This document shows positions 1 to 64,000 of a stretch of DNA of 64,000 nucleotides, in pieces; the first letter of the stretch is position 1; each line of letters begins with the position of its first letter. A program made the translations under genes and the position numbers. The notes beneath the pieces were generated by a model that saw nothing but the letters and a program-made list of their open reading frames with translations, did no database searches and had not been told where the DNA came from. Origin of the DNA: Letharia columbiana (lineage: Eukaryota > Ascomycota > Lecanoromycetes > Lecanorales > Parmeliaceae); NCBI RefSeq assembly GCF_014066305.1, contig NW_023501069.1, positions 62,001 to 126,000 of the forward strand, written 5' to 3'.

Positions 1-324
1 CGATTTTATTTATTAATATAATATTATTTATAGTCTCGCTAGATCGCGGATAAATTAAAGTTAATAATAAGACTAATATTCTTTATAGAGCTAATATTAT
101 TTTTCTTTAAGTGGATTTAAATTAAATAAAGATAGAAGTCTTCGACGACGATCTATTTATATTATATATTATTTAATAGAGAGAGAGTATAATATTAAGT
201 CTAAAGGATATAAATAAGATTATTAGATAATCTAAATAAAGAATAATAAGTGTTAATTAAGAAATATACGCAAAGTGCGAGTAGAGAATTAAATTATTTA
301 TGGGAAAAAAAAGGAAAAATATAT

Positions 325-606
325 CTAGCGCGAAAAGTTTTAGTAGCTAAAAAAAGAATATTATATTAAAAAAAGTCGCGATATTTTAAAACTATCGTTA
401 GCGCGGTAATCTTCTTATTCTATAGCTTAAAGCACTTTAATTTATTAAAGAAATTGCTAAAAAAAATACACCTAGCGCGAAAAGTTTTAATATATAAAAA
501 AAGAAATATTATATTAAAAAAAGTTATAATATTTTAATATTATCGTTAGCGCGATAAGCTATTTATATTACGCTTAAAGTATTTCTACTTAATAAAGAAG
601 AAATTA
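325..606. repeat. Two-copy tandem repeat of about 147 bp inside the AT-rich block
   Basis: Two diverged direct copies start at CTAGCGCGAAAAGTTTTA (about 325 and 472). Each contains an AAAAAAAGAA-type run, an ATTATATTAAAAAAAGT block and a TATCGTTAGCGCG end. The copies differ mostly by C/T and G/A changes, as expected for RIP. Function unknown; probably internal repeats of a transposon or subtelomere-like repeat. Confidence 0.6.
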
Positions 607-3600
607 TCTATATATCTTAATTTATAATTATTTTATAGATTTAGAGAATTATCGAGCTTATATTATAATAGAATTATTATAAAGAGACTTCGTAAGTAGT
701 ATTCTCTCTTTTAGGCCGCTACTTTATTTAATATTTAATCTTATTCGATATTATTATAAAGTAAGTCTCTCGCTATATAGATATTATAATAGAAAGAAAG
801 AATATTACTATTTATTATATATAAGTCTTCGAAGAATATAGAATTTAATATATTTAGAAGAAGGTATCGTAGATAGAAGAGCTTCTTAATATTTAAATTA
901 ATATAGTATATTCTTATAATAATACCTCTACGCCTCTAACGTAAACTTTATTTAAATATATTTCGCTTATTTTTTTTCTAGATATATTATATTAATAGAT
1001 CGATATAGAAAAGATCTTCTACTTATCTTCGCTGCTTACATTATTTATTTAATTAAAAAAAAACTATTAACTTAGTCTAGCGTTTATATTCTATATTAAT
1101 CATATAAGATAGATTATTATTATTATTAAATATTATATTATATTAATTTAGAAGGTAAATAGATAATTATTCGATAGAAAGATTATATTTATATAATTTA
1201 AAGTTAAAAATTCTTTAATAGACTTTCGTAGAGCTTATTTACTATATATCTCGATACTCTTAAATCTTATTTATCTAATCTAGACCTATACTATCTTAAT
1301 CTATATCGCTTTTATACTCTATTTAAAGACTAGCCTAATCGCTACTCTTATAAATATATTTAAAAATATATTTATAAACTTTAATATTAACGTAAATCTC
1401 TATATTAATATAAGCGTTATATTTAGTTAATAAATAGAAACTATAGAGTACTATCTAGTAATTCTATTTAAATTTATTATCTAATATCTTAATAGACCTA
1501 TATTAATAATATATAGAGTATTTAAAATCTAATTTAAAAACGATATAATCGCTAAAGTTCTTCGGAAATCGCTTAATATATATATTTTTATCTAAGTTTT
1601 AATAAGATAAAATAATATCTATTCTACTAATAGTATATTGGCTATAATTTTTATAAAGTATATATCTAGTAATAATTATATAGAGATTGAGAAATAGACT
1701 TTAATTAGAAATCTTAATATTAATAGCGGCGTTTATCTTAGTAGCGCTAAAGAATCGATTTTTAGAATATAATATAATGAGGATGTGGGTATACGGTAGG
1801 TCTCGTTTTTGAAATTCTATAATATAGATATAGGCGAGAACTCGACCTATTATCTATAAAGTCAGTTAGAGTTAGAGTTAATCGACATTTTAATCGATTA
1901 TACTTCGCCTTTATAGGGGTAAAGAAATTTTTTAGACGGTATCGTAGGGCTAATCGATAGGAATTATGGTGTATAGAGGGCTAAACTATATTAGAAGTAC
2001 TTTTAGAGATTATTATCTATACTAATCGCTTAACTAATATATCGCTTAAGAGGCTATCTTACTAGATGAGAAGAAGGAGAGCTATTATACTATAATAGAG
2101 GGTAAGAAGAATAAGAGTATATCTAATATTTTCCCCTTTAGAATATTATTTATAAAGACTTTTAACTTTAGTCTAAATACTTTAGCAATTAGATTAAGCT
2201 AATTAGTAGCTTATTTATCGAATAAAAGATTTTTAATAATCTCGATTTATTTTAGATTATAGGTGAAAGTCGTAAAGAGGTTTAGTCGACTAAACTTGGT
2301 AAATAAGATAATAATATTCTAATAGAGTTATTTTATAAACCGTAGGTCTTCTTAATAGAAGGAAGAGAGAATAATATATTATTTATTAGTCTGATCGTCT
2401 ATAATAGCTCTATTAATATAAATATCGACGATTACTTAATAGATATTAGTCTAAATAATCTTCTAATTTATCTTTAGTTAATAAAGTTTATTACTTTTAA
2501 TAGCTATATAGATATTATAGATAAAATATTATAATAATCTATCGCAATAAAAAAGACGATTAAATTTATTAAGATAAATCTATATTATATATCTATAAGA
2601 AGTTAGCGATTAATAGAATAGAAGAAATAAATAATATAGACCTATAATATAAGATAAGCGTTACTCGTATAGAGTTATCTTAATTAATAGTTTATATAGA
2701 GCTATCTTAGCCGATAGTTCTACTAATTTATAAAGCGATTTTATTATTACTACGTCGATAGATAAGGAGACTTTTATTTAGTATAACGTCTATATTAAAT
2801 ATATTATTATACTATAATTATTTATCGAATAAGAAGATAATGAAATAGCGTAAGAGTATATAGGCTGAATATCAATATAAAATACTAAATCTCTTATTAT
2901 TTTAAGTCTTTATTAAGATATTCTTAGCCTTAGATAAACTTAATAGATTATCTATATTACTCTTTTAAGCGATAGTAATTTTATTTAAAATAGAACGATT
3001 ATAAATACGCGAATTATAATATTATAAGTTCTTATAAAGTAGCTTATAGCTTTATATATCTAAATTAGTCTTTAGCTTTTCGAATATCGATTTAAGAATA
3101 ATAATATATAAATTAATACTTTTAAGAATTTTAGCTATTTTATAATAAAGCGTCTAATTAATATATTTATAATAGTTATATCTAGTAAAGTTAATATAGA
3201 AAACGCGATTAGAAGAAAATTATATCATATTATAAACTAATCTTAAATACTATTTATAATATAGATTTAGTTAAAGATCGATTTTTTATTCTCTAAAGAT
3301 ATTAGGGTAGATATATAAGTAGTAATTACTCTCTAGATTTTACATATATAGAGAACGATTAAATAATTAATAATAATCTACTATAAGACTATAGAGATTA
3401 TATTATTATACTAAATACTATAATAACGAAATTCTTTATAATTATTAATAAAATTTAAGGTCTCTAATATTAAAGAATAGAGGATTTAATTAATAATATA
3501 CTCGCTGAGATTAATTAAATTATTTATACTCGTTTCGACGCCCTTATAGTTCTATTCTATATCGTTTACTTCTTAATCGATGTCTATTTTAGATATATCA

Positions 3601-6499
3601 ACTTTAGTCTTTCCGCTGTCGCAGCACTATTCGGCTATCTTATCTTTCTATAATGTCGCACCGTAGCTATCACAAATCTGGTCTATAGAATCTAAATTAT
3701 ATCGTATAGGCTCTATAGTATATGAGTGACGCGTGGTGTAGTTGGTAAGCCTTGCTGAAGGCTAAGTAGGATTTAAATAAGAGTTAAAAGATAGGTTAGA
3801 AGGACGTAGGCTATCGAAATCGTTATTAAAGAAATCTACTAGTAAATCTCGCAATAGAGGATCTTCGATAGCGTCTTCCTCTTATTTAAAAGCTTCTTCT
3901 TAACGATATTCAGGATCTAACACGCATTAAGAGACTTTAAAATAGAGTGATAAAGAACGAGTAGAGGAGGAAGACGCGTTTTAGAAGATAGTATTGCTGG
4001 GTTAAAAGATACTATCGCTAGCTTAAAAGGAATTTATAAAAAAGAATATATCCGTTCGAGCTCTTTTAAAGGGTTTTTTAGCGCGTTTATAGCCAGTAAT
4101 AGATAGCTATTAAGCTCGCTTACGGCCTCGATTACTAGTAATAGCGAATTTATCGAAAGACGATCTAAAGGCGTTAGTAGAGGCTCTAAGAGGTGGAAAA
4201 AAGGGGTATATATATCTTAGATATTTAGTAATCTTTAGATGAGGAGTATCGAGAGTAAATATATTTATCTTAATAGAATTAATAGAATTAATAAGAAGGT
4301 AGAAGAATAATGATTACATAAATAGATAAAAGGATTATTTAATCTCGAACGCGATTTATATAACTATATCTAAATACTACTTCGCTTCATTAATAGTAAA
4401 TTAAACTTTATAATTTTTATAGCGTTAGAAAGCGTAAAGCGAGCTTTATAATTTAAGGAATTATAAAGTAACTATATATATCGTAAGCTGAGTACTTTAA
4501 AGTGTAAAATTTCTATATATAAATTTTTAATAAGGAAGGCGCGGAAGTATTATCGGATTAACTTAGTCGGTCTAATTAAAGAGCGTAGCGAACTCGAATT
4601 AATAATTGGCTACACATATAAATTCAAGATTTTCAAGCTTAGCTCTATCTTATTCTATTATATATACTAATTACTATTATTATACGCTATTATAATTATT
4701 ATTACTTTAATAATCGTAATAATTCTATTATTACAATTATAAATATCGCGCTAATAAATATAAAAGCCTTACTTTTAATTTAACTTTTATTCTTTTTAGT
4801 AATAATATTAATATCGACGCTATTATAAATAAATATCTAATTCTTCTTTATATCTACTATCTTATCTTTATTTATTTCTATTATAATATCGCGATAGCGA
4901 GCTATATATTATTATAATAGTATAATATATATATTAATTAAGATAATAATTAAGTAAGATTATAATTATTTAGATTAACTTTATATATAATAAGTATCTT
5001 AAAGAATACTTTACGATACTTTATAAATAGTATAAGAAGTATATTAATATATTAATAGTAATATTAACTCTTCGCTTTTATAGTTTTATAGACTACTAAG
5101 TACTTATAGCTATTATTATTTCTATACTCTTCGCTATAGCTAATAGATATTTATATTTATTTAAAGATATATTTAGTTAAGAGGGCTTAATAGCTTCTCT
5201 TATTATTATTTCTATTATTATTTATAAATAAAAGAGATATTAGATAACTAAGAGATTATACTAATATATATTAAGCTTCTTTTACTTTTATTATATATAT
5301 ACTCTTATATATAGTTCTTATATAATTTATATCGCGTTTTTTATTAATTTATATTAGCGTAAATATAGGCGATACTTCTATAAAGATTATATATATATTA
5401 TAAACTCGACGCCCTTCTATTACTAGACTACTATCTTTACTACGACTTATTTTAGCGAGAATATTTATATTATTCTTCGAGTATAAAGCGATATAAATAT
5501 TAATTAATAAATATTAAATTATATAACTAATATATATAATAGCTTATTATATTAAGAAATTTCAGCGTAATATCGCTATCTTCGTCGCTTTTTCTACTAT
5601 TTCTTTCGTTATCTTTTATACTAAATCTTCTTATTATCTAATAAACTTTCTAGATAAAAAATTATTTCTTAATATAAGAGAATAAATAAATTAATATTAG
5701 ATAGTAATAATTATGTATATAGCTTTAATAGCTATTTTATTTATTATATATAGTACTTTAGCGTTTTAGAATTAATTTATAAGCTTTTTAATTATATTCG
5801 CTAGACTTTTTAATTATAATTTTATTCGCTTATTTAGATTCTCTATTATTACTATTTTTTAATCTTTCTTACTTTTTAATTTCTCTTAATAATTATATTT
5901 TTAGCTTTATCTTAAATACTAATTTATATAATTTCTTTACTTATTTAAAGTTCTTAATTACGCCTTTAATATTTTTAAAATACTTTATTAATTTCTATAA
6001 AGCTTTATAAAATAGAGAGTCTTTTTAATTAATAAGATATTTAATCTCGCTCTTATAAACTCTTTTATCTAGTATCTTATTAATCTTTTATTCTTCTTCT
6101 TTATTAATTAAGACTATTTATAATTTTAGATTATTATTATATAAATATTATAACTTTAATAGTAATATATAAAATATAAAATAATTTTTTTTATATCTAG
6201 TTAGAAGGTCTAGCTTATAAATCTATATATTTATTTTCTCTAGTACTTTAAAAGATTTAAATTATTTATAATCTAATTTCTTCTTTAATTATAAAATATA
6301 TATATTTAAACTTTATAATAGTATTTTATTCTCTTTTTTAAAGATTATAGTCTTATAATTACTATTATAATACTCTATTTATTATTTTAACACTCGCTTT
6401 TATAATTCTTTTAGATATAATCTTATCTTTTATAATTAATCTACTCGCTCTATAATAAGTAATACTTTTTCTCTTAGAAGTATTTTTTAAATCTATTAT

Positions 6500-8900
6500 A
6501 TATTCTATTAATAGCTCTTATAAGATCTTATTAATATTTATATATATACTATTATTATATATAAATATTATTATTAATAAGATTTTAGATTAATTATTTT
6601 ATTTATAATTATAATATATTTATAAATAATATTTTAATATCTAATTTTACCTCTTAATCTAATTATTAATTTAAAAATAAAATATAATATTAAGTTTATA
6701 TTTTATATCTAAATATTAATATAATATTATTTAAAACTTATTTATAAATAGAGAGTCTCGATTTAAAATTAAGTTATATATTATATCGCGTAATAATATA
6801 AATTCTTATTATAAAATATTAGTAAGGCTATTAGCCTTTAAATTCTTTATAATTACTATATATATTATATACTTAACTAATTTATCTATTAAGATTAAAA
6901 TAATATTATAAATTTTATTAATATATAAATTTCTTATAAATAATAGATTTATAATAAAATTTAGTATTATAATATAAAATAAATTTATATTATCTAAGGG
7001 AATTAACGCTAGCTCGCTATACGATTTATAATAATAAATTTATATTCTTTAATAATCGAGATAAGTATAAATATATTCTATTATATTACTTATTATATTT
7101 ATCTAATAATATTTAAATCTAATATTTTTCTTAATATACTTATAGATAAAATACTTAGTATTAGAGTTATTATAATTTATATAAAAAATCTCTTTCTTTA
7201 TAATAAAATTATTAGAAATATAGATTGCGAGGTTATAACGTAGTAGTTTATTTTTATTAACTTTTTATTTCGAAAGCTTATTTTATTTAGTAGCGTATTT
7301 TTAATATTACTTCTTATTTATAATAAAAGCGTTCTTATATTATAATTTAAGTAATTATATTATTATTAATTTTTATAACTTTAAATAAAATCTCTTTAAC
7401 TTTAAAATTGAGTGAATTAGAGATTGAGATAATATTATAATATCTAAAATATATATTTATCTATTAAGTACTTTTTTATTTAAATTAATAATTTAGATAT
7501 CTATAATAGTAATATTATTTAATTACTTTATTAACGCTATAAATTTAATTATAATAAATATATTATTATATTTTTATAGATTAGATTAATATTTCTAATT
7601 ACGAAGCTTATTTTATAAGATAGAGAAAAAATTATTATTCTTATTCTTATTATTATTCGATTTAATATTATTAAATCTTCTTAATAATATATTTATAGAA
7701 ATATTTTTTTTTATAATATTTAATTATAAAGTTAAATATAGCTAATTTCTTAATCTAGTAAATCTACTTTATATTAAACTTTTTTATTATTATAAAATAA
7801 TATAAATTATTATAATTTAAGATTATATAAATAGAATACTTATTATCTTATAAGTAATATTTTTAATTTTTAAAGTCTAATATAATTATATAGAGTTTTC
7901 TATTATATATATCTTAATAAGACTTAATATCTTTAAATTTATAGCTAGAAAAAGTAATAAGATATTATTATCTATTTTCGCTTAGTTAACTAAATATATT
8001 ATCTATATCTATATTAAAAATATTAATCTTTATAATAAGTAATATTTTTTAATTATAATATTCTAATATAAATATAATAATAAATACTCGCTTAAATATC
8101 TTAAAAGTCTTATATATTTTCTTATTAAATACGAAGAGTAATTTAATTTTATCTTTCTTTACTTTTTAAGTTAGATTCGTTAAAGGCGTAGTTATCTATA
8201 AAAAGCCTTATATAAATTATTAATAGAAGTTTATAAATTTTAGAAAGATTAAGATATTTTTAATAGATTCTAATTTTAGTTATTTAGTAATAGCCTTAAT
8301 ACGCGATAACTTTATTTAAATATCGGGCTAATTTATTAAAAATCTTAGAAAAATAATTTTATTATAATTAAAAGTATATTTTAATAATTTTATATAGAGT
8401 TAATACTTTAATAATACGCGTAATACTTTATATATATATTTTTAATATAACTCTTTTATTTTAAAATAGATTAATATATTATTTAAGTATATTATATAAA
8501 AAATATCGATATATAATTTAAGTATTTTACTTATATAAGTATAAAAGATTATAAGAATATTTATAAGATTAAAAGATATTATTTAATATTTAAACTAATC
8601 GTAGCGAGTTTAAAAGATAATTTTTTACTTATCTTTCTTTCGTACTCGTATTTTATAATATATATTATAAATATTAATCTTAGTAAAATACTTTATATAT
8701 ATAAATCTCTCTAAGATCTTCGAGAGTAGTAATAATAGATAATTATTTTTAATAATTATCTCGTTAAATTTTTAATAGTTAATATATAATTATAGCGAGC
8801 TATCTAATTTTTTAATAAATAATATTAATAAGCTAATCTAACTAATTAAGAGTTAAATTTATTTTCTCTTAAATATAATATCTAGATAGATTTTAATCGC
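6500..8900 (-). mobile_element. RIP-decayed Ty3/gypsy retrotransposon pol (RT to integrase)
   Basis: Reading the minus strand through stops gives a recognisable order of pol domains. At about 8.87-8.35 kb there is reverse transcriptase, with remnants resembling ISSPILFIKKLDGSL, IIIKNRYPLPLISEIL and KYFTKIDI, then the FxTRYxHFEY and LTNAPATFQ regions and a decayed Y-(V/I)-DD box. At about 7.1-6.6 kb an integrase core follows, with remnants of ILVIVDRLTKY and SDRGSLFTSKF. Tyr, Leu, Ile and stop codons replace expected Cys, His, Gln, Trp and Ala residues, consistent with C-to-T and G-to-A mutation. The order RT then integrase fits Ty3/gypsy. LTRs were not delimited. The element cannot be active. 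Confidence 0.7.
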
Positions 8901-11900
8901 TATAAATTTATTATATAATATACTATAAATTAAATTATTTCTAGATAGCTTTTTAGATAGTAAATTAATAGAGTACTTAATTTAATTATATATATTAAGA
9001 CTATTAGATAATTCTTTTAAAAAGACTTTTAATAAATTCTTAAATTATTTAGATATATTAGAGTTATCTAGCTATATAATATTATATTATATAGCTTTAT
9101 TATAATTATTCTTATTATTTTTAAATAGAATCTAATATAAGAGTATAATAAACGCTTATTTTAGATTATATATAATTACTATATTAATTAATAACGTAAA
9201 TTACTCTATATTTATTATTATAATATCTATTTACTTTTTATTATTTATAGAAAAATCGCGATAAATTTAAAACTATTTACGTTAATAAATATTTAAATTA
9301 ATATTATAGATTTAAGAGAAATTAAGAATAAGATTATATTCTTATATATCTATAGTATACGCCTTTAAGACTTACTTTTACTTTTTTTCTTAATTATTCG
9401 CGAAACTAAAGATTAGATTATACTTTCTATATAAGAATATTTAATAATTATCGATAATATATATTATTATTAACGCGTATTTAAATTTAGAAATCTATAT
9501 CTCTTTAATAAAAGATTATAATATAAAGATTTTTTTATTATCGATATTTATTAGAGTAATTATTTTATACTTTTTATTTAATATAGTAATTTCGTCTCTT
9601 AATAATAGAGAGCGAGATTATTACTTAATTAATAATATATTTAATACTATAGTAATAAGTATTAAACTTTATCTTTTTTCTTATTTAATTTATAATTATA
9701 TACTTTATTATTTATAACGTAATTTAAATATTTAAGTAAATTTTTATAATACTCTAGCTATTTATAATTATAATATTATATTTTAATAAGAGATATCTTA
9801 GACTTAATATAAGAGTTATTATCTTTAAATTTAGTTTATTTAGACTTTTAATCTTATAACGTTAATAAGAATAAACTCTTCTTTTAATCTTATTAACTCT
9901 TTATATATTATTTCTTAAACTTAATATATTATTAATTATTACTTTTTTAATCATTTATCTTATTATTAAAGTAAATCTTATTTAGAGTAAAGAGCTCTTT
10001 TATTTTTTATAGTCTTTATTTTATATTTTAATATTATTATAGTAATATAGTATAGATAATAAATTAAATAATCTCCTTTATAACTTTTAGAGAGATTTTC
10101 TCTATTACTCTATTTTATAGATCTTTTATATATTCTAGATTAATTATATAGTAATCTTATTATAATTAAAGTATAATAAGATAATTATTAAAACTAATTA
10201 TCGATTATATATCTCTTATAATTACTTTAATTAATTAGCGTTTTATATTATAAGATTTAATAACTAAGTTATAAACTTAATTTAAGTATTAATTTTTATA
10301 TTTCTTTTAGATAGATTCTTCGATATCGTATAATATCGTATCTCTAATATTTCTTTAGATCTATTTCTTAATATTTATTAAGAGAGTAGAAGCTTAGCGA
10401 GTCTTTTCTTTATTTATATAAAAATCGATATAAGATACTAAGACGATAAAATTAGTCTTAAAGAGATATAATTATTAAGCTATAGTTATTAAGATATTAT
10501 ATATTAGATATTTTAATAATACTTATTTTCTTATAACTCGAATTATAATAGTAATTATCGCTATATATATTCTATATTTTAATTAATTTAAATTTTTTAA
10601 TAATTAGTTACTTCTTAATATTAAGCTTTAGAAGTCGATAGCGTTAAATTTAAATTAAGCTTATAAGATAAGAGTCTTTATCTATAAATAAAGAATTATT
10701 AGATATAACGCTTTAGTAACTATTATTTCAGTTAATAGTATTATTAGAATTTCTATCGATATTAGAATTAGTATTATAATTACTTAATTATATAATAGAC
10801 GTATTTTAATAAAAGTTATTTATTAGATTAAAAATATCGCTAATTAATTATAATAAAATGTTTTTACTTCGTAAGTTAATAGAATTAACTCGCGAGTTAC
10901 TTATTATAACTAAATTAAATAACTTTATATAAATAAAGTTATTAGAATTATAAGATAGTAAGATCTCTTTTAATAAAACTATATAGTAATTATATAATTA
11001 CGAGATCTAGATATATAATTAATAAAATAAATAGATTAGTTATTAGATAAATTAATAACTAAAAAAAGAAGAAAAGGAAAGGAAATTTATAAGTATTTAA
11101 GATTTCGCTAAATATATTAGATATTTACTTTAGCTACGTAGCTTATAATCTAGTAAGTAACGTAAGCGAGTCTATTAATTCACTTCGAGTACTTTTATTC
11201 TTATAATATATTAATATTTAAATAATTAGAAGATATTTATATTTAATAGCTAATATAAATATAAAGAATATAAAAATAAATAAAATAAAATGATATTATT
11301 ATTCTCTATATATTTAAGTATTTCTCTAATAAGATAACTATTATAGTTATTAAATAGTAATAATCTATATATCTTTATATACTTTCTCTTTATAAAATAA
11401 TTAAAAAATTTAATTTAGATTCTATATAGATTATCGTTTACGTATTTAATATTACTAATACTCTATAGAGTATTAAAATTAAGACTCTTATCGAAATTAA
11501 TTATTAAGATATTATTTTCTAATTAAAATTAGTATTAAAGAAAGCGTATAATTTAAATTATTAATATACTCGATTAATATAATATACTCTTTATTATTTA
11601 TATTCGTTTAATAAAATAAAAGTTTTATTTCTTCTATAATAATTTATTAACTTTTATCTATTTTAATTTAAAATTTAGTCTTATTAAAGTTATAGATATT
11701 CTCTATTTATACTTTAAACTCTTAATAAATATTTTAAAAATATTAAAATTAGTTCTAGATAGCTTCTAATTTATATATATTCTTTTATTAAGCTATAAGA
11801 GACTTTTATTTATATATTTTATATTAAGAATTACGCTTTAAAAATCGCGTAGACTAATAATTACTTACGTATTTAATAGAGCTAAAGCGCTTATAAAGTA

Positions 11901-12233
11901 TAGAGTTTATAATTCTTTTAAGTATCGAATAACGATAAGATATTTCTAATTTATTAAGCCGTTATATATATTAATAAAGAGTCTATTTTTTATAATCTAT
12001 AAGCGCGTAAGAGTAGTTATCTTTAGAGGGGATTCTATTATAGCGATTTAGAAGTTAATCGTAAGACATATTAAATTCAGTAGTTAATCGAGTAACTTTG
12101 AACTTTATTTCGAGGGTAATAGTAACTAAAGCCTTCTGGATATATTTCTAAATAACGGTATATAAGTCAGGTATAGTTATGGTTGTAATAGATAGGTAAG
12201 GGATAAATGGTTTAAATTATTGAAAAAATTGGT

Positions 12234-12262
12234 GTTGGGGTGGCCTTAGCGTTGGGGTGGCC
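12234..12262. repeat. Direct repeat GTTGGGGTGGCC x2 at the AT-block edge
   Basis: The 12-mer GTTGGGGTGGCC occurs at 12234-12245 and again at 12251-12262, 17 bp apart, exactly at the junction between the AT-rich block and the gene island. GC-rich subterminal repeats of this kind often mark DNA-transposon ends. No matching inverted copy was found in this window. Confidence 0.5.
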
Positions 12263-12659
12263 CATACTAAGTGTACAGAGTAGCGTGTTCCCATACGATT
12301 AGGGTCGTTCGGTATCCAAGGAGCCGAGCTGCCGACGAGCTAAGGATGCTTGTCATCTTCCGCTGAATAATAGCTCAGTCATCATATAATCAATCGATAT
12401 TCAGCTCATACATCCCAAGGTCAAGAACTACAAGTGTTCACACATCTCTCGAGGCTGTGTTGAACAGGCGAGGCAGAATCTGGGGCAAGATTCGGCGGGT
12501 CTCCTGCAGAATTGACGTTGTAAGACCTCCCTTACAGTGTAAGCCTAGCACTCTAAACAGCAGTTCCACACTCTCAGACCGGAGCGAACATATTTGAGGA
12601 CTCCACGATTACATCAGCTCGAGATCTGACCAGATTGTTTAGTCATTCAACCTCCAAGG
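12263..12659. other. Upstream region of the kapC-like gene
   Basis: About 400 bp of normal composition between the AT block and the bZIP gene start. It presumably holds the promoter and 5' leader. I see no specific motif, ORF or RNA gene. Confidence 0.5.
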
Positions 12660-13672
12660 ATGCAGCCAACACTTGCACCAGCACCGCACCCCATGCGATT
12701 ATCAGGGCAGGTAAGCGATAACACCACTTCATTCGTAAAGCGCAGTGACTGACTTCAGGTGGCAGGACAATGTCTCGGACCAGAGTGAGTAATTAGGCGA
12801 TAGATTTTGGGTTCATTGTTCCACTGTGGAATTGCTAACACATCGATGTGATCAGCTCTCCGAGAGCAGCTGCTCGCCCAGGTGCAAAACCATCATCTTC
12901 CTCATCATAGACCAGAGCATCAGCTGTCAAATACTGCGAGTCCCCACCACCACAATATTGATCCTGCGATTGCGGGAACTGGCGTCATGAACCAAGGTGC
13001 TGGTGACAGCGGAGGCGATGACGGCGCCAGCGATGGTAGGAAAAGTGGCAAGCGTGAATTATCGACGTCAAAACGTGCGGCGCAAAATAGAGCAGCTCAG
13101 GTAGGTGGGCTTTCCATAATCGTTGTCAGTTCATGAGACTTATGAGACTTACTTTGCTCCTGGGTTCAAAGAGACTTTCTGCGCGAAAGTTTTTTGGGTG
13201 ACAAAGACAGCTTACTAAAAGATTACTACAGCGCGCGTTCAGACAACGAAAAGAAGGGCACATCAAAACCCTGGAGACGCAAGTGAGGGAATTCAACAGC
13301 CTCAGTGAAAATTTTAAAGCTCTACAATCAGAGAACTATCAGCTGCGTGACTACATCATCAGCCTCCAATCTCGCCTCCTCGAGTCCCAAGGCGAATATC
13401 CACAACCACCGTCGAACATCGACATCCCTCATCCTCGGACTTCGGGTCCCCCTACTCAGCAGATTCCAGCACCCACAGCTCCAATGGGATCATCGGCCGC
13501 AAGTCAGCTTCAAGCTTCTGCTGCTCAAGCTGTCGCAGACATGAGTGGAGGCAGAAACCAACAGGACGAATCTCCTTATAACAGAGGAAACAACCCGAAC
13601 AAAAGGACTCGAGTTGGCGAGGATACAGAGATGCGCTCTGCGCCTCAGCCTCCGCATGCTGATAACAGGTGA
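12660..13672 (+). CDS. kapC: KapC-like bZIP transcription factor (Yap/AP-1 class)
   Basis: Predicted exons 12660-12710, 12766-12784, 12856-13100 and 13232-13672 give 251 aa; all junctions are GT-AG and phases agree. The N-terminus (MQPTLAPAPHPM) resembles Aspergillus KapC. After a disordered His/Gly-rich stretch comes the basic region at about residues 88-113 (SKRAAQNRAAQRAFRQRKEG). It has the N-x-x-A-Q-x-x-F-R signature of fungal Yap-type bZIPs that bind TTAC half sites. A leucine-zipper coiled coil follows to about residue 150 (LENF.. heptads ending LQSRLLESQGE). The C-terminus is Pro/Gln/Asn-rich and probably disordered. The 19-nt second exon uses the acceptor in GGTGGCAG, not the nearer CAG 7 nt upstream, because only that keeps frame. 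Expected to be nuclear. KapC assignment rests on remembered N-terminal and bZIP similarity. Confidence 0.88.
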
Positions 13673-14102
13673 TCTGCTGTCCGAGACCTTGCGAAGAATC
13701 CCGCGGTAATCACATATGGCCCCTGCACGTATGCCTGATACCCAATCAGCGTTATGTTACAGTTTAATGATGACGCTTCGGAAGATTGCATTGGCGGATT
13801 GGTGAAGCTTCTTGGCTGGAACGTCTTGCAATGAGGTTCTCGACGTTATGGGAGCGTGCCAATCGGCGCCCATACTGGCCATGTGCTCCCTTGCCCCGAT
13901 AGCAGCTAGCTAGCAGAATCTAGTGACTATCTGCCACTTGTCGGTATAGATCAAACGAGCTATCATCCTTTTAACCGCGCTATCATCGATTGAAGCGGCC
14001 CCACCAGATAGGCTGCAAATTATTCCTATTTCGCATTGACTGGTTAAAAAGTAGTGCTGTTACCAAGATTGTGTTCCTGCAATATGAAAGTCAGTAATCA
14101 CG
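13673..14102. other. Convergent 3' intergenic region kapC/arp5
   Basis: About 430 bp between two converging stop codons. It should contain both 3' UTRs and polyadenylation signals. No ORF, RNA gene or repeat recognised. Confidence 0.5.
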
Positions 14103-16557
14103 TCAGACTAGGCAGATGTTGTGGTCGGGCGAAGGTTCGTGGATGTTGTGCGGCCTTACTTTCATATAGTCAGAACCCTTCTCATCGTAATCTTGACGAG
14201 TCACGAGAGCTTGCCTAAAGGTCGGCTCCCTAGACCATTGAGCTGCGCCTCTCCAGGCGTCAAGCAACGGGTCGTTCGCCTGGCGGAGATGCATTGCGGC
14301 ATCTATAGGTAGGACAGCGCGCAACTCCTCGTTGAGTCTGTCATCAAATCCCGCGAAAAGCGTGTTACCTCCCGTGAGGAAAACATCCCTGAGAATGTTG
14401 TTGCGATCTTGTGGTTTGCCCATCCCGTGGTTGACCATGTCGGCAGCGATATCGATGATGCCTGCCTGATCAAGACCTGCTATAGCAGGTTGGAAGACCA
14501 CCTCGGGCACGCGAATCCTTTCCACGTTGAGATGCAACTGATGAATTTCCTGCTGGCTTTCCGGGTCAAAAGGCCATGGACCACGTCGAAAAGCATGCAT
14601 GAGACTTGTTGTCCAGTCCATCTGAGCAGCCATAGTATTGCGCTCGTTGAATCCAGGATCATACTTTAGCAGCTGTGCTTCCACGTTCTTCATTTCTGCA
14701 TCAAGGTCTTCTTCCTCCTCATCCTCACTTTGCTCACCCATCGCAACAGTGCGATAGACCCCCCAATCTTCATCATTTGCGCCGAAATTGTCATCGTCGC
14801 CACCTCGCCGACGCTTTCTGCCGGGCGCATCTGAGGCCAGGTTTGCGAGTGTTTTCATACGCATCTGGCTGGCAAGTGATTTACGGTTGCCGAGATCTGC
14901 CTTTTGTCTGTCTCTATCTTTGATCTTTTGGAGTAGAGCCTGCAAGTGAATTATCAGCACACAAGAATTCCTAGCGTTCTCCGGTCTGTAACGTGTCTCA
15001 CCGTTCTCGCGACTCTCCGATCCTCTAACCACCCGTCAAGGTCTTTGCTGCGGCGCTCGTCATCGAGTCTCTCTTCCTCTGCTACACGGGCTCTTTCTTG
15101 CTCCTTTTCGACCTTTGCCCTTGCACGAGCTTCCACGCCTGACTTTAACAATCGTTGATGTCTCTTTTGTCTCAACCCTGCCTCATCCAGCTCTTCGTCC
15201 GCTATGTCAAGCAGTGGAAAGTTAACTCCTTCCTCCTCCTCAACGACGTCTGGAACACCGAGGTCCTTGTTCCTGGCTTTTCGTACAGATTTCTCCATGT
15301 CTTTGATTATCTTGTCTAGTTGGGCTTCATCTCTGAACTCATCCTCATCGAGCAAGCGTTTCGTCTCCTTTTTCGTTTGACCCACCAGGCGCTGCTGAAG
15401 ATCTTTGTAGTACTCCAATTCCTGTTCTTTCTGCACAAGCTTTTCCAATCTCATTTTTGCCGCTTGCTCTTGTAGTCTCTTTCCGCCCTCCCTTTTCCGT
15501 TCGGCGATTCGTGCAAGTTCTTCCTCACTCTTCTCCACAACAACGTGCTCAGTGAAAGGGTACTGTATAATATGGTCTCGGCTCTCCAAACCGGTCCAGT
15601 CCAGGAAGCCCCTCATCTCCTTGTCGAAACTTTGAGAGACATAGCAATGCTCACGAACCACATGTTGCGCCTGATAGTCGGTGACTTTACTGGGGAAGCT
15701 CGGATACTTCAATCTCAACAGTTTCAGCAAATACTCAGCGCCTTGAGATCCTCCCCAATTCAGCCGCGACACGCTGGACATAATAGGCTTCGAGTTCAAG
15801 ACAGGGATTACGTGTGTCGAGGAGTGCGAGGATGATATGATAAGTCCGCTGTTTCCTTTATTGAACTTATACGAGAAGAGCGAATCGATGCCGTAAACCA
15901 GCGAGGGCGCGTGGTAGCATTCGAATAAAAGCTCATTCATAGCTGCATAAAGTCAGTGTTCATCTGTACAAGTGAGCTCAACGGTTGGCACGTACTCTTC
16001 CTTGAATAGCCCAGATTGGCAACGGGTTCCGTCATGAGAACAGGTCTTCCGATGCCTCCGTTCTCTCCCTCAACTCCTAGATTCACAAATATGTTATCCA
16101 GCACACCTTCCATGACGTCCCAATTGCCCACAATACTGGTCCCAGGTTCGAAAGCGTTCCGTATCTGACCCCTTGTGGTAGCGTCTGCATACGCATTGTA
16201 ACCCACGTATGAGACGGTCCTGTTGTATTTTCGGTCTCGATATCGAGCAACATCTGCCGGAAATGATATTCGAGGGATTGTATCGAAAGACCAACCAGCA
16301 CGTACAAGACTGGAGCCTCGAGGGAAATCAGCACAAAGTCCCCAAACAGTTGTATGCTTTGGATGCTTACCATTGTCAATGACTATCGCTGTCTCGGCAA
16401 CGCTTTGAGCATAGGCTTCGGAGGGAGTTGGTTGGTAGCCCTTGAAGGGCGGTTCGATGGCGTACCATGTACGTGGAGGCGGTTTGGAAGACTTTTGGCC
16501 ATTGGTAACCTCGGTTGTAAGGACCGGCTCCACGTAGCGACTAGAGGTGATGGTCAT
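14103..16557 (-). CDS. arp5: Actin-related protein Arp5 (INO80 complex)
   Basis: Exons 16557-15996, 15942-15002 and 14939-14103 encode 779 aa, close to the length of yeast Arp5 (755). The actin fold is split as in Arp5. The N-terminal lobe holds AIVIDNGKHPKHTTVWG (nucleotide-binding loop), VSYVGYNAY and the GRPVLMTEPVANLGYSRK(T)MNELLFECY segment. A long charged coiled-coil insertion follows (about residues 300-600, rich in EELARIAERKREGGKRLQEQ-type sequence). The C-terminal lobe has DVFLTGGNTLFAGFDDRL near residue 686 and ends HNICLV. Arp5 pairs with Ies6 and couples the INO80 ATPase to nucleosome sliding in the nucleus. The ies6 gene lies just downstream of dad4 in this window. Intron 1 (donor GTACGT) and intron 2 (donor GTGAGA) are short and canonical. 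Confidence 0.93.
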
Positions 16558-16726
16558 GATGGAGTGTGAATTTGCCTTGTCTCAGGAGCCTTTGTATGGA
16601 CGCAGTATGAAATATGTCTGCGTGAACGAGGTTGCGCAATATCATTCGGTAAATGTGAAGTGGAAATCCGACTGCTTAGGTTGGCTCGGGTAGTATAATC
16701 TACAGGCGCAGTCGGCTTCCACGTCA

Positions 16727-16754
16727 ATCATCATTATTATCATCATCATCATCA
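16727..16754. repeat. Trinucleotide microsatellite (ATC/ATT)n
   Basis: A short run of TCA/ATT/ATC triplets lies between the arp5 start and the dad4 stop, outside coding sequence. Likely length-variable; no function inferred. Confidence 0.7.
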
Positions 16755-16809
16755 GTGGTTTCAGTGTCAGTCTTGACTTCAATTTTCATTACTACAGTAC
16801 GGTTGTACG

Positions 16810-17296
16810 CTATGATGGGTCTTGGAGGCTGTCCGTGGCTGTAGGCGAAATCGAGATCAATGCTTTTTATACCAGGCAGCCCGACAAGTGACATGCGTTC
16901 TTACCTTCAAGGTGAAAGAGCACATTGGATCGATAGTTTTTAAACATCTGAGCAACAAGTTCGACATTCATGTTTAGGATGTTGATCTCCTGGGGTTAAA
17001 ATGGTACCTGCATTAGTGCAAGATTCGACGAGGCAAGCTGGCAGCGAGACCGAGTATCATACCTGAAGGTTTTTATTCAGTACCATTACGGCTTCGTTGA
17101 GTTTCTCCTGGGATAATTCATGAGTATATACCATCGAGAGACAAAGTTCTGACTGTTACTTACGACGTTGGTGATGATGCGCGTGAGAAGCAGGCTCTGC
17201 TGATGCTCGTGGGGGCTTTCCTACTATTGATCAGCGAGGCGATCAGGTATTAAACGACATTGCGTTCAAGACACGTACCATAGCTCTAAGTCCCAT
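16810..17296 (-). CDS. dad4: DASH complex subunit Dad4
   Basis: A very small gene with five exons: 17296-17279, 17220-17164, 17107-17063, 16989-16905 and 16838-16810. All four introns are GT-AG. The protein is 77 aa from the first ATG (MGLRAM...) or 72 aa from the second ATG at 17281, which matches the usual Dad4 start (M-E-S-P-H-E-H-Q-Q). The body [31 protein letters not shown] and [18 protein letters not shown] is nearly canonical for Dad4. Dad4 is a small helical subunit of the DASH/Dam1 ring that couples kinetochores to spindle microtubules. No exon exceeds 85 nt, so plain ORF searches miss it. It is divergent from ies6 across about 215 bp. Confidence 0.95.
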
Positions 17297-17511
17297 ACGC
17301 TCCTATCTCATTGCTGCGTGTCGGGATGGCTGGCTGATAGCTCGCTCGACTACGAGTGTTTGAATGAACGCGTTTCGTGGATCCCACCATTTGTAACTTA
17401 TCTAGCGCCGAGCTTCTCTTGTGTAAAGTATGATGTATCTAATAAAAGACCTGGATTGACCTTCAGCTTACCTCCCAACTTCCCTTACTGCATTTGTACC
17501 ACAATCTATCT
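17297..17511. promoter_or_regulatory. Shared divergent promoter of dad4 and ies6
   Basis: Only 215 bp separate the two start codons, so both promoters must lie in or overlap this stretch. No TATA box at a convincing position was seen. The pyrimidine-rich AACTTCCCTTACTG stretch lies just before the ies6 start. Confidence 0.5.
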
Positions 17512-18084
17512 ATGGCTCCAACAACACCGTCTACAGACGACTCGCATCAGCAGCTTCTGGATCAGCTTGACTTGACACTTAAGCCGCGACCCTTTCGCAA
17601 TTCTCAATGGAAGCCTTCGCAGCGCCGTAACAAGAATATCAAGCAAATAGTGGCCGAGGCTGCTCGCAAAGAGGCATCAGTCATGGCCACACACGACAAC
17701 AGCGGCTCTTCTACCCCAAATCTGCAAAGCTCTGCCATAGAAACCGGAGCAGCAACGCCGGTACCTTTATACGGCATGTTCACACACTCCAACATATCAC
17801 AAGCAGCTCAAAATCTGTCTACAATGGTACTCGAAAGGAATCTGCAAGCCTCTCTTTCTTCTGGGCCAGTAGCTACTTACACGAACATCGAGTCTGCTCC
17901 GTCACTGCATCCAGCGCACCAGAAACACTACTGCGACATCACTGGCTTGCCGGCCCCTTATACGGATCCGAAGTCCAGACTTCGATATCACAACAAGGAG
18001 GTGTTCGATGTTGTCCGACACCTACCTCAGGGGGCGGCGGAGAGATACTTGGAAGCGCGAGAAGCCCACGTCGTACTCAAATGA
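17512..18084 (+). CDS. ies6: INO80 complex subunit Ies6 (YL1 C-terminal domain)
   Basis: Single-exon gene, 190 aa, starting at the ATG in CTATGGCTCC. The first 135 residues are mostly low complexity but include a conserved basic patch (RPFRNSQWKPSQRRNKNIKQ) typical of Ies6. Residues 139-190 form the YL1_C domain: HYCDITGLPAPYTDPKSRLR, YHNKEVFDVVRHLP and a C-terminal helix (AAERYLEAREAHVVLK). Yeast Ies6 is 166 aa. Ies6 forms a stable dimer with Arp5 and is needed for INO80 remodelling. The domain also occurs in SWR1 subunit YL1/Swc2, but that protein is far longer and acidic, so Ies6 is preferred. Confidence 0.92.
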   Translation: MAPTTPSTDDSHQQLLDQLDLTLKPRPFRNSQWKPSQRRNKNIKQIVAEAARKEASVMATHDNSGSSTPNLQSSAIETGAATPVPLYGMFTHSNISQAAQNLSTMVLERNLQASLSSGPVATYTNIESAPSLHPAHQKHYCDITGLPAPYTDPKSRLRYHNKEVFDVVRHLPQGAAERYLEAREAHVVLK

Positions 18085-18700
18085 TCTAGCTGAAGACACG
18101 TCCTGCTCAGAGGAAGCCCAACCACCAATGCCCGGATAATTGAGTTGTTCGGCCAACAAAGTCAAGCCTATTCCACCCATCTTGCCCCTCTCGGTGCAAG
18201 ACTCAAGAATACGCTCCGGCTTAATCGTGACCAATTTGTATTCGCCAGCTTGACGGTCTACCGATGATCCCATGGAGGAGAACAGGGTATCAGTTACAGA
18301 ATCCAAAGATTGCTGTTGTCAAAGCGTTGGGTGACAAAAAAACATCGCATGGTGTAGTTGATTTGCTACTGTAGCATTGCTGCATTATGAATGGGCCTCA
18401 GTGGGCAAGGGTTTGTAAAGTTAGTTGAAACAAGTCGACGATAGCTTAAAAGTGAGGACCATGATCGGTGCATTGGAGCAGCACCATGCGAATTCCTTGA
18501 CTTGTCATTGTGAATTTCGATGGTCTGCATGAAAGTTGGCTTGATGCTCGGATTTTCATAAAAATCTCTACGATTTCTTGCCTACATATCGAGCTGGGGA
18601 TGGCAGAAAATTTGTGATATGGCGCCGCAGGGGAAAAAGCTGAAATGTATAGAGGTCTGCACCGAAAGTCCTGCACATGCGCTAAAACTCTTGGCATTCT
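18085..18700. other. Intergenic region downstream of ies6
   Basis: About 600 bp of normal composition between ies6 and the AT-rich block. A 95-codon minus-strand ORF overlaps its left end and the ies6 3' end but has no family resemblance. Nothing else recognised. Confidence 0.4.
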
Positions 18701-20350
18701 TGGCAAATATTCTCAATATCTTAAATATCAATACTTTGCATAGTAGCGATATCAATCTTGCTATATATGATATATCATATATAATACATAGTAGCGATGT
18801 TACTGCATATATACGAGATATATAATTACGATATTACTATATATATTATAGCGATAGCGCGATATTAATATTTATATACTTACGCTAATAAGAAAATAGA
18901 GGAATAGAGAGAGAATATAAAGAATTTTAGTATATATTTAGTATATATCTAGTATAGTAAGTAGTATCTTCTTATTACTCTTTAATTTTAATATATTTAA
19001 TACTTAGAGCATTAATTATAACAACGAATTAGACTTTAAATACTTACTTTAGCCGAATATAATATTATAGCGAAGGTCGTTACACTATTATAGAAGTCTC
19101 TTATTAGATCGTTAATCGCCTAAAATAATAAGCCCGTAACAGAGGATATAACCCTATCGTATCCAAAAGCTTTATTATCGTATATATCCGATACCCCTAG
19201 TCTAAACGACTCTCTATTATTACGCCCGAGCTTAAGAGTGCTATTTTAGCCGCTATACGAAAGGATCGCTATGGCCATGAAAAACCTCTTTATGCTAGCT
19301 ACTAAGTAGAAATCTCCTTAATAATAATTCTACGAGTACTTAAACGTAATAACTTTTATCAATCAAAATTTATTAAAAAACCGCCTCTTTCGACAGCTTA
19401 AATGAAAGCTCGTTATTAATTCGCTTTACGATATAAAGACTAGATTATAGAGAACTAAAAGAATATAATCTGAATCGACGAGACTAGTATAGTCTTAAAC
19501 TCTCGATAAGATGAATACGATAATAGCGTTAGCCCGATAAGATCTATATTAAGTCTACTATTCGACGTCGTTTCTAGACGCTATAGGTTTATATTTTGGG
19601 TATTTTCATACGATAAGGGTTTATATTATATTTAAAAGGTCGAAATAATAGTCGAAAAGAAGGAATATACTTAGAAACTAGCTACTATTAATAAGGTCTT
19701 AAAGTCTAAGGCTAAATTGCAGTGAGAACTTTAAATCGATATAAGACGTATAGGCTTACGCAATCTTCCTAGCGTAAAGTCTTAGTAAGGTTTATAGTAG
19801 AAATTAGAAAAGTTACTATTATAGAAGAAAGGAAATTAACTAATATCGCTATTGAAGGATCTTTTATATATATTTCTCTAAATTCTTCGCTTCTTTCGCT
19901 AATTAGTATAGATTCTTCTTTTATTACTTCTAAAATTTATCTAGAAATATAAAGAGATAGATCTAATATAGTAGTTATAAAAGATAAGCCTTAGCTTATA
20001 TCTTAAAGTTTTAGAAATTAATCTTTATATCTATAGATATACTTAGATTATCATAATATGAAACTCGTTAAATCTAAACTATATTGAGTTATATTAGCCT
20101 TAAATAAAGCGATATACTATTCGAAATAATCTATCAACGACTTAAAAGGGCTAAAAGTATAAACTTATTACTAAAATATGCTTTTATAAGAGAGGATTCG
20201 AAGTGGATAGAACGTATATCTAGTATATTATCGAAGTTATTCTTTGAAGGCGTAACGAGTATGGAGTCGTTTTAAAGGGTATACGATTATATATTTAAAT
20301 AAGCGAGCTAATGGTTATACGTAGTTATATAAAGAATTATCAAGAAAATG
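18700..20350. repeat. AT-rich RIP block 2
   Basis: A 1.65 kb AT-rich insert between ies6 and got1. Its left part (18.7-18.9 kb) is made of TAGTAGCGATATT-like and ATATAT repeats. The remainder is the decayed Tc1/mariner transposase annotated separately. The mutation load is lower than in blocks 1 and 3, since some TG/CA dinucleotides survive. Confidence 0.8.
19060..20330 (+). pseudogene. RIP-decayed Tc1/mariner-type transposase
   Basis: Plus-strand translation through stops matches the fungal Tc1/mariner transposase layout. First comes an HTH part (ITPELKSAILAAIRKDRYGH, then VEISL..ILRVLKRNNFYQ). Next is KKPPLSTA-x-MKARY-x-FALRYKD, followed by IDETSIV with the first catalytic Asp, then FxFWxxSYDKGLYYI, a Glu/Lys-rich linker, a decayed (G)ID-x-YRY and VV-x-KDKP with the second Asp position. 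Most Trp, Gln, Cys and His positions are now stops, Tyr or Ile. The copy is dead. Clear terminal inverted repeats were not found. Confidence 0.75.
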
Positions 20351-20414
20351 GCTATTCAAGAAATTTGTCAAATTGCCGGAGAATCCAAGAATCCAGGTTT
20401 TGATGTGGACTTTT

Positions 20415-20437
20415 CCTCTGTACGTACTGTACAGAGG
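20415..20437. repeat. 9-bp inverted repeat near the edge of AT block 2
   Basis: CCTCTGTAC and GTACAGAGG flank a 5-nt spacer just beyond the decayed transposase. It could be a solo end, an excision footprint or a small hairpin in the got1 promoter. No function assigned. Confidence 0.4.
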
Positions 20438-20621
20438 TAAATGAGCTAGTATAAGACTAATACTAGCCTCCTATCTGTTTCGAAAACCGAATGCAGGGTT
20501 TGACAACGTGTTTTTGAAGATTTGACCGCATTAAGAGCTATTATAAGTTGTCAATGTTCGATGATTTAGATTCGATCGAATACTTGAGACCTCGTCACCA
20601 CATACCTGCGAGATGCCTACC

Positions 20622-21294
20622 ATGTGGCTCTCAGATTCACAAAGTTAGTCTACACGACAGATTTCCAAAGCTTCCCCAAGAGCTACCAGTATCTCGACCC
20701 CAAACTTTGCACAATCAGCGCTGATGTTTCCGTTTGCACACAGAAGTCGGAGTCGCCTTCTGCTCAGGTGGTAGGTAGGGTCACTGAGTTTGCCAGTTTC
20801 TCGCGCTAGTGGTCTGATAATAGGTTTAGGGGGATTCTTTCTAGTTGGGGGAGTGATCATGTTTTTCGATAGAGCCATGTGCGTCTTCAGCATTTCCCGA
20901 ACTCAACAGAAAAAAAGCTCATGTCAGGCAGGCTGGCCATGGGCAATGTACGAGGCGGCAACTTCCAGATAAGACCTAATTAATCATCCGCGAACAGATC
21001 CTCTTTCTCCTTGGTCTTACCCTTATAATCGGCCTACAAAAGACAGCAGTCTTCTTCGCTCGGCGTCAGAAATTGAAGGGAACGGCTGCGTTCGCGGCAG
21101 GAATCATACTCATAGTTCTACGATGGCCCCTAGTGGGCTTCCTAATTGAATTGTACGGGATATTTGTGCTCTTTGGTGACTTTTTTTCAACAATCGGTGG
21201 ATTTGCCGGAAACATCCCCGTGGTGGGACCGTACATACAGCAGGCGCTAGTCAGAGCTGGAGGAGGGCGGAGGAATGCAGAATTGCCTGTATGA
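20622..21294 (+). CDS. got1: Golgi transport protein Got1
   Basis: Exons 20622-20643, 20744-20767, 20824-20878, 20932-20947 and 20998-21294 give 137 aa, against 138 for yeast Got1. The protein starts MWLSDSQKVGVAF as in yeast (MWLTEAQKFGVAF). Four hydrophobic segments follow: GGFFLVGGVIMFFDRAMLAM, ILFLLGLTLIIGLQKTAVFF, AAFAAGIILIVLRWPLVGFL and ELYGIFVLFGDFFSTIG. The family signature RRQKLKGT sits between segments two and three. Got1 is a small tetraspan protein of ER/Golgi vesicles that assists COPII and Golgi transport. The 24-nt and 16-nt exons were placed by frame and family match; each has canonical AG/GT borders. Confidence 0.92.
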
Positions 21295-21599
21295 ATACGC
21301 AGGACGTGGCAAACCTTGGGACCCAGCAAAACTTCGACATGGAAGGCGCTGCCCATTAGAACGGAGCGGTCACGGGCTTGTGAGTGGGGAGAGCTATCCA
21401 ACTCCCAGATTGAAATATGAGGAGCTGACAACGCGTCGGTTGCATGGACGATGGCGACACGATCGGACGCAATGAAGAGCTTGTGATATGGTGAAGCAGA
21501 GGCCCCGTTCCATTCATCTGTCGAACCCCCTGTCCTCAGAGAGGAATGCAAGTAAAGTACAGCTTCATAATGGCATTAAGGGAGACGATGTGTGAATGC
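21295..21599. other. Convergent 3' intergenic region got1/profilin
   Basis: About 300 bp between converging stop codons. It presumably holds the two 3' UTRs; nothing specific seen. Confidence 0.4.
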
Positions 21600-22294
21600 T
21601 TAGTAGCCGACCCCCATGAGATAATCGCCAAGCTGCTCCACTGTGTTCGTTGCTTGTCCTGGTTGTACTGTCTCTGGGTAATGGGTGACAAGGATCGCTT
21701 GATGCGTCTTAACAATCACTATCCCCTCCTTTCCCTATGTGGCAGTCAGCTCCAATTTGCAACCATGACCTCCCATGTAAATTTGTAATGCACCTTCTTG
21801 CCATACACACTCTTTTCATCCGCCTTTATCGTCATGTATTTCTCACCTGCGATGCGAAAGCCACCACTTTGGATCTTCTTGACGTCTGATGTGTCCGAGT
21901 ACGAAGCAATGACCTCTTTTATTTCCGCCGGCGAAACCTGAGGGCATCGTCAATCTTCGAGTTCAGCCCCAGGGTTCCTTCCACATGCTACCTTCCCGAG
22001 TTAAACCCGGGGCTTTGAACGGATGTATAGAGTATGTGGGCGGACGGAGAAGAGATTGTCGACGTACTGTAAAGCCGTGGGACGAGGCCCAGACGCTAGT
22101 CCCTTGTGTGTTGAAAATGGCAGCCCTGTCGAGATTCCCAGTTCCCACCAAACTACCAAATCTCCATCAGTATCCGGAAGAGCGGAAGATGTTGTCATAT
22201 GTGAAGGTACCTGGTATCAACATATGCTTTGATGGCAGTGAGTCAGCGAGACCGTGGAACGAGACAGGTAGACCGACTGACCTTGCCACGACAT
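21600..22294 (-). CDS. Profilin
   Basis: Exons 22294-22282, 22226-22211, 22152-22068, 21937-21794 and 21734-21600 give 130 aa, a normal fungal profilin length. It begins MSWQAYVDTSLVGTGNLDRA, the canonical N-terminus whose Trp and Tyr help bind poly-proline. It continues AAIFNTQGTSVWASSHGFTV, KIQSGGFRIAGEKYM, ADEKSVYGKKGKEGIVIVKT (actin-contact strand) and ends LGDYLMGVGY. Profilin binds monomeric actin, speeds nucleotide exchange and feeds formin-driven filament growth. The first two exons are only 13 and 16 nt, a feature that often defeats gene finders. All introns are GT-AG. Confidence 0.96.
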
Positions 22295-22794
22295 GCTTGA
22301 TCAATAGCGGAGCTTCGAATGCGGCAGATGCTAGCGATAATTGAGAGGAGTCAAGGAGGGTTACAATGGTCGGAATGGTTCGGTGGGATGGTATTTTGGC
22401 GGAAAGAAGAGGTAGTAAGTAGTATGATGTGATGGAGCCCAGTGGGGTTGCTAAAAAACAATGGCCAAGTGACCCCGCCAAGAACGCACATCCTCTGTTT
22501 CATCCTTTTTCACCTTTTGCCTTCCACCTTTCTCCGTTCTCCTTTCTCCAATCTTTGATACCGAGGACTGAGCTGCTACCTTGCGACTAGACCCGACTAC
22601 CTTGGATTTCTACAAACAACTGAACGGAGTAGGAGTGCAGTAGATTAGAATGAAGCACTTGCTTATCGCCGAGCGGAACGGAATAAGGGAGTATATCAAG
22701 GTTAACTCCTTTGGCGGCTAGCCTTCGCTACTGTGTTCCGTATCAGGCTGCGTACCCCTAATTGCATTAATCCTTGAGAAAAAAAAAATTCCCA
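22295..22794. promoter_or_regulatory. Profilin upstream region
   Basis: About 500 bp upstream of the profilin start. It contains a marked pyrimidine tract on the plus strand at 22.50-22.56 kb (purine-rich on the profilin coding strand), common in strongly expressed fungal genes. An A-run precedes the MITE on the right. No defined operator seen. Confidence 0.4.
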
Positions 22795-23252
22795 CAGTTC
22801 TGGCACACCCCAAAATCAAAAATCAAAAATTTCAATTTTTCTGTATAGGTCCACAACCACAATTAATTATAATCTGGAAAATCTCAAATTTAATAAATAG
22901 AGTGTAGTTAGATTATAAAATTCTTAAAAGTTTAAATTAGTCGTTATATTGTAAAAGAGAATAATAACGAATTTTACGAAGTACTCTTGACAGCTTTAGA
23001 ATAGCCGAGGTAAAAAAAAAAAACCTTGGCATTTCTTCAGATGATTTTTCAACGCACCCTCGGCAATGTCAAATCAACATTTTACTATTTTACTTACGTT
23101 CTATAAATTAAATTTTTTAGATACTTTAATAATAAATACTTGGGTGTATAAAGTATATATTTTATAAGTCTTAGACTATAATTAATCGTGGTTGTGAACC
23201 TATACAGAAAATTGAACTTTTGATTTTTGATTTTTGAGGGTGGGAGAACTTG
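22795..23252. mobile_element. MITE-like element with about 75-bp terminal inverted repeats
   Basis: The left arm (about 22796-22875) and right arm (about 23173-23250) are imperfect inverted copies. Both contain CAAAAATCAAAA runs, TTTCTGTATAGGT, CACAACCAC and ATTAATTATA. Arm differences are largely C/T or G/A. The interior is AT-rich with no ORF and includes a GCCGAGG / CCTTGGC pair around an A-run. Length is about 455 bp. Consistent with a non-autonomous DNA transposon partly hit by RIP. A clear target-site duplication could not be fixed. Confidence 0.75.
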
Positions 23253-23922
23253 CAAATTTTTGCAATCAGGGGTAAGACGGTGAGACGGTAGGTAGGAAGA
23301 TTGATGTTTGTGCGCTGAAACTTGTTCCGCGGTTTCGCACTGGTCCTTCCTTGTATCATCATTATTATTATTCGTTTTCCCACGAGCAGGGTTTCCCACG
23401 CAACATTCTCCGCCCTTCTTACGAGGCTTGTCTAATGTGAATCTTGATGTTGCTTTGTAATTTTATAGAGTACCGCCGAGCGTAAGCCCAAAAGCCCAAA
23501 TCCTAGCTCGGCTAACACAGGCGTTGTTTCACCTTGGTGAAAAAAAATGAAGCACATCATCTCATTCGCAGCGTTCCGCTTTCTCATCTTAGCGATAGGG
23601 CTCCCATCCTTGAGCACCAATGATATTTTGAACCAAACCTTTTTCAGGAAATGAAAGCTCAATGTGCCCAAGATTGTGCGTGGCGGGTGAGTGGGGAGAC
23701 AGAATCTTGACACCCGAGACCTCATCCTCCTCCTTCCCTACGTATCATCATCGTCCCTCCCTGTTGTTCATCCTGTTTTTTTCCTATCCCCTTCCGTCAC
23801 CGTATCTCCTTTCTTACGCCTTTCCTTCTATATCCAACTCTTTTGTATATAGCTTGTCTTTCTCTGTTGTCAGTTGGCCAGGTGCCATCAGGCTGTATCC
23901 CGCAAAGAAACTCTTTCGAAAG
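23253..23922. promoter_or_regulatory. Upstream region of the disordered fungal protein gene
   Basis: About 670 bp. The proximal part (23.72-23.84 kb) is a long CT-rich tract, typical of a core promoter and leader in filamentous fungi. The open frame extends upstream of the chosen start but this part looks like leader sequence. Confidence 0.45.
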
Positions 23923-25517
23923 ATGCCAAAGGCTGGACCTTTGACAAGGTCAGTGTCTAAACGGGTTAGACCAGCAGAACCACCCGCAGGCAACAACACT
24001 CATGCGAATGCCGTGCAGGCGCTCTCCAATGTTCAATCCCCTCAGCCGCATGGAGGGTTTGGGCGCAGACTTCATTCTGATGAGATAGTCATTGGACTCG
24101 GCTTAGGTAGCCCGAGGCAGAATCCATTATCGGCCCTTCCGCCAGATTACCGCGATGTTGATGTTTCTTGCGTTTGCAGCTCGCCAGAAAAACCCGCAAG
24201 CACGCTTGGGAATGTCTGTGAGATTGGTAACGGGAGTAAAGGCATCAAACGGAAGGGCAGCAAGTGGAAGTCGATAGGTAGCTTTTTTGGGAGAAGTCAA
24301 GTTCGGTCCGCTTCGCCATTCTACCAGCTGGATCAAAAACAGCAACCGGAACCAGCCAGGCAGATCATCGCCCAAGACTACTTGGAGACCAACGCTCTTC
24401 GTCGCAAGCGGGCAGACTCGAATCATGGTAACAAAGCGCATCAAGTAGATTCATTCACGGGTACGCCTGGAAAAGAAATCGGAGAGCCTCAGCCTGAAAT
24501 GCAGCGAATTCCTGCCAAGTATACAGCACACGCCATAGCAGGGGATTCGGATCCTCATGGAGAGCGGCAGGGGTCGCGGATGCGTGGGCCATCATTACTA
24601 CAAGTTGAGATCCCGTGCGTGGAATTGGAGCGTTATAGCGTAATGTTTGGCGACGTCCTGGAGCCTCAGGTACGGCAAATTCAGCGGCAGCCTTCACTGT
24701 TGGCTCGAAGGCAGGCCCACTTGGAGGAGCCACATACCGTCACTGACTCGAGCAGCGAGGTACGTTCTTCTGCTGTTGAAAACAAAATTACTAGCTCACA
24801 GATGTCTAACAGTCTTTTGAGCTTGACTTGCCAAAACTCGGTATGCGAGCTGACTCAGTATCATCCAAGTCCTCCAAGTCTTCATCTTTCTCGCTCTTCC
24901 CCTCGACTCCTCCTCTTTCAGCCCGCACTTCTGTGAACAAGCTGCTTCCGAAGCCTAGTCCTTTGAGTCGTTCGATGACTGCCCCCACTCACCACCTTTT
25001 TCCGCCCAGGCCCGCGATCAAGAAAAGCAAATCCCAGGAACAAGATCATGTGCTTGTCGTAGTGCACAACTCGGAAGATATCCCAGGGACCCCAACGTTT
25101 CACGGTCGTCAACCTAGTTCCAATCATTCTCAGCGCTCCGCGAACTCGACTACAGCTAGCTCTTTCGAGTGCGCAGAGTACCCTGGGTACTCGTACCCCA
25201 CCACCGAAACGCACCCTCCCACACATACGAATGGTGCACCACAGGATTTTCTGCAACGTGCATTCCCAGCGCGGAAATCAAGCATGAAAAAGCTAGCTTC
25301 ACCGGAACCACGGTATAGAAATCAAAGGGAAGACCCAACCGGCCCTCCTGCTGAAGTCTCCGTGGCTAGGCAAATTTCCATTTCACGTCGACAACAGCAA
25401 CTTCTTGTCCCGATCGTCCCAAAGACTGCCCGTCAGCCCATGCAGCCCAGAATCAATGAGCAGAGCACCACGGAGGAGTCGAGGAAATCGCAGCATCTGA
25501 CTTTGGAGAATGCTTGA
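23923..25517 (+). CDS. Fungal-specific disordered protein with a VEIPxxELERYSVMF motif
   Basis: Exons 23923-24759 and 24813-25517 (53-nt intron, donor GTACGT, acceptor AACAG) encode 513 aa. I do not recognise a functional family. Most of it is low-complexity, Ser/Pro/Gln-rich and basic. Two stretches look conserved: KGSKWKSIGSFFGR near residue 110, and VEIPCVELERYSVMFGDVL at residues 228-246. Over the exon junction the frame reads SSE-SFELDLPKLGMRADSVSS, joining the conserved parts. Motifs like this recur in unnamed Pezizomycotina proteins thought to be scaffolds; that is memory, not a search. The start was chosen as the MPKAGPLTRSVSKRVR methionine; the frame is open upstream to 23662 but reads as CT-rich leader. 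Confidence 0.7.
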
Positions 25518-25824
25518 ATACATCGTTGTTTCTTCTGGCAAGAAACAGGGGTTTCTGTTCGTACAGGCAGCATAAGGAGCCCTTCCATTAGAAATGCTTC
25601 GCGTTTATGGCAGGGTCAGGCCATAAATGTGTGGATGTATATTATGAGGAGACATTCGATTCTTGTAGATATCTTTTGCCTTGAGATTCGCAACTGGAAG
25701 AGAAAACGCTACGAGGAATGCTTTCCGTGCTCTGTTTTTACCTTCTCTATTGAATGACACCAGGGCCTTCCCCATACGCTATATTGAATGGCTAGAAGTA
25801 GGTTCGTTATAACCCTTCCTGATT
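25518..25824. other. Convergent 3' intergenic region
   Basis: About 300 bp between the stops of the disordered protein gene and slh1. No feature recognised beyond expected 3' UTRs. Confidence 0.4.
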
Positions 25825-28800
25825 TCATGAGCTCTTCTTTCCATTGACATCCTCAACAACTGGCGCTGCCGGCATCTCTATGCCCTTGATCTTCCACATC
25901 ATATTTACATACGCATCGCTGGCCACGAGGACATCGACCTTTCTCTCCACACTCTCAGGCTTCAACTTCAGTATGGATCTCGACGTTGGCTTGTTTCCAC
26001 CACCACGTACCTTTTGCACTGAAGGCCAATTTATCCTTTTCAACGCCAAAACCTCGTCTTTGGCTGGATCAGCAACGACAAGGAAGAAGCCTTCGGATTG
26101 TGGTTTGGGAAACTTGGGGGCATAAATGCGATAATCAGGCTGTGTTGCGGGGTTGAGACGAGCAGCGCCTACAGTGAGGCCAAGGGCATTGACGTCCATG
26201 ACATTGACATTGAGGTTTGGGAGTGTGCCAATTGCTTTTTCGACTTGAGACTCCAGTTCGTGAGGCACGTCAAGACTATTAAGTACCTTGGATAGTACGG
26301 GTTTGGCAACATTGTGGATCTGGGCTAGTGAGGGGGGTTGTGACCCTCCATCTTTTGCTCTTGCCCGTTCTTTGTCCGTATTCACGCCAGGAAAGATAGA
26401 CAAGGGACCGTCCAATGGCCAGCGGGCTGACTTGATGCACTGCAGCAAAGTAATCATCATGATGCAGCTCGACAGGTAGCCCATCTCTGTCAACACATCG
26501 ATGGAAGCTTGGACAATACGTATGCTCTGGTCTAGGACTGAGTTTTGGTCGCCAACGTAGTCGGATATTGGCAAGTCGATGCGGGAAAAATAGGCCTGGA
26601 GAAGCAGGAACGCTTTGACGTGAGGGTCCCACATCGGAAGGCTGAGGGCTTCGGCTTTCAATGGTAGGTTCTTTGACAATTCCGCGTTGATAAGATCCTC
26701 TAGAAGTGGAATTCCACGGGTCAGCATCGCTTCGTCAAGGCTAAAGTGTGCGCAACGAGATCCTCTTATGCCTGCTCCATTGGAGCCTTGTCCCCCCTGA
26801 CCAATTTCCACCCCGGGCCTTTGCCTGTGAAAATGTGCCTCATTCGGGTCTTCCCCTCTCAAAATGACTCTTTACTTTGGCCATATGTCCTTTGCAATGA
26901 TCTCCTCCAGCACTTCTAGCTTTGATTTGCAGACAAAATCCGGAAGAAATGTAAGAAAAGGATGGAGGATGAAAGTCCTTACCATTGTGCCGTACAGGAA
27001 GCTCATCGAATTCGTTTGCACCGCACATCCAAGCCAGCACGTCCTCGAAGTTCGCGTCTCTTTTAGCATGCTTCACTAGATGTCGGATGGTGTTGTGAGA
27101 TAAGTAGTAATAACTCATGATCTTACCAAGTGGAGTCGAATCGACGTCGCCGCTGGAGTGCTGTGCAATACAACCCGATTCCGCTAATTCATCCAGAGAC
27201 TTGTCGACAAGTTCAATCATGAATTCATTGGCTAGTTGCTGCGCTGCGATCGTGTTGTGCTCTTCGGACGATATCTCAAGGCCGTAGTAAGAAGGATTTT
27301 TGTGCAGTCGGCGAAAGAAGAAAGTCCAAGTAAGATAATCCAGCGCATCTTGCTTGGTACTGATCGTGCCCGCAGAAGCCTCGGCGCCTAGATGGTTTTC
27401 GAGAACGTTGTGAAGGGAGGACTCCACAGGAAAACCTGTGTGTAGAAAATGTTTGTAAAATGCCTTTTTAGCCTCTTGGGTGAAAATGCGGGCAATTCCC
27501 GAAGTATCGAATTGTGGCCGTCCAGCGCGGCCTAGCATTTGTAATACATCGGTCAGATTCATGTCTTTATACCCTTCGATTTTAGCATCGAAATATTGAG
27601 TACCCTTGACTACGACCAAATGGGCTGGCAAGTTGACACCCCAAGCAAGCGTAGACGTTGCCACGAGTATTTGGATCTTGTTGTTGGCGAATAACTCTTC
27701 GGCTAACTGCCTATCAGCTTCTACCAATCCAGCATGATGCAGACCGATGCCGAAGCTCAGGGCCTCTCGCAGAGCCTCGTCTTTAACTCTGGACAGGTTG
27801 AGCTGTAGGTCATCTTCTGACATGCGTATAAAGCGTCGGGGGTTGTCCTCCATGCCACAGAGGTTGATCAAATCCTTTGCTGTTAAGCGCGTTTGCCTTC
27901 GGGAAGCAACAAAGACAATGACCGGTTTCTCGGGCGAATGGGTCTTGATTGCTAGGAACGTCGGACGGTTCATCGATTGCATGAGAGGGCAAAAGCCTCG
28001 TTGTTCTGGAAACCCATCTATAAATATCTGGAGCGGCACCGGCCTGACTGAATGTCGAAAATTGAAGAGTCCTTCTTTGACACCTAGCCAATTTCCCAAA
28101 TCCATGGCATTGGCACAAGCAGTCGACATTCCCACCAGTCGCACAGAACCTTTGGATTGAGAAGCAATGTAATTCATACGGGAAACGATGATCTCTAAGA
28201 TCGGCCCTCGATCACCTCCAAGAAGATGAACTTCGTCAATGATCACCAAGCTCACTTGGCGGACGTAAGCTCTAGTTTGCCAGCTACGACTTATACCATC
28301 CCACTTTTCAGGCGTAGTGATGATGATATCAGCATCTCGAATGGTTCGAGTATTAGGCGTATTATCACCGGTCAGCTCGACAAGCTTAAGGCCCATTTGG
28401 CGGACTAAGCGCTTGCGCCAGTCTTGCACTCGCTCTCGCACCAGTGCTTTCATCGGCGCAATATAGACGACTTTAGATCCAGGCTTCTCGCGGAAAGCCC
28501 ACCACATAGCTAGCTCTGCGGCGACTGTCTTTCCACTACCAGTTGGAGAACCGAGCAGCACGTTGGCCGAAGTGTGATAAAGAGTGTGGAAGATCTGGGT
28601 TTGCATTGGATTGAAGAATGAGAATCGTTGCCCATATATTTCTTCGAGCAGGGTATTTTTTAGCGCAGCAACCGGAAGCGGTTGAAGATCTAAAAGATCT
28701 GTATACACGCTTTCCGTGTCTGGCCTGATGAGGTGCTGGAAGGACACTGGAGTCACGGTTTCTGCACCCAGCCATCGGTCTGAGACAACCCGCACGTATA

Positions 28801-31800
28801 TCTGTGTTGGCAGAGGGTCCGACAGAGGAATGGTGAAATTTAGCTCGTGGTCGTCGTAAAGCTTCTTGCGCGTCAAGATAAAATACTCGTGGTGGTAAAT
28901 TTCCGAGTTTTCCGAGTTTTCGACCCAAATCCAATATGATTCTGACGTTCCATTGTGTCTATCGTTCCAGCGAAAATCGGCAGTAAGGTGTAGATTGATT
29001 CGAAGAACATCGCGGTTCAGAGGAGCAATCTCAGCTTCAACGGTCAACGTTGGGAAGTTGTCCAGGAGCTTCGAGATTGTATTTCCCATTCGGTTGTTAT
29101 GAACCACGTGGCCGATCTCTGCAGACTCCATGTCGCGTAATGACTCAATGGAAGAGACATTCGACTTCTCGTCAAGATTTCTCAATATAGGCTGAGGAAG
29201 GTCGAATTGGTGAAACGGATGCTGAAAGGGCCATATTTGCTTCTCAATCGACTTGCATAGAGAGAGTATGACGAGACACTGATGACCCCATCTTCTGTTA
29301 AGAGCTATCATGAACAGTGCCCTGCATATTCTTGCAGCGTTCTGTGCTACGTATGCGCAATCAGAGACAAGAGCGAAGTCATCGATACGAGCCCGAGAGA
29401 TGTAGGATTGGAGCAGAATGTTTGTCTTTGCTGATGCGATGTCGTTGCCCCCCACCACCTCGTAATGAGTTGATTCCTCTCTGAGCCTTGTAAGTTCCTT
29501 TGACTCGTTGTCGCGGGATTGAATATTGTCGAACTCGCCGCTCATGCTGATCATTTTGAGAACATCTGTTTCAGTGGCTCTCGCTCCCATCATGGTATTG
29601 AAGATCTCAATGCTTGTTTGCAAGACATAATACTGGCTTGCAATCCTACCAACGTCCTTGGCCCGAAGCTCCTCGGTCGTTTCGTTGAAGATAATCATCT
29701 GGCTCTGCTGCAGCACACGCGCTGCATCAACCGCCAACTTTCGCCTTCTTTGGACAAGATGGGGATCATCACGAATCTCGGCCCAGTCGATGCCGTATGT
29801 CAGTGGATTGCGCTGCATTCGCACGAAGAGGTAGGAGTAACCGAGCCATTGAACAGCTTCGGGGATAGAAGTCACAGTCCCCAAAGCAATTTCTGCGTTC
29901 AGATTGTCCACCAGTTTTCGAGAGAGCTTTGACTCGATTGGCTGCTGTTGAGTCACCGCAGAAAGATAGTGGTCTAGCTTGTCATGAGTGGTACAGATGA
30001 AGCCAATGCCAGTAGCTTGGAATTGCGGTCGACCAGCACGCCCAAATATTTGCAACACATCCAAGATGCCAAGATCGACGAATCTGCCCTCTTGGGAGCT
30101 ATACATTTGGGTCCCTTTGATGATGACCGCAGCAGCTGGTAGATTGACACCCCATGCGAGTGTCGCTGTACAGCAGAGCACGTTGATGTGCCCTTGCGCG
30201 AAAAGCTGTTCGACTCGATTTCGATCAGATCTTGGCATCCCAGCATGGTGAGTACCGAAGCCCTTGGGGACGATTTCTCTGAGCTCCCTTCCCTTGGTGT
30301 TCTTCAGATCTTTCATTGCTGTTGCAAATCCCTCCACCGCTTGACAATCAAATAGGTCTAGACATTGCTGATCTTGAGCCATCTGCATGAATGTCCTCGC
30401 GGAGTTGACGGTGTCTTTCCTAGAATGTACGAAGACCATGATCTGATGTCCACACTCCAGCATGTCTTTGACTTTATCGAAAGCTGTCTGGTCAATGTTG
30501 TCACGGGATGATTTGGTTCCTGTTTTTCCTTTTACACCAATGAAATGTTGCTCGAGAGGCACTGGCCGGAACGAGGCATCAAAGTAGAATAGTCCTGCCA
30601 TGCGATTTACCTTGAGGAAATCTGCAACATCAACGTAATTTGGCAACGTTGCAGAAAGGCCAACAACCCTAATGAGAGATTGAGTGCTTTCGACCTGCCT
30701 CTCTGTTCGAGCAACGAGAGACTCAATTACGGCGCCCCGTTCGTCATGAAGCATGTGCACTTCATCTATGATGAGCAGTCGGACTTTCTGTACAAGCTCG
30801 GTATCGCCAGTACTCTTGCGGGTGATAACGTCCCATTTCTCGGGCGTAGTCACGATGATCTGAGTCTGGACGATTTCTTTCTTTGTCAAATGCATGTCTC
30901 CAGTAAACTCACGCACCTGAATGCCCAGCCACGCAAGACGTCTCCCAAGCTTTTCGGTGATCTCAGCCGCCAATGCTTTCATTGGGGCCACGTAAATGAC
31001 TTTGAAATCTTCAGAATTGACTAGAAATTCCGAGGCATCGGGCGCATCCACGGGACTGGGGGTGAGGTTGTGGCCGATTGCATTCAGAATCGCAAGCATA
31101 GCAGCATCTGTTTTGCCAGCACCGGTGGGAGCACATATTAACATGTTCTCATTTGTCTTATACGCGACTGGATACACCAGGCTTTGCATGCGATTTAAGG
31201 CTTTGTAGCCCTTGAAAGTTCTTCTGCACAACCCGTCCATCTCGGAAATCTCAACGAGCTTTCTACCGACACCCAACGTACCCACCTTAGCTGCGGGAAT
31301 CAAGTATTCTTCATACTTTTCATGTTCTGTTCTCTTGCTACCGACAGGTAACCCATACTTGCGGCCTCCTGCAGCCAAAGTGTTCGCCGCGCTGTGGACT
31401 TTGTACACGTGCGGATACCGAGGGCCGTTATGATTCTGCGCTGGGTCAAGGCTTGCTGCTTTGTGTTCATGATCCTGATGTTGTAGGGCTTGCTCCCTTT
31501 GCCTTTTGCTTTGGAGATGACCAAGTACACCGTTTGCCGAGCTCGGATCATGAAACTCGCTTGACAGTATTTGACTGCGATGAGCTATTAGCTGTATGAC
31601 AAAGTCGAGGTCATCAAAGCCCAATATGTCAGCAAGAGACATCTGAAGGTCGTCATCTGTAGGATTAGTCAGTCTCTGGCAACAACAGAGACCTACTACT
31701 ATGCAGACCTCTCATATCTGACGCCAACATAGCGGACAACTGTTGCTGTAGCTCTTCTGCGTCCATGCCTGATTTGCTGCTCGCAAAAGCGAGGCATTTG

Positions 31801-32099
31801 CTCCTGAGCCACTCCTGACCGTATGAATAGGCTGACTTGGGTTTGCCGCTCGGGGACTCTGTAACACCACCTGACATGTCGCTGCTGTACTCTCGATCCT
31901 GTTCATCATCACTGAACACGTTCCACAAGTCATCCGAGCCACTGCTGCCTGTGAGATCCTCATCGTCAAGCATGATGTCGTGTCCATATCCTCTGCTTTC
32001 ACCATTCGGCTGCTCTATTCTCAATTCATTTAACGTTTGTCGCAGCGCTGCATACTGGGCTACCCATTCCGACTCAGCATTTTCGAGTGAGGATGACAT
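25825..32099 (-). CDS. slh1: Ski2-like tandem helicase Slh1/ASCC3 (Mug81-type)
   Basis: Exons 32099-31709, 31656-26983 and 26699-25825 encode 1979 aa (yeast Slh1 is 1967). There are two helicase cassettes, each followed by a Sec63 domain. Cassette 1 has APTGAGKT near residue 306, DEVHMLHDERG, GLSATLP and FGRAGRPQ. Cassette 2 has GSPTGSGKT near residue 1165, DEVHLLGGDRG, a degenerate motif III (MSTACAN) and LGRAGRPQFD. The C-terminal Sec63 domain ends MWKIKGIEMPAAP. Slh1/ASCC3 is the helicase of the ribosome-quality-control trigger complex that splits collided ribosomes; human ASCC3 also acts in alkylation repair. Brr2 is the main alternative, but the short acidic N-terminus (EWVAQYAALRQTLNEL... 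DDLWNVFSDDE) and length favour Slh1. Intron 2 is 283 nt, far longer than its neighbours' normal introns. Confidence 0.9.
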
Positions 32100-32462
32100 G
32101 ATGAGGTCTTGGTGAGGTTTGGAGGTGAAGGTTGAGATTCAGCACGAGTATCTGCCCGGGCAAGTACTGCCCACCTACACGCACTCAAAGCTGGTGGTAT
32201 TGCTGCCGATGACTAAAGTTATAGATGTCAAACCATGTTGGTGTAAATGATGATGCTAACAGTATTATATACCCTGGCGAGTGGCTGATAGTCGCGGCAC
32301 TTCCCGAAAAGCTTGTTTTCTCGACAGTAACGAAAATGGTCGAAGTTGTGGCTCAGAACCCCTACTGCTACCGTATGCACATACCACCGTCAGCCTCCAC
32401 CTAGTTTCTCCTGTAACCTACAGACCACAAAATCTTTGGCTTCGTACTAACTCTCATACAAA
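32100..32462. promoter_or_regulatory. Divergent promoter region slh1/ykt6
   Basis: 363 bp separate the two start codons. Near 32.26 kb there is TATTATATACC, a possible TATA-like element for ykt6. No other motif recognised. Confidence 0.4.
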
Positions 32463-33313
32463 ATGAAAATCTTCTACATTGGCGTGAGTAGCGCCTGCTA
32501 CCTGGGCCGTAGAACAGCACTGATGCTGATGCCTGCATACCAGATTCTCAAGAATGAGAACAAACCAGCACACGAGCTATGCGTTGAGAAAGATCTCAGT
32601 AGCTACTCAAGGTTCACAAGGGACAAGTATGATACCCAATTATACTCTGGGATATCATTCCGCGCTGATCGCTCGTTTGCGTCTCAGCTATGGCCAATTC
32701 ATGTCTCTGTTCAGCAAGACTGTCGCAGAACGAACAAAGCCTGGTCAGAGGCAAGATGTTGAAGAGAAATGTACTCTCCCCACCACCGCTCCCGTAATCA
32801 TCTCCCCGCCAATCTGAATTTCAGCTGACATGCCATTCCATCCTACACATTCCATGCCTATGGTCGCACAGAAGGCGTCGCCGGAATCATAATCAGCGAT
32901 CCCGACTATCCTGCCCTTGTCGCACATCAATTGCTTTCCAAAGTTGTCGACGAGTTCCTCGCCCGCTATCCTCGCTCCACCTTCGCCAATTCCAACCCCA
33001 ACCTACCCTTTCCACAGCTCAAAGAATACCTCGAGAAATACCAGGATCCGCAACAAGCGGACAGCATAATGAAGATCCAGAAAGAACTGGACGAGACGAA
33101 GATCGTGCTGCATAAGACGATTGAGAGCGTGTTGGAGAGAGGCGAAAAGATTGATAGCTTGGTTGAGAAGAGTGACGGACTCAGTGCTCAGTCAAAGATG
33201 TTTTATAGTGAGCATTTCATCTATTTGACTAGGTGCGATGATGCAACACTGTACTGACATCGCTTCTTGTAGAACAGGCAAAACAGCAAAATTCTTGTTG
33301 TGTAATCATGTAA
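32463..33313 (+). CDS. ykt6: R-SNARE Ykt6 (longin, prenylated); intron 3 lacks an AG acceptor
   Basis: Exons 32463-32483, 32544-32626, 32688-32770, 32842-33207 and 33273-33313 give 197 aa, the usual Ykt6 length. The longin domain runs MKIFYIGILKNENKPAHEL to about residue 130 and includes SYTFHAYGRTEGVAGIIISD. The SNARE motif (about 135-195) contains the zero-layer Arg in ESVLERGEKIDSL. The C-terminus CCVIM is the Ykt6 signature: farnesylated CAAX Cys plus an upstream palmitoylated Cys. Ykt6 acts in ER-Golgi, vacuolar and autophagosome fusion and is normally essential. Introns 1, 2 and 4 are canonical. Intron 3 (32771-32841) has donor GTACTC and a perfect GCTGAC branch site, but the frame demands an end after CCAT, where CCAG would be expected. 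The only nearby AG (TTTCAG at 32824) puts a stop in frame. Confidence 0.88.
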
Positions 33314-34071
33314 TACTCTATACAGCTCACAGCATTGTGGACAAGGCATCCCTCCAGTCAGTATGCTATCGGAGTATTGCTGCATTTTCGTTGGGTAGTG
33401 AAAAGAGATGCCGTCTAAATGCAGCCCGCCCCGTTCATGGCTCTGCATGATGACGAGGCGCCTTTCTTCATGTGTAATATTGTAGCATAAATACATTGTG
33501 TATTGGGCGCTTGGTCTCATCATTTCCTGCAATACGACATCCATTTCATCTTAAACGAAGTATGAAACCCTTGTCCCACGTCAGCTTCAGCGTGTCATTG
33601 GTATTATTCACCTCTATATACTACAAATCCCTTCAATCCGCCAAAACGAATACAACTTCTCAGCATGTAGGTTCCCAATGCCACACCACACCCCGGGCCC
33701 CGTCAAAGCGCAATGCGACCCACCATGTCACTCTTTGACACTCATGCCCCTTCAGCGCACATCGGAAGTCCGGGCCTGATTGATCTTCTAAAGTTGTTTG
33801 AATAGCTCTTTCTGTGACCTAGAGACTTTGGGAGCGGGTCGTGAACACATCTGGCTTCGCGAACCTTATGTGGCGTCTTTTTGCGGCTCATTGACTCGGA
33901 CATGTCAAATGCTGTCCAGTGTAGTCTTGGCAAAAGCAAGTATCAGATTGTGGCATGATCGGTAGCGCCGAAAAGCGCAGAATCGTATGTTATTAGTGAT
34001 GTCTCGTCCTATTCGAGATATGAGACGCTTAACTGCGCGTGGCAACCAACACTGAGCCTGTCCTTCAAACA
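33314..34071. other. Convergent intergenic region
   Basis: About 750 bp between ykt6 and the zinc-finger-like unknown. Short ORFs present look random. No RNA gene or repeat recognised. Confidence 0.4.
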
Positions 34072-35789
34072 CTATATCTTTCCTCCCTCGATGCTGATGA
34101 TATTGATATCAAAATCCTCGTCAATTGCCGCTTGCCTTCCCACAAGGCAATTCATTCGGTACAGCACCTCTCCAGTGGGAAAATGTTCCCTGTGCTCTAC
34201 CAGATGGTTCATGAAAGTCTGGATTCCACCGAACATTGGCGTGCCCCTACCCTCAGCGCAGCAGAAAATGCATCCAAAGGTGGCTTTTGTGGGGTCTGAG
34301 CAGGCCTCCTTGACCTGGATATGACTCTTGAACATAAACTCCCAGCGAAATTGTATTCCTTGCACAAGCTTGAAGACTCGCATATCAAATCCACTTTTTT
34401 TCTTGTCAATTGGTATCAAGCGGCCTTCAAACTTGCATTGTTTGCATTGGTAGTATTTGGCTGCGTTATACATGCCTCCAGGTCGCACTCTCTCTTCCAA
34501 GGCTCTTTTTCTGTCGCCGATTTGCTGTCTCCAAGCGCCTTTGCAAAAGCCGGCGTACTTGTTCATTTCGCTTGGCAGCGGATCTTTCGGGTTGATTGAA
34601 CAGATCGACTTATTAGATGAGAGTGTTTCAACAGTGGCCGCGGAAGCACGACGCTGGGAATCGAAAGATTTGATGGAGCCAGAAAATCTGTGCGATGGAG
34701 CATGACGCACTGTGTCGAAGGATAGGATAGAGTCGGTAGGCTTTTGTGAAAGAGCTGGGCTTGTAGCCTGATAGTCTTGCCATGAATTGAAGGCTGGGTG
34801 GTCAGGCTCGTATATTGAGCTTACTGCTGTGCTTATGGAATTGGTTCTAGACCTGATCGAAGCGTTGCTAGACAGTCCATTATTTGCATCTTCTATTGCC
34901 ACAGCCAGGTATTCGTCAACGAGAGGGTTTTCTGGAGGACTGACTACAGGCTCGACTTTCGTCCTCTTGCCGATGCCGAACAATCCTGTTGTGGTGACCG
35001 TAGTAGCCATTGGCTTGTATTGAGCAGCATCCCTTCTGTCGGTGCTCGTCCGTTCTCTGGACCCTCGCGCTGAATCTGAGCGTGGGGAGTATTGAGAGGT
35101 ATTGGGTGTGCTTGGAGGCGTGATCGGTCTAATGGAAGGTGATAAGGACATCTTTCGAACATGGAGAATATTGCCGTTAGCGCTAGAGGTGTTCGGAGAG
35201 GAAGAGACGGTGATGGAACTGGTGTTCTGCCGCGACGGCTGGGCCGCGTTTTGTGGAGGAGAAGAGAGCCGACCAATTTTACTGAGGGGATTCAAAGGTA
35301 AGGTCTCAATTGGACCCAAGGAGATGGTACGCTGTTGAAGCTGCATAAGGACTAGAATGGCTCGATCTTGGCTCGAGTCGCATATGTCCTGGAGGGCGAT
35401 GAAGTCGACGAATGTGTCTTGCTCCAATTGCGCTTTTAGATTTGCAAAGACCTGTCCCTGGTGGTGAGTGATGATGTCTTGCAGGGCATCCCGGGCTAAC
35501 TCTGCATGACATTCAGCGATTGTCCTTAATGTTTGTGATATATGAACGTACGATCGCCTTGTGCGAAGGCGTCACCACAACGTTTATAGGTGCGTTCATA
35601 CTGATTCCTCACGGTGCTTTCCCCACGGTTCAGCGATGATTCCAGCTCTTGGGCTGTTACGTCGATCGATGCATCTTGAAATGTATTGCGAGATCTTCTT
35701 TTAGCTATGATTTGTTGAACGAGCTCGGCGCCATTATGGTAGACGGAAGAGAGAGAAGCAACACATGCAGAGACAGAGTCTTGCGACAT
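34072..35789 (-). CDS. Fungal protein with a C-terminal Cys/His zinc-binding-like region
   Basis: Exons 35789-35552 and 35501-34072 (50-nt intron, donor GTACGT) encode 555 aa. The N-terminal 140 residues are helical (SVSACVASLSSVYHNGAELV, ELESSLNRGESTVRNQYERT, FANLKAQLEQDTFVDFIALQ) and resemble unnamed Pezizomycotina proteins. The middle (about 150-420) is Ser/Thr/Pro-rich and disordered. The C-terminal 130 residues hold AAKYYQCKQCKFEGR, a basic linker, GIQFRWEFMFKSHI, FGCIFCCAEGRGTPMF and FMNHLVEHREHFPTGEVLYR. Two CxxC pairs plus an H-x4-H suggest a C2H2-like zinc site. Function unknown; I do not recognise a named family. The open frame continues upstream to 35945, but the MSQDSVSACV start is preferred. 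Confidence 0.75.
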
Positions 35790-36340
35790 AGCAAGGAGAT
35801 TATTGGTCGGCGCAAATGCAGATCGTCCCGCGCGCGATTGAGGAAGGGATTGGCGAAATAAAACCAGGCACGCGACCGTAAATGAGCAGACAGCTCTCAA
35901 CGCAGGGACAGGATCACAAGAGGAGGATCGATCTTCATTGTTCACAGAGGAGGGGCAGGTCCCGCTGATGAAAGTCGAAAGATCGAGCTAAGGGTCTGGA
36001 CTGAATCCCCAAGTGAAAGGACTCTCGGTCCAACTACCGAAGTAATTGTATATGGAGAGGATATCCATCTCTCTATACTTGCGAAACGGCAATTCTATAT
36101 CCTGACGCCTACATCTCTATTACGCTTTGCAAAAGGCAAGTGGCCAGTGTTTCAGATGAGGAAGTGTCACCAATTATCAATGACTTGGGACTGTGCTATA
36201 GCTAAAACCTTCGTCTCTGTGAAGCTAACTAATCTGCCCACTCTGCCGCCTGGAGAACTGAGGCTGATCGTAGCAGAATACTTCGTTGCGGGGTCCTTAT
36301 AACTGACTCTAATCACTCAACGCAAGCCTATAAGATACTC
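35790..36340. other. Upstream region of the zinc-finger-like gene
   Basis: About 550 bp, ending at the left arm of a MITE. No motif or ORF that I can support. Confidence 0.4.
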
Positions 36341-36670
36341 GTATATACCCGGTAGTGCCCGCTACCTGGTAATGCACGGTCTTAAATCCGACAAATCCGG
36401 GTGTGAGTTTTGGGGGGATACCATCCCGAAAACTCACCCCCACCCCGGGCTTACCCACGCCCCGTTACGCGGCGTAGGGCTCACAGAAGTCAAGTAGATT
36501 TTATACAACTGCGATTTACAAGATTCTTGAAGCTCTAGAAACCTTGTTTTACATTCTATCATTTGATTTTTCAAGTTTTTTATATTACTGTTGTGAAAGG
36601 ATGAATTAATATTACTGAAGTGGATTTTAGATCGTGCATTACCAGGTACCGGGCACTTCCGGGTATATAC
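36341..36670. mobile_element. MITE with about 49-bp terminal inverted repeats
   Basis: The left arm (36341-36389) begins GTATATACCCGGTAGTGCCC and the right arm (36622-36670) ends with the inverse of GTATATACCCGGAAGTGCCC. Both then carry TACCTGGTAATGCACG and a TC(T/)AAATCC end. Arm differences are few. The 230-bp interior has no ORF and includes a GGGGGG run and a CCCCACCCCGGGC stretch. Both flanks carry TACTCG-like sequence. Size and structure fit a non-autonomous DNA transposon. Confidence 0.8.
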
Positions 36671-36976
36671 TCGTACGAGTACATTTGACAATTCATCCGC
36701 AGAAGTGTGTGGCCATTGCCGCCAAATTGGAATTTCTTGGTCGTTGGTAATGGACTGCTAGAGCAAATCTCCACAAGTGCAATGGCTGTTTGACCTTTCA
36801 CAGCTTGGCCGGGCTCGCGTGGATAAGTGCTAGGTCTCTTCGCTCTCAGTTCAGCTTTTTACAAAGACTTTGATATAGCATTGGTAACGACCACGTCACA
36901 TCAGACGCTAATATGTGCTGGGGCGCGGGCTTCCCAGTAGTGAAAAGCTTGCCGAGTACTGGTTTGTGACTATTTG
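36671..36976. other. Spacer between two inverted-repeat elements
   Basis: About 300 bp of normal composition between the MITE and the foldback element. Nothing recognised. Confidence 0.4.
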
Positions 36977-37203
36977 ATTCTCAGGGAGATCCCCTAAAAC
37001 CCCTCGGACCCTTCGGGGGCTCTTTAAGGGCTCTCCGAGAGCTTCTGTCGAGGGGCTGTCAAAGCAAGCTCGAAATTTGATTATTTTAGTGATATTTGAT
37101 TGATTTCAAGCTTGCTTTGACAGCCCCTCGACAGAAGCTCTCGGAGAGCGCTTAAAGAGCTCCGAAGGGTTTAAGGGATTTTAAGGGATCTAACCCTGAG
37201 AAT
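36977..37203. mobile_element. Foldback element with about 100-bp inverted arms
   Basis: Nearly the whole 227 bp is an inverted repeat. The left arm starts ATTCTCAGGG and the right arm ends CCCTGAGAAT. Both contain CTCTCCGAGAGCTTCTGTCG and AGGGGCTGTCAAAGCAAGCT, with an AT-rich loop of about 25-30 nt. The arms are GC-rich and have few mismatches, unlike the RIP-decayed repeats nearby, so this copy is probably young. Transcripts would fold into a long hairpin. Confidence 0.85.
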
Positions 37204-37227
37204 AGAGAGAGACGTTGTAATTTATTT

Positions 37228-37332
37228 GACATACTCAGGGGGCCCCTGAAACCCCCTAACCCTCCGGGGGCTCTCCGAGGGCTCTCCGAGGGCTCCTGCC
37301 GGAGGGGCTCTTCTCGCGAGCTCGATAAATCT
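37228..37332 (+). repeat. Third arm copy of the foldback element
   Basis: Starting near ACTCAGGGGG, this stretch repeats the left-arm layout in direct orientation (CCCCTGAAACCCCC, CTCCGGGGGCTC, GGAGGGGCTCTTCTCGCG) about 30 bp after the complete foldback element. It then runs into AT-rich decayed sequence. It looks like a truncated or nested copy of a related element. Confidence 0.65.
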
Positions 37333-37733
37333 TAGTTTTTAGTATATCTTTACGAATACTTTATCAAATTTCGTCTTCTCTACATTATTTGAAAGCGTAT
37401 AGTTAACTCTATAACTCTATAAATTTACTTTATTATCATTTATTACGTAACGTGAAAGGAATTAAATAGAATAAATTAATAAAATTGATGTTCGAGGTTC
37501 AGCCTTATGGTGCTTCCTCTTTTGGACGTACCCGTGTTTAGATCGAAAATGAAAGAAATAAGGTGTGTTTTAGACTAGAAATCGTGAAATCCGATAATTT
37601 GATTGGTCACTAGCATCTTAGCGTAGCACCCATTCTCGTTTTCAAGTCTTGAGTATTGAGAAAGCAAGCTTTCCAATCAAGAGAATCTACCCATCCAAGT
37701 TGGTAGAAACGTGCCTACAGGCAATGACTATGT
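37333..37733. other. AT-rich remnant and 3' flank of the Rab gene
   Basis: About 150 bp (to 37.48 kb) is AT-rich and RIP-like, probably the decayed body of the element whose arm precedes it. The rest is normal 3' flanking sequence of the Rab gene. No gene seen. Confidence 0.5.
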
Positions 37734-38913
37734 TCAACAGCACTTTCCTTTCCTGTTTATGGCAAGACTTTGAGCGCCGTCATTTGCCTCTTCGCCAGTT
37801 GCGATGCCCAGCCAACTTTGGCGCTTGTTGCTCAGTTTGAAGCTACCTTGGACATCCGAAAGGCCTTCAAAATAGCCACCTTGACCCCTTTTCTGACCCG
37901 GCGTGTTGTTGCGTTCGTCTCGCAACTGTTCCTGCTCCTTCTTGTTCTTCTGTTCCACAAGCTTTCTCGTGATAACACGGAACACCTCTTCAATACCTTC
38001 ACCATTTGATGCACTGATCTCATGGCAACAGTCCCAGCCTTTCACGTTGTCGGAGTCAGTATTTCTTCTTTGAGATGGAGAGGGAGTCACAAGACAGGGT
38101 CGTGAGTACTCTCGGAGCATGTCCCGGAAATCAAACCGGGGTACGAATTAGAGGGATGTTGCTCCGAAGTGACGTACCAATTTCTTGGCCCCAGAAACCG
38201 CTGCTGCGAGCGCTTCCAGGGAAGGTAGGGGTTGAGACCTTTTGCGGATAGAGGTTCTCTGCAACATATGCTATACATCTTTCGAATGGAATCTGTCTTA
38301 GACTGGGCTCTTGCGCGACCACATCGCTTTTCGTTCCTACGACGTGTATGACGATATCATTCCCAAGATTCTCCCTCATCTCCGTCAACCAGCGTCCCAT
38401 CTCTTCGAAGCTGCTTTCATCTATGATACTGTAGACAAGGAGTACTGCACTTGCTCCTCTGTAGTACAGTTTTGTGATGGATCTGAATCTCTCTTGACCT
38501 GCTGTGTCCCATAGCTCTACGCAGATTCAGGAGTCAGCATTGTTTATTCGAGATCGGAAATGGAGTTGCAAGACAGGTCCCGGGAGTAGAAAGGCCTTCT
38601 TGCTCCCGAAACATGTCCTGCGACTCAACTTCAATACCAAATAGGAAGGATCAGCTCCGAAATGTACGTACGGAGGCGTACCGTAGTTCCGGTGTCAACA
38701 TCAACCACCCTCTTAGTGAGGAAAGACGCCCCGATAGTTGATGTGACGCTGGATGGGCTAAAGGATCCTTTGATATATCGGTCTAATAAGCTTGACTTAC
38801 CGACACCTACGCGCGATCAGCTAGCTACCTGAGCAGAAAATGCCATGTTTGTTGTGTGGTAACGAACCTTGCGCACCTAGGACGCAAATTTTAGCCTCGA
38901 GGCTATTGGACAT
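37734..38913 (-). CDS. Rab-family small GTPase with an extended C-terminal region
   Basis: Exons 38913-38868, 38806-38672, 38516-38178 and 38038-37734 encode 274 aa. G1 is GAQGVGKSS (residues 13-21). The switch I region carries SVTSTIGASF; G3 is WDTAGQERF (about 62-70). G4 is GTKSD in place of the usual GNKxD, and G5 is EISASNG. The protein ends KGKCC, a double-Cys geranylgeranylation site typical of Rabs. Two additions make it longer than a normal Rab (about 200 aa): a Ser/Pro-rich stretch before G5 and a charged tail (KLVEQKNKKEQEQ onward) of about 75 residues. Membrane traffic regulation is inferred; the Rab subclass (Rab5/21-like?) is uncertain. Introns 2 (155 nt) and 3 (139 nt) belong to the introner-like family; intron 1 is a normal 61-nt intron. 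Confidence 0.88.
38039..38177 (-). mobile_element. Introner-like intron, Rab gene intron 3
   Basis: 139-nt intron starting GTACGTCACTTCGGAGC. It contains TTCCGGGACATG, then CCTGTCTTGTGACTCC, and the branch region ACTGACTCCG before AAAG. These blocks align in order with intron 2 of the same gene and with introns of unrelated genes near 41 and 47.9 kb. Confidence 0.8.
38517..38671 (-). mobile_element. Introner-like intron, Rab gene intron 2
   Basis: 155-nt intron starting GTACGTACATTTCGGAGC and ending CTGCGTAG, with branch region TGCTGACTCCTGAA. The centre folds back on itself: GAGTCGCAGGACA plus CGGGAG pair with CTCCCG plus TGTCTTGCAACTC, a stem of roughly 24 bp around a 16-nt loop. This is the clearest hairpin of the family in this window. 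Confidence 0.85.
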
Positions 38914-39100
38914 TATTTATCATCCATGATGAATTTTGCGTTGGCTCTATGGCTGTTTTAGTCGACAAAAGAATCTATCTTGTCGACGTCTTCTGATGGC
39001 GGTGATTGGAAACTCGCGCCCACTCCTTCCGGATTTAACGATCTCCCGTCAGCCCTAGCCGCAATTCTCATCTGGCAGACTGGCACCAGGGGCACGCGGG

Positions 39101-39313
39101 GTCAAAAAAGCCTGCACACGCCAAGAAATCCCCTTATTTTACTCTTTGAAATAATTCTATTTATATTGTCTTTACAAAATATGTTTTGCGGCGAGACTTA
39201 TTATTTCTGATGTGATCTTTAACATATGAAGCGGAAGCCTTTTGTTATGACCACTCGTTGACAAGTTGTGGTAGATTTGCAGATTTTGGGGTGTGCAGGC
39301 TTTATTGGTGACT
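39101..39313. mobile_element. Small MITE-like inverted-repeat element
   Basis: The left end (about 39105-39130, AAAGCCTGCACACGCCAAGA) and right end (about 39282-39307, inverse of AAAGCCTGCACACCCCAAAA) form imperfect terminal inverted repeats around a 150-bp AT-rich interior. No ORF. The right end shares the 15-mer GCACACCCCAAAATC (inverted) with the left arm of the 22.8 kb MITE. Confidence 0.65.
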
Positions 39314-39801
39314 GGCTGCCTTTTCCCCTGCCCATCTTCTCCAAGCGAACATGATTCAGCTTTGTGAGAATTCAAAGGAGTATCTAATCACGCAACGAAA
39401 GTCTGACTTGTTCGCATCCACTATTGCAAGAGGTCAGATAGAGTAAGATTAGAGTCTCTCAATCCAATCCCTCACTTCCTTCACCAACCCCACCTTGTTT
39501 ATCTCCGGCGCTTAGTCCCCGCAAAACGATCGACAATGCTCTACCCCAGGCCTGCTCAGCGCCGCCCATTGCCCGAAGCTTCATCGCCCATCCGGCAAAT
39601 AATTGGCAATGTTCGTTTCGGAGTTGCAAGCATCCCAGCAAGCGCTGCATCATTGTTAACTACTGTTCTCCCCCTTTCGTTTCTCAAAAGCGGTCTACCG
39701 CCAGGGTTTTACTTTACAAGCTCTTTTTGCCATCATTGTTTCTGTCTCTTGGTTTGTCTCTCTAGCATTAAGCATCTCTCGAAATCAAGACCTCGCTCAA
39801 T
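39314..39801. promoter_or_regulatory. Upstream region of the b2-type dehydrogenase
   Basis: About 490 bp. It has pyrimidine-rich stretches (39.72-39.77 kb) just before the start codon, consistent with a promoter and leader. No specific site assigned. Confidence 0.4.
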
Positions 39802-42030
39802 ATGAACCACGAGTCGAATGATCAGCAGCCAAAGGAGCAAAAGCTGCGTGGCGAAGAAGTGGCCAAACATAATAATGACAAAGACTGCTGGTTGGTTTCC
39901 CCCAACCTCCCCGCTGCCGTTATTCTGTTCCACTGAACCATCGATTCGGCAGGGTCATTATCCACGGTAGAGTCTACGATGTCACCGAGTTCAAAGAAGA
40001 GCACCCAGGAGGTAAATCCAGTGAGTCCACTACGCCAAGGAGAAACAGACTCGTACACTGAAGCATTGGATACAGTCATTCTTAAGTGGGCTGGCAAAGA
40101 TGCCACCGAGACGTACAATCCTATACACCCCCCGGACACCCTTGATAAGTTAGAAACCATTTCAGACTTCTAGGACTGAAGGTGAGTAAAGAGCTGAAAA
40201 CGACCAGGTTTCTTGATAAATCGAAGCACTTGGGAGAAGTGAACATGGATACAGTGGAACAAGAAAAAGAATTCGACCCCGATGAAGAAGAACGGCAAGA
40301 GAGAATCAAACGCATGCCGATTTTGGAACAATGCTACAACCTAATGGACTTTGAGGCTGTGGCGCGACGGGTAATGAAGAAGACCGCATGGGCTTACTAC
40401 TCCAGCGGATCAGATGATGAGATTGTGAGCCAATGATGTACCATTCTTGCAAAATACTGACAGTGTACGAGACGATGCGAGAAAACCATTCAGCCTTCCA
40501 TAAGATATGGTTTCGACCAAGAATCCTTCACGATGTTGAAAATATAGATCTCTCCACCCAAATGCTTGGAACTAAAGTAGACATTCCATTCTATGTCACT
40601 GCGACAGCACTGGGTCAGTAGCGCTATCCTGGCACTTCCATCGGAGAACCTGCATTTCTAATGTGATTGTAGGTAAACTTGGCAATTCCGAAGGCGAAGT
40701 AATACTCACACGTGGTGCGAAGAAACATAATGTCATCCAGATGATTCCCACACTCGCTAGCTGTTCTTTTGACGAGATTGTCGATGCCAGGCAGGGTGAC
40801 CAGGCACAATGGCTCCAGCTCTACGTAAACAAAGACCGCGCAATTACGGAACGTATAATCAAACATGCCGAGAATCGTGGGTGTAGAGGTCTCTTCATTA
40901 CTGTCGATGCACCTCAGGTTCGTACGTTTCGGAGTAATCACTTCCTTCTTTATGCCGAATTCTGGGTTGCAAGACATAGTTCTGGGGCAGAAGACTCTTT
41001 CTACAACGCTGACTCCGAAATGTGCGTAGCTCGGCCGCCGGGAGAAGGATATGCGCAGCAAATTTTCTGATGTGGGATCGAATGTGCAAAACACCGGCGG
41101 CGACAACGTGGATAGATCCCAAGGCGCTGCACGTGCTATCTCTTCCTTCATCGACCCATCACTTAGCTGGAAAGATATTCCCTGGTTCCTCGGCGTGACG
41201 AGTATGCCAATCCTTCTTAAGGGTGTACAAAGGGTTGAAGATGTCATCCGAGCTATCGAGGTTGGCGTCCAAGGTGTTGTACTTTCCAACCATGGTGGCC
41301 GCCAGCTCGACTTTGCAAGGTCAGGAATCGAAGTTCTTGCTGAAGTTATGCCCGTCTTGCGTGAACGTAATTGGCAGGATAGGATCGAGATATATATTGA
41401 TGGCGGTATTCGACGTTCTACTGACATAATCAAGGCGTTGTGCTTGGGCGCAAGAGGGGTGGGCATTGGCAGACCGTTTCTATATGCTATGAGTGCTTAC
41501 GGACTGCCTGGCGTGGACCGAGCCATGTATGTACATTTCGGAGCCTATTCTTCCTGTTCAGTACCACATTCCGAGTCACAAGACATGTTTCGCGAAGAAA
41601 GGGTCTTTTACTCCCCTGAAGCTGTCTGATTGGAGACTTGCCTCGAAGAAGAGATGCTGACCCCGAAACCTCTATAGGCAATTGCTGAAAGATGAAATGG
41701 AGATGAACATGAGACTCAGTAAGGCACTTTTCGGAGTTGTCTCTTCCTGTTCGAGATTGCTTTTTGAGTCCTGAGACATGCTGGAGGAACAAGTTACCCA
41801 ATCCACCCTTTCTATTCCTCAACGATATCCTGTTTCTCAAATCTTCATCAACGAATGAGAGTGCTGATTCAGGAATTGTGCTAGTTGGCTGCTCCAAGGT
41901 TGATCAACTCAACCCCACGCTCCTGGACACTAGAGGCCTGAGCATGCATTCGACTTCAGTGCCAGCAGATACCTTGGGTATGACCATCTATGATCCGCTC
42001 GTAAACCCACAGGAGAAGGCGAAGCTATGA
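39802..42030 (+). CDS. Flavocytochrome b2-type L-2-hydroxyacid (lactate) dehydrogenase
   Basis: Nine exons: 39802-39890, 39953-40020, 40076-40148, 40208-40424, 40472-40613, 40673-40917, 41030-41526, 41678-41718, 41885-42030; 505 aa. The cytochrome b5 domain (about residues 14-85) has both haem ligands: EEHPGG and PIHPPDTL. The FMN domain follows with YYSSGSDD (substrate Tyr), QLYVNKD, ILLKGV (active-site Lys), LSNHGGRQLD (catalytic His) and DGGIRRSTDIIKALCLGARG (FMN phosphate). Family members oxidise L-lactate or similar 2-hydroxy acids and pass electrons to cytochrome c. Yeast Cyb2 has a long mitochondrial presequence; here the protein starts MNHESNDQQPKEQ directly before the b5 domain, so an intermembrane-space location is doubtful. 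Substrate is not certain. Introns 6, 7 and 8 are introner-like; exon 8 is only 41 nt between two of them. Confidence 0.9.
40918..41029 (+). mobile_element. Introner-like intron, dehydrogenase intron 6
   Basis: 112-nt intron: GTTCGTACGTTTCGGAG start, GGGTTGCAAGACATA centre, CGCTGACTCCGAA branch region, TGTGCGTAG end. It splits the codons for VDAPQ and LGRRE of the FMN domain in phase 0. It is very similar to the introner-like intron at 47.8 kb in an unrelated gene. Confidence 0.88.
41527..41677 (+). mobile_element. Introner-like intron, dehydrogenase intron 7
   Basis: 151-nt intron: GTATGTACATTTCGGAGCC start, CCGAGTCACAAGACATG centre, GATGCTGACCCCGAA branch region, CTATAG end. Phase 2, interrupting the Met of VDRAM. 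Aligned in order with the other family members. Confidence 0.86.
41719..41884 (+). mobile_element. Introner-like intron, dehydrogenase intron 8
   Basis: 166-nt intron: GTAAGGCACTTTTCGGAG start, CTTCCTGTTCGAGATT, then GAGTCCTGAGACATGC centre, GTGCTGATTCAGGAA branch region, GTGCTAG end. More diverged than its neighbours, suggesting an older copy. Phase 1 before IGCSKVDQL. Confidence 0.75.
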
Positions 42031-42154
42031 GCATGTCAGTCTCTAATATCTTGCGGTGTTTTGCAGTGAAACTTCTTTTACGCATGCCCATATATATGCT
42101 TATGTAAATAGAATACGAAAGAAGTCGCGAAAAATACTTAGGCTTACACTGTTC

Positions 42155-43123
42155 TTATATATTTACAGTCTGCGCAGGATTCCCAAGTCGTCCTGTACTT
42201 CTATACATCAATGCCGCGTTAATCATTACCGTCCCCCTTCCATCTCCACCCCAGACTCTATACCATAGTATACTCAGAATGCCGTACATTGCCAACTTCA
42301 TCATATCCAGCCAGGCTAGGATGGCCACCATATCCCTAACCACGCCCTTGACTTCCCTCGAACACAACTTTTCATACAGTATCTGTGTATCATCCCAGAA
42401 CACCTGTACACGACCGTGGCTTGCGTGTATATGCCCAAAGATGTGTACCTTGGGTCTCACTCTCCAGACCTCCTTTGACAAGTAATCGCATCCTAATCCG
42501 GCAGGCAGATCCAGATGATGCCTTGGTGGCGTATGGGTGATTAAGACATCGACATCTGGTGGAATGGTGTACGACCACGCATCGTCGCTTCGATGATACT
42601 GGAAGGCAAAATCCTCCCCACCGCATTGGGGGACTTGTGGTGCGCCATAAAAGCGCAACTGGCGGTGCGCTTGACTGGGAAAGGTGAGCTGAACGCTGGA
42701 GTGCTGGAGATAGTGCACATCACCCCACCGTGGCGCTTTGCCAGCATCGGTTTTCCGCCTTGCTCGTGGATCAAACCAACTGTCGTGATTACCAGCAATG
42801 ACGACCTTGTGCTCATAAGGTAGAGAAGATATCCAATCAATCTGATCTTGAATCTCGGCAACTGTGCCGTCACTGGTAAGGTCACCCGCATGCACTAGGA
42901 CGTCTCCCTGAGGTAGGAAAGTAGGTTTGTGTGTATGGGTGTCGGAAATGCAGACAATACGGATTTGACTTGAAGATGGAGGCTTGGAGGTAGACGGGCC
43001 CCGCAGAAATAGAATAAGGTTGTAGAGCGTCTGAGTCAAGAATCTCAGCGGTGAGCTAAGCAGGCGATATGGGATAGAAGGCGGCTCGAAGGGGGAGGGT
43101 GGAGGTATGAGTAGAGAGGCCAT
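42155..43123 (-). CDS. Calcineurin-like metallophosphoesterase (MPPED/239AB type)
   Basis: Single-exon gene, 322 aa. Metal-binding motifs appear in family order: CISDTHTH (residues near 59), HAGDLTSDG, AGNHDSWFD, LITHTPPRHHLD and FGHIHASHGRV. This set matches the MPPED1/MPPED2-like (UPF0046) branch of binuclear metallophosphoesterases common in fungi. The N-terminus (PPSIPYRLLSSPLRFLTQTLYNLILFLRG) contains a hydrophobic stretch that could be a membrane anchor. The C-terminus has a second hydrophobic stretch (DMVAILAWLDMMKLAMYGIL). The physiological substrate is unknown. It is divergent from the anoctamin gene. Confidence 0.88.
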   Translation of the reverse strand: MASLLIPPPSPFEPPSIPYRLLSSPLRFLTQTLYNLILFLRGPSTSKPPSSSQIRIVCISDTHTHKPTFLPQGDVLVHAGDLTSDGTVAEIQDQIDWISSLPYEHKVVIAGNHDSWFDPRARRKTDAGKAPRWGDVHYLQHSSVQLTFPSQAHRQLRFYGAPQVPQCGGEDFAFQYHRSDDAWSYTIPPDVDVLITHTPPRHHLDLPAGLGCDYLSKEVWRVRPKVHIFGHIHASHGRVQVFWDDTQILYEKLCSREVKGVVRDMVAILAWLDMMKLAMYGILSILWYRVWGGDGRGTVMINAALMYRSTGRLGNPAQTVNI

Positions 43124-43490
43124 GGGAAAGAGGCTGTAGGATCGATCGACTGTAGCCTCTTGTGGAAAATGAACCGCAGTCCTAACAGAAAATCATTCCT
43201 CGAACTTCGGGGAACAATGACTAATAATACCCAGACGCAGTGGTTCTGCAGGAGGAATTTCGGCCCGGAGAAAAGGGTTTTCCGATCACGACCAAGAAGG
43301 TACCAACGTGCCAACCCCTTCCGAGTAGACTACTTTACCCTTGTTTGTCGCGAAGCGCGATGACGTCTAGCCTCCTCCAACTTTCCAAGCTCCGCTGTCT
43401 GAGTCTCCAAGTTTGGAGGAAGTCAAGTCAGAGGAAGTCAAGTCAGACCTCGAGACTTTTGAATCTAGAAGACTGACTCTGAGCGCAAAC
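43124..43490. promoter_or_regulatory. Divergent promoter region, phosphoesterase/anoctamin
   Basis: 367 bp between two start codons. It contains a 15-bp unit repeated in tandem (GGAAGTCAAGTCAGA at 43418-43432 and 43433-43447) about 45 bp before the anoctamin start, and TTTCCAAGC / CCAAGTTTGG sequences. A duplicated site may be regulatory, but this is conjecture. Confidence 0.4.
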
Positions 43491-45829
43491 ATGCCTCCAC
43501 ACCATAATATACCGCATGACAACTTGAAAGTTGACTATGTCATTATTTACAGATTCGCGGATTCCAGTAAGTCGCGTAATCCCTCCCGTGGAAAGCATCT
43601 GTCTGACAAGACCAACTCTTACAGCTAAGACGGAGGCTTCAAGAAGCTTTCAGGACCTTGTGCAGGCACTGGCTAGGGTAGGCCTCGCGATTGAGGTTCG
43701 GAACGGAGGGAATTGCTCCCTTCTGATCTTCGTCAAAGTGGCTTCCGATGAGCGTCTCAACAACGCCATCTATCGCTCCAGGTGCGCACCAAAATCATAA
43801 ATGTTATAAGTCATCTAACAGAAGCTGTAGAGTAAAGGACTGGCTTTACGGCATAAGGCCCGCCCAGCCGGATCGGGAAACGCAGAACTCGTTGACAAGC
43901 CAGCCGCTGACAGAAGCTGAACGGTATCGTATAGTCCACCAGCTGATCACAGGTCCAAAGGAAGAAGGAAATGCTGGGATCGTTCCCACTCATGGTCAAT
44001 GGAAGAACGTAGAGTCTATCTTCCCACTCCACGATCATACCTTCAACAAGGAATGGATCAAGAAATGGGCGACCGTGACGTTTCTCAAAGTGGAGGACTT
44101 GGACGAGATCAGAAATCGATTCGGCGAGAAAGTCGCATACTACTTCGCCTTCACACAATCCTACTTTGCCTTTTTAATTTTCCCTGCGGCCTTCGGTTTC
44201 TCGTCGTGGGTCTTGTTAGGCCATTTCTCGTCCATCTACGCAGTTGTCAACTGTCTGTGGAGCGTGGTTTTTATCGAATACTGGAAACGGCAAGAGGTAG
44301 ATCTCGGTATCCGCTGGGGCGTGAAAGGTGTTTCAGCCATTCAGGAGAAGCGAAGAGAGTTTCAGCACGAAAAGGAAATCCAAGATCCGATCACTGGTGA
44401 GGCTGTACAGGTCTTCCCAGCAACGAAGAGGTTGTATAGACAGCTTCTCCAGCTACCGTTTGCTGTCCTGGCATCTTTGGCACTTGGACTAATTATAGCC
44501 ACCTGTTTTGGCATTGAGATCTTCCTATCCGAGGTCTACAATGGACCATTCAAGAGTATTCTGGTAAAGCCAGTGGTCCTCAGCGATGTTTTCAAGACAC
44601 TGATTCCCATGTAGGTATTCCTCCCTACGCTACTTCTCACAGCTTTGGTCCCTACAATCACAACGATACTGACCGAGATTGCGACGCGACTTAACAACTA
44701 CGAAAACTGGGAAACCACCGACGCTTATGATTCTGCCATGACCCAGAAAATCTTCATTCTCAACTTCATCACTTCATACCTTCCAGTCTTCCTAACAGCG
44801 TTCGTCTACGTGCCGTTTGGCAGCTTAATCGTGCCTTATCTGGATATCTTCCAGCTGACTGCGCGTCCCTTTGCGGAAAATGAGAAGCAGCTTGCGACTC
44901 CAAAAGCGGGGTTTGCCATCAATCCAGCAAGGCTCCGGAAGCAGGTTATCTACTTCGCTGTCACAGCGCAAATAGTCAACTTCGCGATGGAGACCATCGT
45001 CCCTTACGTCAAGCGCAGAGGTTTTCACAAGTATCAAGAGCTTAAGACCGAGAGAGCCGCCAGGAAGGGAGGTGCTGCTCCAAACGCAGCTGCGAACGAT
45101 CTGCCTGAAGAAGCCGAGTTTCTTGCAAGAGTCCGCGGCGAGGCCGAGCTCGATGTCTACGATGTGTCTACGGATCTGAGAGAGATGGTTGTCCAATTTG
45201 GCTATCTGACCCTTTTTTCGGTGGTATGGCCGGTGACGGCTGTGTCATTCCTCATCAACAACTGGGTGGAACTTCGCTCGGACGCTGTCAAGATCTGCGT
45301 TGAGATGCAACGCCCAACTCCGCACCGAGTCGACAGCATTGGACCATGGCTGGATAGCTTGGGATTTCTTACATGGTTAGGCAGCATTTCTACTGCCGCC
45401 CTCGTATATCTCTTCAGCAATGATGGCTTAGGCCCAGACGGCACGCCAGCAGACATCAAAGGATGGGCTTTTCTCCTGACCGTCTTCTTCTCCGAGCATA
45501 TATATCTCTTGGTTCGCCTTGCAGTACGTTTAGCGATCTCCAAAATGGACTCGCCAGGAATGCAAAAGGAGCATGCAGAACGGTTCATGGTTCGTAAACG
45601 CTATTTCGAAGAATCCTTCGGGGAAGATGCAATGGAGCTGCCGCCACCAATGGACAGAGAAAAGATCACGCGGTCATCGCTGGAGGAAGAAGCTCGACAA
45701 GGCAGTATGAGGAGCTCTACTCCCCAGGATCAGTTCTGGTTGAGGCAGCGAAGCTGGGAAGAATCATCTTCGATCGGCATGGGTCTCATTGAGAAGATGG
45801 CACCAGCAGAGAGTAGGAAGCAACAATGA
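43491..45829 (+). CDS. Anoctamin/TMEM16 family membrane protein (Ist2-like)
   Basis: Exons 43491-43566, 43625-43781, 43831-44563 and 44615-45829 encode 726 aa. After a cytosolic N-terminal domain (VDYVIIYRFADSTKTEASRS) come about nine to ten hydrophobic segments. Examples are YFAFLIFPAAFGFSSWVLLG, AVVNCLWSVVFIEYW, LASLALGLIIATCFGIEIFL, FITSYLPVFLTAFVYVPFGS, FGYLTLFSVVWPVTAVSFLI and LLTVFFSEHIYLLVRLAVRL. The FIEYWKR and RFGEKVAYYFAF segments are typical of anoctamins. Fungal members are lipid scramblases (Aspergillus afTMEM16) or ER-plasma membrane tethers (yeast Ist2). The tail is short, without Ist2's long linker, so a scramblase role is as likely as tethering. Introns 1-3 are short and canonical; intron 3 (donor GTAAAG) is needed because the frame otherwise stops. 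Confidence 0.9.
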
Positions 45830-46138
45830 AAGCAACGGGTTTTCATGGATGCCTGAAGCGTTGACTAGCGTTCATAATGCCGTCCTGCCTTATCATTTGT
45901 ATTCATAATCGTTCCTTGGGCATTTCTTGCATACGCCCATACTCACCCTGAGGCGTCCTGCCCAAATCGCATATTTCATAATGCCACTGTAGTTCCTATA
46001 TTGAGCTACGATTTGGGTCGTGTGCATGCATTTGACCAACAGCCTTGGCAGCGAAACCCATATGATGTTCCCCCACTCACGCCTCGCCACTATGCATATT
46101 GTCCATATGCAAGCAAGCCCATTGCGAAACCAGCATTC
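45830..46138. other. Convergent 3' intergenic region
   Basis: About 300 bp between converging stops of the anoctamin and bud13 genes; nothing specific seen. Confidence 0.4.
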
Positions 46139-47164
46139 TCATTCATCCATTTGCCAAGCGTAATCAAGATTCTTCAAATTTGCCGTGCGATTCCTAGCGG
46201 CAAAATACTCTTTTTCAAATCCTGTTCCTCTATCAACCCCGTCCCATCTGTGACCCGGCCTAATCCCATATCGATTCGGCGTTGCAGGTCCCTTGTACAA
46301 CGGTTTCCCGCTGACACTTTTGCCCTCCTTTTTCCTCTCAAGGAACCCGGCTGCTGGATCGTTCCATCTTTCCCTCTCCATCAAATCCTCGTTCAGCTCC
46401 ACATCATCCGCGTACCTCGCTACAGGCATAAACTTCGCCTCACTCAGCTGCTCTCTGCGCTTCTCCTTCTCGGCTCGCTGGAAGTCTCCCTTTTGACCTT
46501 CGAGTTCCGCCGCTGCTTTGGCCGCTTCTTCTTCGGCTTTTTTACGGGCTTCCGCCCGCTTCATCTGCACATTGATGATGCGGCCACTGGCATCTCTATA
46601 TATGGTTTCCTTCCCTTTGCCGCTATGGTCGTCTCCGTCTTCCAGGAACCTTCGCCGTTCTTCGGCTTCCTTACGCTTCAGCTGTGCAGTGACTTGATCC
46701 GCCGTCTGTAGCCCCGCATGGGCGCCCGATTCCATTTTCATGGCCGAATCTTCCATAGTAGGGGCATCATCATCCGCGAGAGCACGAGCCCGAGATTCAG
46801 CAGCTGAAAATGTAAGAATAGCGTCGGCTGCGGCTTGTTCATTGGAGGAAGGTGTTGGAGTGCCGATGGTCTGCCATGTTGTTTTTTTTGCTTTGCGAAA
46901 TTCGGCGCTGTTTGCGTTCACTGATAACTTAGGGTCAAAGAGTGGGACAATCGGTTGAAGGCAGGAGGACAAATATTTCTCACCTTCCAGCGGTGCATCG
47001 TCGTCAGCGTTGCCCGTGCTGTCACGGTCCCAGCCTAAGGCATCATCGTCTGCTATTATGAGACCCGAGGCTGCACCGTCCTTCCGCTTGCGCTTCTTTG
47101 ACTTTTTCTGCTGCTTCGAGTCCGCTGTCAGGTAGTTTTTCGCAAGGTAGTCCGCGAGGGACAT
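46139..47164 (-). CDS. bud13: Pre-mRNA-splicing factor Bud13/Cwc26 (RES complex)
   Basis: The frame 47164-46139 is open throughout (341 aa). The start MSLADYLAKNYL is the conserved Bud13 N-terminus; an upstream ATG at 47200 is less likely. The C-terminal Bud13 domain is clear: NPAAGFLERK, GIRPGHRWDGVDRGTGFEKE and LKNLDYAWQMDE. A Lys/Arg/Glu-rich coiled coil lies in the middle. Bud13 with Snu17 and Pml1 forms the RES complex that helps the spliceosome's first step and pre-mRNA retention. A 63-nt segment (46983-46921) has a perfect donor GTGAGA, a CCTAAG branch-like site and a TTATCAG acceptor. Removing it keeps the frame and joins DDAPLE to VNANSAEFRKAKK, which looks more family-like (320 aa). 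Confidence 0.92.
   Translation of the reverse strand: MSLADYLAKNYLTADSKQQKKSKKRKRKDGAASGLIIADDDALGWDRDSTGNADDDAPLEGEKYLSSCLQPIVPLFDPKLSVNANSAEFRKAKKTTWQTIGTPTPSSNEQAAADAILTFSAAESRARALADDDAPTMEDSAMKMESGAHAGLQTADQVTAQLKRKEAEERRRFLEDGDDHSGKGKETIYRDASGRIINVQMKRAEARKKAEEEAAKAAAELEGQKGDFQRAEKEKRREQLSEAKFMPVARYADDVELNEDLMERERWNDPAAGFLERKKEGKSVSGKPLYKGPATPNRYGIRPGHRWDGVDRGTGFEKEYFAARNRTANLKNLDYAWQMDE
46921..46983 (-). other. Probable in-frame 63-nt intron in bud13
   Basis: GTGAGA donor and TATCAG acceptor enclose exactly 21 codons without a stop. Either it is spliced out or retained; both give an open frame. The encoded segment (GEKYLSSCLQPIVPLFD...) has no counterpart that I know in Bud13 proteins, so splicing is preferred. 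Confidence 0.65.
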
Positions 47165-47349
47165 ACTTGATAATCTGGAGCTTGATTGAATTTTGAGCAA
47201 GATCTCGAATTCTGGGGAAAAGCTTGGCAGCCGCGGCTATCTTTTATTTTATTATAATTTAGGCAAACGCGAAGCGCGTTTCAGTATCAATCAAGACTTG
47301 CTCCTCTACCACCTTTATACATCAAATCAAACTTAGCTGGGCAAAGAAA
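47165..47349. promoter_or_regulatory. Divergent promoter bud13/atl1 with an ACGCG palindrome
   Basis: 185 bp between start codons. It contains AAACGCG-AAG-CGCGTTT (47265-47281), a perfect 7-bp inverted repeat whose arms include the MluI-box core ACGCG bound by MBF-type cell-cycle regulators. A TTTTATTTTATTATAA stretch precedes it. Confidence 0.45.
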
Positions 47350-48107
47350 ATGGCCCGTAGTGATGAAGCGGAGTGGTGGTTCAATGCCGTTTACGCAGCA
47401 GTCCAGCAAGTCCCTAGGGGACGTGTTACAAGCTACGGTCATATTGCTCGTTTGCTAGGAAGGTGTAAGTAAGATTCCGTTCCGGCCACTACTTTATTCA
47501 TCTGCTGTGAAACACGCCTGATGTGCCATTTTGATTTAGCCGAACGTCCTCGGTCAGCAGTCTCCGGAAAGCACGTCGACGGATTGAGAGCTTATCGAAC
47601 TGTAGACAGGTCGGCGTCTGTCTAAAGCATCTACCGTCTTCCTCAGCAAACACAAATCATCATTTCCACGATGCTAACGTTCCATGGCAACGAGTCATCA
47701 ACGCCAAAGGTATCATATCACCAAGGTCGGCAGTCAGAACTCAATGGAGCTAAATTGTCAATTTTGATAAGAGTCACAGAGGTCCAGGCGGTGCTACGAG
47801 ACAAGCGGCGTTCCTAGGGCGAGGTTCGTACATTTCGGAGTACCTAATTCCCTCCTTTTCGGTGCCGAGTGCTGAGTTGCAAGACATATTTCCGGAGCAG
47901 AAGACCCTTTCCAATCCCAAGACATGTCTTGTGAGGCCTTTGAAAAGCAACGCTGACTCTGAAGTGTGCGCAGAAGGAGTCACTGTTGGAACTGGCGATC
48001 TAGGAGAACTAACGGTAGATCTGAGCGCATATGGGTGGTTTCCTCAGTTCCTAACGAGCGACGGGGCTGAGGCTAGTGAGTCAGAAGAAGAAGAGGGCAG
48101 TGGCTGA
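47350..48107 (+). CDS. atl1: Alkyltransferase-like protein (ATL, MGMT-fold, no acceptor Cys)
   Basis: Exons 47350-47464, 47540-47552, 47606-47725, 47780-47823 and 47974-48107 encode 141 aa. The protein has the MGMT C-terminal DNA-binding fold only: WWFNAVYAAVQQVPRGRVTS, YGHIARLLG, a short ERPRQVGVCLKHLP exon join, NVPWQRVINAKGIISPR, and EGVTVG. At the position of the alkyl-acceptor Cys (PCHRV in MGMT) there is Trp70 (PWQRV), the hallmark of ATL proteins. S. pombe Atl1 binds O6-alkylguanine and channels it to nucleotide excision repair. The acidic tail (EASESEEEEGSG) is extra. Exon 2 is only 13 nt. Exon 3 uses the acceptor CTGTAG rather than GACAG 4 nt later, because only the former keeps frame. 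Intron 4 (150 nt) is introner-like. Confidence 0.93.
47824..47973 (+). mobile_element. Introner-like intron, atl1 intron 4
   Basis: 150-nt intron: GTTCGTACATTTCGGAG start, GCTGAGTTGCAAGACATA centre, an opposing ATGTCTTGTGAG arm able to pair with it, CGCTGACTCTGAA branch region and TGTGCGCAG end. Phase 1. Closest in this window to dehydrogenase intron 6. Confidence 0.88.
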
Positions 48108-49164
48108 TTTACGAAAATCGAAACTCCAGTTATTCATTTCATCGTTCGTGAGCTCCAGAAAAGATCATTCCAAGTTGTCTTTGGTCAGAGGAATGGGGGA
48201 TACACTGAGACGGAAGCTACCACAACGTTGAGGTTCATTATGCGTGGTGTGTTATTCTTATAGCAGATACGTGAGCCCTTTTAATCATCGTGATTGAGGA
48301 ATGGGGGTTATTTCGGAAGCCGAGTACTCATTATGGAAAGAGAAAACAGGGTTTCCTTTGACGCTGTTTCAAACTCATTGATCACATGATAGCCGAAGTC
48401 ATTTTGGAGGAGTACGAGGTCATGTCATAAAGTAGGTATTCGGAATATAGGATAGCCCTGTTCGACCACCGTAGTACCGAATTTACTTGAACGCTTTTCT
48501 CGTTGGGGTCCAATAATAGAACATGCGCACATATGAGAAGCCCCAAACCCACAATGAAACAAATAGATGCATCGGGTAGTACGATAATTCCTCCATTCCT
48601 GCCAGAGTTGGTTGAATCGGTAGTGGCTGAGCAAGCTGACGGGCCAGTGATGGAGCTGGAGTGAACATGTGCGCGTCCGCCTTATCGCCCCCCGCCTTCC
48701 GTATCGTCACGATGGCCAGGCTTGGTACCCCGAGCTCCTAAACCTGTTGGGGCCTTTGAGAAGCTGCCTTCAAAGCTTGAATCTGTCTATCTGTCTATCT
48801 GTCTATCTGTCTATCTGCTTTCATCGAGTCACCCGTCCTTCTTCCCTCACAAGTCAAAGTCTCTCTTCTGCTTTGTTCCCTTGCACCTGCCTTTGTTTGC
48901 CGGTGACTCAGACGCGTCTGCAAGTAGTCACCCCTACTGACAATACTCATATATCATTCATCCGCCTCACCTGTCTATCCTCTTCATACCCCCCTCATAT
49001 CACGCCATCCATCCGTTTCACCACCCTCCCCTACATCTTTTCCTTCTGCCTCATTGTGAACATCCAATAAACTTCCAGCGGCACAGTTGGAGTCTATATT
49101 CAATCCGCCTCTCATTGAACGAATCTCTTTACGCTCTACACTCAGCCCCGGGTATCAAGCACTT
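48108..49164. other. Long intergenic region with microsatellite
   Basis: About 1.05 kb between atl1 and the small unknown gene. The right half is pyrimidine-rich and probably promoter. A (TCTATCTG)n-type microsatellite lies at 48781-48818. ORFs here follow the low-complexity CT tract and are not convincing. Confidence 0.5.
48781..48818. repeat. Tetranucleotide-type microsatellite (ATCTGTCT)n
   Basis: About four and a half perfect units of ATCTGTCT in a CT-rich promoter-like stretch. Expected to vary in length between strains. Confidence 0.85.
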
Positions 49165-49747
49165 ATGTCTAACATCGGTCTCAACGATCTGGCCAAGGAG
49201 CACAAGCTCGAGCAAGATCACAAACGCGAATTGGACCAGAAGCATAAGTGGGCCCTCGGAGAAGGGCTCCCAACCCGGGGACACCCTAGCAGACGCCCTG
49301 CAAAGCCATACCCCACGAGGTAAGCAAACATCCATGCCCGGAGACGTGATGGCTCTAAAAATGTTGCTGCTTAGCTACAGCAGGGCGGTCCGACGCGAGG
49401 TTGAATTCCAGCAGAACAAAGCTGCCCAAGTCGCTAAGATCTCTCGCAAACACGAATCTCGCTTTGACCACGATACCTGCACCTCCGACTCTTCGACCGA
49501 GGAAGATGTCAAAGAAGCATCAGCTGCGCCAGAGCTTGACGCTGGCTATACCTACTCTTACGATGCACCGCGAGGCCCTGGTAAAGGCAGCCAAATTCTT
49601 GGTATTGCCCTAGCAAAGGCGGTGGAGAAGTTCGAGACCAAGGCAATGGAGAAGCTGGTCAAAGAGGAGTACGAGGTTGTTGGCAATGAGAAGGAGGATA
49701 CGCATGCGGGATATGCCGCTGACGATGATGACTTTGAGCTTGTGTAA
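49165..49747 (+). CDS. Small charged fungal protein of unknown function
   Basis: Exons 49165-49319 and 49375-49747 (55-nt intron, GTAAGC to CTTAG) encode 175 aa. The N-terminus is highly charged and helical (LAKEHKLEQDHKRELDQKHK), followed by a Pro/Arg-rich stretch, a second helix (SYSRAVRREVEFQQNKAAQV), an acidic segment, and a conserved-looking helix (GIALAKAVEKFETKAMEKLV KEEYEVV). It ends in an acidic DDDDFELV. I do not recognise the family; similar short proteins exist in other Dothideomycetes as far as I recall. An upstream in-frame ATG at 49087 would add 26 residues; the internal start is preferred because MSNIGLNDLAKEHK begins the charged helix. Confidence 0.7.
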
Positions 49748-50182
49748 GGGCTGAGTTCCGCAGTCGCGTCCCTTTCACATTCCTTAAGCAATTGCATGTG
49801 GATTCTCATGGTGTTGCGGTCTTCCAGACCCTGGAGTCCTCAGAAGGTTATGGTGTTGGAAAGAATGAGCCAGCAACGGAAGGTTGTGACCTGTGTCACG
49901 ATATGTGCTCTCGTTTTCTATTCTTGCTTAGTCGAAATTGGATTACCAGTATGATAAGCTTTTGTCCATAAAGTCAATAGACAATCAAGGTCATAAAATC
50001 CAAATCAACGCTTTGTTCTCGGTGCACCATGGTAAGATAAGAGTAACCGTACAACGATTGTAATAATTCACGTAACCTACCCGGCGCTCACAACAACGCT
50101 AGTTGAATAGTTTTGTTTACCTTGCTTCCCTCGCAGATTTTGAGTTGCCACAGTCTTCACCATCAGTCCGCTTACGAATAAA
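49748..50182. other. Intergenic region before brl1/brr6
   Basis: About 435 bp with no recognised element; it should hold the 3' UTR of the small unknown gene and the brl1/brr6 promoter. Confidence 0.4.
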
Positions 50183-51640
50183 ATGGCCCGCCTGAACACA
50201 GATGTGCGATCGCATGAAAGTCCTATGGACTGGCAATGGCAAGAAGGTCATGGCCCAACAGATACAGATTCACCATTTCTAAAGGGCGCCGCAGATAGCA
50301 GTCAGAACAGAGGAGGCTTTGCGGGTCAAAAGCGTAAGTGTATAACATCCTAGGTGCAGCAAAGTGAAAATAAGTTGACGCGCAGTACATTCAGGTTCAG
50401 CGAGTTTCCTCGATTCCCCCTCGAAGACTTCTGTACCGTCCATTGGCCCATCCGGGTCACAGATCTTCCTTCCTCCATCAACGCCCTCGACGAAGCCTCC
50501 CTTCTCTTTTCGCAACTTTCCCTTCACCACCCCGCAGAAATCAATAGAGACAGACTTTTCCTCCGGCGCTGAAATGTCGTCTCCTGTGAATGTGGATACC
50601 GACGATACCCCAGAACCATCAGCTCGAAGGGTGTTGTCCATGACTAAGGGCGCCATGATGCAATTCGAGGGCAAGGAATCCAAAAAGAAACCGTCATCAC
50701 CAGGTCTTTTGAGCAAGTTCTCGAGTCTGGGGCGTGGCGAGGTGGGTCGTAGATCCCATCTTGCTGTGACTCGCAGCAAGTGCAAAGTTCAAAAGCGTCG
50801 CAGACGAGATGGTGGCCCAGACGTCCGCTCAGCGTCACGACGCTCAAACAACGATTCAGACTTCGAAGAGCCACCAGGCAGTGGTGAAGGAACCCAACAA
50901 AATCTTAAGACCGCACGGCAAATGGGATTCATACCCTCGGTTCTTACCTTCATTGATGCACACCCGGGCCTACCCAATACGCTCTCCTACTACGTCCAAT
51001 TCCTGCTAAACTTCTTCCTCGCGTTCTGCGTCATGTACGTGCTCTACGGAATCTTCTCAACAATAAGCAACGATATTACTGAAAGGGCCATGATGGAATC
51101 GTCAGAAATACTTGCAGAGATGGCCGTTTGTGCACGAGAATTTCAGGAAAACAAATGTGAAAGGGACAGTAGGGTGCCAGCCATGGAGACGGTGTGTAAT
51201 AGTTGGGAGAAGTGTATGCAACGGGATCCGTACAAAGTGGGAAGATCAAGGCTCAGTGCTGGCATGTTCGCGGAGATTGTCAACAGCTTCATTGAGCCAA
51301 TATCACTGAAGGCAATAGTACGTTCCTTCTCTTCAACTCTCCCCTTTGCAGTCTTGACATGTCTAACCACTTCATGTAGATCGTTAGCGTCTCCGTCATA
51401 GTAGGCTGCTTCACAGTCAATAACCTGACGTTCGGGCTGTGGAGGGCTAAAACCCATCATCCTCCGCCGCCTCAGCATCCAGCTTACATGCATCATTCAC
51501 CCCAACAGCAGATCGGCTTTCCGCCCGGGAACGAACATTTTTACATACCTTACCAAAATCACATAGGCATGCAGGGCACGGACAAGGGAGGGTATGGGCT
51601 GGAAGGGCAATCGCCTACGAAGAGGCTCGGATACAGGTGA
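50183..51640 (+). CDS. Nuclear envelope protein Brl1/Brr6 (nuclear pore assembly)
   Basis: Exons 50183-50333, 50386-51317 and 51380-51640 encode 447 aa. The N-terminal 230 residues are Ser/Pro-rich and basic. The Brl1/Brr6 domain follows. Its first membrane segment is YYVQFLLNFFLAFCVMYVLY (about 250-275). A lumenal loop comes next with the four conserved cysteines (VCAREFQENKCERDSRVP and ETVCNSWEKCMQRDP), then an amphipathic stretch (FAEIVNSFIEPISLKAI). A second membrane segment is encoded at the start of exon 3 (IVSVSVIVGCFTVNNLTFGL). The tail is His/Pro/Gln-rich. These proteins act at the inner nuclear membrane during pore complex insertion and lipid homeostasis. Filamentous fungi usually have one such protein; the choice between Brl1 and Brr6 names is not meaningful here. 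Confidence 0.93.
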
Positions 51641-52017
51641 AGGATAGATTTTTCTGACGCTTCTATGAGGTTGATCAAGTCTTTGTATCTTGTTTAAAGG
51701 ATAAAGGGCATGATGATAGAATTCTCTCACGCCGTCAGACGCTTACTTTTTGCTCTATCGTAAGATCAATGCTAGGAAACGAATCTGGCCATGCAACCGC
51801 CAAACGACTGCAGGTCTTAGTCTCAACACCGCTATGCAAGAGAGAGATGGTATGAGGTTTGGCGCTTTTAGGACATGTTTAGACACAAAGTGAGTGCACT
51901 CTAGATGTCGATACGCCAAGACCGAAACGACTTAAACTAGGTCAAGACTCCTCTCCCTTTTCTATAGGTATCATGCCTTTCAACTCCTTGAAACGAAGAA
52001 ATCTGTGCCTCTGATGG
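51641..52017. other. Convergent 3' intergenic region
   Basis: About 380 bp between brl1/brr6 and the RCC1 gene; nothing specific seen. Confidence 0.4.
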
Positions 52018-53608
52018 TCACGCAGCAGCTGAAGTTAAAATCGAATACTGCCCCCCACAGTCTGAAAAGTTCAGCATCTTCCCCCGGATTGCAGTATTGT
52101 CGATGCGTGTAGGATGCTGGACATCGTCCGTAGTACCAAGCCCAGTCTGATATGTAGCACTTAGACCCCAAGCGTATGCATGGCCCAAGTCATTCAGGAG
52201 AATCGTATGATCCGTGCCAGCTGAGGCATAGGTGGCCTTGCCGACATTAGGAATAGCTGTAGGCACGATTACGATCCGTGGCCTGCCGTTGCTGTCCTGA
52301 ATGGTGGACGTGAGTGGGACAGTTGCCATGTCGAGACCGGTCTGATATCCGTCAATGCGACCCCAAATCAGTGCCTTGCCTTTCTGTGTGATTGCGATTG
52401 AATGGTGTTGGCCGCCCTCCATATGGGTTATGGTGTCATCGTCTAGGTCCAGAGTCTCCACCATGGTTGGATTATAGACCACTGCATTGTCATCACCAGC
52501 GCCCTTGCGAATACCAGTGCCACCAAAGCTGTTTACGCCCCAAGACCAGACATGATCGTCCTTATCAATGGCAAACGAGTGGTCTGAGCCGGTGTAGATA
52601 GCCTTGTATTTTTTGATTCTCGTGCGAAGAGGCTGAGGCTTGAGGGTAGTTTTGACACCTTTAGTACCAGTACGCTCGATGATATGGTATCCAAGCTGAT
52701 TTTGCTCGCCAGAACCCCAAATAAAGACCGCACCTTTGCTGTCAATAGCCATTGCATGGTTGGCACCGCTGCTGATGTCGACAATGTTCTTGAGGTCGGG
52801 GTAGAGAATCGGTGTGTGTTGAATTTCAACATCCGTGTTAGGGAGGAAACCGAGGACGCCGTCATTTTTCTGTTATATGTGATCGTTAGTCCTACTATAA
52901 AGATACGTCGAGGTGTTGGAGGAAAGTGCTTACCCTGAAGGTTCCCCATCCATAGACATGACCATCATCGGTGAGAGCAAGTGTGTGGCTGTCACCAGCA
53001 GCCAGCTTGACAAATTGCGTGTCTCCTGGAAAGCTCGAGGCTGGAACGGCGGTCGGGCTACTCTCAGCTGGGTTCAACCCGCTGTCACTCTTGTCACTAT
53101 CGTCGCTATCATTGTCATCCATGTCCTTCAAACCACCCTCCCACGTAGTATCACGTCCCAGCGCTCCCTGGTCGTTGACCCCCCATGTCAAAATCTTGTT
53201 GTCATGAGTCAGGGCTGCCACATGCATCCCTCCGCAAGCTACATGGACAATACCAACTTGATTGGCCGAAAGTAAAGGGTTGAGGCGAGGCCGTTTGACA
53301 TCTATAGCAGTTTTGGCAGTTCCCAGTCCCAGCTCAGACGACGAGCCCTCGCCAAAGACGTAAACGTCTAGATGTTGACTGGGGCGTTGATTGATCGCAA
53401 CTTTTGACTTTGGCTTTGTAGCAGGTTGCTTTACAACCCGAACCTTTTTCACAGGTGGCGGAGGTGTTTTTTCATTCTCATCGTTCTTGCGCTTCCTCGG
53501 ATTAGAGGGAGCTTTGACGGGAGCTTTGACGGGAGCTTTCGTGGGCACTGAACCCCTGGACTTGGTAGTCTTGGCGGGCTCTTGTTTCGTATCTGGAGCT
53601 TTCTTCAT
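52018..53608 (-). CDS. RCC1-type Ran guanine nucleotide exchange factor (Prp20/Pim1)
   Basis: Exons 53608-52934 and 52869-52018 (64-nt intron) encode 508 aa. The first 70 residues are a basic chromatin- and importin-binding tail with a PRKRKND nuclear signal and a KAPVKAPVKAP repeat. The rest forms RCC1 repeats with the usual G-x-H / W-G pattern: VACGGMHVAALTHDNKILTW, LAAGDSHTLALTDDGHVYGW, ISSGANHAMAIDSKGAVFIW, IYTGSDHSFAIDKDDHVWSW, MEGGQHHSIAITQKGKALIW and ASAGTDHTILLNDLGHAYAW, ending in CGGQYSIL. Seven blades are expected. RCC1 charges Ran with GTP on chromatin, driving nuclear transport and spindle assembly. An acidic insert (MDDNDSDDSDKSD) sits in blade two. Confidence 0.94.
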
Positions 53609-55146
53609 TGCTGTGGTAGTATGGAAAGGGGGAATTGTGGTAGATTGAGTGTTTGAAGATGTTGTAGATGTCAGAAAGATTTATAAAAGTTCGCGTATCC
53701 CTGCAAGCGGCGGCTTCATGCACTAGACGGTGGAGATTCTGAGGCAGCATCCCTGCAAATTCCGAGAATTCAAGTAGGGTAGACTCGGTCATTCAGGCGT
53801 ACAGAGGTGAGAGGCTGGGCAAGCTGCCAGATAGAATGTTAATCTGAGACGCGGAAAGCTTCCTTTCCTCATTTCACCTCAACTTGGGCATCGACCTGGA
53901 AGATAATATGTTTCTGAAACAGCACACTCTTTGGAGGAGTTCTGGTCGATATTTAAGGAATCTGCACCGCTTCGACTGTCACCTCGTCCTAGCACCGTGC
54001 TCAAGGCCGTTGCTAAAGCCTAAAGGACAGAGCTCAAGTTTGGAGACATCCTGCTGCTTCGGACTGCATTCATCGCCGCTTTCAACAAGATATCAAAAGA
54101 ACAAGCACGAATTTACGTGTGCTCCCAACCCTATCAGGTGTGGACCAGAGCGAGGGAGTGCTGGAGCAAGTTTGCATTTTGGTACCAATCTTACTCAAAG
54201 ATTACTACTGGTGAATCAAGAGATGTCTCGCGAGCAAAAGGCTCGGTCTGCCCCACGAAGTTTCCCATACTTATGTATTAAAGAAGTTAGGCTATGTTAC
54301 TCCGCTGTAGGTTTTTACTCGTGTAATTTCGAGCCAGGTTGAGTTGCAAGACCTACTCAGACTTGTCTTGAGATTGAAACGATGTTCGTGCCCTAATATT
54401 AATACTAATTTCGAACCTTGTTTGGCTGGAAATCAGCAGACGCAGTGACCCAAAGAGAGTAGCACCTCCATAAGTTTCTATTTTCTGGCTGGAGATTTCA
54501 ATAGTAGATCTCTTCGATCTTGAGACACCTTCCGAGCACTGCAAATGGCCAAAACGATCGTCGTGCTTCGTGTCAAACGAAGTCTGCAATGTGCCTAGTT
54601 GAGTTGCAAGGCAGACATCTTTTAGCCGTTTTTCCAGACGTCGCTGATGGAGTAGTCGACCGAAGATACCGGCTATTATTTGAGAGTGTATGAGCGCGGT
54701 GTCTTCGGGCCGCAAGAAGTCAGCCGAACACTAATACCATTGTTTGGACATTTGTGGTATACTGCCATTCGGTTTGTGATTCGAAGTGCTTCTCACACAA
54801 TCACTCTTGAACCTCTGATCTCGAAACTGTTTGCGGTCTCAGAGAGCCGATCGCGACAACTGCGCGTTTCGTGTAGAATAGATCCATCACTTCAATACCC
54901 AAAATAACTCATCTTTTGGGCTCGATGTCAATATTCGAAACCCATTCAATATTCATGTGCCCTTGGCATTTGGCATTTCCCCTTCTATGAGCATTTCGGA
55001 TTCATTTGTCGAGCTTGATGTGCCCCCAGTCGTGTTGCGCTAGATGCTTGCGTCCTCAAAACTTCCCGGCTAATAAATCTCAGGGCGATCGACGTGCCAA
55101 AGTGTAACATTGGGTATCTGAATGCACTGTCGCTACGTGTGATATG
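53609..55146. other. Long intergenic region between RCC1 and arl1
   Basis: About 1.5 kb holding the RCC1 promoter and the arl1 3' end. Two ORFs of 120-152 codons show no family features and are probably chance. GTTGAGTTGCAAG, the core of the introner-like introns, occurs at 54338 and again at 54598. The first has a TAATTTCGAGCC sequence before it and an opposing CTTGTCTTGAGATT after it. This may be a degenerate introner-like copy outside any gene that I can model. Confidence 0.5.
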
Positions 55147-55917
55147 TTATGATTCTGAATTGACGGTTTGCTAACAATCAGAATTAGCAAACTACTGCTC
55201 TTCAATGTTTGGTGGAGTGGAGTGCTTACCACCATCCAATCCATGCCTTCCGCAATTCCGCTTCCATCAATCGCTGAACACGCCACTATGCTCCAATTTC
55301 TATCGCGCAGCTCACCTAATCGCAAAGCTTCTGAAATCTCTCCGGCCCCTTTTGCTCCAGGCTGATCTTGTTTATTTGCAAATACGAGTAGTCCGGCATC
55401 GCGTAGCTCGTCTTCATTAAGCATTGCTGCGAGCTCTTCCGCCGCGGTATTCAATCTTTCAATGTCTGTGGAATCGATCACGAAGACAACAGCCGCGGTG
55501 TTTGCGTAGTAACAGCGCCAGTACGGTCGTATTGATGTTTGGCCACCCAAATCCTAATGGGCTGATTCAGCATGTAGCCAAACACTGGTGTGCAGAAGTG
55601 TGGCGAGTTTACCCAGACGTTAAAGTTGAGATTTTTATAGACTACTGACTCCACGTTGAAGCCAATGGTAGGTATGGTCGTAACAACTTCGCCGATCTGG
55701 GAGGACGGATTACGGTTGGTCCCATTTACAGCTCCCAAGGCGGAAACACTGCACCTTTAATCTATACAGAAGCGTTGTCTTCCCAGCATTGTCCTGTGAG
55801 ACGTAAGTCAGACAGCGCGGGAATAGAGATCGTGGGCCATACAAGTCCCAAGATCAAAATCCTAATCTCTTTTTTTGACCATAGTAGTGAGAGAATCCGT
55901 GACACAGAACCTCCCAT
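55147..55917 (-). CDS. arl1: ADP-ribosylation factor-like GTPase Arl1
   Basis: Exons 55917-55843, 55793-55755, 55696-55613, 55553-55230 and 55170-55147 encode 181 aa (yeast Arl1 has 183). MG at the N-terminus is the myristoylation site. [11 protein letters not shown] is the P-loop, [10 protein letters not shown] switch 1, [18 protein letters not shown] switch 2, [10 protein letters not shown] the guanine-specificity motif and VACSAIDG G5. The [10 protein letters not shown] sequence separates Arl1 from Arf1. The last exon encodes only QTVNSES; without splicing intron 4 the frame runs on with unrelated residues. Arl1 acts at the trans-Golgi, recruiting GRIP-domain golgins. All introns are 50-59 nt and canonical, with no introner-like features. 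Confidence 0.95.
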
Positions 55918-56230
55918 CTTGAGCCGCTGTTTGTTGTCTCCACACTAGGCGTGGGGCCCCTTGCTCACACCAGAAGGACGAAAAAGAGACCAGCTTGGAC
56001 GACACCACTGATGATAAAATTCCCGAGGGTCGGTCGGTTTCTTCAACTTGGGTTCCGTTGTTGATTAAGAGTGTGTAAGACTTGGATTTCTGTTAGGTGT
56101 TATGTCACAAGCATAGGCACAATGTTTTGGTGGTAAAGTTTATTGATTATTCTTCTAAGGAAATCTACAGCTCAGGTATCGCGTGCCAAGCCTTAACACC
56201 TCCGGCGGCAGGTACAGCCATGCCATAACA
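55918..56230. promoter_or_regulatory. arl1 upstream region up to the AT-rich block
   Basis: About 310 bp of normal composition; the arl1 promoter must fit here or extend into the repeat. No motif recognised. Confidence 0.4.
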
Positions 56231-59200
56231 TTAGGCATCTACTCGTATTCACTAGGATTTGCAATCTACTAGGATTTATAATCTTTAAAATCTAATTCTT
56301 ATAATTTACTACTTTATAATAATATAATTTAAAACTATAAAATAAAGTTAAAAGAATATAAAATATAATTATTATAATTATTTTTAATTTTTTATAATTA
56401 AGCTTAAATTAATAAAGTTATATTAGTATATATAACGAGTACTTAAGTCGAGTTTTAATATTAGATTACTTAATCTATTTAATTAATAACGAGATTTATT
56501 TATATATAATATCGACTATAAATTCTCTAATAAAGATTTCTATATCTTTAAGAGTTTATTCTATATTTATTTAATAGCTACTACGCGTTAATTAGATTCT
56601 AACTTATTAGCTATAATAAATATAAACTTACGATTTAGTATATTAGAGAAGCTAAGAGATCTTAAGAGAGTATATATTTATATATAAATATATAATCGAA
56701 TTCTTCGATTACGATTACGATTAATTATATATAAGCGAAAATTAAATAATAAGATATATTAAATCGAGGATTAACGTATTCTTTTTAAAGAATTTAATAT
56801 TATCGATATAACGATAAGTTTTATCTCTCTCGATTAAATAATATCTCTCTCTCTCGCTAATTAATAACTCTTCTCTAAATATTATAAGTACTCGACTTCG
56901 ACTATAGACGAGTCGACTCGTTTATAAAAATTATATAAAGATTTTCTATAGAAAAGAGATTAGATAAGAGAGCTAAATCTAATATACTTAGAAAATATCT
57001 TCTTAATAATAAAGTTAGTAAATAATAAGTAATAGTCGTATATCTTTTAGCTAGCTATCGATATACGAATAGATCTTAATTAGATCTCATATCTCTATAA
57101 GAATTAAAGCGAGCTCTTAACTTCGATTTAATAAATATTACTATTCTCTCTCTTATATAACGATATATAATAGAATATTAAATATCAGTAAGTATATATA
57201 GAATAAAGAGACTAGAGCTCGACTCTAAGAAATATTAAAAAAAGACTTCGAGATATATTATAGAATATAATAATATCTAATTATAATAAGAGCTTTAAAA
57301 TTTCTTAATATAATATATATAGTCGTAATTCTACGAGATTACGATTATCTATTATATTTTAAATAGAGTATAAATATCGAATATAACTATAAGATCGAGT
57401 AGATAAAAACGATTATACTCTAGACTACGTCTTTTAATAAAAAGAAATATAAATAGAGATACGACTCTTTTAAAATATAAAGATAGAATACTTAGTTATA
57501 TTAACTATAGAGTTTTATAAAAGAAAAGAGCGACTTAATACGAGCGCGCTAAGACGTATTACGTAACGTAGTTACGTAATAGTTAAGACGCTAAAAATTA
57601 CGTAATTCGAATTTTAATACTTCTCTTCGCACGTATTCTTTTATAAGTGAAACTTAGTAAATACGAAGTTTAATGCTAACGGCGTTAAAATTAAATAGAT
57701 AAGATAAATAACTTACGCCGAGTAGTAAGCGTAAAAAAATATACTCTCTTATACCTCCTATATCTCTATCCTCTCATACGAACGAAATTAAAAAATACGA
57801 TATTTAAAGTTCGCGACGTTTAAAATAGAATAGATAAAGTAAAAAGTCGAAATTTGAAAACGACTATATTAAACTATAACTTACACTTAAATATAATTCA
57901 AATTTTACTTTTTATTAAAAGGCGATTTTTCGAAAATTTTATTTTTAGATTATCTAATTATTTAATATATATTAAAAATCGATTAATTCGAGATTAGAGA
58001 ATATATATAAGAGTAGCTAAATAAAATAATTAAAAGAAATTCTTCTAGCTATATATCGCCGACTATAAGATCTTCGCGAGAGTTATTCTAGATATCTAGT
58101 TCTTAATAATAGTAGCTAGCGATAGCAATTTAAAGATATAATACTCGAGACGTTAATAACGAATAGATATAGATCTTTTAAAAGAGTCTTAAAAGATTAA
58201 TAACGATAGCGGTAATAGCGCTAAAGAAATAGCTATTTCGATGTAAAATAGCGAGTTCGCAGAGTACTCTAATATGGCGGCTCGACGGGCGGCTTAAGTC
58301 GATTATCCGTAGTATAAAAATGTTAGAAAAGGGGCTTGAGGGTTCTAAGTAAGAGGACCCTGAATTGCTTAGCTCACGTACGCCTGACGTACGCTTAGCG
58401 GAGTTTTGGCGAATAAGCTTAAGTAAGCGATCTTCCTCGAGTTTTCTTTACTTTTTAAAGAATTAGTTTTACTATTAGATCGATATATAAATATATCTAT
58501 TTTTCTAATTTTATATTACTATATAACTTTAAGACTCTTTAAGTCTAATAATTCTAATTCTTTAATTCTTTTAAGAGATAGCGATTTAGAATTAGTATAA
58601 TAATTACTATTAGAGTATAGTCTTAACGTTTATAAAATAAATTATCGTCGATTAATATAATATCGAATTAAAATATTATTATAATATAATTAAATATATT
58701 AGAGTATATTATAGACTTTAATAAAAAGATTTTTTCGCTAGTCGTAAATAATAATTTAATAAAGAAATCGAGTAGTAATAATGATAATAATATTACTATT
58801 AATAGTTAAGAAAGTATTTCTAATAATAAGCGAGATATTAATAAATAGATTAATGAATTTATTTATACTCTAAATAATAGAGTAGAGTACGCTATTTATC
58901 GTTAAGACGCGTTTATATAAGAATATTATCTTTAATCTCTAAAAGCGAAGATTATTTCGCTTAAATAAGATAAAATATCTATAGATTATAGTCGTAATAG
59001 CGGCGATAATAAATCGAGGTTATTAGTAATTTTAGAAATAAAGAGAATTATAAATAATATTAATCTCGAATATAATAATATTATTTAGCGATCTCGAAAA
59101 ATAATTTAATTAGAGAAATTATTAATCTATTATAAAAAGAGTATTTAAGAGTATTAAGTTCTAGTATAAAAGATAAATAAAGCATTTCATCTAATCTCGA

Positions 59201-62200
59201 AAAACTTTTTTATCCCAAAAAATAAGATTCTTTAGACTCGTTAATTTCTTAATAATAATTAGAAAGAATTATAGATTAATAAGAAGAATAGATTTTCGAA
59301 TTATAACTATATATAGTAGAAGTTTATTAACTTTCTATTAAATTAAATTAAAGATCTAATAAATCGCGAGTTTAACGTCGTCTAAGTATATATAAATATT
59401 AATTAAAGATAAAATTAAACTATATATTAATTTAATAACTATCTTCGATTATTAAAAGTCTAAATAAATTCTTATACTAAAGATTAATAAGTATATTACT
59501 TATTTATAAAGTTTTATTTAAATCTTTATTATTAGCTAGCTAATATTTAAATTATATTAATTAAATAAGACGAGCTTCTAATACTTATAATATATTTAGA
59601 AAATAATAATAAAAAATAAGAATCTTCTAGAGAATATAAAGTAAATAGTATTTCTAACTTATAAGGGGGCTAATAGCGAGAAAATTAAAATTTTTAATCT
59701 AAGAAATCGTAGTTATCGCGAAGATAAAACGACTTTAATTTAAGAGATAAACGAATTCGAGATTATAAGTCTAAGAATAAATTTAAAAATAATAAGTCTT
59801 ATCTAGATAGTATAAAATATTATAATTATAAAGAAAAAGAATATTACGCTACTATCTATATTAAATTAAAAAAATAAAAAATAAAAAATCTTAATAGTAT
59901 ATTAATGAGTTTAATTAATAATTATAAGCTATATATAGTCGACTCGATAGAAAAAGAGAAACTCTTATCGAAGACTTTATAACGACGAAGATAAAAATAG
60001 AAGTAATATTTATTTTATCGTTAATCTATAAAGATAGAGTATTTCTAAATAATTAAGGCGAGTTATAGACTCTTATTAAAATTTATTTTAATAATAGTAT
60101 AGAGGTAAATATAATAAGCTAGCGTTTTACGATTAAGTAGAATCTAATTAAAATTAATAATTTCTTATTAAAATCTATATAAATAAATAGAAAATTAACT
60201 TATTACTATAGTATCTACTCGATAATCTATTATCTATAAGATAGTTAAAAGCGTATTAAGCGCTATAAACATATTTTCTATATTATTAATAAAAAAGATT
60301 TCTTAATAATTTTAAATCTTCTAATTTTAATCGATAAGCGAATTAAGATAAATATAAAAAATTTAATTTAGCGTTTCGGCGTTAAAAAGTAATCGCTCGA
60401 GATTCTAGCGCTATAATAATTCGCGAATATCTTAAAAGAGTATAAAATTATCTATATATTAGTTATAGCTAAAATAATAATTATAAATAAGAAATATAAA
60501 ATTAACGCGATTGGAATATAGGGTATTTATATAGATAGCGCGAAGATTATTCTTAAACTTTCTAATAAATTAAAAAAATATAAAGATATATTCTTATCGA
60601 AAGAAGTAAGTCGATTATTATTATATAAGAATCGCGATTATACTATTAAAACTATAGCGAAATTACTATTTAGCTCGCTATATAACTTATTTAACGTAAA
60701 ATTAATAATACTAAAAATCTATCTCGACGAAGCCTTAGCGAAAAATTAGATAAGATACTTTACGAGTTTAATAAAAGCTCTAATTCTCTTTATTTCAAAA
60801 AAGAATAAAGGTTTATATTTATATATCGACTATCGTAGACTAAATAAGATAATTATTAAAAATCGATATTTATTACTCTTAATTAGCGAGACGCTTAATT
60901 ACGTAAATAATTCTAAGCAATATATTAAATTTAATTTAAAGAATACTTATTATTATATATAAATTCGTAAAGACGATAAGTGGAAAATAGCGTTTCGTAT
61001 ATATTACGGGTATTTTAAGTATCTAATAATATTATTTAACTTAACTAACGTCTTAATAACCTTTTAAACTTATATTAATAAAACTTTAATTAAATTAATT
61101 AACTAGTTTTACGTAATATATTTAAATAATATTTTTATATACTTTAAAACGAAGAAGAAATATCTAGATTATATAAAGTAAATACTTAATTAATTTAAAC
61201 GATATAGCCTTTATATAAGTCTAAAGAAATACGAATTTTTTATTATAAAAGTAAAATTTCTCGACTTTATAGTATTTATTACTAATATTATTATAGATAA
61301 ATATAAAGTAATTATAATTTAAGAGTAGTTAAAATTAAAAGACTATTATAATATATAAGTCTTTTTAAAGTTTATAAATTTCTATCGAAGATTTATTTAC
61401 TATTATTTTCAAATTATAAACTCTTTAATAAAACTTTTTAAAAAAAATAAAAAAAATATTAAATTAGGATTATTTCTATAGCTCGATACTATAGAGTATA
61501 TATTTAAGAAACTAAAGAACGCCTTTATAATCGCGCCTCTTCTTAAATATTTTAACTTTTAACTTTTAATTTAAATCGAAATCGATATCTTATTATTCGC
61601 TATAACGAATATACTAATTTAGCTATATATAAATAGATAATAATATTTAATCGCTTTTTATTTAAGAAAGATAATTAATATAGAGTATAACTATAAAATA
61701 TATAATTAAGAACTTCTTATAATTATTATAATATTTAAGCACTAACGCTATTATCTAAAGAGAAGTTTTTACTTTATTAAGATTCTTACTAATTATAATA
61801 ATTTAAAATATTTTATAAAGTAATTAATATTAAATAGTAAATAAGCTCGCTAAATAATAAAACTCTCTCTATATAATTTTTTAATTTCGTATAAACTAGA
61901 TAAGATAAATTCTATTAATACGTTTTTAAGACGCTTTAATTATAAAGATAAAAACGAATTAATTAATAAGCTTCTTTCTACGTTATAATAGAAACTAGCT
62001 AAAATTAAAAGCCTTTTAAATTCTATTCTAGCTATTATTAAAGTAGCTTATAAAGATAGCGTAGATTATATATATAAGAAATATAATCTTAATAGTAAAT
62101 ACTCTATTATATTAAATAGTTTAAGTATAAATAAGAGTCTCTTAAATACTAGTTCTCGAAAAAAAGTATTTATAAAAAAGATAATACTTAAAATTAATAA

Positions 62201-64000
62201 TTATTATAATATAAAAAATTCACTTAAATATAATATATTCTTCGAGATTTAAGAAATATTAATCTTTAATAAAAGAGAGCTTAAGTAAGATACTTATTTA
62301 ATATATTTATAACGCAATTAATAAGCGGCTTAACTCTATTATTAAAACTATTAATTATAAATAACTTATTTTATATCTAATTATCGAAGTATTAATAATT
62401 AATAAAACAATATATAATATAAATAGTAAATCTATTTATAAACTTATAAAGATACTTTAATAAGAGAATACTCTTATTAAATAGTATAAAGCTAATAAGA
62501 TATCGAGTAAGCGAATATAAAGTATTAGTAATTAAACTTAAGATAGCTAAAAACTATTAAGATATAATAATAAATTATATATTCTTAAGAAAGACTTAAT
62601 TTAAGAAGAGCTATTAAAATATTATTATAACGACTCTATAGCTAGATATTTCGATATTAATAAGATATTTAAGCTAATAAGTAAAAAATATTACTAAGAT
62701 AATATTCGCGTAGATATTAAGAAGTATATTAATATATATAATATCTATTAACGTATAAAGATAAAATATTACTATTTCTATAGTAAACTAGATATACTCT
62801 CTTTATTAATAAGACTATAGAAGAAAATTATAATAGACTTTATTATAAACCTTTCTTTTAATAAATATAAAGATTATATTTATAACTCGATTCTTATAAT
62901 AGTTAATCGATATATTAAAATATTAAAATATATATTTATTAATAAGATAATCAACGCTATATAACTAAAAGAGTTATTTATAAAAGCAATTATTTTTTAA
63001 TATAAAGTATTAGAAGATATTATTATAGATCGAGAATTTATTTTTATAAATACGTTTTAATTAGAAGTTTATTATTAGTTATATACAAAACGTAAACTAA
63101 GTATTATCTTTTATTTATAAATTAATAAATAAATAAAGTAATAAAATTAAACTCTAAAATATTATTTAAGAGTATACTATTTAGAGCGATAAGATAATTA
63201 GATAAAGCTTCTACTAATCGCGAAATTTATATATTATTAAAGCGAGTATAAAATAATTAACTATAGTCTATTCTTCGCTATATATAAATATTAATTAAAA
63301 TTTAAGTTAATTACTAAGAATAATATTATTAAAAGAGAAATATTTATAATGAAAGAATATATTAAAGAAATTAATATAATTCGATAAGAGCTTATAAGAT
63401 GTTAATAAAGCGTATAGAAAACGTAATTAAAGTCTTATAATAAGAATTATAAATCGTAAAGATTTAATCGCGATAATTTTATTATATTTTCTATAAAAAA
63501 TCTAAAGTAAAAGAAATTAAATAAAAAGCTTTCTAATAAACTAATTAATTCATTTTATATTTAGAAATATATTAGAATATAAGCGTATCGACTATAACTA
63601 TTACTCATCTATCAAATTTACTCTATTTTTTATATATTATTACTAAAACTATATAAACGAAGATTAAAAGATCTAGATATTTCTAAATATTCTATTTCTA
63701 AACTAATAAAAGATAATGAAAAATATTCGATAGAATTTATATATAAGAAGTATATAAGAAAGAATAAGATAAAATATCTTATTTAAGAGAAAGATTATTT
63801 TAAGAAATATAATAAATAGCTTAATAAAGAAGCTATAGAAAATATATAAGATTTAATTAACGAGTTTAGTAAGTATAGCTTATAAATATAAAAAGCGTAG
63901 AATATAAATATCGAAAAAGGGCTTAAAGGCTAACGATTTTAAAAAAAAATTTAAAGGTAAAGAACTCAGCTATAGAGAGTTAAATCTTAGATATTATAAT
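56230..64000. repeat. AT-rich RIP-saturated repeat block 3
   Basis: Composition as in block 1: AT-rich, CA/TG nearly absent, CG and TA retained. The block continues past the window end. A less mutated island lies at 58.25-58.44 kb (GC-richer, containing CACGTACGCCTGACGTACGC), possibly a repeat end or leader. The right part is a decayed gypsy element annotated separately; 56.3-57.9 kb was not assignable. Confidence 0.9.
58900..63950 (+). mobile_element. RIP-decayed Ty3/gypsy retrotransposon (gag-pol)
   Basis: Domains read in order on the plus strand through stops. A gag zinc knuckle at about 59.81-59.86 kb now reads YYNYKEKEYYATIY, where C-Y-N-C-...-H-Y-A-x-x-C is expected. RT lies at about 60.75-61.35 kb (LYIDYRRLNKIIIKNRYLLL, then IRKDDKWKIAFRIYYGYFKY and FNLTNVLITF). 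Integrase is at about 62.85-63.2 kb (ILIIVNRYIKILKYI, DIIIDRELIFINTF, YTKRKLSIIF). Replacement of Cys by Tyr and Gln/Trp by stop matches RIP. The integrase resembles a different gypsy lineage from the one in block 1 (VVDRYTKMARYI type against VIVDRLTKY type). LTRs not delimited. Confidence 0.72.

What the first reader, a model, noticed from the sequence alone, without database searches (positions are those of the whole stretch)
38039..47973. Six related long introns in three unrelated genes: an introner-like element family caught spreading
Rab introns 2 and 3, dehydrogenase introns 6, 7 and 8 and atl1 intron 4 (112-166 nt) share ordered blocks. These are a GTNCGTACATTTCGGAG-like 5' end, a GAGTTGCAAGACATG-like centre, an opposing TGTCTTGTGACTC-like arm and a CGCTGACTCYGAA branch region. 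Their host genes share no ancestry, and other introns in the window (about 45-65 nt) lack these blocks. Seen directly: the shared blocks and exact GT-AG borders. Known: introner-like elements multiply as new spliceosomal introns in several Dothideomycetes. Inferred: these six are copies of one such family. The mechanism of spread is still open, so a dense set is valuable.
Basis: partly seen in the sequence, partly recalled or inferred. Interest (0 to 1): 0.88.

Follow-up and report, generated by a model that had tools for sequence, protein, structure and literature searches.

The report
Hairpin-shaped mobile introns in lichen fungus
Six long introns in three unrelated genes of a lichen-forming fungus are copies of a hairpin-shaped mobile intron found in hundreds of copies in its genome and missing at the same places in some relatives, which makes this fungus a good place to study how new introns are born.

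Summary
The six introns (112-166 nt) lie where stated, restore conserved proteins when removed, and carry a 3' block found 331 times in the 52.2-Mb genome against 8 for the reversed control. Protein matches place the fungus in Lecanoromycetes, near Parmeliaceae. The introns fall into several subfamilies; four subfamily consensus sequences each fold nearly end to end into a hairpin joining the splice sites (-50 to -71 kcal/mol). No target-site duplication was found. Copies sit mostly in sense orientation in coding context. Genomic ORFs of some relatives run unbroken over five of the six sites; the sixth was not tested. Pairing is not protected after insertion, so the hairpin looks needed for moving rather than splicing. 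These are introner-like elements, in a fungal class for which my searches listed no report. Unusual: flanking bases are subfamily-specific and, in class A, coupled to the copy's own 3' end (C|A in 17 of 27 TAG-ending copies, 0 of 16 others; 4 of 7 fresh TAG copies). The route of movement is open; I favour an RNA intermediate.

The parts
38039..38177 (-). Rab intron 3 (RAB3), 139 nt, phase 1, divergent introner copy
   Evidence: found by subfamily C profile E=4e-16
38517..38671 (-). Rab intron 2 (RAB2), 155 nt, phase 1, subfamily A; also scores 64 bits on its own opposite strand (internal symmetry)
38655..38671 (-). 5' terminal inverted-repeat arm of RAB2 including the donor
   Evidence: sequence; consensus fold
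38517..38536 (-). 3' terminal inverted-repeat arm of RAB2 with putative branch region and acceptor
   Evidence: sequence; consensus fold
40918..41029 (+). Dehydrogenase intron 6 (DH6), 112 nt, phase 0, subfamily B, most of the inner 3' arm missing
41527..41677 (+). Dehydrogenase intron 7 (DH7), 151 nt, phase 2, subfamily C
41719..41884 (+). Dehydrogenase intron 8 (DH8), 166 nt, phase 1, subfamily D; 17 matches genome-wide including itself
47824..47973 (+). atl1 intron 4 (ATL4), 150 nt, phase 1, subfamily B
47824..47840 (+). 5' terminal inverted-repeat arm of ATL4
   Evidence: sequence; consensus fold
47957..47973 (+). 3' terminal inverted-repeat arm of ATL4
   Evidence: sequence; consensus fold
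37734..38913 (-). Rab-type small GTPase gene, 3 introns (1 ordinary of 61 nt, 2 introners)
   Evidence: relatives
39802..42030 (+). Flavocytochrome b2-type dehydrogenase gene, 505 aa, 8 introns (5 ordinary of 47-62 nt, 3 introners)
   Evidence: end points counted
54170..54310 (+). Candidate decayed copy (26 bits, E=7e-5); no gene model made

Best explanation
These are introner-like elements: spliceosomal introns that copy themselves into new places. SHOWN from sequence: hundreds of copies of the end block; similarity that mostly runs from GT to AG; four subfamily consensus sequences that fold into one hairpin pairing the two intron ends; mostly sense orientation in coding context; seamless reading frames; no target-site duplication found; unbroken ORFs at five of six sites in some relatives; no protection of the pairing after insertion. 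INFERRED: splicing itself; that source copies need the hairpin to move; that the unit of movement is the exact intron; and the route, most likely an RNA intermediate (the excised intron, held as a hairpin with its ends together, is reverse-spliced into a transcript or into single-stranded DNA of a transcribed gene and copied into DNA). Once inserted the copy is removed by the spliceosome, the gene survives, and the copy drifts towards an ordinary intron. I put membership in introner-like elements at about 0.93 and the RNA route at about 0.55.
For: Copies: 3' block 331 vs 8, D 5' block 23 vs 1; DNA searches with six introns gave 42, 26, 13, 17, 6 and 40 matches, overlapping between queries and with a few opposite-strand matches of symmetrical copies. 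126 non-redundant copies in 70 loci plus the window, 103 reaching within 12 positions of both model ends. Hairpin: z below -2 in A 31/40, B 11/14, D 10/15, E 3/6, C 2/10, unclassed 3/5; better-preserved copies fold better (A: rho -0.52, p 6e-4). No TSD in 90 copies: best z 3.97 among 435 offset/length combinations. Context: at least 60 nt open on both sides after splicing in 81/90 sense, 54/90 antisense, 1281/2000 random positions; longer open frame on the sense side in 71, antisense in 18, tie 1. Of 20 spliced peptides drawn from 67 loci, 9 have a Pfam match (one, GCD14, below Pfam's own cut-off) and in 8 of these it spans the junction. Relatives: 8 of 8 aligned dehydrogenase ORFs (93-95% identity) have no gap or insert at the three sites, and 5 of them enter through what reads as the tail of intron 5; 6 of 6 aligned Rab ORFs on contigs have none at the two Rab sites. 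Paralogous stretches in the same genome run over all three dehydrogenase sites at C22 (one stop inside) and C11. Mismatch rate 0.137 at paired and 0.141 at unpaired positions in class A.
Against: No RNA data. Reverse splicing by one spliceosome predicts one flank preference for all introns; here flanks differ by subfamily (p 3.6e-9 at -1, 2.6e-9 at +1, small counts), and in class A the C|A flank goes with the 3' TAG end (17/27 vs 0/16, found post hoc; 4 of 7 fresh TAG copies). Inverted repeats at the ends are not required by that model. Nine of 90 copies lack an open sense frame of 60 nt on both sides; at least one (DH8) only because its neighbouring exon is short, and intergenic copies are not excluded. 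The relatives were recognised through long ORFs, so relatives that carry the introns would be missed. Subfamily C hardly shows the fold in single copies.
Confidence: 0.85

Rival explanations
1. DNA transposition: the elements are short non-autonomous DNA transposons with terminal inverted repeats that insert without target-site duplication at element-specific dinucleotides, moved by an unseen transposase; sense orientation and coding position reflect selection.
For: Terminal inverted repeats in the consensus sequences; flanking dinucleotide specific to subfamily and, in class A, to the element's own 3' end; cut-and-paste transposons without TSD and with a target motif exist (Spy, AAATTT; passages of PMC4482050); most introner families elsewhere show at least one DNA-transposon sign (section 8 of PMC9860276).
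Against: 81 of 90 copies have open sense context; selection can remove antisense copies from genes but does not by itself explain few intergenic ones. No autonomous partner was seen, though none was searched for directly.
Confidence: 0.28
2. Ancient introns kept similar by a shared RNA function or structure, not mobile.
For: Common blocks and stable fold.
Against: Unbroken ORFs at five of six sites in relatives; no Rfam family at gathering threshold in the window; no extra conservation of paired positions and no significant excess of compensatory changes (25 vs 19.2 +- 4.0; 20 of 200 permutations reach it).
Confidence: 0.02
3. Spread by segmental duplication or gene conversion together with flanking DNA.
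For: One duplicated segment found, L017/L018, 98.9% identical over its main piece.
Against: Among 74 loci compared all against all, the only other match between different places longer than 185 bp is L027/L085 (69%, 287 bp, lying within their tandem copies); the closest pair, L024/L030, matches only over the intron plus about 3 nt.
Confidence: 0.02
4. Chance similarity of splice signals, or an assembly artefact.
For: RAB3 and DH8 fail some pairwise shuffles.
Against: 331 vs 8 control; matches over the whole intron on many contigs.
Confidence: 0.01

Closest known systems
Introner-like elements (ILEs) of Dothideomycetes (Fulvia, Dothistroma, Zymoseptoria): van der Burgt 2012 known only through citing papers; Collemare 2015 PMC4457414, parts 1-3 of 4 read
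   Same: Hundreds of similar introns in unrelated genes, longer than ordinary introns, several families per genome, recent gains, decay towards ordinary introns; stable fold (reported second-hand in PMC8469720).
   Different: Class Lecanoromycetes; flank bases specific to subfamily and, in class A, to the 3' end, where an AG/GY preference is reported for ILEs (second-hand, PMC8469720). No sequence comparison with published ILEs was made.
Symmetrical sister stwintrons and derived introns of Hypoxylaceae/Xylariaceae (PMC8469720: passages and part 1 of 2 of the discussion; PMC12403724: passages)
   Same: Terminal or near-terminal inverted repeats bringing the intron ends together, seamless insertion, no TSD, symmetry fading in more divergent copies.
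   Different: Those are mainly nested [D1,2] introns at seemingly random sites without exon-side base bias; here single introns with exon-side bias.
Introners as DNA transposons (PMC9860276: sections 8 and 9 and passages)
   Same: Inverted repeats at the ends, many copies, gene bias.
   Different: No TSD found. [quoted passage not shown] these have TIR-like ends.
Spy DNA transposons (passages of PMC4482050)
   Same: Insertion without TSD and a target preference.
   Different: Cut-and-paste transposons related to PIF/Harbinger, inserting within AAATTT; not introns.

Membership tests
Introner-like elements | Similar introns in many unrelated genes | tested here: met
Introner-like elements | Element ends coincide with GT and AG | tested here: met
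   matches over the whole intron; GT exactly at the model start in 78 copies and AG exactly at the model end in 67, counted among copies whose match reaches within 12 positions of that end (denominators not printed; 103 of 126 reach both ends)
Introner-like elements | Spliced as introns in RNA | not testable with these tools
   no RNA-seq; inferred from frames and protein conservation
Introner-like elements | Recent gain: absent at orthologous sites of relatives | tested here: met
   five of six sites, in some relatives; atl1 site not tested; loss in relatives not formally excluded
Introner-like elements | Stable hairpin fading with divergence | tested here: met
   weak in subfamily C (2/10)
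Introner-like elements | No target-site duplication | tested here: met
Introner-like elements | Sequence homology to published ILE families | not tested
   published ILE sequences not at hand
DNA-transposon introners / MITEs | Terminal inverted repeats | tested here: met
   consensus folds of A-D
DNA-transposon introners / MITEs | Target-site duplication | tested here: not met
DNA-transposon introners / MITEs | Autonomous partner with transposase | not tested
   genome not available as a file
[D1,2] stwintrons | Internal intron splitting the donor of an external intron | not tested
   no systematic search; the zero-exon tandems in L027 and L051 are side by side, not nested

The most novel reading that the evidence does not exclude
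The element's own ends, not the spliceosome alone, choose the target: lineages that differ in their 3' end insert at different dinucleotides (C|A for many TAG-ending A copies, G|G for B). These would be hairpin or TIR elements with their own insertion specificity whose ends have become exact splice sites, a form between a TSD-less transposon and a reverse-spliced intron, not described in what I read of the papers cited here.
Probability: 0.25. Interest if true: 0.88.

Novelty: new member of a known kind. Interest (0 to 1): 0.68.

Why it matters
How introns spread is an open question. Here is a lichen fungus with several hairpin introner subfamilies of differing divergence, and relatives lacking the copies that could be tested, so that source structure, target choice and decay can be read off one genome. 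The coupling between the intron's 3' end and the flanking bases is a concrete, testable clue that bears on the two main models.

Tried and rejected
RNAalifold on the first mixed alignment of 14 introns gave only 3 pairs; on the subfamily alignments it also gave little (A 0.0, B -5.4, C -1.6, D -5.0 kcal/mol). The hairpins quoted are folds of majority consensus sequences and of single copies. Covariation as proof of a selected RNA structure: not supported. TSD of 2-8 nt at offsets within several bases of the borders: not found. Viral contigs: 0 exact matches to the 17-nt 5' block. The total copy number was not measured beyond the motif counts. The idea that G before the element simply compensates a weak donor fits B (G in 14/14) and D (strong donor, G in 3 of 17) but not A1, which has the same donor as A2 yet often C before it.
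Full report
WHERE. The window is G000:C34:62001-126000 of a 52.2-Mb genome in 161 contigs. The dehydrogenase protein is 93% identical to that of Imshaugia aleurites, 91% to Usnea florida and 90% to Stereocaulon virgatum; the best hit (94%) is unnamed. Imshaugia is Lecanoromycetes, Parmeliaceae. I take the organism to be a lichen-forming lecanoromycete near Parmeliaceae; the species is not known to me.

THE SIX INTRONS. All six exist at the stated places. Phases are 0, 2, 1 (dehydrogenase), 1, 1 (Rab) and 1 (atl1). The nine other introns of these genes are 47-75 nt and give no profile hit. Ten of 15 pairwise comparisons beat all 300 shuffles; RAB3 with four partners, and DH8 with ATL4, do not. 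RAB3 and DH8 are recovered by a subfamily C profile that contains neither.

GENOME-WIDE FAMILY. The 3' block occurs 331 times within 3 mismatches against 8 for the reversed control; the subfamily D 5' block 23 against 1; the common 5' block 512 against 313, of which 42 exact. DNA searches with RAB2, ATL4, DH7, DH8, RAB3 and L008 gave 42, 26, 13, 17, 6 and 40 matches; RAB2 and L008 scored only 40 of 101 and of 71 candidates, the lists overlap, and a few rows are opposite-strand matches of symmetrical copies. Of 95 loci then held I dropped 25 that repeated a place, overlapped the window, were the near-identical duplicate L018, or (L095) were fetched as a trial; 70 loci (219,736 bases) plus the window were searched with a profile. 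This gave 126 non-redundant copies, 103 reaching within 12 positions of both model ends. Of these, 105 with both borders found, 100-230 nt and at least 30 bits were classed by their first bases; 90 with at least 40 bits and near-complete model coverage were used for TSD, context and fold tests. Borders were set to the nearest GT and AG, so a few acceptors may be off. Class A is defined by a GTACGT or GTACCT start and holds some very divergent copies, RAB3 among them. L001-L008 were found through an exact 5' block, which inflates 5' conservation. Of 70 loci 23 hold more than one copy; copies on both strands occur in two places, one of which is the window itself.

STRUCTURE. Four majority consensus sequences (A-D) each fold into one long hairpin whose base pairs the donor region with the acceptor region: A -65.1, B -70.9, C -50.5, D -60.1 kcal/mol; E was not folded as a consensus. 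Single copies: z below -2 (40 shuffles each) in A 31/40, B 11/14, D 10/15, E 3/6, C 2/10, unclassed 3/5. Better-preserved copies fold better (A: rho -0.52, p 6e-4; all: rho -0.46, p 5e-6). RAB2 matches the model on its own opposite strand with 64 bits. After insertion the pairing is not protected: in class A, mismatch rate 0.137 at paired and 0.141 at unpaired positions, double compensations 25 vs 19.2 +- 4.0, while intact pairs exceed every one of 200 permutations (1616 vs 1592), as relatedness of copies would also give. Hence the inference that the hairpin belongs to the source copies. Divergence from consensus: A 4-44% (median 12%), B 7-30% (11%), C 12-41% (19%), D 10-31% (14%). The closest pair in unrelated flanks, L024/L030, is 96.8% identical.

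INSERTION. Permutation within subfamilies found no TSD; at the borders themselves 5 vs 4.8 expected for 2 nt and 1 vs 1.3 for 3 nt. After splicing, 81/90 copies have at least 60 nt open on both sides in sense, 54/90 in antisense, 1281/2000 at random positions of the same loci. The sense frame is longer in 71, the antisense in 18, tie 1. Of 20 spliced peptides drawn at random from 67 loci, 9 had a Pfam match at E<=0.001 (GCD14 below its curated cut-off); in 8 it spans the junction, in the ninth (malic enzyme) it begins there; 11 had none. Nine of 90 copies fail the 60-nt criterion; one is DH8, next to a 41-nt exon.

FLANKS. The exon bases next to the element depend on the subfamily (chi-square p 3.6e-9 at -1, 2.6e-9 at +1; small counts). 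B: G before in 14/14, G after in 11/14. A1: A after in 20/25, C before in 14/25. In class A as a whole the pair C|A occurs in 17 of 27 copies ending in TAG and 0 of 16 ending otherwise (noticed after the fact, Fisher p 2e-5). Of seven ending in TAG four are C|A, two A|T and one G|C; the one ending in CAG is G|C (ends read by me from the printout, L099 from its reverse strand). This supports the coupling, less strongly than the first set.

PRESENCE AND ABSENCE. A query limited to the last 271 residues of the dehydrogenase returned 7581 proteins, best 120 listed, all covering at least 99% of the query. Eight of the 120 were aligned: none has a gap or insert at the three sites; five begin in residues that read as the translated tail of intron 5, so they come from unspliced DNA that keeps intron 5 and lacks introns 6-8. 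For Rab, six of the 120 listed ORFs were aligned (70-72% identity, 65-68%): no gap or insert at either site, starting at or after the place of intron 1; they carry a 12-14-residue insert about a dozen residues before the RAB3 site, absent also from the Alectoria and Usnea proteins. These are more distant relatives. The ranking favours unbroken ORFs, so absence is shown in some relatives, not in all, and loss in the relatives is formally possible; three sites in one gene plus the copy number argue for gain. In the same genome, paralogous stretches run over all three dehydrogenase sites at C22 (one stop inside) and C11. The atl1 site was not tested.

TANDEMS. L027 and L051 each hold two copies back to back with no exon between; L085 has one base between. 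The end of one copy may serve as a target for the next.

COMPARISON AND NOVELTY. Searches for introner with lichen (2 papers), spliceosomal intron with lichen and intron gain (8), introner with fung since 2016 (28) and Lecanoromycetes with introner-like elements (0) listed no report of introners in lichen fungi (listings only). The main text of PMC9860276 has no occurrence of lichen or Lecanor; its supplements were not read, and the library lacks most subscription papers. PMC9860276 states that ascomycete introner families show no TIRs or TSDs; the elements here have TIR-like ends and no TSD, like the symmetrical stwintrons. I file them as introner-like elements, a new member in a fungal class new for them as far as I could see, with flank specificity as the unusual feature.

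Noticed in passing
L017 about 334-628 against L018: Two near-identical segments (contigs C109 and C77, 98.9% over the main piece) differ by a roughly 290-bp MITE-like insert with inverted-repeat ends, present in one and absent in the other: a paralogous empty site, perhaps a second haplotype.
   Followed up: partly
L027 1278-1654, L051 1501-1800, L085 1493-1878: Introner copies back to back with no exon, or one base, between them.
   Followed up: partly
window 54170-54310 and just downstream to about 54400: Decayed introner-like copy, and by eye a second degenerate piece after it.
   Followed up: no
window about 37045-37160: By eye, a long inverted repeat around a short AT-rich centre in repeat-rich DNA.
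   Followed up: no
P0242 (Alectoria sarmentosa Rab protein): The annotated protein has an 18-residue insert exactly at the position of Rab intron 1, probably a translated intron.
   Followed up: no
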